Positions 1 to 64,000 of a DNA stretch of 64,000 bases are shown here, in pieces (the first letter of the stretch is position 1; each line of letters opens with the position of its first letter). Position numbers and translations under genes: made by a program. The DNA comes from Lentilactobacillus diolivorans DSM 14421. Lineage in GTDB: Bacteria; Bacillota; Bacilli; Lactobacillales; Lactobacillaceae. The notes beneath the pieces are model-generated. The model did no database searches. It was not told the origin of the DNA and was given only the letters and a program-made list of their open reading frames with translations. The stretch is from positions 1-64,000 of the forward strand of contig NZ_AZEY01000066.1 in assembly GCF_001434255.1 (NCBI RefSeq), given 5' to 3'.

Positions 1-234
1 GCCCATACCGATGGTAATGTGCCAAATATGAGCGTCCATATTCCGGATCAAACCCCCTATACCTTAGGTTACTTGATTTACTTCTTTGAGGTCGCCGTTG
101 CGATTTCCGGTTACTTGAACGGGATTAATCCATTCAACCAACCAGGTGTTGAAGCTTACAAGCAGAACATGTTTGCTTTATTGGGCAAGCCGGGTTATGA
201 AGATCTGGGAAATCAATTACGTAAAAAGCTATAA
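1..234 (+). CDS. pgi: Glucose-6-phosphate isomerase, C-terminal part (5' end outside window)
   Basis: The frame is open from base 1 and ends at TAA 232-234, so only the last 77 residues are present. The segment [14 protein letters not shown], then [15 protein letters not shown], then [14 protein letters not shown] is the characteristic C-terminus of Gram-positive phosphoglucose isomerase, which interconverts glucose-6-phosphate and fructose-6-phosphate in the cytoplasm. A strong hairpin follows 22 bases after the stop and probably ends the transcript. No catalytic residue upstream of the window can be checked. The identification rests on the conserved end of the protein and is secure. Confidence 0.95.
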
Positions 235-255
235 TTAATAATGATTAGTCGCTGG

Positions 256-385
256 AAACGGGGCTGGGACAAAAGTAATTTTGTCCCAGCCCCGTTTGTA
301 ATCACGATTATTACCGAGTGAAAATGTGCACCAAAAGGCAACTTCCTGCCGCGTAACCGCCTTTCGTCCCACTCTCTTTTCCTTT
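256..385 (+). repeat. Composite intergenic hairpin repeat, copy A (terminator-like module 1 plus short module 2)
   Basis: Module 1 (256-297) is a near-perfect hairpin whose stem is AAACGGGGCTGGGACAAAA and its complement around a GTA loop. It probably serves as the pgi terminator. A linker (GTAATCACGATTATTACCGAGTG, seen in pieces at 297-320) leads into module 2 (324-376). Its left arm GTGCACCAAAAGGC pairs imperfectly with CGCCTTTCGTCCCAC, and the right strand carries the TAACC bulge seen in the other copies. Related copies lie near 18802, 27100, 27257, 33264, 53581, 56878 and 60211. In this copy the inner stem is missing, leaving a short loop. Confidence 0.75.
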
Positions 386-543
386 GCAATCACAATGAGT
401 ACGATGCAAATATGTAGGAAAAAATAAATTTCAAAATGTCATCAATTTTCTCCCTGCCTTTTTTCAAAATAAAGAATGACTACCCAGTAAAAAATATCAT
501 AAATATCAAACTCGTTGGCTCAAGCTTGGACCATGTATCCTGG

Positions 544-572
544 TTGAATATTTGTTAACAATTCGGTATACT
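544..572 (+). promoter_or_regulatory. Predicted sigma-A promoter of the TetR/ene-reductase operon
   Basis: TTGAAT (544-549) and TATACT (567-572) are separated by 17 bases, a good match to the vegetative promoter consensus. The -10 box lies three bases before the palindromic operator at 575-604, so repressor bound there would cover the transcription start. Confidence 0.65.
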
Positions 573-574
573 TG

Positions 575-604
575 ATTTATTGAATGAACATTCATTCAAT
601 AAAT
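575..604. promoter_or_regulatory. 30-bp palindromic TetR operator
   Basis: Two perfect 14-base arms (ATTTATTGAATGAA, and its complement TTCATTCAATAAAT) flank a two-base centre (CA). The core TGAATGAACATTCATTCA matches the usual form of TetR-family operators. It lies between the -10 box and the ribosome binding site of the TetR gene at 619, which implies autorepression of the whole operon. The binding protein is inferred from position only. Confidence 0.8.
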
Positions 605-618
605 GGGAGGATGAATTT

Positions 619-1215
619 ATGAAACCAGACGATAAGCGAACCAGGATCATTAATGCAGCAATTAAAATCTTTTCCTGCACCGGCTACGCAGCGAGCAATG
701 TTCCCTCAATTGCTAAAGCTGCCAACGTCAGTGTTGGTACAATTTATCATTATTTGAAAAATAAGCAGGATATTTTAAATGTTGCCTTACAAACCACTCT
801 TGCTAACGTTAATTCTGAACTCACAACAATTTTTCAAGATAACGAATCGATTGAAGGTTCTTATAACGCCTTGTTTGAAGCTAGTAGTCTGTTTATCAAG
901 AATGAAACGATTACCGTCCATTTTCTATACGGCAACCTCTTCAATCCGGATTTAGACGAAACCAGCATTCAATCTCGCCAAGAAACAACTAAATTGCTTG
1001 TCGATTTTTTAAAAAAAGGCCAATCCAAAAAAGTCTTCATCGATAGTGGTCTTCATACACAGCTTTCGTTGCTAATTGGCAGCCTGTTCATGTTGAGCAA
1101 TTTTTACTGGCTAAATGAAAATGTTCCCGGAGAAAGTGCTCCTACGATGAACGAAATTAATCATCTAAAGAATCAAATTTGGAATGGATTAACTGTTAGT
1201 CAAGCGTATTTTTAA
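619..1215 (+). CDS. TetR/AcrR-family transcriptional regulator
   Basis: The product is about 198 residues with an N-terminal TetR helix-turn-helix (TRIINAAIKIFSCTGY, then VPSIAKAANVSVGTIYHYLKNK) and a variable ligand-binding C-terminus. The frame could open at 580, but that would place the start inside the operator. ATG 619 lies eight bases after GGGAGG (605-610) and is preferred. The gene is first in an apparent operon with the flavin ene-reductase at 1266 and two short-chain dehydrogenases. The perfect 30-bp palindrome directly upstream suggests that it represses its own operon. The inducer is unknown, but an electrophilic or carbonyl compound would suit the enzymes it travels with. Confidence 0.9.
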   Translation: MKPDDKRTRIINAAIKIFSCTGYAASNVPSIAKAANVSVGTIYHYLKNKQDILNVALQTTLANVNSELTTIFQDNESIEGSYNALFEASSLFIKNETITVHFLYGNLFNPDLDETSIQSRQETTKLLVDFLKKGQSKKVFIDSGLHTQLSLLIGSLFMLSNFYWLNENVPGESAPTMNEINHLKNQIWNGLTVSQAYF

Positions 1216-1265
1216 AGAATTAAGTTTTAGATTATTTTTAAGTTACTACTAAAAGGAGAATTAAC

Positions 1266-2495
1266 ATGACACGATTAAATGTTGCCAAACCGCTTACCCT
1301 ATCAAATGGGCAAATCATTAAAAACCGTTTTTTAAAAGCGTCCATGAGTGAAACGTTTGCCAAAAATGGGCATCCCAATCAACACCATATCAATTTATAT
1401 CGAGCTTGGTCACATGGCGGGGCCGGCTTATTGTTTACCGGAAACGTGATGATCGATCATACCGCGCTTGGCGAACCGGGCAACGTTGTGGTTGAGGATG
1501 AACGCGACCTGCCTATCTTAAAAGAATGGGCCAAAGCCGGAACAGAAAATAATACGCAGTTTTGGATGCAGATTAATCATCCTGGTAAGCAGTCATACCG
1601 GTCATTATCAAAAGAACCCGTTGCGCCAAGTGCCATTCCATTTGAAGGAATCTACGCAACAGCGTTTGGAAAGCCGCGTGCATTAACCAAGCCTGAAATT
1701 AAAGAGTTGGTTAATAAATTTACTCAAACAGCCGTAATTGCTAAAAAAGCCGGTTTCACAGGTGTGGAAATTCATGCAGCTCACGGTTATCTTGTGGATC
1801 AATTTCTATCACCCAAAGATAACCAGCGCAAAGATGAATACGGTGGTTCGTTGGAGAACCGAATGCGCTTTTTGATTAAAATTTATGAATCGATTCGTGA
1901 AGCCGTTGGCAACGAATTTCCAATTGGCATGAAACTAAACTCAACAGATTTTGAACCCGGTGGATTTAGTGAAGACGATTCAATCAAAGTTGTGGAAAGA
2001 ATGGCTGACCTGGGAATCAATTTGATTGAAATCTCGGGTGGAAATTATCTAAATCCAACCATGTCTGAAGGAACCCAAAAGGGATCAAACGATGCGTACT
2101 TCATTAATTACGCCCGCAAGCTCAAAAATTTAACATCGGTACCAATTGCCCTGACTGGCGGATTTCGAACGGTAGCAACCATGGAAGACGCTTTGGCAAA
2201 TGAAGACACTGAATTAATCGGACTTGCTCGACCGATGGTATTACAGCCGGATATGCCCAATCAAATCATCGACGGCACATACAAAACCATCAAATTGCCG
2301 CGTTTAAAGACCCATCTCAAATTTTTGGACAAAACTGTCGGGCCGTTATCCGCCAACAGTTATTATGAACAGCAAATGGCTCAAATTGCCACTGGAAATG
2401 ATCCCAAATACAATACTAATGCCTGGTCCCCATTTCTCAGACTCATCAGAATGCACGGCGTTGCGGGCTTAATGCCACGGCGGGTCAAGCACTAA
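1266..2495 (+). CDS. NADH:flavin oxidoreductase / old yellow enzyme family protein
   Basis: This 409-residue protein is a TIM-barrel FMN enzyme. The substrate-site segment HAAHGYLVDQFLSP, followed by NQRKDEYGGSLENRMRF, is the family signature, and IALTGGFRT with LIGLARPMV forms the FMN phosphate site. Members reduce activated C=C bonds or related electrophiles with NAD(P)H. The start has AAAAGGAG seven bases upstream. It lies 50 bases after the TetR gene and is probably co-transcribed with it. The extended C-terminal tail of about 60 residues after the barrel is typical of the longer NADH oxidase-like subgroup. The true substrate cannot be read from sequence. Confidence 0.9.
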   Translation: MTRLNVAKPLTLSNGQIIKNRFLKASMSETFAKNGHPNQHHINLYRAWSHGGAGLLFTGNVMIDHTALGEPGNVVVEDERDLPILKEWAKAGTENNTQFWMQINHPGKQSYRSLSKEPVAPSAIPFEGIYATAFGKPRALTKPEIKELVNKFTQTAVIAKKAGFTGVEIHAAHGYLVDQFLSPKDNQRKDEYGGSLENRMRFLIKIYESIREAVGNEFPIGMKLNSTDFEPGGFSEDDSIKVVERMADLGINLIEISGGNYLNPTMSEGTQKGSNDAYFINYARKLKNLTSVPIALTGGFRTVATMEDALANEDTELIGLARPMVLQPDMPNQIIDGTYKTIKLPRLKTHLKFLDKTVGPLSANSYYEQQMAQIATGNDPKYNTNAWSPFLRLIRMHGVAGLMPRRVKH

Positions 2496-2569
2496 TTAAT
2501 CGGATGGGCCACCATTAGCCGTTTAGTTAGGAATTGAATTAATCAAGCATTGTTTCAAATCCACTGGCT

Positions 2570-2583
2570 GAGTGAATTCACTC
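2570..2583. promoter_or_regulatory. 14-bp perfect palindrome upstream of the first SDR
   Basis: GAGTGAATTCACTC is a perfect palindrome in the 151-base gap between the ene-reductase and the first SDR. It differs from the TetR operator at 575 but shares TGAAT. It may be a secondary operator for an internal promoter. No strong -35/-10 pair was identified. Confidence 0.3.
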
Positions 2584-2646
2584 CCATACCAACTAATTCC
2601 TGAAGCAATGCAAAGATTTATGTCATTAATTTAGGAGGTTATGACT

Positions 2647-3414
2647 ATGTCAGTTGCAATTATCACCGGGGCCTCAGCTGGTCTTGGAAAAGAATATGTT
2701 GATGCGGTTGTTGAACAATTTCCACAAATTCACGAGCTATGGATTATTTCCCGTCACGAGAATGCGCTTCAAAAAGTTGCGGATCAGTATCCTCAACGAG
2801 AATTCAAATTGATTCCATTAGATTTAAACGAAGATGCAGATTTGCAAAAATTTTCGGACACAATCAGCAAATTCAACCCCGATGTTAAACTATTAATCAA
2901 TAATGCCGGCTATATTAACTCAGAAGCGTTTGCCAAACAGGATTACGATAAGCAACGTATGATGATTGGCGTCAACGTCATTGCCCCAACGTTGATTACA
3001 AAGATTGTTTTAAAGTACATGAAACCAAGCAGTTTGATTGTTAATGTTTGTTCCACGTCGGCATTTGCCCCTGTCCAAGGGCAGAGCATTTACAGTTCAA
3101 CCAAGGCTTACGTTTATAGCTTGTCATTGAGTTTACACTGGGAATTAAAGAAGCTCGGCATCAAGCTGTTAGTGATGTGCCCCGGAAATATGAAAACGAA
3201 TATGTACCAATACAATGCGTTAAATGCCACAAATAAGAGTACTCAGGCAATAGGTTACTTACCGTTTTTGGATTTGCATGTCATTACCCGAAAATCTTTG
3301 TCATTAGTCCAGAAGGGCCACATAGTTTATACACCGGGCCTCTTTTACAAGACTTATCGCGGAGTTACCAAAATGTTGCCTCATACCATCCTTAGCCGAT
3401 TTCTAAAAGGCTGA
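2647..3414 (+). CDS. Short-chain dehydrogenase/reductase (SDR), copy 1
   Basis: This 255-residue classical SDR has the cofactor motif TGASAGLG near the N-terminus, NNAG at about residue 85, a catalytic serine in VNVCSTSAF, and the YSSTK (YxxxK) active site followed by AYVYSLSLSLHWEL. It should be an NAD(P)H-dependent carbonyl or alcohol oxidoreductase in the cytoplasm. AGGAGG at 2633-2638 lies only two bases before ATG 2641 but eight before ATG 2647, so the later start is used. A second, clearly paralogous SDR follows 35 bases downstream, a local tandem duplication. Confidence 0.88.
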   Translation: MSVAIITGASAGLGKEYVDAVVEQFPQIHELWIISRHENALQKVADQYPQREFKLIPLDLNEDADLQKFSDTISKFNPDVKLLINNAGYINSEAFAKQDYDKQRMMIGVNVIAPTLITKIVLKYMKPSSLIVNVCSTSAFAPVQGQSIYSSTKAYVYSLSLSLHWELKKLGIKLLVMCPGNMKTNMYQYNALNATNKSTQAIGYLPFLDLHVITRKSLSLVQKGHIVYTPGLFYKTYRGVTKMLPHTILSRFLKG

Positions 3415-3449
3415 TCAATATTTTTATACCTGAAAGAAGGGGTTATGAT

Positions 3450-4214
3450 ATGCCCATTGCAGTAATTACAGGCGCTTCCGAAGGCCTTGGCCGGGAATAT
3501 GTTGACGCTGTCGTTGAAAGATTTCCCAACATCGACGAAATTTGGATTATTTCTCGGCGAAAGGAAAAATTACAAGCAGTTGCCAATCAATATCCACAAA
3601 AGAAATTTAAAATTATTCCTTTGGATTTAAGTGATGATGAAGATCTGTTGAATTTCAGGACAGAAATTTCACATTTTAATCCTGATATTAAGTTACTCGT
3701 TAATGATGCCGGGTTCTTAAACAGCGGTGAATTTATTAATCAGGATTATTCTGCGCAACGGACAATGCTTGGTGTTAATGCCCTTGCGCCAACCCTAATG
3801 ATAAACATTGTTTTAAAGTACATGAAGCCAGGCAGCCTAATTATCAACGTTTGCTCAATTTCTTCTTTTGCTCCCATCAAAAGACAGAGTATTTACAGTT
3901 CCACCAAAGCTTATATATACAGCCTTTCGCTTAGTCTGCACTGGGAACTTCGAAAAGAAGGTATTAAACTGTTGGTGATGTGTCCCGGTAACATGAAAAC
4001 CGCCATGTACAATAACTCGGCACATCTGGCAAACGAGAAAAAGAATATTACAGATAAGCTGCCTTTCTTAGACATGCACGTCATTACCCGGATGTCTTTG
4101 GACTTGGTTCAAAAAGGCCACATTGTTTATACACCCGGTCTTTTTTATAAAACCTATCGATTGGTTGCCAAGGAAATTCCACACGCACTCCTGGCACGAT
4201 TCCTTAAAGTTTAG
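3450..4214 (+). CDS. Short-chain dehydrogenase/reductase (SDR), copy 2
   Basis: This 254-residue paralogue of the preceding gene aligns over its whole length (TGASEGLGREYVDAVVE, YSSTKAY, LLVMCPGNMKT, HIVYTPGLFYKTYR). The structural NNAG motif reads NDAG here, a replacement of an asparagine that helps position the cofactor. The catalytic serine, tyrosine and lysine are kept, so activity is plausible but may differ from copy 1. It is the last gene of the TetR operon. An imperfect hairpin at 4294-4348 follows. Confidence 0.87.
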   Translation: MPIAVITGASEGLGREYVDAVVERFPNIDEIWIISRRKEKLQAVANQYPQKKFKIIPLDLSDDEDLLNFRTEISHFNPDIKLLVNDAGFLNSGEFINQDYSAQRTMLGVNALAPTLMINIVLKYMKPGSLIINVCSISSFAPIKRQSIYSSTKAYIYSLSLSLHWELRKEGIKLLVMCPGNMKTAMYNNSAHLANEKKNITDKLPFLDMHVITRMSLDLVQKGHIVYTPGLFYKTYRLVAKEIPHALLARFLKV

Positions 4215-4293
4215 GGATGAAAGTTGAAAAAAATAGTTTCGCTAGATTGTCGCTTTATTCTGACAATCTTAATAATCACCAAAATCAGTAATC

Positions 4294-4348
4294 AAACAGG
4301 TCTTGTAAGATTTGCATCCAATGGGTGCAGACCTTACAGGGCCTGTTT
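4294..4348 (+). terminator. Probable terminator of the TetR/OYE/SDR operon
   Basis: AAACAGG (4294-4300) pairs with CCTGTTT (4342-4348). An interrupted inner stem pairs TGTAAGATTTGCATCC with GGGTGCAGACCTTACA around AAT. The U-tract is poor (TTTAAGTT), so efficiency is uncertain. Confidence 0.5.
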
Positions 4349-4375
4349 AAGTTATTGCCATACGTCTGGTTGATA

Positions 4376-4561
4376 TTACTTAATGTAATGCCGGGTACTT
4401 AAAATAATCTGCTTGATCATGCTTGTCAACCGCCCTTGCAATCCGGCTTGTATGAAAAGGCGGTTCGATATGATAGCCGGTCCAAAAGTGGCAAACATCC
4501 TTTCCAATAAGATTCGCCGATTTTCTTCGGCACGTGAACAGGTTAAACTAGAATCAAGAAT
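4376..4561 (-). other. Unidentified open segment, possible gene remnant
   Basis: On the minus strand the frame is open for about 60 codons, ending at 4376, with text such as RAEENRRILLERMFATFGPA and SNRLFIQAGLQ. The composition is protein-like and faintly recalls the helical C-terminus of a TetR regulator. There is no good start with a ribosome binding site and no family that I can name. It lies between the SDR operon terminator and the terminator of the adhesin gene. Treat it as a possible decayed fragment. Confidence 0.2.
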
Positions 4562-4570
4562 TTAAGCAAA

Positions 4571-4616
4571 AAACCGGGATCATGACAAAATTTTACTTTT
4601 GCCTTGATCCCGGTTT
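4571..4616 (-). terminator. Hairpin terminator downstream of the giant adhesin gene
   Basis: AAACCGGGATCA (4571-4582) pairs perfectly with TGATCCCGGTTT (4605-4616). The interior reads TGACAAAATTTTACTTTTGCC. Read on the minus strand it has the GCAAAAGTAAAATTTTGTC-like core of the module-1 repeat family seen at 256 and 18802, but with a different outer stem. It sits 148 bases beyond the adhesin stop codon. Confidence 0.65.
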
Positions 4617-4763
4617 ACTACATAGGGAAGGATAATTATCCTAATGATCGTCTAATACCTAAAACCATCAAATTAATTGGGGAGATTAATCATGATGGCC
4701 CAATGATGTCAAAACAAGTTTTCATCATGAGGAAAACGTGAAAACCAATCTAAACACATTTCA

Positions 4764-7700
4764 TCATTTGGTTGTCCGAACTACTTTAACGTAGTTCGAG
4801 TTGGCGGTGATATAACCGCCAGTTACAGCATAACGTTTAGCGCCATAAGACTTGGTTGACGTCGCACGAGAATATGCCCAACCCTTAACAGATAACGTCT
4901 TACCTGCTTTAAGAGTCTTCTTGGCACCGGTCAGATTAGCGGTCCGATAAACCTTAACGGCTTTCTTGATCTTAACCCGGCTGACTTGCGCTTGAGTTCC
5001 TGCTTTAACGAGCTTCTTGTTAGCTGTAATGAATAATCCATTGGAAAGTTCATAACGAGTGGTAAGGTTATGTTTCTCAATTGCCTTAACTTTTAGAACC
5101 GTTCCCTGCTTGTAGTGCTTTGCTGAACCGGAAAGACCGGCATTCTTGTATGCGTTAATTCCATTAGGCGAAATAACAGTTACTTTCTTCGTTGAAGGGA
5201 CGCTGGCATAGTATACAGGTGATACATAACTGCTTCGGGCCGTAATGTAGCCTGTCTTCCCATAGGTTGCACTACCGCGGTTGGCATCTCTTACTTTGTA
5301 TCTCAAGGTACCCTTAGATGTCTTGGCAGTCCCGGTTACAACGAACATTGGTCGATTTACCCGAGGCTTGGTACCATAAGTTGCAACTCGTTCAGATTTC
5401 TTGAACGTTGGATTCTTGTACATGTAAATCTTCTTGGTTGCGTAAACAACAGTTCCCTTTGCGGCAGTCGTCTTAGCAGCTTTGGTATTTTGAGTCTTAG
5501 CATCTTGCAATAAGCTGTTAATCGTTGAAGTATCAGTTGCATTGGCGATTTGATCTTTAAGATCCTGCTTCTGTTGAGCAGTCAAGTTTGAAAGACCATC
5601 GATTGTCTTGTTTGCAGCAGTCTGGGCATCCTTCACATCTTGTGAAGTCTGGCCAGTGCTTGAACTTGAGGAACCAGTCGTTGAGCTGGAACTTGATGAA
5701 CCTGTTGAACTAGAACTTGATGAAGTTGAACTGCTTGATGAACCACCAGTTGTGGCACCACCACCGGTAGTCCCGCCACCAGTTGTACCACCGCCGGTTG
5801 AACCGCCTTGACCTTCTTCTTGGTCTTTGGCTTCGGCAACATTCAAAATCGTTTGAATGGCATCAGTACTTGTTGCATTATTGATCTGGTTGGCGTAATC
5901 TTGCTTTTCATCAGCTTTCAAATTCTTGAGGCCATAAATTGATGAAATGACATCCGTTTTGGCTTTGGCAAGGTCAGCAGCTGCTTTTTGAGCAGACGTT
6001 GCGGCATCCAATGCCTTTTGAACACCGGCAGCATCCTTAGCATTGTCAACATCGGACTTAAATTGCGTCTTTTGATCAGCAGTTAAGTCAGTCATACCAT
6101 CAATAGCATTTTTAGCGGCTGTTTGAGCAGCAGTCAATTTAGCGGCATCATTGGCATCTTTGTTAGCGGCATTAATGGCATCTTGTGCTTTAGCCTGACT
6201 AACAACTGAATCAATGGCATCCTTACTGGTTGCTGAATCGACAGCACTGAGGTAAGCAGCGGTTTGTGCAGTAGTTAAACTACTCAAGCCCTTAATTGTT
6301 GTCGCAGCTGCTGTCTTAGCAGCATCCAAACCAGCCCCGGCAGCATCGTTGGCAGCCTTGGCCTTAGCAACAACTGTATCAATAGCGGATTGACTAGTTG
6401 CACTGTTGACTGAGCTAATGTAACCAGCTTTGTCAGTTGCCGACAAATTGTTCAACCCATTGATCGTATCGATCGCAGCAGCCTTGGCAGCCGTCAAATC
6501 TGTCGTGGTTCCATTATTAGCATTCTTAGCGTCAGTTACAATATCATCAATTTGTTTTTGAGTAGTTGCAGCGTTAACTTTGCTGGTATAATCAGCTATT
6601 TGACTGGCAGATAAGTGGCTCAAACCTTTAATCGTGGCAATCGCAGCAGCCTTGGCAGCAGTTAAATCAGGTGTGACTGGCGTGTTGTTAGCCTTGGCAG
6701 CGGCATCCAATGCCGTTTGAACACCGGCAACCGTTGTGGCTTTGTCAACATCGGACTTGTATGTCGTCTTTTGATCAGCATTCAAGTTGCTCATGCTGTC
6801 GATGGCTGCCTTGGCAGCGGTCTTGGCATCAGCCAACTTGCTTGCGTCATTAACAGCGGCGTTAAGAGCATCTTGGGCTTTTGCTTGGTTAACAATGGTT
6901 GTAATACCATCTGTAGTGCTTGCGGCACCAACAGCTTTAACATAAGCAGCGGTTTCTGCGGCAGTTAAGTTCTTTAAACCGTTAATTGTATCAGTTGCGG
7001 CCTTCTTAGCAGCAGTCAAATCAGTTGTCACTGTACTCTTATTTGCAGCGGCTGCGGCATCCAATGCGGTTTGAACACCGGCAGCATCCTTAGCATTATC
7101 AACATCTGATTTAAATTGCTTCTTTTGATCACTACTCAAGTTAGTCATACCATCAATGGCTTTGTCAGCAGCATCTTTGGCATCTTGTAACTTACTGCTA
7201 TCCTTGTTGGCAGCGTTAATCGCATCTTGTGCTGTCGCTTGGTTAACAATGGTTGTAATACCATCCTTACTGGTTGCAGCACCAACTGCTTTGAGATAAG
7301 CGGCGGTTTGATCTGAAGTTAAGTTCTTCAAACCGTTAATCGTATCAGTTGCGGCTTTCTTGGCAGCAGTCAGATCGGCTGGCTTGGCGTTATCATTTGC
7401 ACTAATTGCATTCTTTAATACTGTTCCAACATCGGCTGGAGTTGTAGCTTTGGTAACTTCATCCTTCCAAGTTTGCTTTTGATCGGCGTTTAAGTTAGAC
7501 AGCCCATCGATTGTTGCGTTGGCAATTGCTTTAATTTCTGCCAAAGCATTATCATTTGAACCATCTTTAATCTGATTAGCTGCATTTTGAGCCTGGGCAG
7601 CGTTAACAGCCTTTTGAACACCAGCTGCGGTTGAAGCAGCATCAACTTGTGATTCAAAATCACTCTTTTGAGAATCAGTCAAATCACTTAACCCATCAAT

Positions 7701-9548
7701 CGTGTTCTTGGCAATTTGTTTAGCATATGCCAAAGCTTTCGAATCAGATTGGGCTTTGTTGAGAGCATCCTGGGCAAAGGCACTATTCAATGCGTCTTGA
7801 ACAGAAGCAGCCGTCTTGGCATCCTGAACAAGCTGCTTGAAGGCATCCTTTTGAGCACCGGTTAAATTGCTCAATTGATCAATTGCTGATGAAGCAGCCG
7901 TCTTAGCAGCGGTTAAATCTGAGGCACTTGATGAATCTTTGGAAGCCTGGTTGATCGCATCCTGCGCCTTGGCTTGATTAATAATATCTTCAAGTTGAGA
8001 GGCACTGGTTGCAGCATCAACAGCATTGTTAAAGGCGTCCTTTTGAGATTGACTCAAGTTAACCAAACTATTGATTGCTGATGTCGCAGCTGTCTTGGCA
8101 TTGGCTAATGCCTGGGCATCCGAAGTATCACTCTTGGACTTGTTAATCTGGTCTTGAGCTTTGGCTTCATTCAAGATGCTTTCAATAGTGGAAGCGTCCT
8201 TGGCTGCGTCAATGGCTTTCTTGTAATCGGACTTCTGTTGATCGGTCAAGTTGTTCATACTGTCAATCGATGTCTTAGCAGCCGTCTTGGCATCACTAAG
8301 TGCCGTCGTGCTTGACGTGTCACTCTTGGATTGATTAATTTGATCCTGAGCCTTGGCCTGGTCGAGAATCTGTTGAATTTCTTCAGCAGTCTTGGCATTG
8401 CTTAATTCTTTATCAAAGGCATCTTTTTCACTTTGAGTTAAGTGACTCAAACTGTCAATGGCGTCCTTGGTATCACTCTTAGCTTGATCCAAAGCCGATG
8501 AACTTGATGAATCATTCTTCGACTTGTTAATTGAGCTTTGAGCAGTGGCATCCTTAATAATTTGATCGATTTCGTCCTGAGTTGTCGCGTTCTTGATCTT
8601 GTTGATGTACTCGGTCCGTTGTTCATCAGTCAAATCGGTTAAGTTGGTAATCGTCTTTGTAGCGGTTGTCTTGGAGTTGGTAATGTTTGTTTGATTCTCA
8701 TCATTCGTCTTTGTTGCATTATCAACAGCCTTTTGAATATCGGAAGCACTTGAAGCATCATCAATTTGTTTCTTAATATCGTCCTTTTCCTGTTGTGTCA
8801 AGCTATTAAGTTCATCAATCAACTTTTTGGCTTGATCTTTGGCATCCTGCAGAGAAGATGACGTCTTATCATTAATTGCTTTGTTAATTAAATCTTGTGT
8901 TTTGGCTTGATCGAGAAGTTGTTGAACCTCGGAAGTAGAGGTAGCACTATCAATCTTGCTCTTGAGATCCGACTTCTGTTGATCCGTTAAATTGGTCATG
9001 CTGTCAACGGCTTGTTTAGCAGCTGTTTTGGCATTGTTCAATGATGTCTGGGTATCATCGGAAGTCGATTTATTAATGGCATCTTGGGCTTTAGCCTGGT
9101 CAACAATACTTTGGATGGTCGACGCATCCGTTGCACTGTCGATTGCCTTCTTAAAGGCATCTTGTTGATCCTTGGTCAAATTGGTTAATTCGTCAATTAA
9201 CTTCGATGACTCGGACTTGGCATCAGCTAACTTGCTTGCATCATTCTTAGCTTTGTTAATCGTATTCTGCGTGATTGCTTGATTTAAGACATTTTGAACA
9301 TCAGAGGCAGTCTTGGCATTATCAACAGCTTTTTCATAAGCGGACTTTTGAGCGTCTGTTAAGTCGGTCATTGCATCAATCGCTGACTTTGCAGAAGACT
9401 TAGCGTCACTCAATGCAGAGCTGCTTGAAGAATCCTTTGATGCCTTATTAATATCATTTTGAGCTTTAGCCTGACCTGACAGCATCTTGAATATCAGAAA
9501 CGTTCTTGGCACTATCAATGGCCTTTTCATAAGCTGACTTTTGGGCAT
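4764..9548 (-). pseudogene. Giant surface adhesin, C-terminal fragment (GA/FIVAR-like repeats, Ser/Gly linker, DUF5776 cell-surface region)
   Basis: This is the 3' part of the gene whose 5' part is 13782-9466. The first 20 or so residues of the open frame are out-of-frame text, and genuine adhesin sequence starts at QAKAQNDINKA near 9479. It contains about 21 units of the roughly 63-residue repeat (AKTAAKxAIDxLxxLTxxQK, then VDxATxxxxVQ, then AQxAINKA). A low-complexity Gly/Thr/Ser linker lies at about residues 1230-1285. One last repeat unit follows, and then three basic Tyr/Lys-rich blocks of DUF5776 type (YMYKNPTFKKSERV, INAYKNAGLSGSAKHYKQGT, VKVYRTANLTGAKKTLKAGK). These C-terminal blocks are common on lactobacillus surface proteins and probably bind the cell wall. 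There is no LPXTG motif. Without the upstream half it has no signal peptide, so alone it should not be exported. Confidence 0.85.
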
Positions 9549-12500
9549 CGGTTAAATCACTCAAGCCATCAACAAATTGTTTAGCCGAGTCCTTGGCATT
9601 TTGAAGTGCTTGGGCCGAACTGGTCTGGCTGTTGGCTTTATTGATATCATTTTGAGCAGTTGCCTGATTCAAAACATTTTGCACATCGCTGGCATTTGAA
9701 GCACTGTCAACCGCTTTCTTGAAGGCATCCTTTTGAGATTGACTCAAATCGGTCATCGAGTCAATGGCTGTCTTGGCAGCGGTTTTGGCATCATTCAAAG
9801 CAGATGTCGATGTGTCGGTCTTTGCCTTTTCAATGGCATCTTGGGCAGTTGCACTATTCACAATTTGAGCGATCTGATCAGTTGATGTGGCTGCATTAAC
9901 CTTATTCTTGAAATCAGTTCTTTGACTACCAGACAAGTTGGTTAAAGCATCGATCTTCTTAGTTGCGTCGGTTTTGGCAGTACTCAATGCATTTTGATTG
10001 GTTTCATTCTGCTTTCGGGCATCCGTCAAAACTGAATTAATATCATCAACCGTTTGAGCACTATCAACTTTACTATCGAAGGTCGATTTCTGATCTGCTG
10101 TCAAGGAAGTCATACTATCAATGGCTGCTTTGGCTGCGGTTTTGGCATTGGCAAGTTCCGTCTGGTCCTTTTCAGCCTTCGCAAGCGCATTGGTAGCTTC
10201 GGCATCCTTCAAAGCTGCATTGATTTCATCGGTCGTCGTTGCCGCATCAATCTTTGCATTAGCCGCCGACTTTTGATCCGAAGTTAAATCACTTAAATTA
10301 TTAACTGTTTGTTTAGCAGCATCCTTAGCAGCCTGCAAAGCGGCAGCTGTCTTATCAGAAGCGGCTTTATTTAAAGCATCCTGAGTTTTGGCATTATCCA
10401 AAGCTGTTTGAACATCATTAACTGTCTTGGCAGCGTCAATTGCTTTTTCAGCAGCTGTCTTTTGTGCATCGGTCAAGTTCTGCATGCTATCAACAGCCGA
10501 CTTGGCAGCATCCTTGGCAGTTTGTAATGCCTTGGCAGTTGCGTTGGTATTAGCTTCATTGATCGCATTTTGTGCTTTGGCTTGATCCAGAGCAGCCTGA
10601 ACACCGGCAGCATCAGTGGCACTCTTAACAGCATCTTCATAGGAAGTCTTTTGATCCGCTGTTAAGCTTGTCAAGCCATCAATTGCCTTGGTTGCGGCAT
10701 CTTTTGCCGCCTGCAAAGCGCTCTTATCATTAGCAGCCTTATTGATGGCATCCTGTGCCTGGGCATTAGCCAGTGCCTGATTGATTTCATCAGTAGTGGT
10801 TGCCGCATTAATGTCATCGGTTGCCTGTTTCTTTTGAGTTGTTGACAAATCGGTCAATTTATCAAGCTCGGCAAGCGCCGTCTTCTTAGCCGCTGCGAGA
10901 GTCGATGCACTTTCATTATCTTTTGCTACAGCAGCATCGATGATCTTTTGAATGCCATCACCTGTTGTTTGCTGATCAACCTGTTTCTCGTAATCCGTCT
11001 TTTGACTGTCAGTCAAGTGGGTCAAGTTGTCAATCACTTTCTTGGCTGAAGCCTTTGCAGTTGCTAATGCCTGGGCATCGGCAGCATCCTGATTGGCCTT
11101 GGCAATATCATTAGCAGCCTGGGCTTTATCCAAAATTGTTTGAATCTCGGATGCGCTCGTAGCTGCGGTTACCGCTTTGGTGTAACTATCCTTTTGATCG
11201 GAAGTCAGGTAAGGCAGTTTGCTGATCGTATCCTTGGCAGCTGTCTTGGCCTTATCCAAATTGGAAGCACTTGGGTTCTTGTTTTGTGCGTTTAAAGCAG
11301 CTTGAGCTTCGGCAGCACTGATAACGGCATTGATTTCATCCAAGCTGGTCGAATTGTCAACCTTCTTGTCAAAATCTGCTTTTTCAGACGTCGATAAATC
11401 ACTTAGAGCATCAATAATCTTCTTTGCAGAAGCCTTTTGATCTGAAAGTTCACCTGCAGCGGCACTATCAGCATCCTTTGCCTTACTGATAATACCCGGC
11501 AGATCACTTGCCTTGGTTACTGCATCGATTTGATTGTCATAATCTTGCTTTTGAGCGGCACTCAAATGTTGCAACGCCGCAATGGCAGCCTTGGCAGCTG
11601 CCTTGGCGTTTGCCAAAGCCTGAGCTGACGAGTCTGCGTTTGCTTTATTAATTGCATCTTGAGCCTGTGCTTGTGACAAAGCCGTAACAACCCCGGCTGC
11701 ATCAGTCGCTTTGTCAACCGCATCTTTAAATGTTGTCTTTTCTGCGTCACTTAAGTTTGGTAATTTGTCAATGGCAGTTTCAGCAGCTGTCTTGGCAGCT
11801 TGAAGTGAGCTGGCTGATTGATCCTTGGCAGCTTTGTTCACAGCATCTTGAGCTTGTGCATTTGAAACAGCACTGTCAATTTCAGCTTGAGTCGTTGCTG
11901 CACTAACTTGTGATAAGAAGTCGGCTTTTTCAGTGCTGGTTAGGTCGGCTAAAGCATTGATTGTGCTGTTAGCCTTGGTCTTAGCATCGGCAAGTGCTGC
12001 TTTGGCTTTATCATTGGCAGCGATGGCAGCATTCAAAGCATCTTGAACACCGGTACCATCAGTTGCGGCGTTAATCTGGCTCTTAAATGTCGTCTTTTCT
12101 GTAGTCGACAAGTACGGCAAACTATCAACGGCACTCTCCGCACTGGCTTTGGCGGCATCAAGCGCTGCCTGATCATCTTTATCCTTATTGGCTTTTTCAA
12201 TCGCATTTTGAGCCGTAGCCTGATCAACAATATTTTGAATTGTCGGAATATCAGTTGCCTTGTTAACGGCATCAGTATAAGCAGATTGCTGGGTTGATGA
12301 TAAATAAGTCAACCCGCCAATAGCTGTGTTAGCGGCATCTTTAGCAGCTTGTAGTGAATTATCAGCAGCGGCTTTGTTCAAATCGTTTTGAGCCTGGGCT
12401 GCTTTTACAACCGCATTGATTTCATCGGTGGTCGTTGCAGCCGTAACCTGATTATCAAACGTTGTCTGTTGAGCGGTTGTTAAGTATTTCAGGTTTCCAA

Positions 12501-13782
12501 TCGTTGTCTTAGCAGCTGTCCTGGCATCATCCAATTTATGATTGTTGGTATTGTCCAGGGTAACAGCATCGTCGTAGGCACTCTTAACACCATCGACACT
12601 GGTTGCAGCATCAACCGCGTCATCGGTTGCCTTCTTTTCGGTATCCGACAAATAGGTTAATCCACTGATTTGAGTTTTGGCGTATTCCTTTGCTTTATCA
12701 ACTGACTGGAAGTTGTATTCCTGAAGATCAACGCCAAAGTTGTTAACGTTGTCAGCACCGGTTGTACCAGTAAATGATAGATACAAGCCATTCTGTTTAT
12801 CAGTCCCACTTAAAGTTCGCGTCCATATGGTCGTATTCGTTGCACCAGTATTTTTATATAATGCTTGTGGACCGAGTAACTTCAAAAGATTGGCGCCATA
12901 ATTATTATCAGCAACCGTAATCGTTAATTGGCTCTGTGAGGCATTGTAGTTAATCACAAACGGATGAGCTTTACCATCCATTAGGTCTGGATTCATTGAA
13001 ACAACTTGGGCACTTGGATCCTTAGATGAGGCATCCAGTGGATTCAAATCGTTGTCAATCCGGGCGTTTGAATTCAAAGTCCCGTTATCATCAGTTGTCC
13101 GCCATGAAACAACGCCTTGAGGATTTCCGGATATGATAGGTAATGTTTGATTTTGGAAATCACCATACATCGCATCACTATTGTAGTGTTCATCAAAAAC
13201 CAAGCCGAACGCATTCTCCAAGCCGTCCATTCCAAGCAAACCACTTGTTGAAGAACCGGCTTTTAAATCGGTACGGGGATCTGTTCGGCTAAAGAGAATG
13301 TTAAACGCATCCCCACCATCAGTCGAGTTAGAACCAAGATACAAATTGCCATGAAAAGTAAAGTCACGGCTGAAGTCCAATCGATACTTCGATGTTGAAT
13401 AACCAATTGAACTCTTTTGACCGGTTGTCAGTATCGAATAACCATTACCATTCGGTTGAGTCACTTGCGATGAAGTTGACCATTGACCGTTAATCGCAAT
13501 TTGATTGACAAAGTTTTGACTAACATTTGAATTACTAATGAACGAAGAACCATTTTGAGCAGTTGCAACCTTATCCCAATCGATATTATCAGTTACATCG
13601 TTGGTGGCAGCAAAAGCTGAAATTTGATTCAACGAATTATTGGATCCGGGAAGATTAACAGCAGCAAATGATGTTGTTGCAACCGCCCCAGAAAGTAACA
13701 GAGCTAACGCAAATTTTCGCGCGGTTGCGTTTGAACGCAACTTATTGCGCTTATTGCGCTTGTTCTTTATTTTCTTTGACAT
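9466..13782 (-). CDS. Giant surface adhesin, N-terminal part: signal peptide, L-type lectin-like domain, GA/FIVAR-like repeats (frameshifted end)
   Basis: The frame could begin at 13836, but ATG 13782 (MSKKIKNKRNKRNK) follows GGGGG by eight bases and starts a long, very basic signal peptide with hydrophobic core FALALLLSGAVATTSFAA. Residues of about 55-365 form an L-type (legume-like) lectin-like domain: GGDAFNILFS, LLGMDGLENAFGLVFDEHYN, VVSWRTTDDNG, AHPFVINYN. About 18 repeats of roughly 63 residues follow. They resemble GA or FIVAR three-helix modules of Gram-positive adhesins (LTxxQKxxFxxxVDxATxxxxVQ). Translation ends at DIQDAVRSG, where a +1 shift interrupts the last repeat. The next frame continues the unit perfectly. 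As written, the product is secreted but lacks the wall-binding C-terminus. Confidence 0.88.
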   Translation of the reverse strand: MSKKIKNKRNKRNKLRSNATARKFALALLLSGAVATTSFAAVNLPGSNNSLNQISAFAATNDVTDNIDWDKVATAQNGSSFISNSNVSQNFVNQIAINGQWSTSSQVTQPNGNGYSILTTGQKSSIGYSTSKYRLDFSRDFTFHGNLYLGSNSTDGGDAFNILFSRTDPRTDLKAGSSTSGLLGMDGLENAFGLVFDEHYNSDAMYGDFQNQTLPIISGNPQGVVSWRTTDDNGTLNSNARIDNDLNPLDASSKDPSAQVVSMNPDLMDGKAHPFVINYNASQSQLTITVADNNYGANLLKLLGPQALYKNTGATNTTIWTRTLSGTDKQNGLYLSFTGTTGADNVNNFGVDLQEYNFQSVDKAKEYAKTQISGLTYLSDTEKKATDDAVDAATSVDGVKSAYDDAVTLDNTNNHKLDDARTAAKTTIGNLKYLTTAQQTTFDNQVTAATTTDEINAVVKAAQAQNDLNKAAADNSLQAAKDAANTAIGGLTYLSSTQQSAYTDAVNKATDIPTIQNIVDQATAQNAIEKANKDKDDQAALDAAKASAESAVDSLPYLSTTEKTTFKSQINAATDGTGVQDALNAAIAANDKAKAALADAKTKANSTINALADLTSTEKADFLSQVSAATTQAEIDSAVSNAQAQDAVNKAAKDQSASSLQAAKTAAETAIDKLPNLSDAEKTTFKDAVDKATDAAGVVTALSQAQAQDAINKANADSSAQALANAKAAAKAAIAALQHLSAAQKQDYDNQIDAVTKASDLPGIISKAKDADSAAAGELSDQKASAKKIIDALSDLSTSEKADFDKKVDNSTSLDEINAVISAAEAQAALNAQNKNPSASNLDKAKTAAKDTISKLPYLTSDQKDSYTKAVTAATSASEIQTILDKAQAANDIAKANQDAADAQALATAKASAKKVIDNLTHLTDSQKTDYEKQVDQQTTGDGIQKIIDAAVAKDNESASTLAAAKKTALAELDKLTDLSTTQKKQATDDINAATTTDEINQALANAQAQDAINKAANDKSALQAAKDAATKAIDGLTSLTADQKTSYEDAVKSATDAAGVQAALDQAKAQNAINEANTNATAKALQTAKDAAKSAVDSMQNLTDAQKTAAEKAIDAAKTVNDVQTALDNAKTQDALNKAASDKTAAALQAAKDAAKQTVNNLSDLTSDQKSAANAKIDAATTTDEINAALKDAEATNALAKAEKDQTELANAKTAAKAAIDSMTSLTADQKSTFDSKVDSAQTVDDINSVLTDARKQNETNQNALSTAKTDATKKIDALTNLSGSQRTDFKNKVNAATSTDQIAQIVNSATAQDAIEKAKTDTSTSALNDAKTAAKTAIDSMTDLSQSQKDAFKKAVDSASNASDVQNVLNQATAQNDINKANSQTSSAQALQNAKDSAKQFVDGLSDLTDAQKSAYEKAIDSAKNVSDIQDAVRSG
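9470..9480 (-). other. Frameshift site in the adhesin gene (tandem CCTGA)
   Basis: The plus strand reads GCCTGACCTGACAGCATC. Other repeats of this gene have one base fewer at this point, equivalent to codons for A-V-N-Q-A-K. The extra base comes with a 5-base tandem duplication (CCTGA CCTGA). Restoring one base joins DIQDAV to QAKAQNDINKA and gives a protein of about 3,000 residues. Confidence 0.85.
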
Positions 13783-13911
13783 TCGTTTTTCCCCCAATTT
13801 AAATTTTTGTTCCGAAAAAATCTTAAATTTAACCAATTAACCTATTCCAAAAAGTAAATCCTATCAAAATCAGATTCTCCTAAATATTTCATACTGATTT
13901 ATATTACGAAT

Positions 13912-14919
13912 TTACTTACTGGTTTGATCATTTGATGCGTATGCCAAGTTGTAAGCACCTGAAAGTGTAACGGCAAATCGGTTTGCCCGGGTGCCACCAG
14001 TAACACCGGCAAATGAAAGATATAAGCCATTTGCTTTGTCGGCAGCACTAATCGTCCGAGTCCAAGTTGAACTGCTTGTCGCACCTGTATTGCTGTAAAC
14101 AAGTTGTTGACTGCGTCCCAATGCTGCAGAATATGCATTGTCGGCAACACTAATCGATACTGTGCTGGTTGATGCATTGTAATTAATCGTAAATGGATGA
14201 GCATTACCATCAATCATTTGTGGATTCATCGAAACAACTTGAGCATCCGGATCCTGTGACTTGGCCGAAGCAAACGCAAGACCATTATCAATTCGGGCAT
14301 TCGAATTCAAATCGCCATTATCGTTGGTTGTTCGCCACGAAACAACAGGATCAGTTCGATCCAGTTGCCAGAATTGCCGATTTTGGAAATCGCCATAAAC
14401 ACTGTCGCTGTTGTAATGTTCATCAAATACCAATCCAAATGAATTTGACAAGCCATCCATTCCCAGGAAGCCACCCGTTGATGATGCAATCTTAAGGGCT
14501 TTAGCAGGATTTTCATGACTGAACAAAATATTTAAAGCATCGCCGCCATCCTGCTTGGAACCAAAATACAAATTCCCGCTGACGGTGAAGTCATGATTAA
14601 AATCAAGTTTACTTAATGAAGTAACGTAACCATATTGATTAGTTTGGCCCTGAGTCAACGATGCATACCCATTCGCGTTTAATTGTGAATCACCGGTACT
14701 GGTTGATGTTGAGAAGTATTGATATGGTTCAGTTGGTACTTGCGTTTGAGTTGAATCGGCGTGAGCAATCCTCGTCGTCAAGGGATTTGCAACTAACATC
14801 CCATTGTAACTTGACACAGTTGTAAAAGACCCCAATGCTGCTGAAAATAGAACGACGGCTGCTAGTTTACCTATATGTAGTTTCCGTCGCTTATCTGATA
14901 ATTTTGTAATGTTTTTCAA
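13912..14919 (-). CDS. Secreted L-type lectin-like protein
   Basis: The open frame could start at 14958, but TTG 14919 lies seven bases after AGGGGG and gives a proper signal peptide (LKNITKLSDKRRKLH, then the core AAVVLFSAALGSFTTVSS). The mature part, about 270 residues, is a single L-type lectin-like domain closely related to that of the giant adhesin: GGDALNILFSHE, GGFLGMDGLSNSFGLVFDEHYNSD, VVSWRTTNDNG, AHPFTINYN. The strong match to the neighbour implies duplication. There is no repeat region, LPXTG or DUF5776 region, so it is probably released or bound only by its sugar ligand. It lies 129 bases upstream of the giant adhesin on the same strand, with no obvious terminator between. Confidence 0.87.
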   Translation of the reverse strand: MKNITKLSDKRRKLHIGKLAAVVLFSAALGSFTTVSSYNGMLVANPLTTRIAHADSTQTQVPTEPYQYFSTSTSTGDSQLNANGYASLTQGQTNQYGYVTSLSKLDFNHDFTVSGNLYFGSKQDGGDALNILFSHENPAKALKIASSTGGFLGMDGLSNSFGLVFDEHYNSDSVYGDFQNRQFWQLDRTDPVVSWRTTNDNGDLNSNARIDNGLAFASAKSQDPDAQVVSMNPQMIDGNAHPFTINYNASTSTVSISVADNAYSAALGRSQQLVYSNTGATSSSTWTRTISAADKANGLYLSFAGVTGGTRANRFAVTLSGAYNLAYASNDQTSK

Positions 14920-15216
14920 AAAACTGCCCCCTAAATTAATCCAAATAGTGACATCCAATAGCTAAGTCATGACAATAGCGTATTAACAAATTGGTTAAGA
15001 AATGGAGTTACAATCTCCACGGGATAAGAATATCAAAAATCAATCTGCTAGAGTGGTCAAAAAAGATAAGTAAATCTTGATTATTTGCTTTTTTTAGTAA
15101 AATTTGTAGACAAAGTGTTATTGGCATGACCTTTTAGGATTATTTAAAGACACATAGTAATTATGTTTTTATGTAGAAATATCTTTTCTGTTAATATAAT
15201 CCAATTATTTCAAAAC

Positions 15217-15268
15217 AAAGGGAACATAGTTAACCATTATGTAAACTGGTAGTTAACTATGTTCCTTT
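15217..15268 (-). terminator. Terminator of the Mga-like regulator gene
   Basis: AAAGGGAACATAGTTAAC (15217-15234) pairs with GTTAACTATGTTCCTTT (15252-15268) with one bulged G. On the minus strand the stem is followed by TTTGTTTT. The rest of the 14920-15319 gap holds the upstream region of the lectin gene. It is AT-rich, and I found no other feature. Confidence 0.75.
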
Positions 15269-15319
15269 ACTAAACTTTAAAAATACAGTCTTTAAACACC
15301 TAGCCGTAAAATTCTTGTT

Positions 15320-16870
15320 CTATGACTCTTCCAAAGCTTTGTCCTGATTATTTAGACGGTTTTGGTGCTTGGTTAGGTTAAGCACATTGTCAACTTTCTT
15401 ACGTTTAATCTCACTTACCAACTTCATTAAATGAATAAAGCTTTCCATTTGAAATGGATTAAAATTAGAGACTTGAATGATTTGCTTTGTACTGAAATCA
15501 CAAGCACTAGAAAGACAAATATCAGTCGTATTCGTAATCCGATTGGAAATGTGAATATTTCCGGGTAGGATTGCTTTAATCCGCTCGCCAACGTAACCGC
15601 TGGAAGTCCGATTTTGATCCAGATCCAGGCAAATGTTAACCGAAACCAACGCTTCTTTGGGAACTGTCCCAAGCAGAATTTGAAACACCCCATAGGTAAC
15701 TTCTTGAATAAATTCGGAAGTAATATTTGGTTGAAACAATGATAATCCATAATTGGCAATCTTTTTTGCCAAAATCAATAGGTCTGGAAAGCCTTCGATC
15801 AAATTAAGTTTTGAAATCGATAATTGACCAATTGATGGGTCAAAATCACTTGACTGGATCCCGAAGTCAAAAAAGATCGGCCAATAACTCAGGCTTACCA
15901 GTCGGTTAACAATTCTAGAAATCAGCTCTTTTGACAGAAAAACATTCTTCAATAACTGTGTTCGTCGCAAAAGAAGTCCATAGTACTTTTTTCCAAGATT
16001 CAAGTAACGGGTTACTTTAGGAGAAAGAATAATTTGCTTCTCATTCAGCAAGCCTTGACTAACAAGGAAAAAGCAAAGATAAGTCATCTCCTCACGACGT
16101 CTTATTTTATCTGGAAGCCCCACAACTTTTTCATAAAAACTATCAATCACGTGCAGTTGCAGTGAATCAGGGTTTCGTAGATTTAATAGTCTTTCAAGAT
16201 TGGTATGATCATGACACTTAATTTCCATCAACTGGATTTGAAAAAAACTCGTTAGCTTAGGAATTTCATCAGGCAACAACGAAAGATTCAGGGTCATGGT
16301 TAACATACTGATAAATTTGGAAGTAATTGTTGCTAATTGTGGAAACGGATTTTCGATACCACCGAAAAAGTGGAAAAAGATATTGGTATTCTTAACCCGT
16401 TTTAAGAAATCATTTGGAATTTGAATGGCATTTGATCTTGCCAATCCACATTCCTCGATAAGAATATCATTCACATTATGACGGATTTGATAAAACTTGG
16501 CTCGACTAATAAAGTGATTGGTTAAAAATTGTTTTAGTGAAATGCTTGGGTAATTAAAGTTTTCATACAAAAATACTTGAAAGTTAATTGACTGTTTTAA
16601 TAGTTTAAGCTGCAACTCACGGAAAGCACGAATCTTAAAGGAAATTCTCAGAACTTGATGATCAACAATTTTAATAAAAAATGGTGACTGGCGATTATTT
16701 TTCAAATCAACCTGATTTAATTCATTTATTAGTTGGTGAAACTTATATTGAGTTATATTTAGATAAAGTAGACAATCTTTCACAGAAACTTTATTCATAT
16801 TATGAGCTATAAATAGCAATAACTTTAATTTCAACAAATCGTCTTTTTCAAGTAACAGAGAATACTTCAC
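15320..16870 (-). CDS. Mga-like transcriptional regulator (HTH_Mga / Mga family)
   Basis: The product has 516 residues. The N-terminus carries a DeoR/Mga-type winged helix (LKLLLFIAHNMNKVSVKDCLLYLNITQYKFHQLINEL), and a second helix-turn-helix lies around residues 110-140 (SISLKQFLTNHFISRAKFYQIRHNVNDIL). The long C-terminal half is hydrophobic and helical, as in Mga and AtxA regulators, whose later domains are PRD-like. Mga proteins control surface adhesin genes in Gram-positive cocci. This gene lies directly upstream of the two lectin-type surface genes on the same strand, separated by its own terminator. That makes it the likely activator of the locus, which is inference from position and family. 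Confidence 0.75.
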   Translation of the reverse strand: MKYSLLLEKDDLLKLKLLLFIAHNMNKVSVKDCLLYLNITQYKFHQLINELNQVDLKNNRQSPFFIKIVDHQVLRISFKIRAFRELQLKLLKQSINFQVFLYENFNYPSISLKQFLTNHFISRAKFYQIRHNVNDILIEECGLARSNAIQIPNDFLKRVKNTNIFFHFFGGIENPFPQLATITSKFISMLTMTLNLSLLPDEIPKLTSFFQIQLMEIKCHDHTNLERLLNLRNPDSLQLHVIDSFYEKVVGLPDKIRRREEMTYLCFFLVSQGLLNEKQIILSPKVTRYLNLGKKYYGLLLRRTQLLKNVFLSKELISRIVNRLVSLSYWPIFFDFGIQSSDFDPSIGQLSISKLNLIEGFPDLLILAKKIANYGLSLFQPNITSEFIQEVTYGVFQILLGTVPKEALVSVNICLDLDQNRTSSGYVGERIKAILPGNIHISNRITNTTDICLSSACDFSTKQIIQVSNFNPFQMESFIHLMKLVSEIKRKKVDNVLNLTKHQNRLNNQDKALEES

Positions 16871-17247
16871 AAACTTACCCCCTTGTCTAACTAAACAAAA
16901 TTAGCAAACTAACACCATTATTCAGTTTATGTGGCTCACTAGACATCACAACATCAGCATAGTATCTCAAGATTTGCTAAACAAGATACACTTTGGGAGA
17001 TGTGTCAAAATTTGGAATAACACTGTCAAATGCCTGATAAAACACTTTATCAGTCGCTTTAATAATGTAAAAGTCGGCTCGACAATAATATTAACTTGCG
17101 ATTTATTAAATCTTTGTATATGTTAGGAATAGAAATTGTTTGCCATCGAATACGTAACAAGAATTTTTTAGCATGATCCTATTTAGCTTTATTTTACAAA
17201 AGTAGCTATGCTTCAATGTAGTCAAGAAAGGAAGACAAAGTAATTTC
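16871..17247. other. Intergenic region between divergent Mga-like and TetR-like genes
   Basis: These 377 AT-rich bases must hold promoters for both flanking genes. A 65-codon frame at 16929-17126 has no ribosome binding site and no protein-like pattern, so it was not called. No palindrome stands out. Confidence 0.5.
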
Positions 17248-17844
17248 ATGAAATACGATCTGTCTAAGAAACCGACACTGGGGTCTCAACGCACGTTAAA
17301 ATCATTTTCTGAAGAAATGTTTGAATTAATTAAAACGAAACCGTTTGAACGGATTACCGTTCGTGAAATCTGTGCGGCATGCAATATTCCGCGAGCAACG
17401 TTTTACAATTATTTTGATGATAAATTTGATCTTCTAAAATATTGCTGGCAAGTATTAGCTACAAACATTGGCGTTGATGATATGCCTAAAATCCCAAACT
17501 CGAAGGTATTCGTTCAATATTTCGATGATGCCTACAACTTTTTTAGTGCACATTCCTCAGAAGTAGATAGTATTTTGTTGAACAATTCACTATCAAGCCA
17601 GCTTGGCGATAGTTTTGTCAATTACTTTTCCGGAACTATTCAAACAACTGTTTACAAAACGTTACGTGGTTCAATCAAGAAAATTCCACTACAGCTTTTG
17701 GCAGAACAATATAGCAATATCATTTTTGTCATTTTCAAATGGATTTTTTTGGAACAAAATCCCACCTCTAAAGAGCAAGCACATATTTATCTGAGACCAT
17801 TTTTAAATTTAGACTTAGATTCCCCACATCATGAATCATTTTAG
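17248..17844 (+). CDS. TetR-family transcriptional regulator
   Basis: This 198-residue protein has an N-terminal helix-turn-helix of TetR type: TLKSFSEEMFELIKTKPFERITVREICAACNIPRATFYNYFDDKFDLLKY. The C-terminal region is helical and hydrophobic near the end (YSNIIFVIFKWIFLE), as in the TetR_C_8/DhaS-like subgroup. AAAGGAAG lies about 13 bases before the ATG, a slightly long spacing. No co-directional neighbour is close, and the stress-protein gene lies 442 bases downstream. Target genes are unknown. Confidence 0.82.
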   Translation: MKYDLSKKPTLGSQRTLKSFSEEMFELIKTKPFERITVREICAACNIPRATFYNYFDDKFDLLKYCWQVLATNIGVDDMPKIPNSKVFVQYFDDAYNFFSAHSSEVDSILLNNSLSSQLGDSFVNYFSGTIQTTVYKTLRGSIKKIPLQLLAEQYSNIIFVIFKWIFLEQNPTSKEQAHIYLRPFLNLDLDSPHHESF

Positions 17845-18286
17845 TTGACCTAAACACAAAAAAATTGTCAGCTCTTATTTACTAAACCTTTTCTTCAAGA
17901 TCAACTAGTATTTAGAGATTTTAGGCCCTTCTATTGATCGCACAACCGTTTGGTGCCGAGTCACTAATTTAGTCGTTGTCAATCGGATTTATGAATGGAC
18001 AAGGGCGACTCAAATAACATTAATTAAAAACGATAGTCCAGGCAGATGGCCACTATCTTCTTAGTTAATAAATTTCAGGAACATAATAGCCATTTTTCGT
18101 GTGACTTACCAAGATAAAATTAGTTTTTAGAAACATCTGAATCATTCATAAATAACAGCCATTCATCATAATAGAATGATTATCATAATAAAAGAACAGA
18201 TCACAAAAATTGTATTATTCACTCTGAAAGCGCATAATTAAGTTGGATGGTTATCAATAACACTTAAATACTAAGGAGTGATTTTT
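17845..18286 (+). other. Intergenic region upstream of the universal stress gene
   Basis: No convincing gene is present. A protein-like stretch at about 17934-18060 (IDRTTVWCRV...) has neither start nor recognisable family. ATGAT T ATCAT at 18176-18186 is a perfect short palindrome inside AATGATTATCATAATA, recalling Fur/PerR-type metal or peroxide boxes. It lies about 100 bases before the stress gene. Confidence 0.4.
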
Positions 18287-18736
18287 ATGTATGAAAATAT
18301 TTTAGTTCCACTAGATGGTAGTAAGAACGCTCAAAAGGCATTATCTGTTGCCATTAAGTTAGCAAAGACCTTTTCATCAAAACTAACATTGCTTTCGGTG
18401 ATTGATAATCGTAACTTTTCTGGCAATCGATCGGTCGTCAATACGGCACCAATCGTTACCACTGATGAGATCACCGAATTATCAAAGTATTCTGATAATG
18501 TGATTAACGCCGGTTTACAAGTCGTCAAAGATAATGGCTTAGAGGCAAAAACACTTGTTAAACGTGGTTATCCAAAGTCAATTATTGCGACTGACGTTCC
18601 GACAGACGAAAATATTGACTTAATCGTCATGGGTAAATCAGGAACCGGCGCTTTGGATAGACTAATCATGGGATCGACCACTGCTTACGTTGTCCGAAAT
18701 GCTCATGTCCAAGTATTGGTTGTCAATGATGATTAA
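18287..18736 (+). CDS. Universal stress protein (UspA family)
   Basis: This 149-residue single-domain Usp starts with MYENILVPLDGSKNAQKALSVAIKLA and ends with VMGKSGTGALDRLIMGSTTAYVVRNAHVQVLVV. The G-2x-G-9x-G-S/T pattern of ATP-binding Usp proteins is intact. These cytoplasmic dimers help cells survive stress, though their biochemical role is poorly defined. AAGGAG (18273-18278) lies eight bases before ATG 18287. The frame opens further upstream only through a GTG that overlaps this ribosome binding site. The gene is monocistronic, with a hairpin at 18802-18845. Confidence 0.93.
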   Translation: MYENILVPLDGSKNAQKALSVAIKLAKTFSSKLTLLSVIDNRNFSGNRSVVNTAPIVTTDEITELSKYSDNVINAGLQVVKDNGLEAKTLVKRGYPKSIIATDVPTDENIDLIVMGKSGTGALDRLIMGSTTAYVVRNAHVQVLVVNDD

Positions 18737-18801
18737 CTGATAGGCAAATTTACCGATAAATGAGTAATCTGACCATCGCTAGACAAATCTATTGTTACAA
18801 A

Positions 18802-18900
18802 AAAATGGGACTGAGACAAAAGTAATTTTGTCCAGTCCCATTTTGTAACCACAACTATTACCAAGCGAAAAGCGTGAGATAAAAGGATTATCTTAAGCAT
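18802..18900 (+). repeat. Composite intergenic hairpin repeat, copy B (module 1 intact, module 2 decayed)
   Basis: AAAATGGGACTGAGACAAAA (18802-18821) pairs with ATTTTGTC-CAGTCCCATTTT (18825-18845) around GTA, missing one base on the right. It is probably the terminator of the stress gene. The family linker follows (GTAACCACAACTATTACCAAGCGAAAA), then GCGTGAGATAAAAGG as the left arm of module 2. The right arm is absent. Confidence 0.7.
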
Positions 18901-18948
18901 AAAAAACAGAATAAATTGCTATCACATTAAGTAAAAATTTCTCCAGTT

Positions 18949-19989
18949 CTAATCCAGTCCTTCAACCTGAAAAACATCAGCCGTCAGCTGATGATCAACA
19001 GCTTCGGTTGGCCCTGCATAACTGCCAGCACCAATAATTAAAAGTTGATTGTTGGGCAGGGCGGTTAATGATCGTGAATAAGCACCAGGAACATCCGTTG
19101 ATACTTTTTGCCAGTTGCCTTCACCATTTTTGGTGTTTAAGTAAATCTCCGAACCGGTACTGTTTGCCACCAGTGTCCCATCCCCCAAAATGGTCACGTA
19201 TGGTGAACCGCCGAGGGCAAATTCCCGTCCAGCATCTTCAGGGCGCCAGTGCAACCCATCATCAGAAATTTTGTAATTAGACCGATTTCGTTCGCCATCA
19301 ACCACCACAGCGCCTTCAACCACTATTTCAAAGGTCATGATGTATTTTCCGTTTGTCATTTGCGCGACAACAGCCATGCCTGGTCGGGCTTGAGGATTGG
19401 CAACCGCAACATCATCGATTTCCGCACCCCAATGAATGCCATCGGTAGTGGTTTTATGAGCAATTTTTTGACTATGGACAATTTTATCCCGTTCATCCGA
19501 AAAGAAACAGACTAATCGATGATCAATGACTGTCACAAAGGGTTCCCAAACTGGTTTTTGACCTTTAACAGACGCCATCCCGCCCTGAACCACCGTACTA
19601 AGATATTGCCATGATTGTGCATGGTTATCACTTTGATACAAATCAATCTTTGTTCGGCTAAGGTCATCCGGAATCTAATTTCCAGCGCAAATTAGCGTAC
19701 CGGCTGGCATCGTTCCAATTTTTTCCGGTAATTCATACAAATTAGGTTGATATCGCATTCCCCACCCATTTTGAGTATCTACGACATTACTAATATGCTG
19801 CCAAGAACGACCATTATCCTGACTTTCAAAAATCGGAAACGATGGCGTGCCAGTCACATAATGTTCAGCGGTCGCGTATAAGCGGCCATTATAGCCATCC
19901 GACCAATGGTGAAGAAATAATCCACGACCATACATGAAGTCGGGTTGACGTGTTCCATGAAAAAGATTTTTGCTTGCAATGGTTACCAT
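18949..19989 (-). pseudogene. GH93-like / sialidase-superfamily beta-propeller glycosidase, interrupted by an amber codon
   Basis: Two frames on the same strand and in the same phase are separated by one TAG at 19675-19677. Read through, AGN-stop-IPDDLSRTKIDLYQSDN makes one protein of about 346 residues. Asp-box-like motifs recur (SQDNGRSWQ, SDNHAQSWQ, TTDGIHWG, SDDGLHWRP), typical of sialidase-type propellers. With GH127 and GH51 as neighbours, and glutamates in WEPF and MTFEIV, exo-arabinanase family GH93 is the best guess over a true sialidase. No signal peptide is visible, so the substrate would be imported oligosaccharide. The start has AAGGGGTG six bases upstream. The gene is probably inactive unless the stop is suppressed or is a sequence error. 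Confidence 0.6.
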
Positions 19990-20016
19990 CTAAAGCACCC
20001 CTTTTAATTTAGAATC

Positions 20017-20070
20017 ATTGAAAAAGCTCCGGGATCTGGATGCCACATCCTCACCCCGAAGCTTTTCAAT
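20017..20070 (-). terminator. Hairpin between the GH127 and GH93-like genes
   Basis: ATTGAAAAAGCTCCGGG (20017-20033) pairs imperfectly with CCCCGAAGCTTTTCAAT (20054-20070). It lies in the 86-base gap and could attenuate transcription between the two genes. The T-tract on the minus strand is weak. Confidence 0.5.
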
Positions 20071-20075
20071 TTGAA

Positions 20076-22480
20076 TTAATCGTTGAAGAGTCGAATGCCA
20101 AATAGCCGGGCACTCGGCTGATGCATTGCCGAAAATTTAACATTAATTGATTGTTGTTGATTATCAGTTGTCGAAATTGGAATGGTGACCTGATAAAAGC
20201 CGTCTTGATCCGCCTGATCACTTTGCGCCACCAGAATTGTTTGATCGAAATTAAATTCCTTCATGGTCACTTGAAGCCGCTTGCCGGCATCAGCAACGTT
20301 AAAGGTCAAGCTTAGCTGTAACTCAGTCAGCAGCTTGGTCACTGGAAATTGGTAGCTGAACCAGCCAGTTGGATGTGCCTGTCTAAATCGACGGCCACGC
20401 AGATTGCCCACTTCAGAATCTGCCTGTTCCAAGTGCTGATTAATCTCAAAATTGTTGGCATCAAAGTTCGTTAACTCGCCAATGGTATGCTGGCGATAAT
20501 CTGCCAATCGTTTCAGTTGATCAGCTCGCTGTTGGGCTTCTTTTGACCCTGCCTGCTGCCACTGAAAATAAATGCCATAACGATGCTGGTAAGTCTGATA
20601 ATATGGAATAAACTTAATCTGCTCGTCAACATTTGGCAATGTAACCGAAACAAGCTCACGGTCCTCACCAATTTTAACAATCGACTGTTGAGCAAAACTC
20701 TCCTGCCAATCTGACCAAGTCTGATGAGTAGTTAACGTCGAAGTGGACGCATCATTATGAGTACTAATGCGAACCAATACCCCGTTTGGTCGGTCGGCGG
20801 TCAACTCATAATTGTCTAATTGACCCGCCAACACATATGGGCCATAACTAAATGCAAGATAGTGGGGATTATCTTCAGTCGCCGAGATCGATAGTGCCAT
20901 GGGTAACCGCATATTAAGTTTTGCACCGGCAACCAAATTTTCAACATGCCAGAAGTCAACGTTCTGGTTAATTTCGATCGGCTGACCATTGAGAACCATG
21001 GTGGCATCGCCTTTAACCCATTCAGGACGCCGAAGCGCTAAGGAAATCGGGACTGTTGGCCTGCTCGAATCAATGGCTTTAATTATAATGGCCACATCCC
21101 CGCGCCGACGGTCGACATCAACGGTCACTAATGAATTGTGATTTAACAAGCGCAACTGATTTGAAAATACAAATTAACCGTCAAATAACGATCATCCATA
21201 AAGTAGTCACTATCACCCAATTTTGTAAAATTCTCAATGCCGGTTCCGGTACAACACCAAAACTCGTCGAACGGCCGATTAAATACCTTCGTATACCCGG
21301 CACCCATTGGCTGAAAATAGGTCATCATTCCAGTTTCAGGATTTTGAGAGCCCAAAATCGCATTACAGTATGTTTGTTCATAATAATCAAGATACTTTTT
21401 CTGCCCGGTCACTTTAAAAAGTTCCCGACTCAATTTCAGCATATTATACGTATTGCAAGTTTCGCAGGTTGTCGCACCATCTTTTAACGCTGCGTCTTCG
21501 AAAAGTTGGCCCGGTTCATGAAAATGTTCACTCTGACTATTGCCACCAGTCACATAAGTATGATCATCAATCACCATTTGCCAAAAATTCTCAGCAGCGG
21601 TCAAATAATCGGGTAATTGTTTGGTTTCATCCGCAGTCAGGAATTGGTCAGCTAATTTGGGTTCTTGAAAAACTTCATATCGTCGAAGTGCCCCAATCAC
21701 TTTCGGAATCGTCGTGTTGGCGTGCTTCCCGGCCAGCACATCCCGATGATGAGCCAGTTCATCAAACAATGATGTTTCGTCAAAATAAGTGGCGGCTTGT
21801 AAATCGTGTGGATTTCGAGTTAAATCGAATAATGCGTATAGGGCATCATTCATCCCACCGTACTCCGTCTTTAACATTTGCGTTGGATCAGTTAATTTGA
21901 TCATTCGTCGATAAACGTACTCGCCAAACTTTTCAGCAACTTCCTGGGCTTGGCCAGCCAGTTGGGCATCAATCGAAGGCACGTTGACCGCGACGGCAAT
22001 TAATCCAGCCAAAATTTTATGCAAATCATACCAGGGAACCAGGACGTTCTCTCTTTGATTTTCAGGAACCGGCTTCCCCTCAACAGCGTCGAGGGCAACT
22101 TCTCGAAACGCTGATACATAACCTGCACTTTGAGGATGAACCTTCGCGTAATAAGTCTGGGCTTTTAAAAGACCGGTAACCGCCGTGGTTAATTTAACAT
22201 GAATTGCGGCTTGGATGTCGGGATCTTTTTCTGAATGAAGGGCCTGTGATAGGGCAGATAAATAATGGCCAAAAAAGTGGCCCCGAAAATTATTACCAGT
22301 TGGCCGTTCCCAACCTTGATAGCCTTTTACCTTGGCTGTTTCGATTCCGGCAACCTTATTAAATTCAACCAGGAATCGTTCTGGTTCCAATTCAAGTAAA
22401 TATTTGGTTGTCCGCTTACGAGCAGCGATAATCTCCGAATCTGTCAGTGTGACTAAAGCTGAATCGATATCTTGAATCAT
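20076..22480 (-). pseudogene. GH127-type beta-L-arabinofuranosidase, frameshifted
   Basis: The 5' frame (22480-21143, 445 residues) carries the GH127/DUF1680 catalytic alpha/alpha barrel: GHFFGHYLSALS, EYGGMNDALY, TGGNSQSEHF, CETCNTYNMLKLSRELF and FWCCTGTGIENFTKLGDS, including the cysteines and glutamate of the zinc-linked active site. It ends wrongly at NLYFQISCAC. The 3' frame (from about 21165 to 20076) continues with NQLRLLNHNSLVTVD and the beta-sandwich C-terminus. One lost T in the run at 21164-21167 (four instead of five) explains the shift and would restore NLYF-SNQLRLL. The family releases arabinose from beta-arabinofuranosides. The gene has its own GGAGGAA ribosome binding site and follows a terminator, so it is transcribed separately from the symporter operon. 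Confidence 0.85.
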
Positions 22481-22782
22481 GATTTATTCCTCCACTACCG
22501 TCAGTTGTCTATACTTCTTAACTGGTGGTTAACTCTTTCGTTAAAAACCTTCTTTAACATATTATCAATAATACAACAGGTCGTAAAAAAATAAACATAA
22601 CGTGACTAACACAGCATTCTTTATTACCAGAAAATAATGACTAATAACATAAATTGAAGATTAATAGTATATCAAAAATGAGTCTTCCATTTCATTTTAA
22701 AGTGTCAGACTCATTTCTTATTTACGATTTAGTCACTTGGTAACCAAACTTAACCTTAATTAGCATCAGCTATTTAAAAATA
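22481..22782 (-). promoter_or_regulatory. Upstream region of the GH127 gene with GTTAA half-sites
   Basis: Between the terminator at 22676-22716 and the GH127 start lie several GTTAA-type elements near 22520-22560 (GGTTAACTC, CGTTAAAAACC, TTTAACATATT). Similar TTAACA elements surround the divergent promoter at 26078-26187 of the same locus. They could be operators of one shared regulator, but no strict consensus was derived. Confidence 0.3.
22676..22716 (-). terminator. Terminator of the GH51/symporter/small-protein transcript
   Basis: AAATGAGTCT (22676-22685) pairs exactly with AGACTCATTT (22707-22716). On the minus strand the stem is followed by a T-rich tract. It lies 67 bases after the stop of the small unknown protein gene. 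Confidence 0.7.
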
Positions 22783-23136
22783 CTATTTTTGAAGATTATC
22801 ATTATTTCCCGCGACCGAATTAAATACATCTGCAAGTGAAGCATGCATATCTGCAAATCGTTTATGCAAAACAAGCTGTCTAAATTCCTCAATGCTCATT
22901 TTTTCCGTACTTTTATAAGGAATCGAAGCTGCTCCATTTGTAATATTGGGATTAGTAATCCCACTTGTAAACGTAATAATCAACCCATCACGGCTATCCA
23001 AACGAACCGTGTAATATTCATAATACGATCGAGTATCATAACTTCCCTTCAATTCCTTATGCTCGGAAAAATAGTTCGTTAAATATTCCTCAAACAATTC
23101 TTTTGATTTTAAAGAAGCTTTCCAACTATTACTCAT
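22783..23136 (-). CDS. Small conserved protein of unknown function, paralogue 1
   Basis: This soluble 117-residue protein has no signal or membrane segment. I do not recognise the family. The core is shared with two further genes in this window (28043 and 42972): SYYEYYTVRLDSRDGLII, GAASIPYKSTEKMSIEEFRQ, RFADMHASLADVF. The N-terminal third is charged and helical (WKASLKSKELFEEYLTNYFSEHKELKG). AAGGAG lies eight bases before the ATG. It is the last gene of the GH51-symporter transcript, 33 bases after the symporter, and is closed by a terminator. That suggests co-expression with arabinoside uptake. No catalytic residues can be proposed. Confidence 0.85.
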   Translation of the reverse strand: MSNSWKASLKSKELFEEYLTNYFSEHKELKGSYDTRSYYEYYTVRLDSRDGLIITFTSGITNPNITNGAASIPYKSTEKMSIEEFRQLVLHKRFADMHASLADVFNSVAGNNDNLQK

Positions 23137-23169
23137 CTTTTTTTCTCCTTACGATAAACTGCCGGTCAA

Positions 23170-24444
23170 TTATTCATTAGCAACGGAACTATCACTGAGC
23201 TTGGCCGCTGGTTCTTTTTTGCTTTTATGGCTTCGAACAAGAAAGGCTGCTCCAAACAAAGCAAATACCATACAAATAATACCAATAATAGTATAGGTTA
23301 AATGGAATCCCAAACGATCATAACTCATTCCGATAACTCCGGAGAAGATCGTTTGCGAAATTTGAACCGCAGCACCAGTGCTTAACGACTGAATCGTTGC
23401 AAATTCATTCTTATTAAAGACTGAGAAGATATATCCCATAGGGCATACAAACCAGAATGGCGTATAAATTCCTGTCAGCAGCTGAGCAAATGCGACCCAT
23501 ACCCAATTAGGTGCAAATGCGAGAATTAGTAAACGTACTCCCATTATAATTGCCATAATAGCCAATCCATTACGATAGCCAATTCTTTTAATAACCCATG
23601 GAATAATGATCATTCCAACAAAAGCTAAGACCTGTTGAATGGTAGTGACATACGAAAACAATTCCGTTCCATGCGACGTATTGAAAAAGGTCTGAAAATA
23701 ATTAATTATCTGCTGATCCGCAATTTGAGACAAGGGAACTGTTCCGAGCAAGAAAATAATCAAGAAAATAAACTTTTTAGTGAAGACGCTTTTCAGAATT
23801 CCTTTAAGATTTACTTTCTCGGCCTTTTTATCCTGGAGAACGCCTAAATTCTTTTTATCATGTTTCAGGAAAAAGATAACCATTAACAAGTAAATAAAAC
23901 CGCTTACAGACAAGCCCCAGAAAAACTTTCTCGGCATAACTGTCAATAAATAACCACAGATTAGTGGCGCAATGAATCCCATAATTGTGACACCAGATCG
24001 AACCCAGCTATATTGAAAGTTATTAACGAAGCTCATTCGTTGTTCATACTGTTCATTAACACTTGTTCCACCATTCATTACTAAACCAATAACCAATCCC
24101 AAAATAATTGCCATTACATAGGTACTTCCATGCATTGGCAGGACGATCCATTGCATAAACGGTCCGAGAAGCACTGAACAGATCGCCATAAAGAGCAACA
24201 AATACTTTTTTTCAAGAACTTTATCACCCAGATAGCCAACAAATGGTGACGAGATAAGTCCCATCAATGACATCATCGAAAATGCCAACCCAACGTTAGC
24301 ATGACTAAAATTAGCATATTTAACCAGCCATAATCCTGAGTACATTGCGACAACCGGCCAGATAAAATTAAAGGACATTTCCGAAACCACATACGACCAA
24401 AATTTTCCAAATGAATTGTAAGGGCTTTTGATTTTTTTGAACAT
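23170..24444 (-). CDS. MFS oligosaccharide:proton symporter (LacY-like), probably for arabino-oligosaccharides
   Basis: The product has about 424 residues and twelve predicted transmembrane helices, with the MFS loop signature FVGYLGDKVLEKKY after helix 2. Features such as FWSYVVSEMSFNFIWPV near the start and PFWFVCPMGYIFSVF in helix 10/11 recall the oligosaccharide:H+ symporter family of LacY and RafB. The start chosen is ATG 24444, nine bases after GGAGAGG. The GTG at 24462 lies inside that site. It sits between GH51 arabinofuranosidase (52 bases upstream) and the small unknown protein. Arabinose-containing oligosaccharides are therefore the likely cargo, an inference from context. Confidence 0.85.
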   Translation of the reverse strand: MFKKIKSPYNSFGKFWSYVVSEMSFNFIWPVVAMYSGLWLVKYANFSHANVGLAFSMMSLMGLISSPFVGYLGDKVLEKKYLLLFMAICSVLLGPFMQWIVLPMHGSTYVMAIILGLVIGLVMNGGTSVNEQYEQRMSFVNNFQYSWVRSGVTIMGFIAPLICGYLLTVMPRKFFWGLSVSGFIYLLMVIFFLKHDKKNLGVLQDKKAEKVNLKGILKSVFTKKFIFLIIFLLGTVPLSQIADQQIINYFQTFFNTSHGTELFSYVTTIQQVLAFVGMIIIPWVIKRIGYRNGLAIMAIIMGVRLLILAFAPNWVWVAFAQLLTGIYTPFWFVCPMGYIFSVFNKNEFATIQSLSTGAAVQISQTIFSGVIGMSYDRLGFHLTYTIIGIICMVFALFGAAFLVRSHKSKKEPAAKLSDSSVANE

Positions 24445-24496
24445 TTTAATTATCCTCTCCACATTTTTCAGTTAAAAAACAATAAGTGTCATATCG

Positions 24497-25948
24497 TTAT
24501 TCCAATGTGATTGAAACAACGGATTTTGTCGGAAGTTGAACATGTAGCCTGCCATTTTGAATACTTCCACCACTAAATGCCTGAGGTACTACTTCTTCAG
24601 GGTGGGTAAATGTATTATGAGAATTCATTTCTTTACCGGTTAAAATTGTTGCATCAATAATTTTTCTGAAAGGATTAGACGCTGTAAAATCAATGGCTTT
24701 TTCATTAGCAAGATCGTAATTTCCTAACGAAATTGTTAACTTACCATCTTTTTGAGAAGCCGTATACGTGACGTTATCAGGAATCTCGCCAATCCCTTCA
24801 ACTAATTCTGCATCCATATGTTTTTGATACATATCAAACACATAATAAGTTGGTGTTTTAATCATCTGATCTCCCTTGGTTAAAATCATTGCCTGGAGAA
24901 CATTCACCATCTGTGCAATGTTTGCCATGTAGATTCGATCAGCATGTTTTTGAAAAATATTTAATGTAATTGCCGCAGCTAAAGCATCCCTAACCGTATT
25001 CTGTTGCTGCAAAAATCCTGGGTTTGTTCCCTTTGTAACGTCATACCAGGTTCCCCATTCATCAACGATCAAATCGACTTTATGATCTGGATCGTAGTGA
25101 TCCATAATAGTTGTGTGTTTGGTAATTAGTTCATCCATATGTTCAGCCCGAGTCATAGTTGAAACCCATTGGTCTTCTGGAAAATTAACAGCATCTCCTT
25201 TACTATGGTCCCAATCACCAGTTGGCAACGTGTAATAATGAAGGCTAATTCCGTCTAAATATTTGCCGGCATACTTCATCACCGTCTCTGTCCAGTTATA
25301 ATCATCTTGATTTGGCCCACAGGCAACCTTATAAATGGGATGATCTTTATCGTATTGTGGTAAGAATGTCTGATATTGACGGTAAACATCTGAATAATAC
25401 TCAGGACGCATGTTACCACCCCCGCCCCAAGACTCATTGCCGATTCCAAAGAACTTCAGCTTCCAAGGATCTTGGCGGCCATTTTTTTGACGAAGTTTGG
25501 ACATTGGCGATTCACCAGCCATGGTCATATACTCAACCCATTCAGCCATCTCCTGAACGGTACCGCTTCCAATATTAGCGTTAATATAAGCATCGGCGCC
25601 CAATTGACGGAGTAATTCAAAATACTCATGGGTTCCAAATGAATTATCTTCGGTAATGTCTCCCCAATTAGTATTTACAATCTTTTTCCGAGTATCCTTG
25701 GGACCAATGCCGTCACGCCAATGATAAGTATCTGCAAACAACCCACCGGGCCAACGTAAAACGGGAACATGAATCTCTTTCAATGCATCAACGACGTCAC
25801 TTCGCATGCCATTAACATTGGGGATTTCTGAATCCTTACCAACGTATAAACTACCATAAATGCCATGACCTAAATGCTCGGAAAACTGACCATAAATGTA
25901 TTTGCTAATTTCAGGACCTTTTTTTTGATTCAATAATTCAATTGACAT
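24497..25948 (-). CDS. abfA: Alpha-L-arabinofuranosidase, GH51
   Basis: This 483-residue cytoplasmic enzyme starts MSIELLNQKKGPEISKYIYGQFSEHLG, the classic GH51 N-terminus. The acid/base glutamate lies in FGIGNESWGGGG and the nucleophile in LIVDEWGTWYD. The C-terminal beta-sandwich is complete. It removes alpha-arabinofuranosyl groups from imported arabinan or arabinoxylan oligosaccharides. GAAAGGG lies ten bases before ATG 25948, and the upstream TTG at 25957 overlaps that site. It is the first gene of an operon with the symporter. The divergent promoter region contains a cre-like site and repeated TTAACA elements. Confidence 0.94.
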   Translation of the reverse strand: MSIELLNQKKGPEISKYIYGQFSEHLGHGIYGSLYVGKDSEIPNVNGMRSDVVDALKEIHVPVLRWPGGLFADTYHWRDGIGPKDTRKKIVNTNWGDITEDNSFGTHEYFELLRQLGADAYINANIGSGTVQEMAEWVEYMTMAGESPMSKLRQKNGRQDPWKLKFFGIGNESWGGGGNMRPEYYSDVYRQYQTFLPQYDKDHPIYKVACGPNQDDYNWTETVMKYAGKYLDGISLHYYTLPTGDWDHSKGDAVNFPEDQWVSTMTRAEHMDELITKHTTIMDHYDPDHKVDLIVDEWGTWYDVTKGTNPGFLQQQNTVRDALAAAITLNIFQKHADRIYMANIAQMVNVLQAMILTKGDQMIKTPTYYVFDMYQKHMDAELVEGIGEIPDNVTYTASQKDGKLTISLGNYDLANEKAIDFTASNPFRKIIDATILTGKEMNSHNTFTHPEEVVPQAFSGGSIQNGRLHVQLPTKSVVSITLE

Positions 25949-26047
25949 TTTATTCAAACCCTTTCCTGGTGGTATTAATAGTGATGCTTAATAACAAAAG
26001 AACTAATCGCAATATCGTTTTTAACTGCAAAAGTTCTAACAACATTA

Positions 26048-26061
26048 ATATAGCGCTTACA
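26048..26061 (-). promoter_or_regulatory. Candidate cre (CcpA) site upstream of GH51
   Basis: On the minus strand this reads TGTAAGCGCTATAT, close to the CcpA consensus TGWAANCGNTNWCA except at the 3' end. It lies 100 bases upstream of the arabinofuranosidase start, where it would give carbon catabolite repression. Confidence 0.55.
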
Positions 26062-26077
26062 TACCCAAAAGTAAATA

Positions 26078-26187
26078 ATGTTTTTGTTAACATCCAAGAA
26101 AAAGCACTGATCATTGACAAAAACATTAACAACTACTGGTATTTTTTGAATAATTAAGATAGAATGTTAACATATATATTAACAAAC
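26078..26187. promoter_or_regulatory. Cluster of TTAACA/AATGTTTTTGT elements, probable operators of the ArsR-type regulator
   Basis: AATGTTTTTGTTA (26078-26090) recurs inverted as TGACAAAAACATT (26116-26128). TGTTAACATATATATTAACA (26165-26184) has TGTTAA and TTAACA arms just upstream of the regulator start. The cluster sits between the divergent GH51 and regulator genes and is well placed to control both. Confidence 0.5.
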
Positions 26188-26203
26188 AACAGAGGCGACC
26201 AAT

Positions 26204-27094
26204 ATGGACTTAGACATATCAGACAAATCAATCCCGGTGTTTGCTGCCCTTGACAGTAAAGTCCGGGTTCATATCATTCAGTTACTATCGAAGCAAAAAA
26301 TGAACGTTTCGGAGATTTCCAAAGCAATCGGACTTAGTAGCCCAATCACCATCATGCACCTTAATAAGTTGGCAGACGCCAATATCATTCGGACTGAGAA
26401 AAAAGGAAACCAACGAATTTCAAGTTTACAAGTTGATACGATTGACATCACATTTCCCCAACAACTTTATATTCCATATGAAAACTGGAATATTGAACTG
26501 CCAATCGGCCAATTTACCAATTTTGATGTTAAGCCGTCTTGTGGCTTAGCCGGTCAGACTGGTTTCATTGGAAAAGTTGATAATCCCAGCTACTTTATGG
26601 ATCCCGAACGATATAAGGCGGGAATGATCTGGTTTTCAAAGGGATACGTTGAATACCAGGTCCCCAACTACCTCAAGCAGGATCAGGAGCTCGAAATGAT
26701 TGAACTATCAATGGAATTGAGTTCGGAGTTCCCATTTTCAAACAACCGCTGGCCTTCAGATATCACCGTTAGCTTAGACGGCAAGGAAATTGGGACGTGG
26801 ACAAGCCCAGGCGATTTTTCGGATGTTCGAGGTCGTTACACGCCTAAATGGGTTTATAACGACATGAACCAATATGGCATGCTTAAATCCTTCCGTTTAT
26901 CAAAACACGGCTCCTATATTGATGGCCAACACTCAGCTGATACCCTGGTAACAGACATCGATCCAACCAAGAACTCTTGGACGCTGCGCTTTGAAGTAAA
27001 AAGCGATGCGAAAAATGTGGGCGGTTGTACGATCTTTGGCAATAAATTCGGTAACTACGATCAGGGTATTAAGGGCACCTTTTATTTTTCTTAG
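26204..27094 (+). CDS. ArsR-type HTH regulator with a large C-terminal beta-rich domain
   Basis: Of 296 residues, about 1-85 form an ArsR-type winged helix: ALDSKVRVHIIQLLSKQKMNVSEISKAIGLSSPITIMHLNKLADANIIRTEKKGNQRISSL. The remaining 200 residues are rich in beta-strand and aromatic residues (YENWNIELPIGQFTNFDV, MIWFSKGYVEYQVPN, WPSDITVSLDGKEIGTWTSPGDFSD). They look like a carbohydrate-binding jelly-roll rather than the usual metal site, and no metal-binding cysteine cluster is visible. The gene diverges from GH51 across a region with repeated candidate operators. It is probably the sugar-responsive regulator of the arabinoside locus. The sensing role is inferred. Confidence 0.78.
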   Translation: MDLDISDKSIPVFAALDSKVRVHIIQLLSKQKMNVSEISKAIGLSSPITIMHLNKLADANIIRTEKKGNQRISSLQVDTIDITFPQQLYIPYENWNIELPIGQFTNFDVKPSCGLAGQTGFIGKVDNPSYFMDPERYKAGMIWFSKGYVEYQVPNYLKQDQELEMIELSMELSSEFPFSNNRWPSDITVSLDGKEIGTWTSPGDFSDVRGRYTPKWVYNDMNQYGMLKSFRLSKHGSYIDGQHSADTLVTDIDPTKNSWTLRFEVKSDAKNVGGCTIFGNKFGNYDQGIKGTFYFS

Positions 27095-27099
27095 AAATT

Positions 27100-27133
27100 G
27101 GTCAAAAAGGCTGGGACAATAGTCTTTTTGACC
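27100..27133 (+). terminator. Terminator of the ArsR-type regulator, overlapping repeat copy C
   Basis: GGTCAAAAAG (27100-27109) pairs perfectly with CTTTTTGACC (27124-27133). The interior GCTGGGACAATAGT is the left half of the module-1 repeat, so a repeat unit has been turned into a different hairpin here. Confidence 0.7.
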
Positions 27134-27250
27134 AGTTCCTGTTAGTGTAAACACGATTGTTACCAAGCGAAACGTGGGACAAAAGGCAACTCCGACCGTG
27201 TAACTGAATTATCCAACTATTCAGAATCAGGATATCTAGCTGAACTTTTT
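27134..27250 (+). repeat. Composite intergenic repeat, copy C (linker plus left arm of module 2)
   Basis: The linker AACACGATTGTTACCAAGCG is followed by AAACGTGGGACAAAAGGC, then AACTCCGACC, then an inner segment ending ATTATCCAACTATTC-AGAATCAG-GATATC. These are the family landmarks in order. The right arm with the TAACCGCC motif is missing, and another copy (E) abuts it, so C looks truncated. Confidence 0.65.
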
Positions 27251-27256
27251 ATTTAG

Positions 27257-27385
27257 TTGAAATGTGGACCAGCAAGCAGACCCCGGCTATATAAGCCCCC
27301 TAACTTAATATTCCAAAATCAGGAATATCAAGTTAGGGGGCTTATATTCTGGAGTCTAACCGCTTGCTGGTCCACTCTGTTTATA
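27257..27385 (+). repeat. Long-hairpin intergenic repeat, copy E (module 2)
   Basis: GTGGACCAGCAAGC (27264-27277) pairs exactly with GCTTGCTGGTCCAC (27362-27375). The inner stem ATATAAGCCCCCTAACTT (27289-27306) pairs with AAGTTAGGGGGCTTATAT (27330-27347), and AATATTCC pairs near the loop. The right strand holds the unpaired TAACC (27357-27361) conserved in copies A, D and F, and the element ends with ACTCTGTTT. The stem sequence is unlike the other copies, yet the architecture is the same. Confidence 0.8.
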
Positions 27386-28042
27386 ATTATCAACGAATTT
27401 TTGATATTTTTAATAAAAAGTAGCTCATAACCGCAAAACTATCCCTTACTTACTGAGAGTACTAGAAAACGACCGTTCATACGCAATAAAATGATTAGTG
27501 TCAACGTTTTCATAGGCGTTTTCACTTGCATTCGTAATTTTTATGCTTATCATAGAAATCGAATTTGATGATTATTAATCTCAATTGTAATGACTGCTTT
27601 TTCGTGATTTCATTCAATTATAATCTCAATTAACCATTTTTATTATTAATTGATAATTCGTTTCTTTCAAAAGAATAGCGTTCCAGCAGTCATTATCCTC
27701 GTAATTTTGTTTTTAAACTGGTTGATTAACCAAACAACACGTTTACCGATCATCAGAAATGGTTAGACCAAACAATTGTTAAAACTGACATATCAGGATG
27801 TTTTAGGAGGCTTTATCCTCTTCTTGATTAAGGGAACGATTTCATATTATTTATTCGAATAAATCCTGTAATATAACGTTTTCATAGCTAATTTTCACTT
27901 GTATTATTTTTAAAAGTGTTTAGAATGTAATTTGTAGTTAAGAGAAGCAAATCAGATACTGATATATCAGAATTTATCTTGCAACCTTTATGACAATTAG
28001 CATTCACATAAGTATGAATTTTAATCAAGGGAGATTTTTATA
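27386..28042 (+). promoter_or_regulatory. Long upstream region of small-protein gene 28043 with duplicated cre-like element
   Basis: There is no gene in these 657 bases. AACGTTTTCATAG followed by TTTTCACTTG occurs twice, at 27503-27528 and 27875-27901, about 372 bases apart. The first copy lies in TGTCAACGTTTTCA, which fits the CcpA cre consensus at 13 of 14 positions by eye. An inverted pair AATGACTGCT / AGCAGTCATT spans about 27590-27685. The region is unusually long for a small gene and may hold more than one promoter. Confidence 0.45.
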
Positions 28043-28393
28043 ATGGTAGAAACAAATTGGAAAGATGCACTCAAGTCTGAACAAACATTTAATGATTTTA
28101 TTACCGGATACTTTAAAGATCACAAAGAATTAACCGGCGATTATGAAACATCTTCGTATTATGAATATTACACTGTCCGCCTTGACAGCAAAGACGGATT
28201 AATCATCACTCTGACAACTGGTGTTAGCCCAGCCGTCAACGCTGGAGCTGCCACGATTCCTTTCAAAGATGTCGAAAAACTTTCGGTTGAACAATTCCGT
28301 CAATTAATTTTGAACAAGAAATTCGCTGACATGCACACATCTTTGGCAGATGTCTTTAAGACAGTTGCTGGTGTCCCAGGCGTTACAGAATAA
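28043..28393 (+). CDS. Small conserved protein of unknown function, paralogue 2
   Basis: The 116 residues align along the full length with the genes at 22783 and 42972: NWKDALKSEQTFNDFITGYFKDHKELTGDYETSSYYEYYTVRLDSKDGLII, then GAATIPFKDVEKLSVEQFRQ, then FADMHTSLADVF. No family is recognised. This is the most divergent copy of the three, with SPAVNAGAA where the others have NPxITxGAA. GGGAG lies nine bases before the ATG. It is monocistronic, with a perfect terminator 15 bases downstream and a long upstream region that has a cre-like element. It converges on the GH42/transporter operon. Confidence 0.87.
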   Translation: MVETNWKDALKSEQTFNDFITGYFKDHKELTGDYETSSYYEYYTVRLDSKDGLIITLTTGVSPAVNAGAATIPFKDVEKLSVEQFRQLILNKKFADMHTSLADVFKTVAGVPGVTE

Positions 28394-28407
28394 TTAATAA
28401 CTATCGT

Positions 28408-28453
28408 AAAGCCCAAGTGATTTAAACTTACTCAAATCACTTGGGCTTTTTGT
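28408..28453 (+). terminator. Strong rho-independent terminator of gene 28043
   Basis: AAAGCCCAAGTGATTT (28408-28423) pairs perfectly with AAATCACTTGGGCTTT (28434-28449) across a ten-base loop, followed by TTTGTTTATTT. Confidence 0.93.
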
Positions 28454-28511
28454 TTATTTGCTTCCATTGACACGTTTTAAAATAACCTGTTATTTATCAA
28501 TATTAAGCATC

Positions 28512-28567
28512 CTAAAAGGGATCCGGTTGGAAACTGAGTTATCAGTTTCCAACCGGATCCCTTTTAG
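28512..28567. terminator. Perfect 26-bp inverted repeat, bidirectional terminator
   Basis: The left arm (28512-28537, beginning CTAAAAGGGATCCGG) and right arm (28542-28567) are exact complements around a GTTA loop. The A and T runs at the ends are part of the stem. It lies between the convergent small-protein gene and the sugar transporter, and serves the transporter operon on the minus strand. Confidence 0.85.
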
Positions 28568-28639
28568 TTATTTTACAGGTGTATTACCTAAACGCGGGGT
28601 GCGTCATAAAGGAAATCCACAAGGTTGAACACAACTTTA

Positions 28640-29962
28640 TTAGGCTTTCTTGGTTTCCTTGATCATCAGTACCAACACAGCACCAACCAGCGCAATAATT
28701 GATAAGACTGGTAAGATTGGTAAGTATTGATGGCCAACCATGTCAAAGATGATGGCTCCCAGCACTGGGGCTAAAATTTGAGCACCAGTATTGGCAAAGT
28801 TCAAAATACCAAGGTCTTTAGCAGCAGTTTCTGGATCCGGCAAAACTTCCAAGTTCAAAGCTTGGTCAACGGAGAAGAAGATTCCTGAACCGGTTCCGGC
28901 AATAATTCCGTACCAGATCATTGATGAAGGATCCCGGAAGATGAATGGCAAAATAGTTCCAATAGCTGTTAACAAAGCCGCAAAAGCAACCGGCCATTTT
29001 CGAGTTCCCATTTTATCCGAAACAGCACCAGAAGTTGATGAGAAGATAATCGCAGTGACCATTGTCGCAGTTCCCATCCAAGAAACATATTTTCCGGCAG
29101 GTGTACTCCCTAAGCCCATTCCACTTGTCAGGATAAAGACTTGGTAAACACCAAAGGCGGTAACGGCAATGTTGATCATCATCTTACCGAATAAAGCAAG
29201 ATAGAAGTTCCGAACATGGTGCAAGGGAAAGATAAAGGCTTGAACGAAGCCACTTAAATCCAATTTTTCCTTTTCCATTCCCAAACTTGATTTTTCATGC
29301 ATGATAATGGCAGCAATTGGGCCTGAAACAAGCATTAAGATAGCTAGAACGTAATAACCGGTGTTAACAAGACCAGGATTGGCACTACTTAGAAAACGGC
29401 CACCAATAACCGGACCACCATATTGGCCAATCACATAGCCAATCGCGTAAATGGATGAAATTGTGCCTCGGTGTTGTGGGGCAACCCGATCAGCCATAAC
29501 AGCAATTAACGGTGCCACAATCATGTTAATGAATGTTTGAATCAAGCACCACAAAACGATAAAAATTGGTAATTGTGATTTATCATTAATCATTCCTAAG
29601 CCAACCATTACGGCAGCCGTTAGAACAGATCCACAGACAATCCAAGGTGTCCGACGACCCCAACGTGATCGGGTTCGGTCTGACAAAGCCCCAATGATAA
29701 TCGTCGTAATAGTTGATGTCACGGCACCTAAAGTTCCTAATAACGCCAAGAAATTATTAACTTGGCTACCTGGGCCACCAAAAATGTTGGCTAATTTAGC
29801 CGGGTTTAAAACTGAGTTCAAACCCATGAATGGTGCAAGCCACAACAGGGCACCCAGCCCTGTCGCAATTCCAATAAATATTGGCACTTTTGGTTGTTGC
29901 GCGTCACTGACACTGGCAGACCAAGTACCATCAGCGTTCACATTTTCATTCTTCTTAGACAA
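28640..29962 (-). CDS. MFS sugar transporter, probably beta-galactoside uptake
   Basis: This 440-residue protein has about twelve membrane helices. The signature loop GALSDRTRSRWGRRTPWIV after helix 2 resembles sucrose/GPH-type sugar transporters, and QHRGTISSIYAIGYVIGQYGGPVIGG lies in helix 4/5. Translation starts at TTG 29962, eight bases after AAGGGG, with no better ATG in frame. The gene follows the GH42 beta-galactosidase by 17 bases on the same strand, so galactosides or galacto-oligosaccharides are the likely cargo. It ends before a perfect bidirectional terminator. Confidence 0.83.
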   Translation of the reverse strand: MSKKNENVNADGTWSASVSDAQQPKVPIFIGIATGLGALLWLAPFMGLNSVLNPAKLANIFGGPGSQVNNFLALLGTLGAVTSTITTIIIGALSDRTRSRWGRRTPWIVCGSVLTAAVMVGLGMINDKSQLPIFIVLWCLIQTFINMIVAPLIAVMADRVAPQHRGTISSIYAIGYVIGQYGGPVIGGRFLSSANPGLVNTGYYVLAILMLVSGPIAAIIMHEKSSLGMEKEKLDLSGFVQAFIFPLHHVRNFYLALFGKMMINIAVTAFGVYQVFILTSGMGLGSTPAGKYVSWMGTATMVTAIIFSSTSGAVSDKMGTRKWPVAFAALLTAIGTILPFIFRDPSSMIWYGIIAGTGSGIFFSVDQALNLEVLPDPETAAKDLGILNFANTGAQILAPVLGAIIFDMVGHQYLPILPVLSIIALVGAVLVLMIKETKKA

Positions 29963-29979
29963 TGTTAATACCCCTTTTC

Positions 29980-32049
29980 TTAATTCTCAGCTCTAAAGAC
30001 TTGAAGGCCCCATGGTTTCAATGTGAAGGAATCTCCCTCTTTTTCACTAAGATCGTTCAAAATTGATTGACCAGTTTTTGAGCAATACTTAACAGTTTGT
30101 TCCTGATTTGAATAATTAAAGTAGAAATCAAGGACACTGTTATCGCTGGTAACCAATTGTTTATTGATAATTGGAAATTCCTGCTCTTGACGAGTTGTCC
30201 ATAACCCAATTTTCTTTAAAATATATTGATATAATTCTGTTATTGATTGCTGATTCAAGTACGAGCCGGCATAGAAAGCATTTCCGTTACCGTATTGATT
30301 CTCGGTAATGGCAGCGTATTTACCCCAATATGGGTGATCATACGTCGCAAGTGCCTTGCCGGTCGTCGGTGTTAATAATTCCATCCAATACTTAACTGGT
30401 TGCTGGTCAATGCCGCTTAGTTCTTTAGAACCACTGATCGTGACATCCTTTTCGGGTTGGTCAGTGCCGTAATTGCGATTGGGTTCGACAAATAATTCGT
30501 ATTCAGCGCCGACCGATTTAGAGATCAAGGCTGGTTGCACATCTGTCCGTGCTTTGACGTCTTGATTTGTGTACCCGGAACGGAATGAATAAAGAACATT
30601 TCCACCATTCTTAATAAATTGGTTTAATTGCTCAAGTTGCTCATCAGTTGCTGAATAGAGCATTGGGACGATTAGAAAATCGTAATTTTTATTCGTAATT
30701 CGAGGATCGCCAATTTGTAAAATATCTGCTTCAACGTTTAATCGATACAATGGATCATAGTATGATCGAAGGACATCGTTATACTGATGTTCCCCAGTCT
30801 TATCGAAAATGGTGTTTTTATAAGGGAACCAGTCAACCGCGCTGAGAGCTTGGTTACTAACGACGAATGCAACTCGATTCTTCTTTTTAGTATTCAAGAA
30901 ATTCGAACCGATTTCGTTAAGCTTTTTTCCAATTGTTTTAGCTTCGTTGTACACAGGATTGGGCCGGAAATCATGTCCCAGTAATCCCTTCCAATATGTT
31001 TCATAACTGTTGTGAACTGAATGCCAATGCCAGTAACTAATCATGTTGGCGCCGGACGCGATATGTGAAAATGCTTGAAGCGTTAATTGACCAGGATATG
31101 GTACCCAGTGACGAAAGGCTTGAGCTTCAGTTTCCATGACAATGTAATTCTTGTCCTTGGTCGAACGCGCAACGTCTCCACAAAAGGCAATCTCAGTTCC
31201 AGTCAGATGATCTTGGGTGGGATGATAGACATCGACTGCTGTAACATCAAATGGCTTGGAAACTTCAAAGTGATTTGAATCAGCATTTAACCCAAACGAT
31301 TGTTTCCGCCATTCAAAGTCAAAATTATTCGTAACGAACTGGTCACTGCGTTTGTACTCATTGACAATGTTGACCTGCCAAGTCAGAAAATCAGTTACAA
31401 GCGTCCGTTTAAAAGCCTCGAAAGCAGTTCCGAGACTCCCGTTGATCGTTGAATTGATGGGTGGAAAATCCTCCCACGCATTAATCCGGTTACTCCAATA
31501 ATCCAAACCATAGGCATGATTTAATTTATCAAGATCACCATTAAACTTTTTCTTAAGCCATTTTTCGAATGCCAGGTAAACATTTTCACTACTAGTGTCA
31601 AAATGTTTCGTTTCATTATCAACTTGAAATCCAATGACTGCTGGATTATGAACCGTCCGTTCGATCATCTTACGGATAATCCGCTCAGAGAAGCTCCTAA
31701 AGGTCGGATTGGTGATATCAATAATTTGGCGAGAACCATATTGATGCTTGCCAGTTTTATCAGTCAACAGGACTTCCGGATAAGCTTTAGCCATCCATGT
31801 CGGAATTGCATACGTTGGGGTGCCGATAATCACGTTAATGCCAGCTTTTTGCATGGCGTTAACAACCTTATCCAGTTTGGAGAAGTCAAAGACTCCTTCT
31901 TGTGGTTCGTACGTACTCCAAGTACTTTCACCAATTCGAACGACATTGATATTAGCATCTTTCATCATCTTGATATCTTCATCAAGTCGGTCATACGGCA
32001 GGTACTCGTAGTAATAGGCAGCACCATACAAAAAGTTTTTGAAATCCAT
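29980..32049 (-). CDS. Beta-galactosidase, GH42
   Basis: This complete 689-residue cytoplasmic enzyme has three parts: a TIM barrel opening with YGAAYYYEYLPYDRLDEDIKMMKDANINVVRIGESTWS, a trimerisation Rossmann-like domain, and a small C-terminal domain. The acid/base glutamate lies in GFQVDNETKHF and the nucleophile in YIVMETEAQ. AGGAGG precedes the ATG. GH42 enzymes act on galactosides from plant galactans or on transgalactosylation products more than on lactose. It forms an operon with the MFS transporter and diverges from an AraC regulator. A cre palindrome lies about 40 bases upstream of the start. Confidence 0.94.
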   Translation of the reverse strand: MDFKNFLYGAAYYYEYLPYDRLDEDIKMMKDANINVVRIGESTWSTYEPQEGVFDFSKLDKVVNAMQKAGINVIIGTPTYAIPTWMAKAYPEVLLTDKTGKHQYGSRQIIDITNPTFRSFSERIIRKMIERTVHNPAVIGFQVDNETKHFDTSSENVYLAFEKWLKKKFNGDLDKLNHAYGLDYWSNRINAWEDFPPINSTINGSLGTAFEAFKRTLVTDFLTWQVNIVNEYKRSDQFVTNNFDFEWRKQSFGLNADSNHFEVSKPFDVTAVDVYHPTQDHLTGTEIAFCGDVARSTKDKNYIVMETEAQAFRHWVPYPGQLTLQAFSHIASGANMISYWHWHSVHNSYETYWKGLLGHDFRPNPVYNEAKTIGKKLNEIGSNFLNTKKKNRVAFVVSNQALSAVDWFPYKNTIFDKTGEHQYNDVLRSYYDPLYRLNVEADILQIGDPRITNKNYDFLIVPMLYSATDEQLEQLNQFIKNGGNVLYSFRSGYTNQDVKARTDVQPALISKSVGAEYELFVEPNRNYGTDQPEKDVTISGSKELSGIDQQPVKYWMELLTPTTGKALATYDHPYWGKYAAITENQYGNGNAFYAGSYLNQQSITELYQYILKKIGLWTTRQEQEFPIINKQLVTSDNSVLDFYFNYSNQEQTVKYCSKTGQSILNDLSEKEGDSFTLKPWGLQVFRAEN

Positions 32050-32088
32050 TGAAAAATCCTCCTAACAATTAAGTAAACTGCATCGATT

Positions 32089-32104
32089 CGGAAAGCGCTT
32101 TCTT
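32089..32104. promoter_or_regulatory. cre (CcpA) site upstream of GH42
   Basis: GAAAGCGCTTTC (32091-32102) is a perfect palindrome matching the core of the CcpA consensus, 42 bases upstream of the beta-galactosidase start. It predicts glucose repression of the GH42 operon. Confidence 0.78.
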
Positions 32105-32162
32105 TATCATAAATAATTATGCCCCATTCCTGGATCGATGACTATTGACCAATCAACTTTAT

Positions 32163-32182
32163 ATTTATCCAAATATGACATA
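32163..32182 (+). promoter_or_regulatory. 20-bp element between AraC and GH42 genes, repeated inverted beyond the AraC gene
   Basis: ATTTATCCAAATATGACATA lies 55 bases before the AraC start. An exact reverse complement lies at 33135-33154, just past the AraC stop. The copies share exactly these 20 bases and nothing outside them. Candidate binding site for the AraC protein. Confidence 0.6.
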
Positions 32183-32236
32183 TAATGAAATTAATCACAA
32201 TGAGCAGGTATTTTACATTCACTTTAGGAGGAGCAT

Positions 32237-33115
32237 ATGAACTTCTTAAAAAACGCCAAACGATTGCCCGTACTTGATTGGAACTTAACTTTTTTTGGCG
32301 CCCACGAACAAAAGGTAGGGGCTGATTGGGTCGTCCCCGTAGAAAAACATTATGCTTTTGAATGTATCTTTGTCCTTAATGGCCATGAGTACGTCAAAAT
32401 CCAAGGAAAAACATATACACTTTCAAGCGGTGACTTCTTTTTAATTCCCCCTGAGTTCCCCCATCAAGTGTGGGCCGGGAAAACATTAAGGTACTTCTGT
32501 TTCCACTTCGATCTGGACGATCCAAAATTAAAGGTTCAATTAATTCAAGGGATTAACTATTACCATCCCTATAATTCCAGACTATGTAAGCAAATTACTC
32601 CCCCATTAAAAAAGCTTGATTCATTAATTAACAATGGGGCATTCGACTTCAATACCAAAATGATTATCCAAATTGAACTATCAAAAATGCTGCAGGCCTT
32701 TTATCAATCAGCTGTCAGCCACAGCTCCAATGCGTCATCTACCAGTGTTGAATATTCCAGAATTATGGCTGACTATATGAAAAGTCAACTCACTAACCAA
32801 GTGCTTGGTTATGTTAAAAATGGTTATGCCCCTGACGAAAAATCACTTGTCGTAGAAGATGCGATTAAAAAAGTGGGGCTCAGCAGCGGGTACGGCTTTA
32901 GAGTCTTCAAGCAGACTTATGGTATTTCTCCGAGAGAATATCTCTCCAAACTCAAAGTAAACGAAGCCAAAAAATTATTAATGAAACCCAATTACTCGGT
33001 CGCTGATATTGGATTAGCACTTGGATACAGTGGCTTACCAAATTTTAGTCGCCAATTTAAAAGATGGACAACAATGTCTCCAAACGAATTTCGAGCTAAT
33101 GTCTCCGAAAAATAA
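32237..33115 (+). CDS. AraC-family transcriptional regulator
   Basis: The 292 residues comprise an N-terminal cupin sugar-binding domain (YAFECIFVLNGHEYVKIQGKTYTLSSGDFFLIPPEFPHQV) and a C-terminal double helix-turn-helix. The latter includes AIKKVGLSSGYGFRVFKQTYGISPREYLSKLKVNEAKKLL and YSVADIGLALGYSGLPNFSRQFKRWTTMSPNEFR. AGGAGG precedes the ATG. It is divergent from GH42 and its transporter and is presumably their activator in response to a galactoside. Exact inverted copies of a 20-bp element flank the gene on both sides. Confidence 0.92.
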   Translation: MNFLKNAKRLPVLDWNLTFFGAHEQKVGADWVVPVEKHYAFECIFVLNGHEYVKIQGKTYTLSSGDFFLIPPEFPHQVWAGKTLRYFCFHFDLDDPKLKVQLIQGINYYHPYNSRLCKQITPPLKKLDSLINNGAFDFNTKMIIQIELSKMLQAFYQSAVSHSSNASSTSVEYSRIMADYMKSQLTNQVLGYVKNGYAPDEKSLVVEDAIKKVGLSSGYGFRVFKQTYGISPREYLSKLKVNEAKKLLMKPNYSVADIGLALGYSGLPNFSRQFKRWTTMSPNEFRANVSEK

Positions 33116-33134
33116 CAAATTGCCAAGCTATCTG

Positions 33135-33154
33135 TATGTCATATTTGGATAAAT
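33135..33154 (-). promoter_or_regulatory. Inverted exact copy of the 20-bp element downstream of the AraC gene
   Basis: TATGTCATATTTGGATAAAT is the exact reverse complement of 32163-32182. It begins 20 bases after the AraC stop codon, an unusual place for an operator unless looping between the two sites is used. Confidence 0.6.
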
Positions 33155-33263
33155 TATAGTTCGATTTGGCATTGAGTTTAGAAACCGCACCACCTTTTTA
33201 CTACTTTTAGATAGAAAGTAAAAAAACATCTTAAATTTTTATTCTATCACTACCAAGACAACC

Positions 33264-33330
33264 AAAAATGAAGAAGAGTGGGACGAAAGGCAATCTCCCG
33301 TCGCCTTCCATTCCACTCTTCTTCATTTTT
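33264..33330. repeat. Hairpin intergenic repeat, copy G; bidirectional terminator
   Basis: AAAAATGAAGAAGAGTGGGA (33264-33283) pairs with TTCCACTCTTCTTCATTTTT (33311-33330) with one G-U. The interior GACGAAAGGCAATCTCCC and GCCTT match module 2 of the repeat family. It lies between the convergent AraC and ABC-transporter genes. The remainder of 33116-33409 shows nothing else apart from the 20-bp element. Confidence 0.75.
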
Positions 33331-33409
33331 TTTACAATTTTAAATATGACCAAACGATTCATAAAAGAGATCCTCGTATGAAAAACGCTTGTCAACAAAC
33401 AGCGGCGTT

Positions 33410-34102
33410 TTATTTGTCAACTGGTGCTAAATCCTTCAAATATAATTTGCCGTCCATAATTTCATAAGTCATGTCAGCAAATTCTGTTAATCTTGCATCG
33501 TGGGTCACGACAACCACGGCTTTATTTCTGGTTTTAGCCAGTTCTTTTAACAGTTTTCCAACCACAATTACCCGTGCCGAATCTAATGCGGCGGTCGGTT
33601 CATCGGCCAAAACAATTTCCGGATTGGCATATAATGCTCTGGCAATTGCCACTCGTTGCGTCTGTCCACCAGATAACTGACTGGGATACTTGTTAACTAA
33701 ATCATCAATCCCCAACTGATTAAGTAATTCCTTAAGCTCACGATCATCTAGATTGCCCTTGGGCTTCACCTTTGTGACTAATTCCAATTGCTCTCTAACC
33801 TTCAAATATGGCACCAACGAGTATGCTTGCAGAACAAAGCCGACGTGATTTAATCGTAATTCATCCCGTTGCTTCTTGCTAAACTGATCCACAGCCTGGT
33901 CTTCAATGATGACATTTCCGGATGAAGGCGTCTGCAAACCACCGGCGATTGTTAAAAAAGTACTTTTCCCAGACCCGGATGGCCCAACCACTAAAATCAA
34001 CTGACCTCTTTCCGCGGTAAAGTTAACATCGCTAAGGACATGAACCTTACTAGTACCGGAACCGAAATACTTATTGATGTTCTTTAATTCAATTACAGCC
34101 AT
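33410..34102 (-). CDS. ABC transporter ATP-binding protein (MacB/LolD type)
   Basis: This ATPase of about 230 residues has Walker A VVGPSGSGKSTF, signature LSGGQTQRVAIARAL, Walker B EIVLADEPTAALD and H-loop VVVVTHD. FtsX-type exporters or mechanotransmitters use ATPases of this subfamily. ATG 34102 lies eight bases after GGAGG, a site inside the last codons of the permease gene. Four bases separate the permease stop from this start, so the two are translationally coupled. Confidence 0.92.
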   Translation of the reverse strand: MAVIELKNINKYFGSGTSKVHVLSDVNFTAERGQLILVVGPSGSGKSTFLTIAGGLQTPSSGNVIIEDQAVDQFSKKQRDELRLNHVGFVLQAYSLVPYLKVREQLELVTKVKPKGNLDDRELKELLNQLGIDDLVNKYPSQLSGGQTQRVAIARALYANPEIVLADEPTAALDSARVIVVGKLLKELAKTRNKAVVVVTHDARLTEFADMTYEIMDGKLYLKDLAPVDK

Positions 34103-34106
34103 CTTT

Positions 34107-35171
34107 CTAACCTCCAATTACCTGAACCGGGTCGACTGTCGCGATTTTTCTCGCGGGAATCGCGGCACCAATAATGCCCATTAATAATAATCCAACCGCC
34201 ATCGCTGATAGCATTGGAACATTAAAGAAGATTGGCGCCCCAAATGGAATTAATTTTGCGGTAATCGCCGTTAAAATTGCACCAATCACTATTCCACACG
34301 CCATCAAGATCAATGACTGACTGAGAATCGTTCTAACAAGTCTTGCCGCGGGAATTCCCTGTGCCCGCAGAATAGCGTACATTGGTAATGCTTGAATGGT
34401 TAAAATATACAAGAAGACTGCGATAATAACGAGTGAGATAACCATCAAAAAGCCGATCATAAACCCAAACGTCGTATTTTGAGCGGAATAGCCCGGAAGT
34501 TTAGAAATAAAGTAGCTGTTCGAATAGGTCTTTAATCCTTTGTCACGGCCACTGAATTTGGCAGTCTTCGAAACAATCGCACTTCCAGCTAAATTTCCGC
34601 TTGGCAGATTTCGCAAAGTTTGCCAAGTTTTTAGAGACCCATAGACAACTGGTGCAACATTTAATTTAGCGTTTTTGGTAAACCCAACAATGGTATATTG
34701 AGTCGATGACGAATTGAATTTTACTTGATTACCCAATCGATACCCATCCATTTTAAATTGTTGATCAGCAACTAATTCGTGGTTGTTTTGAGCTTTACGG
34801 CCACTCGAAATAACCAAATCTTTTGCAATATATTGAGCTCCTTTTAAGCCAACAAATTGGGCGGATTCTTTCTTCCGATTGTTTTGTTTAACAACAACCG
34901 GCGATTGACCAATTAATGCCTGGCTTTTCGTAAGCTGAGCTCCATTAACCTGTTCATTGGTAATCGTGGACTGTGATAGATTCACGTTGGCATCACGGTC
35001 TAAAACAATACTTTTGGCATGCCAGGAATCAATTGCCTGGGTATTCTCATTCGCTAATCCTGTTGCTAATCCCGATAAAATAAAAATTAAGTAGGTGATC
35101 ATGACAATCATTGCGACAATCAAACTGTATCTCAATTTTTCATGACGAATTTCTTTTAATGCTAAATACAT
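34107..35171 (-). CDS. FtsX-like ABC transporter permease
   Basis: The product has 354 residues, with one N-terminal membrane helix (YSLIVAMIVMITYLIFILSG), an extracytoplasmic domain of about 200 residues (MacB periplasmic-core-like) and three C-terminal helices (MIGFLMVISLVIIAVFLYIL, then ILMACGIVIGAILTAI, then LSAMAVGLLLMGIIGA). The closing ARKIATVDPVQVIGG is typical of MacB-type permeases. It pairs with the ATPase immediately downstream and follows a 7-TM protein gene, under an apparent TetR regulator. The substrate is unknown. Confidence 0.9.
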   Translation of the reverse strand: MYLALKEIRHEKLRYSLIVAMIVMITYLIFILSGLATGLANENTQAIDSWHAKSIVLDRDANVNLSQSTITNEQVNGAQLTKSQALIGQSPVVVKQNNRKKESAQFVGLKGAQYIAKDLVISSGRKAQNNHELVADQQFKMDGYRLGNQVKFNSSSTQYTIVGFTKNAKLNVAPVVYGSLKTWQTLRNLPSGNLAGSAIVSKTAKFSGRDKGLKTYSNSYFISKLPGYSAQNTTFGFMIGFLMVISLVIIAVFLYILTIQALPMYAILRAQGIPAARLVRTILSQSLILMACGIVIGAILTAITAKLIPFGAPIFFNVPMLSAMAVGLLLMGIIGAAIPARKIATVDPVQVIGG

Positions 35172-35256
35172 TTGTTTACCTCCTGTTCAAGTAAACCGCA
35201 AACAACTTGCAACTCGTTAGCCAATCCCATCAAATATTATTGGGTTGTTTAGCCGA

Positions 35257-36051
35257 TTACCAAACTGTCTTTCTGCCAAATAATCGTTGTGGCTTCTTAG
35301 CTAACCGATCATATACAAAGTAAGCCCGCACTGAATATAGAATTGCGACAGCTCCCAAAATATAGAACCATGGATTTTCGTTAAATCTAAACATTGGACT
35401 TACAAGTGCCCACATATTGGTTGGCAAAAAGCTATTAATTGTGCCAAGAATAATCACAATTGCCAGCCCTTTTGAGGCACCAACCTGGGTCTTTCGTTCT
35501 TCCCAATATAATCCAGGCGCAATGGCAATCAGGACATTTGTGAAAATAAACCACTTGAACATGAACGGATCATGCATAAACACCCTGAACAAATTGACAA
35601 CGCCAATCATAATACAAAGCTGAGAAACCACTTTAATCCAGGCGTCCTTTATACTAACCTTACCGGTTTTATATAGATGGCCCCAAATTGCATCCCTTTC
35701 GACATAAATTGCTTTATACAAGTTGAAAACTTCAAACAAATTCCAAATGACAAGCGCGCCCGAAGCACCCCAAAATAACCAGAAATTATGATATTTTATA
35801 GCCGCCAACGCAAATACAATTGCTCCCATCGAATCATGGGCAAAATAAAAAGTATGCATCCAAATCGGATAAGGCGCACTTCTTTCCTTAATCACCAACG
35901 CAAAACTATACATGTATTCAAGATATCCGAACAAAAAAGTTAGTCCTGCGACGACTAAATTGAAGGCAATGTGCGGGTTACTAAAACTGAAAGCTTGAAT
36001 AAACTGATTCGCAGAATAATCAGCAGGATAGACTCCTAATAAATAAGACAT
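35257..36051 (-). CDS. Seven-transmembrane protein of unknown function
   Basis: This 264-residue protein has about seven hydrophobic helices and conserved-looking polar spots within or next to them (GYLEYMYSF, WMHTFYFAHDSMG, YWEERKT, YFVYDRLAKKP). I do not recognise the family with confidence. The length and topology recall small integral-membrane cyclase-like or TMEM-type proteins, but no diagnostic motif confirms this. It is the first gene of a minus-strand group with the FtsX-type ABC transporter (85-base gap) and is divergent from a TetR regulator. An accessory role in export or membrane-stress response is possible. Confidence 0.7.
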   Translation of the reverse strand: MSYLLGVYPADYSANQFIQAFSFSNPHIAFNLVVAGLTFLFGYLEYMYSFALVIKERSAPYPIWMHTFYFAHDSMGAIVFALAAIKYHNFWLFWGASGALVIWNLFEVFNLYKAIYVERDAIWGHLYKTGKVSIKDAWIKVVSQLCIMIGVVNLFRVFMHDPFMFKWFIFTNVLIAIAPGLYWEERKTQVGASKGLAIVIILGTINSFLPTNMWALVSPMFRFNENPWFYILGAVAILYSVRAYFVYDRLAKKPQRLFGRKTVW

Positions 36052-36076
36052 TTAAATTCTCCTCTAGCGCTTTAAC

Positions 36077-36139
36077 TGTGCATTAGTATATGCTATTATT
36101 TCAGTGGTTAATCATCACTTAATATCAAAGTGTGCATTA
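36077..36139. promoter_or_regulatory. Paired TGTGCATTA sites between the 7-TM and TetR genes
   Basis: TGTGCATTA occurs at 36077-36085 and 36131-36139 as a direct repeat 54 bases apart (about five helical turns) within the 119-base divergent promoter region. Possible binding sites of the TetR protein at 36171. Confidence 0.4.
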
Positions 36140-36170
36140 TCTGTAAATAATTTTAAAAAGGGAAAATTTA

Positions 36171-36704
36171 ATGGACAAACGAGTTAAAAAAACAAAACTG
36201 GCACTAAGAAGCGCATTATTTTTATTACTTCAAACAAAGTCAATCGACAAAATTTCCGTATCTGAACTGTGTCGACAAGCCCAAATCAACCGGCGAACTT
36301 TCTATATTCACTACAGCCAGGTTTCAGAAATTTTTGACGACTATGAAATTGAATTATCAGAACAAATCTCTCACGCGTTGTCGAGTAACCATACCGATGT
36401 CAACGAGTTACTGGAAACTTTCAATAACATTTTAATGAAAAATTTTGAAGGTTTTCGTTTCCTTTGTCTGGATAAGCAACACCATCAATTAATCGAAGAC
36501 CTAAAAAATATGTTGTTTAAAACGATGTGTCGGGTGTTGATTCCACAAACCGTCGGTGAAAGCAAAAAAATCATCTTGCAGTACATTGCCAACGGATTAA
36601 TCAACTCATACATCTACTGGTTCAACCATGAGAATGAAATTGACTTGCAAACATTGATTGACGTGAATAAGCAAATTTTAAAAAAGAATTTATCACTGTT
36701 GTAA
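36171..36704 (+). CDS. TetR-family transcriptional regulator
   Basis: This 177-residue protein has helix-turn-helix KTKLALRSALFLLLQTKSIDKISVSELCRQAQINRRTFYIHYSQVSEIF and a helical C-terminal domain of the TetR_C_8 type, ending with QYIANGLINSYIYWFNHE. AAAAGGG lies nine bases before the ATG. It is divergent from the 7-TM/ABC group, which it probably represses. A strong terminator follows. Confidence 0.88.
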   Translation: MDKRVKKTKLALRSALFLLLQTKSIDKISVSELCRQAQINRRTFYIHYSQVSEIFDDYEIELSEQISHALSSNHTDVNELLETFNNILMKNFEGFRFLCLDKQHHQLIEDLKNMLFKTMCRVLIPQTVGESKKIILQYIANGLINSYIYWFNHENEIDLQTLIDVNKQILKKNLSLL

Positions 36705-36732
36705 CATCGAGATTTATTAAATTTAGTCAGAA

Positions 36733-36783
36733 AAAGAAACAGACCAACCACAACGTGTTATTTTGCGGTTGGTCTGTTTCTTT
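36733..36783. terminator. Bidirectional terminator between TetR and GNAT genes
   Basis: AAAGAAACAGACCAACC (36733-36749) pairs with GGTTGGTCTGTTTCTTT (36767-36783), the stem extending further with one A-C mismatch. It lies between convergent genes. Confidence 0.88.
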
Positions 36784-36817
36784 TGCTCGATCGTATTTAT
36801 CCTAACTGTCATCCTGT

Positions 36818-37306
36818 TTATATTTTTTTCATATAAAATCTTGAATCCCGATCTGGGAACGACCACTGAAACTTTAATTGATCTCGATTAACTTGCTGAA
36901 ATCCTTGCTTTTCATAGAAGTAATGAGATCTTTGCTCGCCTTCAGGATTATCTAAAACAACTAGTGAAAAACGATGGGCTTTTGCATAGTTCATAAACTC
37001 ATCAACCAGATGCCGACCAAGTCGATGCGGGTCGCCACGATACTCCGGCATGGTAAAGAGTTTCTTTAACACTGCCACTTCATCGTTCAGTGGTAATAAT
37101 CCAATGCAGCCGACCACTTGATTTTGATCGAATGCTAACCAAAACTGACCACCATGTTGCTGATAATGAGTTTCAATTTCGAAAATATCAGACTGTTCGG
37201 CCATTTTGATTCCTAAACCGGCTTCAATATTTTGACAGTAATTAATCAGGTCAACCAGCTGGGCTAAATGACTGGGGGTGAATTGATAGGGCTGAATATT
37301 AACCAT
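36818..37306 (-). CDS. GNAT-family N-acetyltransferase
   Basis: This 162-residue protein has the acetyl-CoA fold landmarks FWLAFDQNQVVGCIGLLPLN (beta 4), AVLKKLFTMPEYRGDPHRLGRHLVDEFMNYA (motif A with its pyrophosphate loop) and LVVLDNPEGEQRSHYFYEKQGFQQV. It resembles the MarR-fused and stand-alone GNAT proteins of unknown substrate. GGAGG precedes the ATG. It is the last gene of the TetR-controlled oxidoreductase group on the minus strand, 28 bases after the ene-reductase. Confidence 0.88.
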   Translation of the reverse strand: MVNIQPYQFTPSHLAQLVDLINYCQNIEAGLGIKMAEQSDIFEIETHYQQHGGQFWLAFDQNQVVGCIGLLPLNDEVAVLKKLFTMPEYRGDPHRLGRHLVDEFMNYAKAHRFSLVVLDNPEGEQRSHYFYEKQGFQQVNRDQLKFQWSFPDRDSRFYMKKI

Positions 37307-37333
37307 TAAGAGGCCTCCTCTTGAATTAAATGA

Positions 37334-38401
37334 TTAAATTTTACTCCACTCCGGATAGTCTGTATAGCCTAGTGGGCCATCATCAACATAAAAAGTTTTT
37401 GGATTAGGCTCATTCAGTGCCACTTTTTTCTTTAATCGCGTTACAAGATCAGGATTAGCAAGCGAAAAATTCCCAACTGAAACCAAATCAGCAAGATTGT
37501 TGTTTAAATCATCGCTCAACTCCTCTATCGGTCGGCCAGCGCGATTAACAATCAATGAATGCTGCCAAGCATGACGAATATCCGCCAAAATATCTTCATG
37601 ACCAACGTGCATGACGTGTAAATATGCAAGGTTCAGCTGGTTTAACTCAGTTACTAAATAATGATAAAGGTCTTTTGCCTCGGGTCCTTCATTAACCCCA
37701 CCCAACAAGTTCAGTGGTGACACACGAAACCCGACTCGTTCCGGACCAATTTCATCAGTAACTGCCCTGGCAATCTCCAAGGCCAGCCGGGCCCGGTTTT
37801 GAATTGAACCGCCGTAATTATCCTGGCGGACATTAGAGCTTTGACCCAAGAACTGATGAATGAGATAGCCATTAGCCCCATGAATTTCAACGCCATCAGC
37901 ACCGGCTTCTATCACAGCAGCGGCACCATGTCGGTAATCGGCAATTGTCTGTTGGATTTCCTGTTCGCTCAGCGCGTGGGGAGTCGGAATTGATTGCATA
38001 CCTGTTGCGGTAAAAATTTTCTCATTCGGAGCAATGGCCGATGGCGCGACCGGCTGATGATGTGCGGGTGTGTTGTCTGGATGAGCCATCCGTCCAACGT
38101 GCATTAACTGAATGAAAATTTTGCCACCTTTTTCATGAACAGCATCCGTAACCCGTCGCCAACCGGAAATATGATCATTTGTATAGATTCCAGGCGTTTT
38201 CAAGTATCCTTGGCCCGCCGCTGAAGGTTGCGCACCCTCAGTAATAATTAATCCCATTGACGCTCTTTGGGAATAATATTTTGCGGCCAAACTACCTGGA
38301 ACTCCATTTAGCTCAGCGCGACTGCGAGTCATTGGTGCCATCACCAGTCGATTACTTAGTTCAATGTTGCCCAATTTTGGTTGGTCCCATAATTTTTTCA
38401 C
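37334..38401 (-). CDS. Old yellow enzyme-type alkene reductase (NemA-like)
   Basis: This 355-residue FMN TIM-barrel enzyme has NRLVMAPMTRSRA at the start, IFIQLMHVGRMAH, VEIHGANGYLIHQFL (the paired H..N substrate-binding residues of the classical subgroup) and NYGGSIQNRARL. It should reduce electrophilic alkenes, such as quinones, enones or N-ethylmaleimide, with NAD(P)H. Translation appears to start at GTG 38401, 11 bases after AAGGAG. It lies downstream of an alpha/beta hydrolase in a TetR-linked group. It belongs to a different OYE subgroup from the gene at 1266. Confidence 0.92.
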   Translation of the reverse strand: MKKLWDQPKLGNIELSNRLVMAPMTRSRAELNGVPGSLAAKYYSQRASMGLIITEGAQPSAAGQGYLKTPGIYTNDHISGWRRVTDAVHEKGGKIFIQLMHVGRMAHPDNTPAHHQPVAPSAIAPNEKIFTATGMQSIPTPHALSEQEIQQTIADYRHGAAAVIEAGADGVEIHGANGYLIHQFLGQSSNVRQDNYGGSIQNRARLALEIARAVTDEIGPERVGFRVSPLNLLGGVNEGPEAKDLYHYLVTELNQLNLAYLHVMHVGHEDILADIRHAWQHSLIVNRAGRPIEELSDDLNNNLADLVSVGNFSLANPDLVTRLKKKVALNEPNPKTFYVDDGPLGYTDYPEWSKI

Positions 38402-38432
38402 TGATTAATAAACTCCTTCGTTGGTAAAATAG

Positions 38433-39416
38433 TTACTGGTCATCGCTGCTCTGAATAATGTGAACAATTCGGTTAAGTGAATCGGTTCCCTCTGGAATTG
38501 GAAAAACCGAAAAGACATGATTCATTTTTTGATAATTAAAAGTTGTAACATTCCAGTCATTTTGATCAGCTAATCGCTGAAACTTAAGCGCGTCTGCATT
38601 AAGAATATCATGTGTTCCGGTAAAGACGTAAATTGACGGCAGCTCACTTGAATCCCCATAAATCGGGCTAGCCAACGGGTCATGCGAATCTAAGTCACCA
38701 ATGTATCCACGACCCAGGCGAGTTAGATTTTTTAAATCCAACATTGGGTCGACCGGCTGAATCTGTGACATTTTAGGATTACTATTAGTAACATCCAGCC
38801 ACGGTGAAAGTAAAACAGCCCGTTTTGGCAATGATAAATGATCGTCCCTCAGCTTTTGCATCAGAGCTAAAGCAAGCCCACCACCGGCCGAATCACCCAT
38901 GAATGTAATTCGTTGGGGATCAACGTGTTCATCGTCCAGCAACTCCTGATACGCTGATAAAACCATTTCATAGGCATCCGTTGCCTTATAAGCAGGCGCC
39001 TTAGGATAAATCGGCAGCACAATTCGGCTTCCCAGCTTGTTGGCCAACTGATGCAACATATTAAAATGGGGAATCAGTGGTTGGCCCCAGTAACCGCCAC
39101 CATGAATATAAAAAATAACCTCACCCGAAACTTTTTTAATTGCTGGATTCAGCTCCAAAACATCCGATCCATTCTGAGTAGGATGGAAATCATATAGTTT
39201 TTCAACAATTGACGGCAGCCGATAATGTTGAGCGCTCTTGGCAAGCGCGTTTTGATAATCTGCCTGATTTTTGATTACCGGCACAACTTGAATGAATGGC
39301 AGCGTTTTTTCGGTAAGCCGGCTGCGCAAGCTTCGCTGTTCTTGAAGTGCCTGAGCTTTTTCATAACCCAATCCAGTTGATAATCCGGCGATAAGTAGTT
39401 TGGTTGAAAATTTCAT
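38433..39416 (-). CDS. Alpha/beta hydrolase, HSL-type esterase
   Basis: The product has 327 residues with the oxyanion-hole motif YIHGGGYWG and nucleophile elbow FMGDSAGGGLA. A later aspartate (VFTGTHDIL) and histidine (MNHVFSVFP) complete the triad, as in hormone-sensitive-lipase-like esterases. A hydrophobic N-terminus (MKFSTKLLIAGLSTGLGY) could be a weak membrane anchor or uncleaved signal. GGAGG precedes the ATG. It is part of the minus-strand oxidoreductase group. Confidence 0.9.
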   Translation of the reverse strand: MKFSTKLLIAGLSTGLGYEKAQALQEQRSLRSRLTEKTLPFIQVVPVIKNQADYQNALAKSAQHYRLPSIVEKLYDFHPTQNGSDVLELNPAIKKVSGEVIFYIHGGGYWGQPLIPHFNMLHQLANKLGSRIVLPIYPKAPAYKATDAYEMVLSAYQELLDDEHVDPQRITFMGDSAGGGLALALMQKLRDDHLSLPKRAVLLSPWLDVTNSNPKMSQIQPVDPMLDLKNLTRLGRGYIGDLDSHDPLASPIYGDSSELPSIYVFTGTHDILNADALKFQRLADQNDWNVTTFNYQKMNHVFSVFPIPEGTDSLNRIVHIIQSSDDQ

Positions 39417-39464
39417 CAGAAAAGTCCTCCTATTGTTAGGATAATCTAAAAAGCAGCGAATTCA

Positions 39465-40214
39465 TTACTGGCGACCAGCCAACGTTCCGCCATCAATAAC
39501 AATTTCAGAACCAGTCGTATAACGGGACTCGTCAGATGCCAAATAGGTAACTGCTTTGGCAATATCAATCGGCTTCCCAATTCTCGGAATTGAATCATTA
39601 GAACTCTCAAGAGCTGTCTTGACATTATCAGAAACAATATCAGTCGATACCAGGGCAGGATGAACAGAATTGACTCGAATGGATTTCCCCATTTTTATGG
39701 CTTCAACAGCAGCAACCTTGGTTAACATTCTCGTACCGCCCTTGGAGGTTGAATAATCACCAGCACCAATCATTCCGGCAATAATTCCCAAAACTGAGGA
39801 AATATTAACAATGCTGCCACTTTCCATCCGGTTTAAAGCAGTTTTAATGCCAAGAAAATTACCGGTTAAATTAATATCAATGGTTTTCTGCCAATCGTTC
39901 AAAGATGTTTCGGCAATCAGCTTTCCAGCTCCGCCAATTCCAGCGTTGTTAACCAAAATATCGAATTTACCAAAATGATCAATCGTTGAATCAGCCACTG
40001 CTTTCCAGTCAGCTTCTCGGCTCACATCCTGTTTTAAATAAATGACGTGATCATCATCGCCTAATTCATCGGCCACCTGCTGACCAAGAGTTTCTCGACG
40101 GCCGGTAATCACAACTTTAGCGCCTTCACTTAAAAAATCTGTTGCAACTGCTTTACCAATACCGGAAATACCACCGGTAACAATAGCTACTTTACCTTCT
40201 AAACGTTTTGTCAT
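39465..40214 (-). CDS. SDR-family oxidoreductase (alcohol dehydrogenase-like)
   Basis: The 249 residues contain VAIVTGGISGIGKAVA (cofactor loop), an arginine after the second strand (VVITGRRE, favouring NADPH), LVNNAGIGG, VNISSVLG and YSTSKGG (YxxxK). The C-terminal YTTGSEIVIDGGTLAGRQ is typical. It resembles lactobacillus R-specific alcohol dehydrogenases of the SDR class. It lies between the two hydrolase genes in the TetR-linked group, with short gaps. Confidence 0.92.
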   Translation of the reverse strand: MTKRLEGKVAIVTGGISGIGKAVATDFLSEGAKVVITGRRETLGQQVADELGDDDHVIYLKQDVSREADWKAVADSTIDHFGKFDILVNNAGIGGAGKLIAETSLNDWQKTIDINLTGNFLGIKTALNRMESGSIVNISSVLGIIAGMIGAGDYSTSKGGTRMLTKVAAVEAIKMGKSIRVNSVHPALVSTDIVSDNVKTALESSNDSIPRIGKPIDIAKAVTYLASDESRYTTGSEIVIDGGTLAGRQ

Positions 40215-40241
40215 CCTTGTTATTCTCCTTCATCCCGATGC

Positions 40242-41090
40242 TTAATCTTGGTCTAAGAACGTTGTTGCTGATTTAACAAACTTGTCATAATTTTGAAAAA
40301 TACCACCGTGACCCGCGTCAGGATAAATAATCAACTGACTGTCTGGAATCCGCTTCTCTAAATCATATGAGTTCGGTGTTGGCACCATTCGATCGTTGTC
40401 GCCATTAGCAATTAATGTTGGCTGTTTAATTCGCGACAGATCAGCCGGCTTGGCAATCCCCCAGCTATGAATCGCTTTTAATTGGGTTCGATATGCTTTT
40501 AAGCTAATTGACTTATCACGATTTTCCTGCCGTTCCTTTAGTCGGATCAAAAATTCTTTGGCTTTTTGCTTACCATTTTTAGTGCGGGTAAAGAACAAAT
40601 AAGTCTTAACATCTTTAAAGGTGACGACAGAACGGGCAAAATCCCAATCCGAAATTTTGGTAACATTTTCAATTCCATGACCGCCCCGTGGACCAGTCCC
40701 GGCTAAAATCAACTTTCTAACTAATTGGGGTTCCAAAGCCACTAATTCCTGCGCAATCATGGCACCCATTGAAAATGACAAAACATCAATTTTGGTTAGT
40801 CCAAGCGCGTGAATAAACGATAAAGCATCCCGAGCCATTTGCTCAATCGAATCCGGAACCGTGCCGCTCGAAAGGCCGACCCCTTTATTATCAAAAGCAA
40901 TCACCCAGTGATCTTTGGCAACGCCATCCACAACCCGGGGATCCCAATTATCCAGGTTCCCAGCCAAATGAACAAAAAGGACTACGGGAAGTCCCCTATG
41001 TTCACCAAGTTCACGGTAGGAAAAGACGGTTCCATCTTCTGCCTGAATTGTCAGGTTTGGTGCCGTTTGATAGCTGTTATTTGTACTCAT
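40242..41090 (-). CDS. Alpha/beta hydrolase
   Basis: The product has about 282 residues. VLFVHLAGNLDNWDP supplies the oxyanion region, LSFSMGAMIAQE the nucleophile elbow (SxSMG, Ser), NGDNDRMVP the acid and GHGGIF the histidine. It resembles the haloperoxidase/2-hydroxymuconate-hydrolase class. ATG 41090 is chosen because GGAG lies nine bases upstream, while the TTG at 41099 abuts it. The gene lies 48 bases after the oxidoreductase at 41139 and 27 bases before the SDR. Confidence 0.9.
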   Translation of the reverse strand: MSTNNSYQTAPNLTIQAEDGTVFSYRELGEHRGLPVVLFVHLAGNLDNWDPRVVDGVAKDHWVIAFDNKGVGLSSGTVPDSIEQMARDALSFIHALGLTKIDVLSFSMGAMIAQELVALEPQLVRKLILAGTGPRGGHGIENVTKISDWDFARSVVTFKDVKTYLFFTRTKNGKQKAKEFLIRLKERQENRDKSISLKAYRTQLKAIHSWGIAKPADLSRIKQPTLIANGDNDRMVPTPNSYDLEKRIPDSQLIIYPDAGHGGIFQNYDKFVKSATTFLDQD

Positions 41091-41138
41091 TATCTTCAAC
41101 TCCAGTCATTGAGTGGTATTTCAAATTACTTTATTACA

Positions 41139-42140
41139 CTAAAATTTAATGACAACTTTACCCTTTGGATGGCCGGTGGTCACTAAGGCCAATGCTTCAT
41201 TGATATCATCAATTCCAAATTCGGTTGGATCAACTGCGGGAACGATATCGTTATCTTCAATAATTTTTGTCAGTTTCTGTAATTGACTTCCACTGCTTCT
41301 AACAAAAATGAAGTGATATTCAACATCTTTCTCAGCCGCTTTTTTATCAAACTTAGCGCCAGCCACGCCAAACAGTTGTCGTTTTAACCAAGGCAGGTTT
41401 CGATCAATCGCAAATCGTTTATTAGGACCGGTTCTCAGTGAGAGTAATCGACCACCTTTTTTAATGATCGAAATTTCACGGTCAAACTCATCTGGTCCAA
41501 GCGTATCAATAACATAATCAATATTTTGGAGGATTTCCCAGTAATTCTCGGTTTGATAATCTAAATATCGGTCGGCACCAATTGCCAACGTTCGCTCACG
41601 AGCTTGAGCATTGCCACTAACAATCACGTTTAGTCCCATATCCTTAGCAATTGGAACGGCCATTTGACCAAATGAACCAGAGCCCCCTGGAATAAACACG
41701 GTTTCTTCAGGCTTTGCTTTCAATTCTTCATGAAGTCCCTGATAGGCTGTTAGTCCGGTTAACGGTGCTGCGGCACCAGTCACCAACCCTAAGTTTTTGG
41801 GAAGTTTGGCAATTGCTGAACTTTTAACGGCCACGTATTCTGCAAAAGCACCGATTTTTTCAATCGGCAGCCTGGTATAGATAGGATCGCCAACTTTAAA
41901 CTCATTGACGTGTCGGCCGACCCTTTCAATAACCCCAGTTAACTCATTTCCCATAGTTAGTGGAAATGAATAATCTTGGATTAGTTTGACACTTCCTGTG
42001 CCAATTAAGTTTTCCAACGGATTGACCGCCGCAACTTTAACCTCTACTAATACTTCATCGTCATTTATTTCTGGAACCGGAATATCGTTGACGTTCATCT
42101 TAAAATCTTTTGAATAACCCGAAATTTGAGCTGCTTTCAT
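41139..42140 (-). CDS. Zinc-independent MDR-family oxidoreductase (quinone-oxidoreductase-like)
   Basis: This 333-residue MDR protein has a GroES-like N-terminal domain (VEVKVAAVNPLENLIG, GNELTGVIERVG) and Rossmann domain VFIPGGSGSFGQMAVPIAK. The catalytic-zinc cysteines of true alcohol dehydrogenases are missing, so quinone or enal reduction is more likely. GGAGG precedes the ATG. It is the first gene of a six-gene minus-strand group divergent from a TetR gene. Confidence 0.9.
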   Translation of the reverse strand: MKAAQISGYSKDFKMNVNDIPVPEINDDEVLVEVKVAAVNPLENLIGTGSVKLIQDYSFPLTMGNELTGVIERVGRHVNEFKVGDPIYTRLPIEKIGAFAEYVAVKSSAIAKLPKNLGLVTGAAAPLTGLTAYQGLHEELKAKPEETVFIPGGSGSFGQMAVPIAKDMGLNVIVSGNAQARERTLAIGADRYLDYQTENYWEILQNIDYVIDTLGPDEFDREISIIKKGGRLLSLRTGPNKRFAIDRNLPWLKRQLFGVAGAKFDKKAAEKDVEYHFIFVRSSGSQLQKLTKIIEDNDIVPAVDPTEFGIDDINEALALVTTGHPKGKVVIKF

Positions 42141-42168
42141 ATTTATCCTCCAATAACCGTGACTTTTT

Positions 42169-42242
42169 AGTTACTTTTTCGATAAAATGTAACTTTCGTG
42201 CAAACTTTATCAGTTTAAGTAACAAATGTCAAAAATTGTAAC
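42169..42242. promoter_or_regulatory. Four GTAAC half-sites in the TetR/oxidoreductase divergent promoter
   Basis: AGTTAC (42169-42174) and GTAACT (42189-42194) form an inverted pair, and further GTAAC copies lie at 42219-42223 and 42238-42242. They fill the space between the two divergent genes and are the likely operators of the TetR protein at 42303. Confidence 0.5.
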
Positions 42243-42302
42243 CTGCCATTTTATATGTTATTATTCATGAGAATTATAAATAGAAAGGAGAATAATAAAG
42301 AA

Positions 42303-42851
42303 ATGGCAAAAATGACACAGGAAAAGATAATTGAAACTGCTGAAAGTTTGATTGCAGAAACCCACGCATCTGAAGTTACCCTCTCACAAATTAGTGATAA
42401 ATTAGGTATCACACACGCAGCCTTGTATAAGCACTTTAAAAGTAAGCAGCAACTTTGGGAAGCAGTTGCTAACAATTGGTTTAATAAAAATATTCTGGAA
42501 CAAATCAATATTGACATTTCCAACTACCACGACCAACGCCAATTGTTACACGATTGGTTATGGAAATTCGCAAATGCAAAGAAAAAAGCATATAATGACG
42601 ATCCACAAATGTTCGCATTAAACACACGGTACGTGGATAGCCAACCACTGGTTTTACAAAATGTTCTCTGGAGTTCCTACAAAATCATCGATCAATTCAT
42701 GAATTATCACGATACAAATTATGAACGGGCTGAAGCCATTTTATCCGCTTTTACTGTGTTCAATTTGCCTACATTTGCAGCCACTTGGAATTTACCAAAC
42801 TATCAAAAAAGATTTGAACAACTTTGGCAATTGATCGAACATGGGGTTTAA
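42303..42851 (+). CDS. TetR-family transcriptional regulator
   Basis: The product has about 182 residues with helix-turn-helix ASEVTLSQISDKLGITHAALYKHFKSKQQLWEAVANNW and a TetR_C_33-like helical C-terminus. The frame extends upstream to 42255, but the AAAGGAG at 42284-42290 lies inside that extension, so ATG 42303 (MAKMTQEK) is preferred despite a 12-base spacing. It is divergent from the oxidoreductase/hydrolase group, which it probably controls. Confidence 0.87.
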   Translation: MAKMTQEKIIETAESLIAETHASEVTLSQISDKLGITHAALYKHFKSKQQLWEAVANNWFNKNILEQINIDISNYHDQRQLLHDWLWKFANAKKKAYNDDPQMFALNTRYVDSQPLVLQNVLWSSYKIIDQFMNYHDTNYERAEAILSAFTVFNLPTFAATWNLPNYQKRFEQLWQLIEHGV

Positions 42852-42863
42852 CCAGTTACCATC

Positions 42864-42908
42864 AAAAAAGAGTATCCAACCAGGCAAAACCTGATTGATA
42901 CTCTTTTT
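42864..42908 (+). terminator. Terminator of the TetR gene
   Basis: AAAAAGAGTATC (42865-42876) pairs with GATACTCTTTTT (42897-42908), with a small inner AGG/CCT stem. It is bidirectional and may also end the small-protein gene on the other strand. Confidence 0.85.
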
Positions 42909-42971
42909 GCATAACATGTTCAATTAAAAATAAATAAATTCTTGATTATTTGTAATGAAACAACCTATTTT

Positions 42972-43340
42972 TTAAGGTTTATCAAGCTTTCCCGGATTGC
43001 CGTTCCCAGCAACTGTATCAAAAACATCTGCCAGTGATGCATGCATGTCTGCAAACCGCTTGTGCAAAATCAACTGCCGAAATTCTTCAATCGACATTTT
43101 TTCAGTGCTTTTGTACGGTAACGGTGCTGCGCCACCAGTGATTCCGGGATTTGTAATGCCACTTGTAAAGGTAATGATCAACCCATCACGACTATCTAAG
43201 CGAACCGTATAATATTCATAGTACGACTTCGTATCATAATCGCCTTTTAATTCCTTATGTTTTGAAAAGTAAGTTGTCAAATAATTGTTAAATGCTTCCT
43301 TTGATTCTAAAGCTGTCTTCCAATCATCATTCACTGCCAA
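42972..43340 (-). CDS. Small conserved protein of unknown function, paralogue 3
   Basis: The 122 residues are closest to paralogue 1 (22783): DYDTKSYYEYYTVRLDSRDGLIITFTSGITNPGITGGAA, PYKSTEKMSIEEFRQLILHKRFADMHASLADVF. The open frame runs to 43394, but that text is unlike the paralogues. TTG 43340 lies ten bases after AAAGG and gives an N-terminus (LAVNDDWKTALESKEAF) that matches theirs in length. ATG 43349 would sit on the ribosome binding site. A non-ATG start is therefore proposed. It is a single gene between a TetR gene and kup. Function and family are unknown. Confidence 0.83.
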   Translation of the reverse strand: MAVNDDWKTALESKEAFNNYLTTYFSKHKELKGDYDTKSYYEYYTVRLDSRDGLIITFTSGITNPGITGGAAPLPYKSTEKMSIEEFRQLILHKRFADMHASLADVFDTVAGNGNPGKLDKP

Positions 43341-43768
43341 GACTACCATTCCTTTCAATAGTGACTCGATTATTAACATCTCAACCAAATTCACAATGAC
43401 TAGTTGCGGTTTAAAATGCCCTCAATAGATACCCTTAATCTACGTTCCGCTATAATTCATATCAAGGTTACTTTAATGTTAGAATGTGCAACTGAGTTAT
43501 ACAATCGTTTTCGATACTGTAAGGAAGAAAATTTTGCTGATAATTAACCTTTTTGTTATTTTTACTAGCAAAATTTAATCAATCCTCAGTTATTCTTATG
43601 ATTAACGTTAATTTATTGAATTAACCCGCCTTGGTTTAGCAAAAGTTAAAATTCAACCCCTGTAAGAACAATTACTGAATCACTTGTCTCATAGGGGTTG
43701 ATGTAAAAATTTATTAACTAAAAATGATCCTTAGCATAACGCTGACTTTCAATAATCAAATTATTTAA
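43341..43768. other. Intergenic region between small-protein gene 3 and kup
   Basis: It holds the upstream region of the small-protein gene and the kup terminator at 43654-43700. The middle (43400-43640) is AT-rich with no clear palindrome or reading frame. Confidence 0.5.
43654..43700 (-). terminator. Probable terminator of kup
   Basis: CAACCCCT (43654-43661) pairs with AGGGGTTG (43693-43700) around a 31-base interior. On the minus strand it is followed by AATTTTAACTTTT. It lies about 70 bases after the kup stop. Confidence 0.6.
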
Positions 43769-45814
43769 TTAAAGTTCACGATGTTTATTCTGTCGATTCC
43801 CAACTGCATGAATAATGCCCCGCTGGACCAAATACTCATCCTTACGCCTAGCAATAAACAGCGGTGTTGATTCTTCGACAACGTTACTAAATTCAAGACC
43901 GTACCACTTGACGGGTGAAGCCGTGATGTTCTGCAGATAAATCCGCCCACCAATTAGTCGTTTGTCGAGGGCTTTTAATTGATCGCTCACGACCAGGTCA
44001 GCCGGCTGTTCGTTAATAATAACAAACTTAAACCCACCCACTTTTCGATTCTTCATGGTTGAGTATTTTGGCACTTGTGGTTCAAGTACCCCTTGTTCAA
44101 CAAGATTATCCACAATTTGATGCAAATAAACACCAACGCTCTGCTCTTTTCGAAAACCCAGATAAAGCTGCACATTAACAATGTTCTTAGTGCCCAGCAT
44201 ATCAACCGTATAGTTACTTTCGTATGGCACGTTGGTTTCGTTAACCGTTACAAACCAATAGACTTTGGCCCGCTTGGGATCTTTATCCAAAATTGAATAC
44301 ATTGTGTTGCGTTTGATGTGATAGTTACCCTTAATCTTAGTCATATAAACCAGATTGGTTGTAAACAACGGGATCTGCTCATCAGCACTCAGTTCCGCGA
44401 GTTGATCGCGGTAATCCAATAATGACACATACTCACTTGCCCGCTCATAGTGTTCGCGACGCTTATTGCCAAAGTACCAAACCCACATCACATATAAGAT
44501 TGCCAACATAATCAAAAGGGTTAAATAACCGCCGTGAATAAACTTCACCAAACTGGCAACTAGAAAAATTGTCTCGATGGCACCAAAGAAGGTGGCAATG
44601 GTTAGTGCCAGCGGCCGGTTCAATTTGGTCGTCAAGAACTCGGATAAGAGGACGGTTGTCATCAACATCGTTACCGTGATCGCTAATCCATAAGCTGCTT
44701 CCATATGTTGCGAGCTTTGGAAGTACCAGACAACGCCCAACGTGACCGCGCATAAGATCCAATTGACATTGGCAATATAGATTTGATTTTTGACATTGCT
44801 GGGATGCTTGACAACCAACCGTGGCAAAAATTTAAGCCCAATCGCTTCATCAACCAGCGTGTATGATCCGGTAATCAGGGCTTGGGAAGCAATAATTGCA
44901 GCCAAAGTTGCCACGACAATTCCAAATAATCGCCAGTGACCAGGTAACATTTCATAAAATGGATTAATATCAGACATCCGTTTAAAAGCGTCATCCTGAG
45001 CGTGATTAATCACCCAGGCACCTTGGCCTAAATAGTTTACAAATAAAGCCCCATAAACCAATGGCCAAGTTGCGTAAATATTCTTTCGGCCAACGTGGCC
45101 CATGTCAGAGTACAGTGCCTCAGCACCAGTCGTTGCCAGGAAAACACTTCCAAGAATAAAGATGCCAACTTTATTGACCGGACTGACTAACAGTTCAATC
45201 GCATAGTACGGTGATAACGCTTTAAGAACCGCTGGGTAATGCATTAAATTGATCACCCCAACGACCGCTAAGAAGCCAAACCAAAGAACCATTACCGGCC
45301 CAAATGATTTCCCAATTGTGCCCGTTCCAAACCGTTGAATCATGAATAATCCCAGCAAAACCGCCGTTGTAATGAACAAAACGTCAAATTGAGAATTACT
45401 AAACGCAACTGATCCAAATTTCTGATTTTTTAAGCCTTCAATTGCGGAAGTAACCGTCACAGCCGGCGTCAAAGTCCCGTCAGCTAATAAGGCAGCCCCA
45501 CCGATTAAAGCCGGGAAGATTAGCCATTTTGCGTGTTTTCGAACTAACGCGTACAAGGCAAAGATGCCGCCTTCATGATTATTATCAGCCTTCATCGCAA
45601 TTAGCACATATTTAAAGGTGGTCACAATCATCAGCGTCCAAAAAATAAGTGAGATTGACCCAATAATGTAATCCGCGGATGTCTGCCCCATTGTTCCGGC
45701 ATCCCCAATGATCGCATTCATTACATACAATGGCGACGTCCCAATATCGCCATACACAATCCCCAATGTCACCAACATCCCCGCCAGAGAAATCTTTTCC
45801 AGCTTCTTGTCCAT
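43769..45814 (-). CDS. kup: KUP-family potassium uptake protein
   Basis: This 681-residue transporter begins [35 protein letters not shown], the hallmark of the Kup family. About twelve membrane helices run to residue 440 ([34 protein letters not shown]), followed by a soluble C-terminal domain. It imports K+ with protons across the cytoplasmic membrane. ATG 45814 follows GGAGG by nine bases. An upstream extension to 45853 was rejected for that reason. The gene is monocistronic. Confidence 0.95.
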
Positions 45815-45955
45815 TGCGACAATCCTCCAAGCATATAAATTTAATTTGAACAAGCATTAATATTAGTCGGTTTCATAAGAAATGCAACACTGAATTTAAC
45901 TGATTTAGCCTTTGACGGTAATTTAGATTAATAAACAATTGCCAACGAAAAATAA

Positions 45956-45990
45956 AAGGCCAGAACAAAATCATTCTTGTTCCAGCTTAG
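45956..45990 (-). terminator. Terminator of the MATE gene, module-1-like hairpin
   Basis: On the minus strand AGCTGGAACAA pairs with TTGTTCTGGCC (two mismatches) and is followed by TTTT. The core matches the module-1 repeat hairpins at 256 and 18802 (GCTGGRACAA...TTGTYCTGGC). Confidence 0.55.
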
Positions 45991-46026
45991 AAGTTACTTA
46001 TCACTTGGTATTGAACAAATGGATTC

Positions 46027-47355
46027 TCACAAAAGATATAGTCGCCGATTACGTTGATAATACAGCCCAATTGCCAATAGGGTCGTTACCACTTCAGTCA
46101 CCGGAAACGTGTACCAGAAATAGCGTAATCCAAAGAATTGGAACACCCAGGCCAGTGGAACCAGCAAAAATAGCTCTCTGGTTAAACTCACCCAAATACT
46201 CTTGGCCAACTGATTAGTGGCTTGAAAATAAACCACCAACATCATTGAAACACCTGCCGGAATAAAACTGCTGCCGATGACTCGAAAAGCTTCAATGCCG
46301 ATCCTTAAGAGCGACGGTTGATTTGAATAGATCATTAGCAGATTCCGCGGTAGTCCAATAAAAATGACTGCACCAAAAATGGTAACCAGTCCAGCCACTA
46401 ATAATGCCAGTCGGACGACTTCCTTAATTCTTCGTAACTGCTTAGCGCCAAAATTATAGCTGACAATTGGCAGGATCACCTGTTGAAGGCCTTCCAATGG
46501 AATAAAGAAAAACGCCTGGAGTCGGTAATAGATTCCCAACACATTAATTGCCGTGCTGCCAAATCTCTTTAAAATTAAATTCAGCCCGACAATATAAACG
46601 GTATACAAAGATTGAAGTAAAATTGACGCGCTGCCCTGACGATAGATGGCAACACAGGTTTTAAACTGAACACGACCAGCGAATGACTGCCATTTGCGAA
46701 CTTGAAAAGCCACGATGACCAACGCCACAAATTGGCCAATAATCGTGGCTAACGCTGACCCCCTAATCCCGAGCCTGGGAATTCCCCAACCGCCAAAAAT
46801 TAAAAGCGGGTTCAAAATAATATTTAGTAAATTGCCAACAATCTGAGCCACCATCGGACCGATCATTCTGCCCTTTGCCTGAAGCATTTTGGTTAAATTG
46901 GCTTCAATAAATAAACTGAAAGCGAATAGAAAAATGATCATGGCATAATTAACTCCCATTCGCTGAACCAGCTGATTATTGGTCGATAACTCATAATACG
47001 ATTTTACAAACAACAGTCCCAGGACTCCAAAGCCAACATAATTAGCCCCACCAAGAAACAAACCACTCTTGGCAACGTTTGCCGGGGTATCGAATTTTTC
47101 GCCACCATCCAACCTGGCAAGCAAAATGTTGATGCCAACGCCAGTTCCTGTAGCAATTGCCATCATCAATAACTGAACGGGATAAATAATGGCTAACGCT
47201 GTTAAGGCAGCCGATGAATATTGGGTGACAAAATAGCTGTCAACTACGTTATAAATTGACTGAGCCAGCAACGAAATCATCACAGGCGGCGCCATTCGTA
47301 ACATGAGGGTCGGAACTGGCAAGTCTTTTAAACATGTTTGGTTTTGCAAAAACAT
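46027..47355 (-). CDS. MATE-family multidrug efflux transporter
   Basis: The product has about 442 residues and twelve helices, beginning LMLRMAPPVMISLLAQSIYNVVDSYFVTQYSSAALTALAIIYPVQLLMMAIATGTGVGINILLARLDG. The paired repeats of the MATE fold are visible (ANLTKMLQAKGRMIGPMVAQIVGNLLNIILNP). It extrudes cationic compounds using H+ or Na+. The start is uncertain: the frame opens at GTG 47397 and ATG 47391 is possible, but ATG 47355 follows GGGTGAA and fits family lengths. It lies just after the DHA2-type pump, so the two efflux genes are likely co-transcribed. Confidence 0.9.
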   Translation of the reverse strand: MFLQNQTCLKDLPVPTLMLRMAPPVMISLLAQSIYNVVDSYFVTQYSSAALTALAIIYPVQLLMMAIATGTGVGINILLARLDGGEKFDTPANVAKSGLFLGGANYVGFGVLGLLFVKSYYELSTNNQLVQRMGVNYAMIIFLFAFSLFIEANLTKMLQAKGRMIGPMVAQIVGNLLNIILNPLLIFGGWGIPRLGIRGSALATIIGQFVALVIVAFQVRKWQSFAGRVQFKTCVAIYRQGSASILLQSLYTVYIVGLNLILKRFGSTAINVLGIYYRLQAFFFIPLEGLQQVILPIVSYNFGAKQLRRIKEVVRLALLVAGLVTIFGAVIFIGLPRNLLMIYSNQPSLLRIGIEAFRVIGSSFIPAGVSMMLVVYFQATNQLAKSIWVSLTRELFLLVPLAWVFQFFGLRYFWYTFPVTEVVTTLLAIGLYYQRNRRLYLL

Positions 47356-47402
47356 TGCCACTTCACCCACTTTCCATTGACAACCACTCATTTCCACCCC
47401 AG

Positions 47403-48866
47403 TTATTGAATGACCTTTTTATTTGGATCCAACCAATTAATGACCAATACGATAATCAGCATGACAACCACGCTTAGAAAAACCGCGTGTAATGCTGACA
47501 AAATGATGGGATCAATGGCCGCCCGATTGGCAACAACCGTAGCCTGTTTTGAACTAATGACGCTGTTCACTTTAGCAAATGTCATTCCACCATGCAGCTG
47601 CAATCGGATGACTAAATTTAAAATTGCGCCGTAAACACCTGCCATTACCGTTTGGCCTAATGAACGCCCTAACGTTAACACAGACGTCGCTGATCCGACC
47701 ATGGCTGCCGGTACCAAGTGCTGACTGAGGATAATATTCATACTAATAACGATTCCCATCCCAGTACCGTTGACCATCGCGATCACATAGAAGGCCCAGA
47801 CCGGAAATGTTTTTCCGGCAAATAACAACCCCAGATAGCCCAACAATAGCACGACAATCAGTGAAATCGAAATTCGTTTTGGGACAAATTTAGCAATTAA
47901 TGTGCCAACAAAAAATGACGCGATCAGCCACATCACAGAGCTTGATGTGACGACCAGACCCGCTTTGGTAGCTGAAACCCGATAAAGGGACTGCAACCAA
48001 ATAGGGAAGTAAACCTGGTAACCAATCAGTACGCCACTCAAAATGGTCGCCGTCAAAATTTGGATACTGAAGGTTGGCGACCGAAACATCTTCGGTGACA
48101 TTAAGGGATTTTCAAATCGACCTTCTTGACGAATCAACAGAATTAAACTAATAGCGGCAATGATAACCAATCCAAGAGCGATCCAAGGTTGCGTATCCAA
48201 CATTTGAATCGCGATTAATAAACTCACGAGACAAACCGCCAGCCAAGTAATCCCCAGTCGATCAATCACCAGCTTCTTTTTAAGCTGAATTTTTTCGTGA
48301 TATCCCAACTGAATTAGAACCATCACAATAAATCCTAACGGCACGTTCACAAAGAAAACCCAGTGCCACGATAATTGATCAACCAAAAAGCCGCCGATAA
48401 GCGGTCCAACCAGTGCTGATAAGCCCCAAGCCGTATTATTCAAAGCTAAAACATTAGCCCGTTCCTTAAAACTAAAGATATCGGCAATAATGGTAAACGT
48501 TAGCGGCATGACCGCCCCAGCACCAATTCCCTGCAGCGCACGCGCCAGAATTAAGATCAAAATGGATGGCGAAAGACCACTTAAAAACGATCCTAACGTA
48601 AAAATAATCACGCCCCATTGAAAAATCACCCGTCGACCCATCGTATCGGCTAATTTGCCATAGATGGGCGTGGTAATCGCGGTCGTGAGTAAATACGCAC
48701 TCATAATCCAACTTTGAAATGCCAACCCGTGGAGTTCACTAATAATGGATGGCAAAGCTGTCGTGACAATCGTGACTTCCACGGATGTCATAAATGTCGC
48801 AATAAAAACCGCCGTCATAATAATCCAGCGGTTGTTCCGGGACTTATGTAACTCTTGTGATGCCAT
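47403..48866 (-). CDS. MFS multidrug efflux pump, DHA2 (14-TM) family
   Basis: This protein of about 487 residues has motif A GKLADTMGRRVIFQWG, motif C GPLIGGFLVDQLSWHWVFFVNVPLG and 14 predicted helices, as in EmrB/QacA-type drug:H+ antiporters. TSVEVTIVTTALPSI in helix 1 is the DHA2 hallmark. ATG 48866 is used because AGGGG overlaps the upstream ATG 48878. It forms a likely operon with the MATE gene downstream. Confidence 0.93.
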   Translation of the reverse strand: MASQELHKSRNNRWIIMTAVFIATFMTSVEVTIVTTALPSIISELHGLAFQSWIMSAYLLTTAITTPIYGKLADTMGRRVIFQWGVIIFTLGSFLSGLSPSILILILARALQGIGAGAVMPLTFTIIADIFSFKERANVLALNNTAWGLSALVGPLIGGFLVDQLSWHWVFFVNVPLGFIVMVLIQLGYHEKIQLKKKLVIDRLGITWLAVCLVSLLIAIQMLDTQPWIALGLVIIAAISLILLIRQEGRFENPLMSPKMFRSPTFSIQILTATILSGVLIGYQVYFPIWLQSLYRVSATKAGLVVTSSSVMWLIASFFVGTLIAKFVPKRISISLIVVLLLGYLGLLFAGKTFPVWAFYVIAMVNGTGMGIVISMNIILSQHLVPAAMVGSATSVLTLGRSLGQTVMAGVYGAILNLVIRLQLHGGMTFAKVNSVISSKQATVVANRAAIDPIILSALHAVFLSVVVMLIIVLVINWLDPNKKVIQ

Positions 48867-49494
48867 GTTCGAAGTCATCCCCTAATCAAATTTTATGTTC
48901 TCTGCTTCTATGATATCACCAGATAATAGTAACCCTTATGGCCAAATCTCCAATTTAATTGAGGTAAAATAGCACAATTTAATCTGAGAACTGGTTAACC
49001 AGTTTCGCTGTGTATCGTTTAAATTCCGGCAAGAGTTTGACGTGTCGCCATAGAATCGAAGCACGTTCTGATTTGCCACGATATTTCCGGTTCTCGGAAC
49101 TCCGACAAAAATCCATTATAAAATAACCTTATTGATAAGTTTGCGCTACATATCATATCTGCTTGATACAAGTAATTGTGAATTCCATGACTTTTTAATG
49201 AAGATTATGTGAATTCAATTGTAATTTTCCTGAACGGTGATAATCTGATAAATAACTTGTTTTGTAAGATAATTAAAAAATATCGTTATGTTTTAAGTTT
49301 GAAACAGTTTCCAAAATTTTATAAACCCAACCACAGAGCAAAATCTTGTGAATCATTCTCAGCATCAATCGCTAGCAAATTGGCACAAATAATTCAATCA
49401 GCACCAGTGATGACTCAGTTATTAAATATTACTCTAATCGTGCTTGAATCAACTGCTTTAAAACAATTAAAAAATTTACTGGATGGGATAATTT
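48867..49494. other. Intergenic region between the DHA2 gene and the tandem small membrane peptides
   Basis: Its left part holds the promoter of the DHA2 gene and a decayed copy of the SAP-like gene (48970-49130). The middle is AT-rich. A 152-codon frame starting at 49209 runs through the first 48-aa gene in another phase and is not protein-like, so it was not called. The last 55 bases belong to the 210-bp duplicated unit. Confidence 0.5.
48970..49130 (-). pseudogene. Decayed fragment of the SAP-like gene
   Basis: This stretch matches the 3' end of the gene at 50029, starting at about base 50045. Shared runs include TCTGAGAAC, AACCAGTTTCGC, TATCGTTTA, GTTTGACGTGT and GCCATAGAAT. Stops and base changes interrupt every frame. 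It is a partial duplication that has lost coding capacity, about 1.07 kb from its source. Confidence 0.75.
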
Positions 49495-49641
49495 GTGAGA
49501 AAATCAACAGTTGCATTAATTATTTTGGTAACCTTAGCAATATTGGCAGTCGCGTTTCAAAAAATAAAATGGTTTGTCCTCCCAGTCATGATCGGCTCTT
49601 TTCTAATATACTTGTACTTTTACTATGTCAAGCGCGATTAA
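49495..49641 (+). CDS. Small membrane peptide, copy 1 (48 aa)
   Basis: This gene has 49 codons including the stop. It starts at GTG (VRKSTVALIILVTLAILA), continues VAFQKIKWFVLPVMIG SFLIYLYFYYV and ends KRD. Two hydrophobic helices are separated by a basic FQKIKW turn, so both ends should face the same side. GGATGGG lies seven bases upstream. The call is supported by copy 2, exactly 210 bases downstream, which keeps frame, length, K/R-K-S-T start, KW-V-P centre and K-R/K-D/E end. Such peptides can be toxins, bacteriocin-linked immunity-like peptides or membrane modulators. No choice can be made here. Confidence 0.65.
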   Translation: MRKSTVALIILVTLAILAVAFQKIKWFVLPVMIGSFLIYLYFYYVKRD

Positions 49642-49704
49642 CTCCGATAGTGCCTGAACAACCCTAGTTAAAACAATCAAAAAGACATATTGGGTGGGAT
49701 AATT

Positions 49705-49851
49705 TTGAAAAAATCAACAATAACATATATCATTTTTACCGTGATACTTGGCTTTGTGATTATTTTTCCGGATTTCAAATGGCTGGTTATTCCCAGTGGG
49801 ATCATTTTGATTCCCCTTCTCGTGTATTTTCAATTAATTAAAAAGGAATGA
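49705..49851 (+). CDS. Small membrane peptide, copy 2 (48 aa)
   Basis: It starts at TTG (LKKSTITYIIFTVILGFV), continues IIFPDFKWLVIPSGII and ends in VYFQLIKKE. Like copy 1 it is 48 residues with two hydrophobic segments around a K-W-x-V-x-P turn, and a basic C-terminus. GGGTGGG lies seven bases upstream. The first-position identity is low but the conserved positions match without gaps, which argues for selection on the protein. A terminator follows at 49942-49984. Confidence 0.65.
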   Translation: MKKSTITYIIFTVILGFVIIFPDFKWLVIPSGIILIPLLVYFQLIKKE

Positions 49852-49941
49852 ATCCAGAAAGAACTAACCACAAAAGATTAACGAGGGGCTATCATTCTTA
49901 GCATAAATTCTGGTAAACAAATCAATCAACTAAATCTATAA

Positions 49942-49984
49942 TGCCCGTCAACTGTTAGAAAAATCGCTTAATAGTTGGCGGGCA
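49942..49984. terminator. Terminator between small peptides and SAP-like gene
   Basis: TGCCCGTCAACTGTTAG (49942-49958) pairs with TTAATAGTTGGCGGGCA (49968-49984), with a few mismatches and G-U pairs, and is followed by CTTTTC. It serves the plus-strand peptide genes and possibly also the convergent gene at 50029. Confidence 0.8.
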
Positions 49985-50028
49985 CTTTTCGGTTATCATA
50001 CATCTTGGAAAAAATTACCGCTGTCCAA

Positions 50029-50652
50029 TCAACGGATCCGAAATGGTGCAAGCTCATCTGAGAACCGGCTAACCAGTTTCGCCGTATATCGTTTAGATTC
50101 TGGCGAACGTTTGACGTGTTGCCATAGAATTGAAGCAACTTTTAGTTTGTCGTGGTATTGCCGACTCTCGGGACTCTGGCAAAAATCAGTCACAAAATGA
50201 TTCCACTGATAAGTCTGCTCTTCTGGATTGCTTTCACTAACCTTAGTCTTCCCATTCTGGGTGAGTGCCTGGATTAAATCACCAACAGTCATGGTCGGAT
50301 CGTTTTCCGCTTCCGCCCGCCGTTTGATGACGGCCATTTCCTTTTTAAATGAAAAATGAGTGACACCAAAGTAATTTGCAAACCACTTTCTGGCTTCATT
50401 GTTAAATGAAAAGCCTGATCCAACTAATTTGGTTTCGAGATGAATTTGGTCAGCTGAAAGCGGCGGGCGTTTCTTGACCACCCGGGCTGGTTGAATCGTT
50501 TGAACCGGAACTCCTGATAAATAAAGTCGCAGATAGTGATTCAATTCTGCCTTGGTTCCTTGAGTGGGCAAATGGTATTGACGACAAAGCCTGATCAAGT
50601 CTGTTTTATAGTAATAGCGGTGTTCAAATTCCTGTTTGGTTAGATGTGACAT
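50029..50652 (-). CDS. SAP-domain-like protein of unknown function
   Basis: This protein of about 207 residues has an N-terminal SAP-like helix-extended-helix (TKQEFEHRYYYKTDLIRLCRQYHLPTQGTKAELNHYLRLYLSG), expected to bind nucleic acid. The C-terminal region contains W-x-HFVxxFCxxPESRQYHDKLKVASILWQHVK, a pattern I associate with DUF6434-type companions of SAP domains. ATG 50652 follows AAAGGTGG, and the frame upstream of it was discarded. A decayed 3' copy lies at 48970-49130. Its role is unknown. Confidence 0.65.
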   Translation of the reverse strand: MSHLTKQEFEHRYYYKTDLIRLCRQYHLPTQGTKAELNHYLRLYLSGVPVQTIQPARVVKKRPPLSADQIHLETKLVGSGFSFNNEARKWFANYFGVTHFSFKKEMAVIKRRAEAENDPTMTVGDLIQALTQNGKTKVSESNPEEQTYQWNHFVTDFCQSPESRQYHDKLKVASILWQHVKRSPESKRYTAKLVSRFSDELAPFRIR

Positions 50653-50738
50653 GCAAATCCACCTTTCAATCCGGCTTTCTAGTTGTTGTATACTTATGAT
50701 TATACGCAAAATCAACTAAACAAGGGAGCCTTCCATAT

Positions 50739-51230
50739 ATGCTTTTCACTTACGACCAAGCACAACCAGCCGACCTAACTGAAATAATGGCCATTGAACA
50801 CAGCGGCTTTTCAGCAGACGAAGCCGCCACAACCGAAGCAATGCGCGATCGAATCCGACTTTATCCGGATACCTTTATCATTGGGAGAACAGCTACCGGC
50901 CATATTGCCGGCTATATTGTCGGTCCAACATTAGACCAACGTTATTTAACCGATGATCTTTACGCGAAGTCAACGGCCAACAATCCGGATGACCCTTACC
51001 AAACCGTCTTAAGTTTAGTCGTTTCTCCCGATTATCGCCGTCATGGCTTGGGTGGTCAATTACTCGACCAGCTCGCAAAAGTCGCTCGTCTGCAAAATCG
51101 CCAGGCAGTTACGCTAACCTGCTTGAAAAAGCGAGTCCCCTTTTATGAACACCACGGCTATCAAAACGAAGGCGTTTCGGCGTCGGATCATGCTGGTGAG
51201 ATTTGGTATAACATGGTGTTGGTACTTTAA
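50739..51230 (+). CDS. GNAT-family N-acetyltransferase
   Basis: The 163 residues include HIAGYIVGPTLD, LSLVVSPDYRRHGLGGQLLDQLAKVARLQNRQAVTLTCLKKRVPFYEHHGYQNEG. The R-R-H-G-L-G acetyl-CoA loop and the PFYEHHGY segment place it with the arylalkylamine/AaNAT-like GNATs common in lactobacilli. AGGGAG precedes the ATG. It is divergent from the SAP-like gene with an 86-base gap, and upstream of a toxin-antitoxin pair. Confidence 0.9.
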   Translation: MLFTYDQAQPADLTEIMAIEHSGFSADEAATTEAMRDRIRLYPDTFIIGRTATGHIAGYIVGPTLDQRYLTDDLYAKSTANNPDDPYQTVLSLVVSPDYRRHGLGGQLLDQLAKVARLQNRQAVTLTCLKKRVPFYEHHGYQNEGVSASDHAGEIWYNMVLVL

Positions 51231-51279
51231 TATTTTTCGATTAACAACGAGTGTTTTTTAAGTTTTGTGATTTTAATTT

Positions 51280-51329
51280 TATTTGTGTGACACATGGTGT
51301 ACAATAACATTGAGGTGAGGTTAATGTTA
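51280..51329 (+). promoter_or_regulatory. Promoter/operator of the toxin-antitoxin pair
   Basis: TACAAT (about 51299-51304) is a plausible -10 box preceded by TTGTGT. TGTGTGACACA (about 51283-51293) is a perfect palindrome. TAACATT (51305-51311) and AATGTTA (51323-51329) form an exact inverted pair that brackets the GAGGTGAGG ribosome binding site and includes the antitoxin start codon. Confidence 0.55.
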
Positions 51330-51605
51330 AAAGCTAAAGATAGTAAACGGGTAGACGCTCGAATTGATCCAGAAATTAAAAAACGTGCTCAAGATGAACT
51401 ATCGCGACACGGTTTATCTATGTCAGAATTCATCAGAATAGTTGTGACGTCCGTTGCAAATGACGGATTGCCAAAACACTTTGGTATTCCAAATGAAGCT
51501 GTGAACAAATCCTTAATGGAAATGATTGATGATTTATCCGACCAAAAAAAGTTGCCACATGCTCACAATCTACAAGAATTGGAAAAATTATTAAACGATG
51601 ACTGA
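51324..51605 (+). CDS. Type II antitoxin, RelB/DinJ family
   Basis: This protein of about 93 residues begins MLKAKDSKRVDARIDPEIKKRAQDELSRHGLSMSEFIRIVVTSVANDGLP, the ribbon-helix-helix of RelB/DinJ antitoxins. An acidic tail follows (LMEMIDDLSDQKKLPHAHNLQELEKLLNDD) that would wrap the toxin. ATG 51324 is preferred over the upstream ATG at 51294 because GAGGTGAGG is correctly spaced for it. It overlaps the toxin start by eight bases, so the two are translationally coupled. Confidence 0.9.
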   Translation: MLKAKDSKRVDARIDPEIKKRAQDELSRHGLSMSEFIRIVVTSVANDGLPKHFGIPNEAVNKSLMEMIDDLSDQKKLPHAHNLQELEKLLNDD

Positions 51606-51963
51606 CATTATTCCGACACATCAATTTAAAAAACAATATAAACGAGTAAAAAGAGATCCTCGTTGGCGACCTGTCTTTAATGGTTCTGTGCCTTTCGATA
51701 CTCAGCATCGTTCACCTTGGGATTACATTATCAATTCTTTTATAAAGCAGAAAGCCATTCCTGAATATTTTTATCCACATCTAATTACACCTTCTAAGAA
51801 AATAATTCAACAACTGAAACGCCGCGTTTCATTTTCAAATATCAATATCAAAGTTATCGAACTACATTTCGATGGTCACAATGGCAATCATCTTTTAATT
51901 TACTCAGATGTTGCTGATTATATCTATCTACTGGCAATTGGGACTCACAACGATTTGTTTTAA
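51598..51963 (+). CDS. Type II toxin, YafQ/RelE family mRNA interferase
   Basis: The product has 121 residues. TDIIPTHQFKKQYKRVKRDPRW is the usual YafQ start, and VIELHFDGHNGNHLLIYSDVADYIYLLAIGTHNDLF supplies the catalytic-histidine region and GTHxDLF end. An insertion of about 30 residues (GSVPFDTQHRSPWDYIINSFIKQKAIPEYFYPHL) replaces the short loop of E. coli YafQ, as in lactobacillus relatives. The pair forms one unit with the antitoxin. Members cleave mRNA on ribosomes. Confidence 0.88.
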   Translation: MTDIIPTHQFKKQYKRVKRDPRWRPVFNGSVPFDTQHRSPWDYIINSFIKQKAIPEYFYPHLITPSKKIIQQLKRRVSFSNINIKVIELHFDGHNGNHLLIYSDVADYIYLLAIGTHNDLF

Positions 51964-52000
51964 GTATCACTTTCCGAATCTTAATCGTAAAATTAAAAAC

Positions 52001-52044
52001 AGCCTCAATTAGTGGATTAGAATGAATAATCCCTAATTGAGGCT
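52001..52044 (+). terminator. Terminator of the toxin-antitoxin operon
   Basis: AGCCTCAATTAG (52001-52012) pairs exactly with CTAATTGAGGCT (52033-52044), and GGATTA/TAATCC extends the stem inside. ATTTAAAT follows. It is well placed for the operon ending at 51963 and possibly for the minus-strand gene at 52121. Confidence 0.85.
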
Positions 52045-52120
52045 ATTTAAATTGAGTAATAAAAATTTTCAAATGATTCAAAGTCAATATGTTTTTGACT
52101 TAAAGAATTTCAAGAATAAG

Positions 52121-52411
52121 TTATTCAACAACCAGATAAAAGATTGCCAATGAAATCATCGACAATAGAACCTGCAGACCAACTGCCCATGCCTTGGCAA
52201 TAAAATACCCTTCTTTGCCTGATTGAAATCTTAAATTCAAAAAATGTTCAATCGTCAATGAAGTCACCAGATTCCACACAACGAAAATGCTGGCCTCAGC
52301 CGGATGTGGTAACTGTGAAATCATGCTCATCACTGCTAAAGCTGTAAACGTCATTGAGATATTATGGCGGTCAAAAAAATCCAACGTGACTACTTTATTC
52401 AAAGTTACCAT
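52121..52411 (-). CDS. Small hypothetical membrane protein
   Basis: This protein of about 96 residues has three hydrophobic segments (MTFTALAVMSMISQLP, ASIFVVWNLVTSLTIEHFL, VGLQVLLSMISLAIFYLVV). The family is not recognised. AAAGGTG precedes the first ATG with tight spacing, and TTG 52402 would be better spaced. The gene is single, opposite to the metzincin gene. Reading-frame quality is good, but the function is unknown. Confidence 0.6.
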   Translation of the reverse strand: MVTLNKVVTLDFFDRHNISMTFTALAVMSMISQLPHPAEASIFVVWNLVTSLTIEHFLNLRFQSGKEGYFIAKAWAVGLQVLLSMISLAIFYLVVE

Positions 52412-52676
52412 CACCTTTCAAATTTAACACTATTTTAAAACTTTTTAGTTATTTTTCAACCCCACACATCAATTTTGACCGATACGCTGTCTCAAATCTA
52501 CCTCACCATCTTTCATCCGGATAACACTTTCAACAGATCATCTCGTCAATTTCACTCTTGGTCAAAAGCACGCACAGCCATTTTATATTTTGCATGCGTT
52601 TTCGCTTGAAGGCTATTTTGCATGATGCTATTATCTTGGTGTAATAATTTTGATTCGTTTTGGGAGGAAAATTATC

Positions 52677-53498
52677 ATGAAAAAGAATCGGCTCATTACC
52701 GCAATCGTTGCGGCCATGTTACTTGCACCGGCAATTCCAATTGCTGAAGCCGCCGCACCTTCTCAACTCAGCACGATCACAACCGCAGCTGCTGCCAAAA
52801 CAAAAGTTGCATCAAAGGCAAGAGTCGTTTCGGCAATCAATCGGACCGCCGACTTAAATCCCACCGGAGCCGTGATGACCTTTAACCAGCCAACTTATGA
52901 AGCTTATGGTGCTTTATTTGATAAACAGTATAACGTTGGTGCAATGAGTTCCTGGAAAGTTTTTGGTAAACACAACCGTGCTTACGTTTATACTAATTCA
53001 AGTGCGTTACAGCGCTATGTTACCGGTGCCATTAAAAATTGGAATCGGGCCCTTGGCCAAAAAACTTTTGTTCAAGGTACCAAAGCCCATCACACGATTA
53101 CCATCCAATGGCAATATAACGGTGCCAACCTAGATTGGGATGGCTTGTACGCGAATGGTAAGCTCAAAATTAACAAATCGCTGTACGACGATCCAACTTA
53201 CGTGCCACAATCTTATGAAGCCGAAAATAAGACCACCATGCCAGGTGCTAATGATCCAAATTCAGCGGCTTATCAACAGCAAGCCAGCAAGTACTGGATA
53301 GCCATTACCACCCACGAATTAGGCCACAGTTTGGGATTGGACCATTCACCATATACATCAGACATTATGTATACTGATTCGGAAACGGCGGGCAGCAAGG
53401 GAAGAATACCGGTAGTTTCGCTGAGTTTACAAACACCGTTTCACAACGTGATATCAACCGAGCAAAACTGGCGGAAAACCTTGGGTACTGGTAAATGA
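52677..53498 (+). pseudogene. Secreted matrixin-like zinc metalloprotease, frameshifted C-terminus (copy 1)
   Basis: ATG 52677 follows GGGAGG and starts a signal peptide (MKKNRLITAIVAAMLLAPAIPIAEAAA). The mature part has the metzincin zinc site ITTHELGHSLGLDHSPYTSDIM, with a Met-turn-like DIM after it. After SETAG the frame runs into SKGRIPVVSLSLQTPF, which does not match the intact paralogue at 56051. In another phase the DNA reads GKNTGSFAEFTNTVSQRDINRAKLAENLGYW and stops at 53492-53494, matching the paralogue end. One base lost near 53388-53396 explains it. The zinc site survives, so partial activity is possible. Confidence 0.8.
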
Positions 53499-53580
53499 TG
53501 AACGGATCCAAATGAACTGGATCTTAGACCGTTCGCAACCTTAATCATCTAAAATAGGCGCCATATTTCATCAAAAATCA

Positions 53581-53765
53581 AGGGGCTGGGACAATAGTCG
53601 TTTTGCCCAGTCTCTGTTTGTATAATCATGATTATTACCGTGCGGAAACGTGAGATAAAAGGCAGCTTCCAGAGTACAACCAAATTATCCCAATATTCAA
53701 GCCCGGAATACTGGGATAATTCAGTTGTACTCTGGAAGTTAACCGCCTTTTATCCCACTCTGTTG
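53581..53765 (+). repeat. Composite intergenic hairpin repeat, copy D (fullest copy)
   Basis: A degenerate module 1 (GGGGCTGGGACAATAGTCGTTTTGCCCAGTC, in parts at 53582-53612) and the linker ATAATCATGATTATTACC precede the module-2 hairpin at 53650-53758. There GTGAGATAAAAGGC pairs with GCCTTTTATCCCAC, CTTCCAGAGTACAAC pairs exactly with its complement, and ATTATCCCA and TATTC pair near the loop. The right strand carries the unpaired TAACC, and the element ends with ACTCTGTT. The hairpin spans more than 100 bases. Confidence 0.85.
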
Positions 53766-54142
53766 ATTTTTCTTTTACTCGACTTCAAAAATATATGGCA
53801 ATTCCTCACAACCCCACAAATCCATTAAAGTGTTTGTACCTGACGTTTATATCGACTAATAAGTTCACAACTTTCCAAATATCAAATAATCTATGCTTTC
53901 AATTATTGATGTCTTTTGACCACATTAACCCCGGCGGTCATCCAACTCACAAAAGGGCATCCAAATAGAGTCGGAAGTCATTTAAGCCAATAAATGCTTG
54001 ATTGTAATAATTCCCCTCATTTTTACTGACAGCATTGACCTCATTTAAAAACTCCCTCCTCTAATTCTTGGTAAAACCTGACCGCAAATGCTATTCTTAA
54101 AGTAATTGGATAGACTGGATCGTTATAAATAGGGGGATTGTT
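53766..54142 (+). other. Intergenic region upstream of the GPP34-like gene
   Basis: These 377 bases show no gene, hairpin or repeat that I could support. The promoter of the gene at 54143 presumably lies in the last 100 bases. Confidence 0.5.
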
Positions 54143-54805
54143 ATGCAAATCGATATTTCCGAAATGTATTTCCTATTAACTGAAACTAATGACAATGGTA
54201 GTGCCATTATGCGAAATATGAGGAAACGGGCTTATTTAACGGTTAGTTCGCTTTTTGATCTCCAGTTGAGTAACGTTATTGTCCGACATGACAAGACACT
54301 TATCGTTAATCAGCCGCTCCCAACCGATTTCAGCTTTTTCAATGTCATAGCTGAAGTCGTTGAAGACCGCCGTGGCAAGTCCTTTAAACATATTTTGCGA
54401 CACTTGGTATTAAATCGTAAAATTAATCGAACCATCTATGAAGGGATCGGCCAACAGCTACTATTCCAAAACAAAACGACTCAAACGATGGCTCACGGTT
54501 TGTTACGGCGACACATCTCCTTTAGCCCCAAGCAGCCGGCGGTTGACTCCGTGATCACTGAAATTCATCATGAACTATTAGCAAGTCATTCCCATCCTTC
54601 CCTGAAAATTGTCGCGTTGGTTGCCCTGTTAAATCGAAGTCACGTTCTCCGCAATCACTTTAGCAAATCTGAACAAGCACAACTCACGAAGCGACTGAAA
54701 CAATTGCAGCAGCAATCCGAGTACACCGAATTCTTTGAGTTTGCCAAATGGATTGACGACTTTATTACCGCAATGATTGTAGCTGCTTCATCAAGCCACG
54801 GTTAA
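54143..54805 (+). CDS. GPP34-like (Golgi phosphoprotein 3 domain) protein
   Basis: This helical protein of 220 residues has no signal. The order of features fits bacterial GPP34 proteins: MYFLLTETNDNGSA, LTVSSLFDLQLSNVIVRHDKTLIV, FKHILRHL, YEGIGQQLLFQNKTT, then LKIVALVALLNRSHVLRNHFS. Eukaryotic GOLPH3 binds phosphoinositides. The bacterial role is unknown and the match here is by pattern only. AGGGGG precedes the ATG, and the EEP-hydrolase gene follows 40 bases downstream, which suggests a two-gene operon with a lipid or phosphoester theme. Confidence 0.55.
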   Translation: MQIDISEMYFLLTETNDNGSAIMRNMRKRAYLTVSSLFDLQLSNVIVRHDKTLIVNQPLPTDFSFFNVIAEVVEDRRGKSFKHILRHLVLNRKINRTIYEGIGQQLLFQNKTTQTMAHGLLRRHISFSPKQPAVDSVITEIHHELLASHSHPSLKIVALVALLNRSHVLRNHFSKSEQAQLTKRLKQLQQQSEYTEFFEFAKWIDDFITAMIVAASSSHG

Positions 54806-54845
54806 AGCATGTTAACCATAATCATGATACAAGAGGGTTCGGCAA

Positions 54846-55919
54846 GTGAAAATAAAACGATTACTTAAATGGTTGATTGGATTTTTAGGAATCGCAATCT
54901 TCATTATTGGCAGTTATGCAATTTACGTTTTTGCCGCTTACTATCGGCTCCCAGATCACATCATCCTAAATCCAAACAATAACCAACCGGTCAAGCTCCA
55001 ACCTCATCGCCAATATACCGCGATGACTTACAACATCGGTTATGGGGCCTATCCGCCAAAGTACAGTTTTTTTATGGACGGTGGCAAATATTCACTGGCA
55101 TTTAGCCGCCACGCTGTTGAAAAAAATATGGCCGGGATCATCGAAACAGCTAATCGTGTAGCACCTGATTTAGCTTTCTTCCAAGAAATTGACGTCAACG
55201 GCGATCGTTCCCGGCATGTCAACGAAGTTAGGCAGCTCACCAAGCAGACATCCGAATATAGTTCCCTGTATGGTCAAAATTACGATTCGCCCTATCTGTT
55301 TTATCCGATCACAGAACCGATTGGCCGGGCGAAATCCGGTTTACTAACCTTAGTTAAGGCCCACATTAATACCGCAACCCGCTACTCGCTGCCGATTGAT
55401 AAGGGAATCAGTAAACTAACCGATCTTGACCGGGCTTTCACCGCAGCTCAAGTGCCGGTTAACAATGGTAAAACCTTGACAATCATCAATATTCACATGT
55501 CGGCTTATACGAAAAATAAAGCAACTCAGCGAGCCCAATTCCAAAAATTATTCAACTATCTCGAGCAAAAGTACCGCCAAGGCAACTACGTTATGGTAGC
55601 CGGTGACTATAATCACACTATTTTAAAAAACAGTAATCGAATTTTTAAAGATGGCAATCAAAAGCTGACTTGGACACATCCCTTTCCCGATCAACAGCTG
55701 CCTAAGGGATTTTACAGACCAACCCAGGGATTGAAACAAGCCGCAGTTCCTTCTGTCAGAAATTTGAACACTGCCTATCATCCCCACCACTCGTTTGTGA
55801 CCATGATTGATGGCTACATATTATCAAAAAATATTAAGGCAATTAAAATCAAAGTTGTAAATACCCACTTTAAGGATTCGGATCATAATCCGGTTCTTTT
55901 AAGGTTTTCATTAAAATAG
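54846..55919 (+). CDS. Endonuclease/exonuclease/phosphatase (EEP) family hydrolase, membrane-anchored
   Basis: The 357 residues open with a membrane anchor (LLKWLIGFLGIAIFIIGSYAIYVFAA) and then the EEP fold outside the cell. Metal and catalytic motifs are present: MTYNIGYG (Asn), AFFQEIDVN (Glu), VMVAGDYNHT (Asp/Asn) and DSDHNPVLL (Asp-His). Family members hydrolyse nucleic acid, inositol phosphates or phospholipids (sphingomyelinase-like). A surface phosphodiesterase is the best guess. Translation starts at GTG 54846 after AGAGGG. It follows the GPP34-like gene closely. Confidence 0.85.
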   Translation: MKIKRLLKWLIGFLGIAIFIIGSYAIYVFAAYYRLPDHIILNPNNNQPVKLQPHRQYTAMTYNIGYGAYPPKYSFFMDGGKYSLAFSRHAVEKNMAGIIETANRVAPDLAFFQEIDVNGDRSRHVNEVRQLTKQTSEYSSLYGQNYDSPYLFYPITEPIGRAKSGLLTLVKAHINTATRYSLPIDKGISKLTDLDRAFTAAQVPVNNGKTLTIINIHMSAYTKNKATQRAQFQKLFNYLEQKYRQGNYVMVAGDYNHTILKNSNRIFKDGNQKLTWTHPFPDQQLPKGFYRPTQGLKQAAVPSVRNLNTAYHPHHSFVTMIDGYILSKNIKAIKIKVVNTHFKDSDHNPVLLRFSLK

Positions 55920-56050
55920 CATTGTGACATCGCTTAAATTTCAGTGATAACGATTAAAGATTACCAATTTTCTTGTATTCACGGTTGGGCGATGCTATGA
56001 TAATGGTCAATTCTTTTAGCCTAAAGTTCTTTAGTCACGTGGAGGTTCTC

Positions 56051-56872
56051 ATGAAAAAAATTAAGTTGATGACGGTTGCCCTGGCAGCAATGATTCTTGC
56101 ACCCGCATTTTCGGTTACTGGTATCGTCACACCTACATCAACAATTACTGCAAACGCTGCTTCACAATCAACTGTGATTTCTAAGATTAAGCAAACACCT
56201 GATTTAAACCCAACGGCAAGTGTCAGACACTTTACCAAAGGGACCTATCAAGCTAACCAAGCAATCTTTGATAAACAGTATAACGTTGAAAAAATGAGCA
56301 TCAACGGCGTTTTTAACAATCATCACGCCACAATTTATACCAACTCGAGCATCTTGAAGGGCTACGTTGCTGCTTCAATCAAGACTTGGAATAATGCCCT
56401 TGGCTCAAATGTCTTTTCCGGTGGCACCAAGACTAATCACACCATTCTTGTTCGCTTTGGCTCCGGTGGCACCAACGCAAGCGATTGGGACGGACTCTAC
56501 AAGTCAAATACTTTAGCTGTTAACCGAAAACATTTCAATAGTCCAAACTATATGCTGACCGTCCTGCGGGCAATCACCGGCAAGAACGTTCAGGCACCAC
56601 AAACAGATAGTGAAAAAGCCGCGTTTGAAAAAGACTACTTTGGTTTTTGGGAAGCAACCATTACCCACGAACTGGGCCACAGCTTAGGCCTCGACCATAC
56701 ACCTTACATGAACGATATTATGTTTGCCCAGAACGGCTCAGCTTCTTCTGATGCAAAGTATGGCTGGCAAACGGGGAAAAATGGCAATGATACCTTTGCC
56801 GGATTAACAAATGTCTTATCCAATCGGGATATTAACCGGGCTAAGTTAACTAAGTTGCTGGGCTATTGGTAA
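56051..56872 (+). CDS. Secreted matrixin-like zinc metalloprotease (copy 2, intact)
   Basis: The 273 residues start at ATG 56051, five bases after GGAGG. The upstream frame from 55973 has no ribosome binding site. The signal peptide MKKIKLMTVALAAMILAPAFS is followed by a short pro-region (TPDLNPTASVRHF) and the catalytic domain with TITHELGHSLGLDHTPYMNDIM. That is HExxHxxGxxH plus a downstream methionine, as in metzincins. The end is GLTNVLSNRDINRAKLTKLLGYW. It is a clear paralogue of 52677, and the two flank the GPP34/EEP pair. Similar proteins in lactobacilli are called matrixin-family or M10-like. The substrate is unknown. Confidence 0.88.
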   Translation: MKKIKLMTVALAAMILAPAFSVTGIVTPTSTITANAASQSTVISKIKQTPDLNPTASVRHFTKGTYQANQAIFDKQYNVEKMSINGVFNNHHATIYTNSSILKGYVAASIKTWNNALGSNVFSGGTKTNHTILVRFGSGGTNASDWDGLYKSNTLAVNRKHFNSPNYMLTVLRAITGKNVQAPQTDSEKAAFEKDYFGFWEATITHELGHSLGLDHTPYMNDIMFAQNGSASSDAKYGWQTGKNGNDTFAGLTNVLSNRDINRAKLTKLLGYW

Positions 56873-56877
56873 AAAAA

Positions 56878-56999
56878 CAGAGTGGCACACCAAGCGGTTA
56901 TCTCCCAGAATATAAATAACGCCAACCAATATTCCTAAAACCGAGAATATTGGTTGGCGTTATTTATATGACCGGGAGCTGCTTGGTGTGCCATGTTTC
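56878..56999 (-). repeat. Long-hairpin intergenic repeat, copy F (module 2, reverse orientation)
   Basis: AGTGGCACACCAAGC (56881-56895) pairs with GCTTGGTGTGCCAT (56981-56994), and TATAAATAACGCCAACCAAT (56911-56930) pairs exactly with the start of the other arm at 56949-56968. On the minus strand the landmarks run in family order: GAAAC-ATGG, AGC-AGCTCCCGG, the TAACC bulge near 56896-56900, and ACTCTGT. The stem sequence is unrelated to copies D and E. Confidence 0.82.
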
Positions 57000-57109
57000 A
57001 GCTAAGTAAAAAATTCAACAAGGTATCCCAGGTTTGAATATCTGGACAATTCGATGACCCGGCCGGAAGCAATCTTTTATCCCCATCTCAGCTGAATAGC
57101 AACATCCAG

Positions 57110-57160
57110 AAAGTAACGCGGAGGAGACAAAATTTATTTTTGTCTCCCCCGCGTTACTTT
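57110..57160 (-). terminator. Terminator of the sedolisin gene, module-1-like core
   Basis: AAAGTAACGCGG (57110-57121) pairs exactly with CCGCGTTACTTT (57149-57160). The inner GGAGACAAAA pairs with TTTTGTCTCC around a TTTAT loop. The GACAAAA/TTTTGTC core is shared with the module-1 hairpins. Confidence 0.82.
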
Positions 57161-57207
57161 AGAATAACAACCATTTTTAAATAATAATATGACAGTAGAT
57201 CATTCAA

Positions 57208-59130
57208 TCACCTATTTGAACCTGTCTCACCATTGAACTTGTTAAACAATTTATCGAAATTAATTGTTCCTAATCCAGTTGCTTGATTATACAATTTACC
57301 CGGTTGGCCGGTGTAATACAAATTACTGTTATTGTCCGCGTCATCCAACACATTGAATGGTGTATCCGGTTCAGCCGCAAACTTATAGATCTGTGGGTTC
57401 CAAAAACCAATTCGAGTCTGGCGACCGCTATTCATCACAGCATTTGCAGCAGCCATTTGTGGAGCGGTATAACTAGTCCCACCATTAACCATCCAAATTT
57501 TGGAGGGTGTTCGAACAATCGATTTCTTTTTGGCATTCACCGATAGTTGATCGCCGGAGAAATAGGTTGCATAGCCGGTTTGACTATCCGCATTACCGGA
57601 AATATCCGGCAGGTTTCGGGAGTTGCCGGTCCCAAAGATAACACGAGGTTGCTTATTAATGACCATTTTCCCCTTTGAATACTTCAATGAATCAACTGCT
57701 CTAAACGTGTTAACACCTGGGAATCCTTGCTGATAACGGGGAGTCGGATTAAGGGCTGAGAAGCCGCCACCACTACCCGGAAAAATGCCTTGTTTAATCT
57801 CAGCGGCCGATGCGGTATACGTATCACCCCAAGCCCGTTCCTTGTTAACAGTAACCAGTTTGTTCTTAATAATTTTCTGATAGGGCAGCGTTGTTCCGCC
57901 CACAATAACTTGATAAGGAGACGTTGAAACCGGATGATTTTCACGTTTGGCCGCCATTTCCCGTGGCCCATAATCACCACTGGCCCTAAATACAGTAATT
58001 CCCTGAGCAGCAGCCTGTTCCAAAAGGAGATTAAAGGCATGATTATACTGTTTAAGTGACGCACTATGATCATTCCAATGACTTGTCAGCTCAACAGACG
58101 GCGAAAAACTCGTAGAAATTTGCTGATCCTGATTACTGGAGATTGCCTGGGCAAACGTTGCAAAGGTCGCAGCCGGTGAAGTTGTGGCATCATTTACTGA
58201 GTTGCCAATGTAAAAATCAATATCAGCGTTCGGGGCAACGGCACTAGCCGACTGGACATCTAGTGACGCCTCCATTTGATAAGGTGATAATGCCTTCTTC
58301 ATGTTGTCCATGGATGTTTTGGCATTATCAATCGTATAAATCTTATGAATCTGACTTAACGAACTGTTCACGCCTGTTTGCTGCCAATACTTTTGTAAAT
58401 CACTGGTCTTAAAGTCACCACTGGAAACGATCCCAATTCGTTGACCCTTCCCCGTTAATCCTTGATTGTACAGTTGATCTAGTTGGTATTGCTTAGCGAA
58501 TTTACCAGCACCATATTTGTTAGAAAATTGATTGTCCGAAAGGGTCGTGTCCGGCTTTGATACATCGGTTGGTAAGCCGGCGCTGGTTATCACATGTTTC
58601 TTAGCAGCTGCCTTTTTAGCAACCTTTTTCTTAGTTGTTGGCTTCTTGGACACTGGTTTTTCAGCGTAAACCCCAATGACCGCAACAACTTGATTGGATA
58701 GTTTACCTGGCAGCTTGTACTGTGTCCGGGATTCTCGTCCCTTTTCTTTGATATATTTAGCATTAAACGCTCTGTTCATATCAACGCGATGCCCTTTAAC
58801 TTTTAAGGCCAAATTACCGGAAAAGGTCGTTGCTTGTAGATGATATTTTGCCAAATACTGTTTAAACGAATCGATGTAACTATTGGACTGACCAAACTTT
58901 GCCGCAAATTGATCGGGTGTTAAATATTGATGATAATCGGCAGCAGTTGGGTCGACAGTGTCGTAAACATAATTCGTGAGATCAGACTCACTGGTTGGTT
59001 TAAAAACAACGTTTGCAACGGTTGTCCGGTTATCAACCTTTTTGACTTTTGATTTAGCGTTAACGGTTCCACTGGCCCCCAAGACCAATAGGCCACTTAA
59101 CGCGGCAATGATGACTTGCTTTGCCCTCAT
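57208..59130 (-). CDS. Secreted S53-family peptidase (sedolisin/kumamolisin type)
   Basis: The 640 residues comprise a signal peptide (VIIAALSGLLVLGASGTVNA), a pro-kumamolisin activation domain (about 30-160: DPTAADYHQYLTPDQFAAKFG), a Lys-rich linker and the catalytic domain. The Glu and Asp of the triad lie in MEASLDVQSA, the oxyanion Asp in RASGDYGPRE and the Ser in NGGTSYTAPQMAAANAVM. A calcium-site-like DDADNNSN and NQATGLGTINFDKL close the domain. These enzymes act at acid pH, which suits a lactic acid bacterium. ATG 59130 follows AAGG by 11 bases. Confidence 0.93.
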   Translation of the reverse strand: MRAKQVIIAALSGLLVLGASGTVNAKSKVKKVDNRTTVANVVFKPTSESDLTNYVYDTVDPTAADYHQYLTPDQFAAKFGQSNSYIDSFKQYLAKYHLQATTFSGNLALKVKGHRVDMNRAFNAKYIKEKGRESRTQYKLPGKLSNQVVAVIGVYAEKPVSKKPTTKKKVAKKAAAKKHVITSAGLPTDVSKPDTTLSDNQFSNKYGAGKFAKQYQLDQLYNQGLTGKGQRIGIVSSGDFKTSDLQKYWQQTGVNSSLSQIHKIYTIDNAKTSMDNMKKALSPYQMEASLDVQSASAVAPNADIDFYIGNSVNDATTSPAATFATFAQAISSNQDQQISTSFSPSVELTSHWNDHSASLKQYNHAFNLLLEQAAAQGITVFRASGDYGPREMAAKRENHPVSTSPYQVIVGGTTLPYQKIIKNKLVTVNKERAWGDTYTASAAEIKQGIFPGSGGGFSALNPTPRYQQGFPGVNTFRAVDSLKYSKGKMVINKQPRVIFGTGNSRNLPDISGNADSQTGYATYFSGDQLSVNAKKKSIVRTPSKIWMVNGGTSYTAPQMAAANAVMNSGRQTRIGFWNPQIYKFAAEPDTPFNVLDDADNNSNLYYTGQPGKLYNQATGLGTINFDKLFNKFNGETGSNR

Positions 59131-59274
59131 ATTAATCCCATCCTTCAAATTAATTTAAAAAATCAGCTGCTTTAATTATAACAAGTCACTCGAAGAATCC
59201 CACTATCAGTAACCTGTAAATTTTAATTGATGGGGACCTGACTTCTAACCTTATAATCAGGCACCAAATATGAA

Positions 59275-60048
59275 TTATTGCCATCGCCGCTTCGATAACG
59301 GGTGACGATTCAAATTCAGGTCCATTGCAATTAAATAAAGCGTTGCAACTGCCAAAACAGTCCCAAAGATTACAACAATGCCAACCCAAGGACTACTGCT
59401 CGAAGCTGGGCTAACCGAAATACCAGATTGCCAATCGATCAGAAAGTGAATTAAGACTACCCAGGTCAGGGTGTTGGTAGCTACTCGAACAGCGGCAAAT
59501 AGGACCCCCAAACAAAACGCGTAGGTTGCCTGCTGGAGGGTCGCCTCAATGCCTTGACCACCAATTAAATTGACAAAATGTAGTAGGCCAAACGCTACGG
59601 CCGAAAAAATCGCCGATAAGGTCATTTGCAACTTGGCGTTCTTACATAACTCCTCAAATACAGAAAATAAGAGGCCTCGACAAATAAATTCCTCAAAGAT
59701 TGCCGCTGACAACGCCATTAGCGTATCTGAAATAATGGTTGGTGAGCCAAAGACCTGACTAATTTGATAAGGAATTCCCATGATAAAAAATAACAGAATC
59801 AGCGTCACAGAAACAATAATCATCATAGTCACTATAAATGAAGTTTGTTTAAATTTCTGCCGCCTGACTTTCAGGGTATTAAGCGCGTGGTAAATAATTC
59901 CGGCTACCAATATTGCATAACCGGCCCGAACAATTGACCGGGTTGTTAAGCCCAGCGGCCGGAGAAAAATATCCAGCGCGAATAACAATAACACCATGAC
60001 CAACGCGCCGAATAGTTGCTGCGGCCATGTCCAACGTTTTTTAACCAT
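59275..60048 (-). CDS. CPBP-family intramembrane metalloprotease (CAAX protease/Abi)
   Basis: This 257-residue protein has about eight helices. The diagnostic motifs are EEFICRGLLFSVFEEL (EExxxR), a histidine in LLHFVNLIGG and a second in LIHFLIDWQ. In lactobacilli such proteins are often linked with bacteriocin immunity or membrane-protein processing. No bacteriocin gene was seen nearby. GAGGTG lies seven bases before the ATG. It stands alone upstream of the sedolisin gene on the same strand, with a 144-base gap. Confidence 0.9.
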   Translation of the reverse strand: MVKKRWTWPQQLFGALVMVLLLFALDIFLRPLGLTTRSIVRAGYAILVAGIIYHALNTLKVRRQKFKQTSFIVTMMIIVSVTLILLFFIMGIPYQISQVFGSPTIISDTLMALSAAIFEEFICRGLLFSVFEELCKNAKLQMTLSAIFSAVAFGLLHFVNLIGGQGIEATLQQATYAFCLGVLFAAVRVATNTLTWVVLIHFLIDWQSGISVSPASSSSPWVGIVVIFGTVLAVATLYLIAMDLNLNRHPLSKRRWQ

Positions 60049-60373
60049 CTTTTGTCACCTCGGTTAACATGCTGTACAACATCTAACAGTAGCACTTCGT
60101 CCCTTTATGAACAATTAAAGAGATGGCTACCATGATCCCCGATCCAATCCAAAATTAATGGCGATCCTCTTTTTGAAAAAATTGGCATAATCGTCATTTT
60201 TCCAACCGCTTCTTGTATCATCACAATTATTCCCTAGTGAAAGTATCGGGAGAAAGACAAATTCCGGCCGTGTCACCATTTTCTGCTAACGCTTCAAAAT
60301 TGCGAGATACCAGCATTCGTGCTAAATTAAGTTAACGTCAAATTGACCAAAATAGAAAAGGGGCAGATTAACA
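60049..60373 (+). other. Intergenic region with a remnant of the composite repeat (copy H)
   Basis: About 60211-60277 keeps landmarks of the linker and module 2 in order (CTTGTATCATCACAATTATT, CTAGTGAAAG, GGGAGAAAGACAAATTCCGGCCGTGT), but without a foldable right arm. The rest contains the divergent promoters of the CPBP gene and the dehydrogenase gene. Confidence 0.5.
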
Positions 60374-61324
60374 ATGAAAATTGTTCTGTTGGATGGCCTT
60401 GCCTTGAACGATGATTTAAATTGGGACTCGTTAAAAGAACTGGGAGAGTGTCGGCTCTATGACCGAACACCGGTTGACGACAACCACGAAATCATCAATC
60501 GAATCAGCCACACACCAATTGTATTAACCCATAAAACACCGATTAACGCGGAAGTTATTCACAACAGCCCGCAATTAAAGTACATCGGTATTATGGGTAC
60601 CGGATACGATGTCGTTGATGTCAAAGCTGCTAGAGAAGCCGGTATAACGGTCACAACGGTGCCAACCTATGCCAGCGATGCGGTGGCTCAGTTTACCTTC
60701 GCATTGCTGTTGGAAGTAACTAACCACGTCATAAGCTATCAAAATGGATCATTAAATAATCAGCTAACCGACTTTAAAGGTAATCCACTCACGGCGTTAA
60801 GGGGTAAAACTTTTGGTTTAATCGGTTATGGCGCCATTGCCCAAAGGGTCGCCCAAATTGCCCACGCTTTTTCGATGACCGTCATCTTTTATAACCATCG
60901 ACCAAAAACCGTTCATGAAAAGTGGCTCCAGCAGGTAAGTCTTGATGAGCTATTGACAAGATCAGACGTGATCAGTTTACATGTCATTCAAACACCGCAA
61001 ACAATTAATTTGATTAACCAGGCAACAATCAACCTCATGAAATCAAACGTTATCTTATTAAATACAGCGCGAGGAAAGTTAATCAATGAAGCCGATCTCG
61101 CCGCCGCGTTAAACAGTGACAGAGTTGGTGCAGCGGCATTGGATGTTGTCAGTTCGGAACCGATTAAATCTGATAATCCGTTATTAACTGCCACCAATTG
61201 CATGATTACACCACACATTGCGTGGGCATCCCGAGAGACCAGGGCCAGATTATTAGCAATCTCTGTGGATAACCTAAAAGAATTCTTAGCTGGTCGACAA
61301 CAAAATATCATCACTTACAAATAA
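60374..61324 (+). CDS. D-isomer-specific 2-hydroxyacid dehydrogenase
   Basis: This 316-residue NAD(P)-dependent enzyme has the Rossmann motif FGLIGYGAIAQRVAQIA. The catalytic Arg lies in LNTARGKLIN, the Glu in VVSSEPI and the His in TPHIAWAS. It belongs to the glycerate/phosphoglycerate/hydroxyisocaproate-like group, which interconverts 2-keto and D-2-hydroxy acids. The substrate is not clear. AAGGGG precedes the ATG. The gene is monocistronic, ending at a perfect hairpin. Confidence 0.92.
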   Translation: MKIVLLDGLALNDDLNWDSLKELGECRLYDRTPVDDNHEIINRISHTPIVLTHKTPINAEVIHNSPQLKYIGIMGTGYDVVDVKAAREAGITVTTVPTYASDAVAQFTFALLLEVTNHVISYQNGSLNNQLTDFKGNPLTALRGKTFGLIGYGAIAQRVAQIAHAFSMTVIFYNHRPKTVHEKWLQQVSLDELLTRSDVISLHVIQTPQTINLINQATINLMKSNVILLNTARGKLINEADLAAALNSDRVGAAALDVVSSEPIKSDNPLLTATNCMITPHIAWASRETRARLLAISVDNLKEFLAGRQQNIITYK

Positions 61325-61406
61325 TTTTTCCCATGATTTACAGTAGCCGAGACGATCGGAAACTTTCCTATAAGCAACACGTTTACCTGCCAGCATTTTA
61401 ACTGCA

Positions 61407-61458
61407 AGGCAAGGGGCACCTTAAGATAAAAGATTTTATCTTAAGGTGCCCCTTGCCT
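61407..61458. terminator. Perfect 25-bp inverted repeat, bidirectional terminator
   Basis: The left arm 61407-61431 (AGGCAAGGGGCACCTTAAG...) and right arm 61434-61458 are exact complements, followed by CATTTTTAC. It lies between the convergent dehydrogenase and GntR genes. The GATAAAA/TTTTATC top recalls the module-1 hairpins. Confidence 0.88.
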
Positions 61459-61564
61459 CATTTTTACTCATAATTGAGTTAGCAATATTTATTCTATCAC
61501 TTACGCTGGTTTGCGCTATTCATTTAGCAAACAATCCCAATCACATATTGAGCAATCTGTTTTC

Positions 61565-61990
61565 TTATTGGCTCTTTAAATGCCTTCGTTGTCGATAACC
61601 CAACTTCACAATCGTTAATAGTTCTGACTCAGAAAGGCCTATATTTTGAGCCTTCCTGACCATCTCAATTACAGCTCTCCGAAAGAAATGCGCCTTTTTC
61701 ATATCAATAATTCGCTGACGAGCACCATTAACCACAAATAGTCCGCGACCACGCCGCTTATTAATTAGATTCTTTTCAACTACCACATTCATCCCTTTCA
61801 GTACAGTGGCGGGATCAATATGATATGCATGAGAAACTTTGATAGCCGAAGGAATTTGTTTACCTTCCTTAAATTTGCCCGTTGCAATCGCATCTTCAAT
61901 TTGGTTGGCAATTTGAAGATAAATCGGTTCAGCACCATTAAGCTTATTTTGAAGTGGATTCCATAATACCATTTTTCCGTTATCGTTCAT
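61565..61990 (-). CDS. GntR-family transcriptional regulator (YtrA subfamily)
   Basis: This protein of about 141 residues has an N-terminal winged helix: PIYLQIANQIEDAIATGKFKEGKQIPSAIKVSHAYHIDPATVLKGMNVVVEKNLINKRRGRGLFVV, with the short helical tail of YtrA-type regulators. It is the last gene of an ABC exporter operon and overlaps the permease stop by 11 bases. The start could also be ATG 61972. YtrA-type regulators commonly repress ABC exporter operons induced by cell-wall antibiotics, which fits the neighbours. Confidence 0.88.
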   Translation of the reverse strand: MNDNGKMVLWNPLQNKLNGAEPIYLQIANQIEDAIATGKFKEGKQIPSAIKVSHAYHIDPATVLKGMNVVVEKNLINKRRGRGLFVVNGARQRIIDMKKAHFFRRAVIEMVRKAQNIGLSESELLTIVKLGYRQRRHLKSQ

Positions 61991-63803
61991 TTTGAGCTTT
62001 AGGTACGACAACCTTTTGATAAATTAAAACCGTGATGACATAATAAACCAAATATAACGCAAGAAATCCAATCGATGAATAAGCAAATGCTTGATAGGCA
62101 TGGTGTAGTAGACTAGCTTTGACGAACATTTGTAACCCAAATCCAACATTAATTAATCCAAGAGCTGCTGGCAATCCAAATAATCCCATTATTTGAAGCA
62201 TAATTGAACGCTTTAAAGATCTTTGAGAGGTTCCAATCTTATTTAACATTTCAAATCGCGTTTTGTCGCGATCAATCCCACTTAAGATCTTGAACATTAA
62301 ACAACTGGCTAACATTGCCAGAAATGCAATTCCTAAAAATACTCCCATAAATTCCATGCTTGAAAAAATATTTTTGACAAATTCATAAAGTATTAAAGAT
62401 TCTCCCATTGACTGCACGACTTTCGACCCTAGCTCTCTTTTTTGCAAGTCAAAAATAGCCTTTAGAGATGCTGATTGTCCATTAAGATCTTTGACACGTA
62501 TTAGTTTAAGGTGATTAATTTCACCAGAGACTTTGCTAAAAACTTGATCCGAAACAAATTTAATTTGGTGAGTCTTCAAATTTACATTTTGCAAAGTACG
62601 TAATTGTTGATATGGTTGAGAATGAGAGTTTCCTAGTTGTCCAAGCCTACTCTTTTTGATTTGCAAATTACCCTGAGGATTCCCGTTTGAAACAAAGGTA
62701 GGGTATTCAATCGGTTGCCGACTGAACTCACTTAAACGATAATAGACTGCCTTTTTAGTTACTTTTTGTTGATAATTGTTTTCGTTTTTCCCATGAGTTT
62801 TTGCAATTAATTCTGCCATTTTTGAAGATGGATTAGTAGTTGCAATTACGTAGGCACTTTTAGCATTGGCAGTTTCAGGGAGCCCATTTTGAAGGCCGAT
62901 ACCGACCGTAATTGCCCCTAAAGCCAGTGAAAACAAAAGGGAAACAATTGAAAGAATTTTAGTATAATCATGAATTCGGAACTTCAACTGAGCAATTGTA
63001 AAACTATTTATTCCTCGTTTATTTAGGACTGACTGCTGTAGCCGCTCCAATAATATTACAAAGAATGAATTAAAGATAAAATAGGTGCCGCAAACAATTG
63101 TGACTAATCCAATTAGAATCGATAATCCTTTTAACTGTTGAATATGATCAAGTGAGTAATAACCCATAGCTAAAAATATGACACCAAGAGCTGCCTGACC
63201 AATAAGTCTTTTAGTCCGAGGCTGCTTCCAGTCTGTTTTACTCTCCGAGTTTAGTAATTTAAGCGCAGCTGTCTTTGTAAAGGAACGGGCATTCATAAGG
63301 CCCGCAACGATGAACAGGATCATAAAGAGAATTAACGTAGACCAGATAGCTGGATTATAAACGGCTTGGAAGTACTTTACGGGAATATCAAGCGCTGTTA
63401 CAAGCATATTACTAATTACTTTAGTCAGGCCAATTCCGGCAACTACCCCTATCAAAGTGGAAAACAGGCCAACAGTCAATGTTTCGAGATTAATAAGTGT
63501 CCCGATTTTGCTGCTTTTCGCACCTAACATCATAAACAATCCATAATCGTGCTTACGCATGCTCATTAAAAAGTTATTGGCATAAAGAATATATACCAAT
63601 GTAATGATAATCAGTAAAATCGATCCCAAGCTAAATACCACTTTGGCACTTTGACCCACGGTTGTTGACGTGACAAATTTCTTATTCAACGCAATCGCTT
63701 CAAACATGTAAAAAATTGCCGAAGCCATTATCATACCAGAAAAAAGCACGATATAATCACGCCAACGCGCTTTTATACCTGATATTGAAATCTTAAATAG
63801 CAT
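61980..63803 (-). CDS. Bce-type ABC transporter permease (FtsX family)
   Basis: The product has 607 residues and about ten helices: an N-terminal group (YIVLFSGMIMASAIFYMFEAI), three more to residue 180, and one near residue 210. A large extracytoplasmic loop (about 315-480) follows a helix at 290, with C-terminal helices after it. This is the BceB/VraG arrangement of permeases that sense or remove peptide antibiotics. AGGAGG precedes the ATG. The ATPase gene ends 16 bases upstream and the GntR gene overlaps its end. Confidence 0.92.
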   Translation of the reverse strand: MLFKISISGIKARWRDYIVLFSGMIMASAIFYMFEAIALNKKFVTSTTVGQSAKVVFSLGSILLIIITLVYILYANNFLMSMRKHDYGLFMMLGAKSSKIGTLINLETLTVGLFSTLIGVVAGIGLTKVISNMLVTALDIPVKYFQAVYNPAIWSTLILFMILFIVAGLMNARSFTKTAALKLLNSESKTDWKQPRTKRLIGQAALGVIFLAMGYYSLDHIQQLKGLSILIGLVTIVCGTYFIFNSFFVILLERLQQSVLNKRGINSFTIAQLKFRIHDYTKILSIVSLLFSLALGAITVGIGLQNGLPETANAKSAYVIATTNPSSKMAELIAKTHGKNENNYQQKVTKKAVYYRLSEFSRQPIEYPTFVSNGNPQGNLQIKKSRLGQLGNSHSQPYQQLRTLQNVNLKTHQIKFVSDQVFSKVSGEINHLKLIRVKDLNGQSASLKAIFDLQKRELGSKVVQSMGESLILYEFVKNIFSSMEFMGVFLGIAFLAMLASCLMFKILSGIDRDKTRFEMLNKIGTSQRSLKRSIMLQIMGLFGLPAALGLINVGFGLQMFVKASLLHHAYQAFAYSSIGFLALYLVYYVITVLIYQKVVVPKAQNER

Positions 63804-63819
63804 TAGTTTCCTCCTCTAG

Positions 63820-64000
63820 TTACTGTTCGAACGTTCCCAACTTTTCCAATATTTCCTGGTAAAATTCATTCCTTGTTTTTCCAGTTGCTTTCAATTCATC
63901 ACCAATTTTCCCGTCCTTAATAAATAAAATCCGTTTGCAAAAGCTGGCGGAAAACGGGTCATGAGTCACTAATAAAATTGATACGCCTTGTGAATTAATC
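63820..64000 (-). CDS. ABC transporter ATP-binding protein, C-terminal part (5' end outside window)
   Basis: Sixty codons are visible, ending at TAA 63822-63820. SILLVTHDPFSASFCKRILFIKDGKIGDEL contains the H-loop histidine and the end of the nucleotide-binding domain as in BceA-type ATPases, and RNEFYQEILEKLG is the usual tail. The Walker motifs lie outside the window. It pairs with the permease immediately downstream. Confidence 0.9.
   Translation of the reverse strand, partial: INSQGVSILLVTHDPFSASFCKRILFIKDGKIGDELKATGKTRNEFYQEILEKLGTFEQ

Follow-up and report, generated by a model that had tools for sequence, protein, structure and literature searches.

The structured repeat in the window (the whole 64-kb stretch of DNA that was analyzed) is, in the explanation that we favor with about even confidence, a member of a REP-like, nonautonomous superfamily of DNA hairpins of the Lactobacillales. 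This explanation draws on the high copy number of the repeat, the conservation of its asymmetric core, the pairing of stems whose sequence varies from copy to copy, its frequent placement at stop codons, the existence of filled and empty sites, and its polar arrays. Palindromic repeats are common in bacterial noncoding DNA, and both their mode of spread and their siting at stop codons are still debated.

A sequence-only reading of the window had listed six copies, A and C to G, that share a layout rather than a sequence. We examined them by folding and with a covariance model, R1, built from 12 copies of the genome to which the window belongs (here, the own genome); R2, a broad model built from 30 diverse copies, was used in other genomes. 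At E ≤ 0.1, the R1 matches in the window are D, E, and F only, each with its opposite-strand twin. The features are as follows.

53650..53764, + strand: copy D, a full hairpin (type I) with the bulge TAACC and the right end CACTCTGTT (folding, R1 match)
53581..53617, + strand: first hairpin, H1 (GGGCTGGGACAA type), 5' of D (sequence and folding)
53618..53649, + strand: linker of D, with a small TAATCATGATTATTA palindrome and with GGAAAC at its end, then GTG (AAAC flank conserved in 125 copies)
27264..27381, + strand: copy E, a full hairpin, type II (folding, R1 match)
27174..27263, + strand: copy C, a left-half unit without right arm, made up of left arm, apical mini-hairpin, and spacer and stacked on E (unit search)
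27100..27133, + strand: H1 hairpin 5' of C and E (sequence reading)
56876..56994, − strand: copy F, a full hairpin (folding, R1 match)
56995..57075, − strand: left-half unit stacked on F (unit search)
55973..56872, + strand: gene of 299 amino acids whose stop F abuts (homolog comparison)
260..298, + strand: copy A, part 1, a perfect H1 hairpin (folding)
322..380, + strand: copy A, part 2, similar to a type I element that has lost its inner stem by deletion (folding)
33264..33330, + strand: copy G, a terminator-like hairpin whose common feature is the outer GTGGGACGAAAGGC motif only (folding)

The copies are not equivalent: the hairpins with a bulge are D, E, and F, while C is a half unit before E, A has a degenerate second part, and G is terminator-like. 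D, E, and F each fold into one long hairpin, with some 45 bp and an asymmetric bulge on the right-hand strand; the fold energies are −63.1, −77.3, and −76.7 kcal/mol, respectively, the z score is about −14, and none of 200 shuffled sequences folded as well. For these three copies, folding bears out that the outer stems differ, with each right arm matching its own left arm, and that the inner stems are unrelated yet paired around a fixed asymmetric bulge. Part 2 of copy A, which has lost the inner stem, folds with −7.6 kcal/mol and not in the way the sequence-only reading had it. Copy G is a short, T-tailed hairpin without an R1 match in the search of the window. The window has no tRNA or tmRNA and no match to Rfam 15 above the gathering score, and a lax Rfam 15 search at five loci gave sub-threshold microRNA hits only. 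The H1 hairpins (GGGCTGGGACAAAA type; 27100-27133, 260-298, and 53581-53617) are repeated themselves, often 5' of H2, and look like bidirectional terminators. The gene before D (52650-53498) and the gene at F match the same L048 gene at 45% each; the frame of the former ends differently from the GYW-type end seen in another frame, as if the gene were frameshifted near its 3' end.

The sequence-only reading had proposed building a covariance model from these copies and searching genomes with it, and both models find dispersed copies in many Lactobacillales genomes. All copy counts are lower bounds, with 150, 89, 14, or 9 candidates scored per genome. The own genome has at least 143 R1 strand matches among 150 candidates scored, some of which are opposite-strand twins, and type II, as in copy E, is the dominant type among the best matches. 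In 464 kb of this genome (the window and 20 stretches partly chosen for known copies), 64 distinct hairpins were kept; they were hand-picked from 149 rows, with omission of opposite-strand twins and of all places below about 46 bits (some 15). Another 61 hairpins, from outside the own genome, were picked from 139 rows in the same way, with twice-fetched loci and about eight weaker rows (29 to 49 bits) also omitted and L059 (40.9 bits) kept. Of these 125 copies, 105 could be parsed; the core is too divergent, or contains N, in the other 20. A relative with a two-contig assembly, G006, has elements at 66 or more distinct places at E ≤ 0.01. On its contig C1 (about 2.5 Mb), the first 0.36 Mb contains only 2 of the 66 elements and the part past 2.19 Mb contains none, so that one region is seemingly avoided, perhaps the origin. 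There is no consistent bias in replication-strand orientation in G006 (22+/7− in the first half and 21+/16− in the second).

Read 5' to 3' in the orientation of the sequence-only reading, the element consists of TTAGCYRAAAC, GTG, the V1 stem, GCAG, the X stem, a 2x1 loop, and the V2 stem, followed by a small apical hairpin and a return strand that carries a TAACC-type bulge before GC, then CAC and TCT. V1 (8 to 9 bp) and V2 (12 or more bp) both vary between copies. Sequences and flank counts place the foot of the hairpin at AAAC-GTG ... CAC-TCT, where neither a GTAG nor a CGTC tetranucleotide is present. The copies might, as the earlier reading conceded, have turned out to lack shared flanks; instead, each column of the AAAC flank is kept in 107 to 121 of the 125 copies. 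All but seven copies match a loose regular expression for the bulge, and several of the seven have a variant bulge. The own genome contains 13 instances of the pattern TAACCGC-N5..12-CCACTCTGTT and none of a reversed control. In other Lactobacillales, the X stem varies too and it is mainly the layout that is kept, with some letter changes in GCAG and in the bulge. In the 420 nt upstream, 41 of the 64 own copies and 41 of the 61 others have a loose H1-like motif, as raw counts without a chance control. In one G014 copy (L055), the core is different and V2 is nearly the same as the dominant V2 of the own genome (CCCCCTAACCT), suggesting from the sequence either exchange between subfamilies or convergence.

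In a genus sample of 24 genomes, including the own genome, 16 have R1 matches, the criterion by which a genome of the genus is called element bearing here, and R2 finds copies in two of the remaining eight (G002 and G010). The 16 are taken to include Lentilactobacillus hilgardii, L. otakiensis, L. parakefiri, L. kefiri, L. sunkii, L. parabuchneri, and L. rapi. A pattern scan of named genomes (35 stretches) found the element also in Secundilactobacillus, Paucilactobacillus, Limosilactobacillus, and one Levilactobacillus contig. The stretches around the element under the labels Levilactobacillus yonginensis and Secundilactobacillus malefermentans (L112 and L122) are identical over the 510 nt compared; one label or assembly may be wrong, which makes the Levilactobacillus occurrence doubtful. 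In a sample of 246 Lactobacillales genomes, R1 matches 12 at E ≤ 1e-6 and R2 matches 78 at E ≤ 1e-4, the latter in 35 of 64 genera, and 13 newly fetched loci of other genera display the layout on inspection, with some letter changes. In a phylum-wide sample, with 9 rather than 14 candidates scored per genome, R2 matches 2 of 398, the own genome and one borderline case (7.7e-5).

The family reaches Enterococcus. Members of group f3 were assigned to this genus by plasmid matches: with L269 as query, 62 of 73 matching records are Enterococcus, and the matches span 161 to 174 bp among the 15 matches listed. The Enterococcus element has the same layout, with an H1-like hairpin in front and a length of about 170 bp. 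One locus (L278) folds as two adjacent hairpins; three more (L279 to L281) do so less cleanly, the minimum-energy fold of the longer stretch being mixed. Unannotated records labeled as Listeria and Enterococcus phage (OR846953 and others) also carry an Enterococcus-type element (64 matched, 15 matches listed), possibly as host DNA in these records; no phage record was found with the Lentilactobacillus query. The sequence-only reading could name no described family, and here it has to be amended: a described family probably exists, both in the Efa-1-like element of Enterococcus and, for the same stop-codon habit, in the REPs. The superfamily probably includes the Enterococcus elements Efa-1/EFAR, compared by published description rather than by consensus letters; the EFAR repeats of Enterococcus we presume to be the same as Efa-1. 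As far as the accessible text of PMC2267715 goes, Efa-1 was modeled at 163 bp from 65 sequences (18 of them complete) as paired adjacent stem-loops in intergenic DNA. Efa elements lie preferentially near gene 3' ends, and unpublished data mentioned in the accessible text of PMC1590033 suggest mRNA stabilization. In the literature searched, which lay mostly outside subscription journals, we recognized no description of the repeat in Lactobacillaceae, and we do not claim its absence from print. Scattered repeats of Lactobacillales, those of Enterococcus included, may be united by the element.

Strong covariation supports the original claim of dispersed structured repeats with compensating change. 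In the 105 parsed copies, the two arms of V2 are complementary at 10.6 of 12 positions versus 5.9 between arms of different copies, and those of V1 at 6.5 of 8 positions versus 4.1; V1 pairing is weaker in other species (5.9 of 8). Without filtering (n = 105), 87% of V2 pairs and 79% of V1 pairs are Watson-Crick. Among 85 distinct copies with V2 in register, 93.6% of the V2 pairs are Watson-Crick and 0.8% are G·T, where the copies used for the in-register statistics (85 for V2 and 80 for V1) were chosen for at least 60% pairing, a choice that favors pairing. All four Watson-Crick types occur in each of the 12 V2 columns. The mutual information of V2 is 1.02 bits unfiltered and 1.29 bits in register, compared with 0.07 to 0.08 bits in shuffles, and the lack of significant covariation that the sequence-only reading had named as its possible refutation is thus not what is seen. 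In an order-wide alignment of 30 sequences, two-sided changes occur in 36 of 38 predicted pairs, the model pair counts of alignment A4 being taken from a sequence alignment with uncertain inner columns. Covariation is visible even at a single orthologous site: between G006 (L062) and L. parakefiri (L117), the flanks align and the core strands are identical, while the stems differ by five two-sided and three one-sided changes (counted by eye).

The kind of mismatch bears on the level at which pairing is kept. G·T is rarer than A·C, both in the first nine V2 columns (11 versus 21) and in V1 (18 versus 32), for a sum of 29 versus 53; these counts were made with a similar pairing filter on 88 and 83 copies, and their benchmark is A·C rather than an RNA's own share of G·U. 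A single-sided transition creates G·T or A·C equally, and selection on an RNA would keep G·T; because A·C is the commoner of the two, pairing at the DNA level is the simplest reading, be it through selection for a DNA hairpin, arm-templated correction, or exchange between copies. The sequence-only reading had attributed the pattern to selection on RNA or DNA structure; the compensating change stands, while the RNA side loses ground, since G·T shows no excess over A·C, which favors DNA pairing or arm-templated correction. A more general warning follows: strong covariation in bacterial hairpins need not imply RNA function when G·T is not favored.

The arms may even be held together by mutation alone. 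If they were simply copied onto each other in replication or repair, the covariation would be mutational and silent on function. The scarcity of G·T agrees with this, and so does the erasure of the 2x1 loop in 2 of the 125 copies, as arm copying predicts, and the loss of the bulge in L080:3924. We nevertheless consider correction as the sole explanation unlikely: a bulge expression that fails in only 7 of 125 copies, several of them with a variant bulge, and a layout that recurs, apart from some changed letters, at the 13 loci from other genera both speak against it, and because the layout survives in most copies, correction alone is insufficient. The copies with an erased loop or bulge (L080:3924-4039, L081:10024-10141, and L086:11440-11557) have more fully complementary arms, and no other parsed copy folds as stably as that of L080 (−94.8 kcal/mol).

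The placement of the element had gone unseen in the sequence-only reading: in many copies, its right end lies at the stop codon of an opposite-strand gene. We scored antisense reading frames of at least 100 codons whose stop starts between −6 and +4 nt from a hairpin end. The right end (AGAGTG on the opposite strand) lies at such a stop in 29 of 64 own copies and 25 of 61 others (54 of 125), versus 0 of 64 and 0 of 61 for the left end (0 of 125), which is a partial control in that the left end of the hairpin is not the outer border of the element in arrays and in H1-bearing copies. Such a gene ends between −150 and +29 in 82 copies, and 54 of these ends fall in the 11-nt window. At a further 28 loci of other genera, a stop lies at the right end in eight cases and at the left end in none. 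The stops of the 54 are TAG (26), TAA (25), and TGA (3), and in many copies the AG of TAG belongs to the element; in four own-genome copies (stop at +23), the gene reads into the element.

Sites with and without the element can be compared for the same gene. Among the 24 genus genomes, R2 detects a hairpin at the stop of PepO in 7, in several subtypes, and none there in 16; in the remaining genome, a contig end cuts the locus. The loci of FAD oxidase and xylulokinase likewise carry the element in some species but not in others. The native C-terminus and the stop are identical or almost identical in both states, and R2 finds nothing at the empty stops of these two. All three comparisons are between species only, and deletion could also account for the empty sites, a caveat for mobility. 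The right end of the element is sharp in these cross-species comparisons. Truncation of genes by the element is disfavored as the source of stop adjacency: for FAD oxidase, xylulokinase, and PepO, the protein has a matching C-terminus at filled and at empty sites. In the window, 3 nt separate the right end of F from the TAA stop of the gene at 55973-56872 (+ strand), which matches no Pfam family at E ≤ 1e-5. A contig of Lentilactobacillus sunkii encodes a homolog of this gene (45% identity) that also has an element behind its stop, and the two elements are unrelated in V1 and in V2.

Stop adjacency could reflect selection on mRNA instead of target choice. The element would then be an RNA element, a hairpin directly behind the stop that slows terminating ribosomes or protects the 3' end, with covariation as the trace of RNA selection. 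The one-sided stop contact (54 of 125 right ends, no left end) is in line with this, and a passage in PMC12306157, citing earlier work, reports that REPs within 15 nt of a stop stall ribosomes. Yet G·T is not favored over A·C (29 versus 53), although RNA tolerates G·U, 71 of the 125 copies lie outside the −6 to +4 stop window, and stacked half units and high copy number would require spread as well. We therefore hold the RNA reading to be rather unlikely. It is very improbable that the copies are unrelated, look-alike intrinsic terminators. Convergent genes do flank 24 of the 64 own copies, and a T-rich stretch lies behind the right end in 19 own copies (of 64) and 23 others (of 61), versus 3 and 9 for the left end. 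Still, 83 of the 125 copies lack a T-rich right flank, the stem is about 45 bp long, the core, flanks, and bulge are conserved, 36 of 38 pairs have the two-sided change described above, and the distribution is uneven (78 of 246 Lactobacillales genomes versus 2 of 398 in the phylum sample). Termination as a side effect is possible.

Half units also count in favor of a REP-like DNA hairpin. A unit search of the 464 kb gave 68 hits outside full hairpins. For 65 of these, the next feature on the same strand lies no more than 60 nt downstream and is a further unit in 25 cases and a full hairpin in 40. The three exceptions are a unit next to an N gap, a unit at the boundary of a stretch, and a unit before a truncated left arm. 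One to four half units precede 40 of the 64 full hairpins. In 30 of 36 comparable arrays (of the 40), the right arm fits the adjacent left arm better than the preceding unit, with four ties and two opposite cases. In the simplest model, the half units would arise from repeated duplication of spacer and left arm, with a breakpoint at the hairpin apex, after which only the last left arm would stay coupled to the right arm.

Searches for a mobilizing enzyme, covering the families Y1_Tnp and RVT_1, found none. Y1_Tnp (PF01797, RAYT/IS200-IS605) is present in 6 of the 16 R1-matched genus genomes and in one without R1 matches, and it is missing in 10 of the 16. The check for RAYT-like transposase partners proposed with the original description thus came out negative, as Y1_Tnp does not track the element. 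RVT_1 is absent in 11 of the 16, the own genome and G006 among them. Neither family is a required partner today: RAYT/IS200-IS605 is rejected by the distribution of Y1_Tnp, and a reverse transcriptase (retron or group II intron relic) by that of RVT_1. That the repeat is a satellite of a resident transposase (IS200/IS605 or RAYT) or reverse transcriptase is for the same reasons improbable, even though a bulged hairpin with a conserved single-stranded flank resembles REP and IS200/IS605 ends and the own genome has three Y1_Tnp matches; one element hit was obtained in six Y1_Tnp loci of about 3 kb.

If the REP-like reading holds, the element would be copied into new sites as a hairpin read by its shape, with bulge, 2x1 loop, and single-stranded flanks as the cues, which would leave the stem sequence free as long as it is paired. 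The partner enzyme, unseen here, may be lost in many hosts. The arms would be kept complementary on DNA by arm-templated repair and conversion between copies together with selection for the hairpin, and by analogy with REPs, a hairpin behind a stop in mRNA might act on 3' stability or on terminating ribosomes. A bolder version, which we regard as doubtful, sees an order-wide mobile DNA hairpin whose shape is read by a putative recombinase that places it at stops, whose stems are rewritten in concert, and whose older copies are the half units; if true, it would be a transposition strategy without a described enzyme. The element offers internal controls that are rare elsewhere, namely, two stems that vary freely while the core is fixed, half units that lack a partner arm within the same arrays, and sites in the same gene with and without the element. 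Two questions thereby become testable: (i) whether covariation is due to selection or to arm copying and (ii) whether stop adjacency is due to target choice or to selection.

Several known systems share features with the element. The BOX elements of Streptococcus pneumoniae are modular intergenic repeats with a variable number of inner units, in which boxA and boxC pair across the array; the element is modular like BOX, but a partner arm exists for its last unit only. Integron attC sites are recognized by shape as single-stranded hairpins, with the stem sequence free. The ATCTAAC of the right core resembles an integron R box; we rejected an attC-like reading of this core because TAAC stays unpaired in the element and the resemblance is not maintained from one copy to another. 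With Efa-1, the Enterococcus loci analyzed here share size and an intergenic double hairpin of about 163 to 170 bp (fold of L278), while stem turnover and half-unit arrays are not mentioned in the accessible parts of PMC2267715 and PMC1590033.

REPs are small, intergenic, high-copy-number palindromes found mainly between convergent or unidirectional genes; most conv-REPs lie less than 20 bp from gene 3' ends, and GTAG REP ends often supply a TAG stop (PMC3733652). The element is likewise a high-copy-number, intergenic, bulged palindrome near gene 3' ends, with a TAG that overlaps the element end in many copies. It differs from REP/BIME in the length of the hairpin (about 45 bp versus 20 to 40 bp for REP), in having no GTAG/CGTC tag, in stems that vary between copies, and in its half-unit arrays, and it differs from REP with RAYT in that Y1_Tnp is absent from 10 of 16 R1-matched genus genomes. 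The element is thus real, widespread, and related in kind to REP; what seems new is an order-wide structural family with varying yet paired stems that show no wobble preference, polar arrays of half units, and a sharp contact with stop codons.
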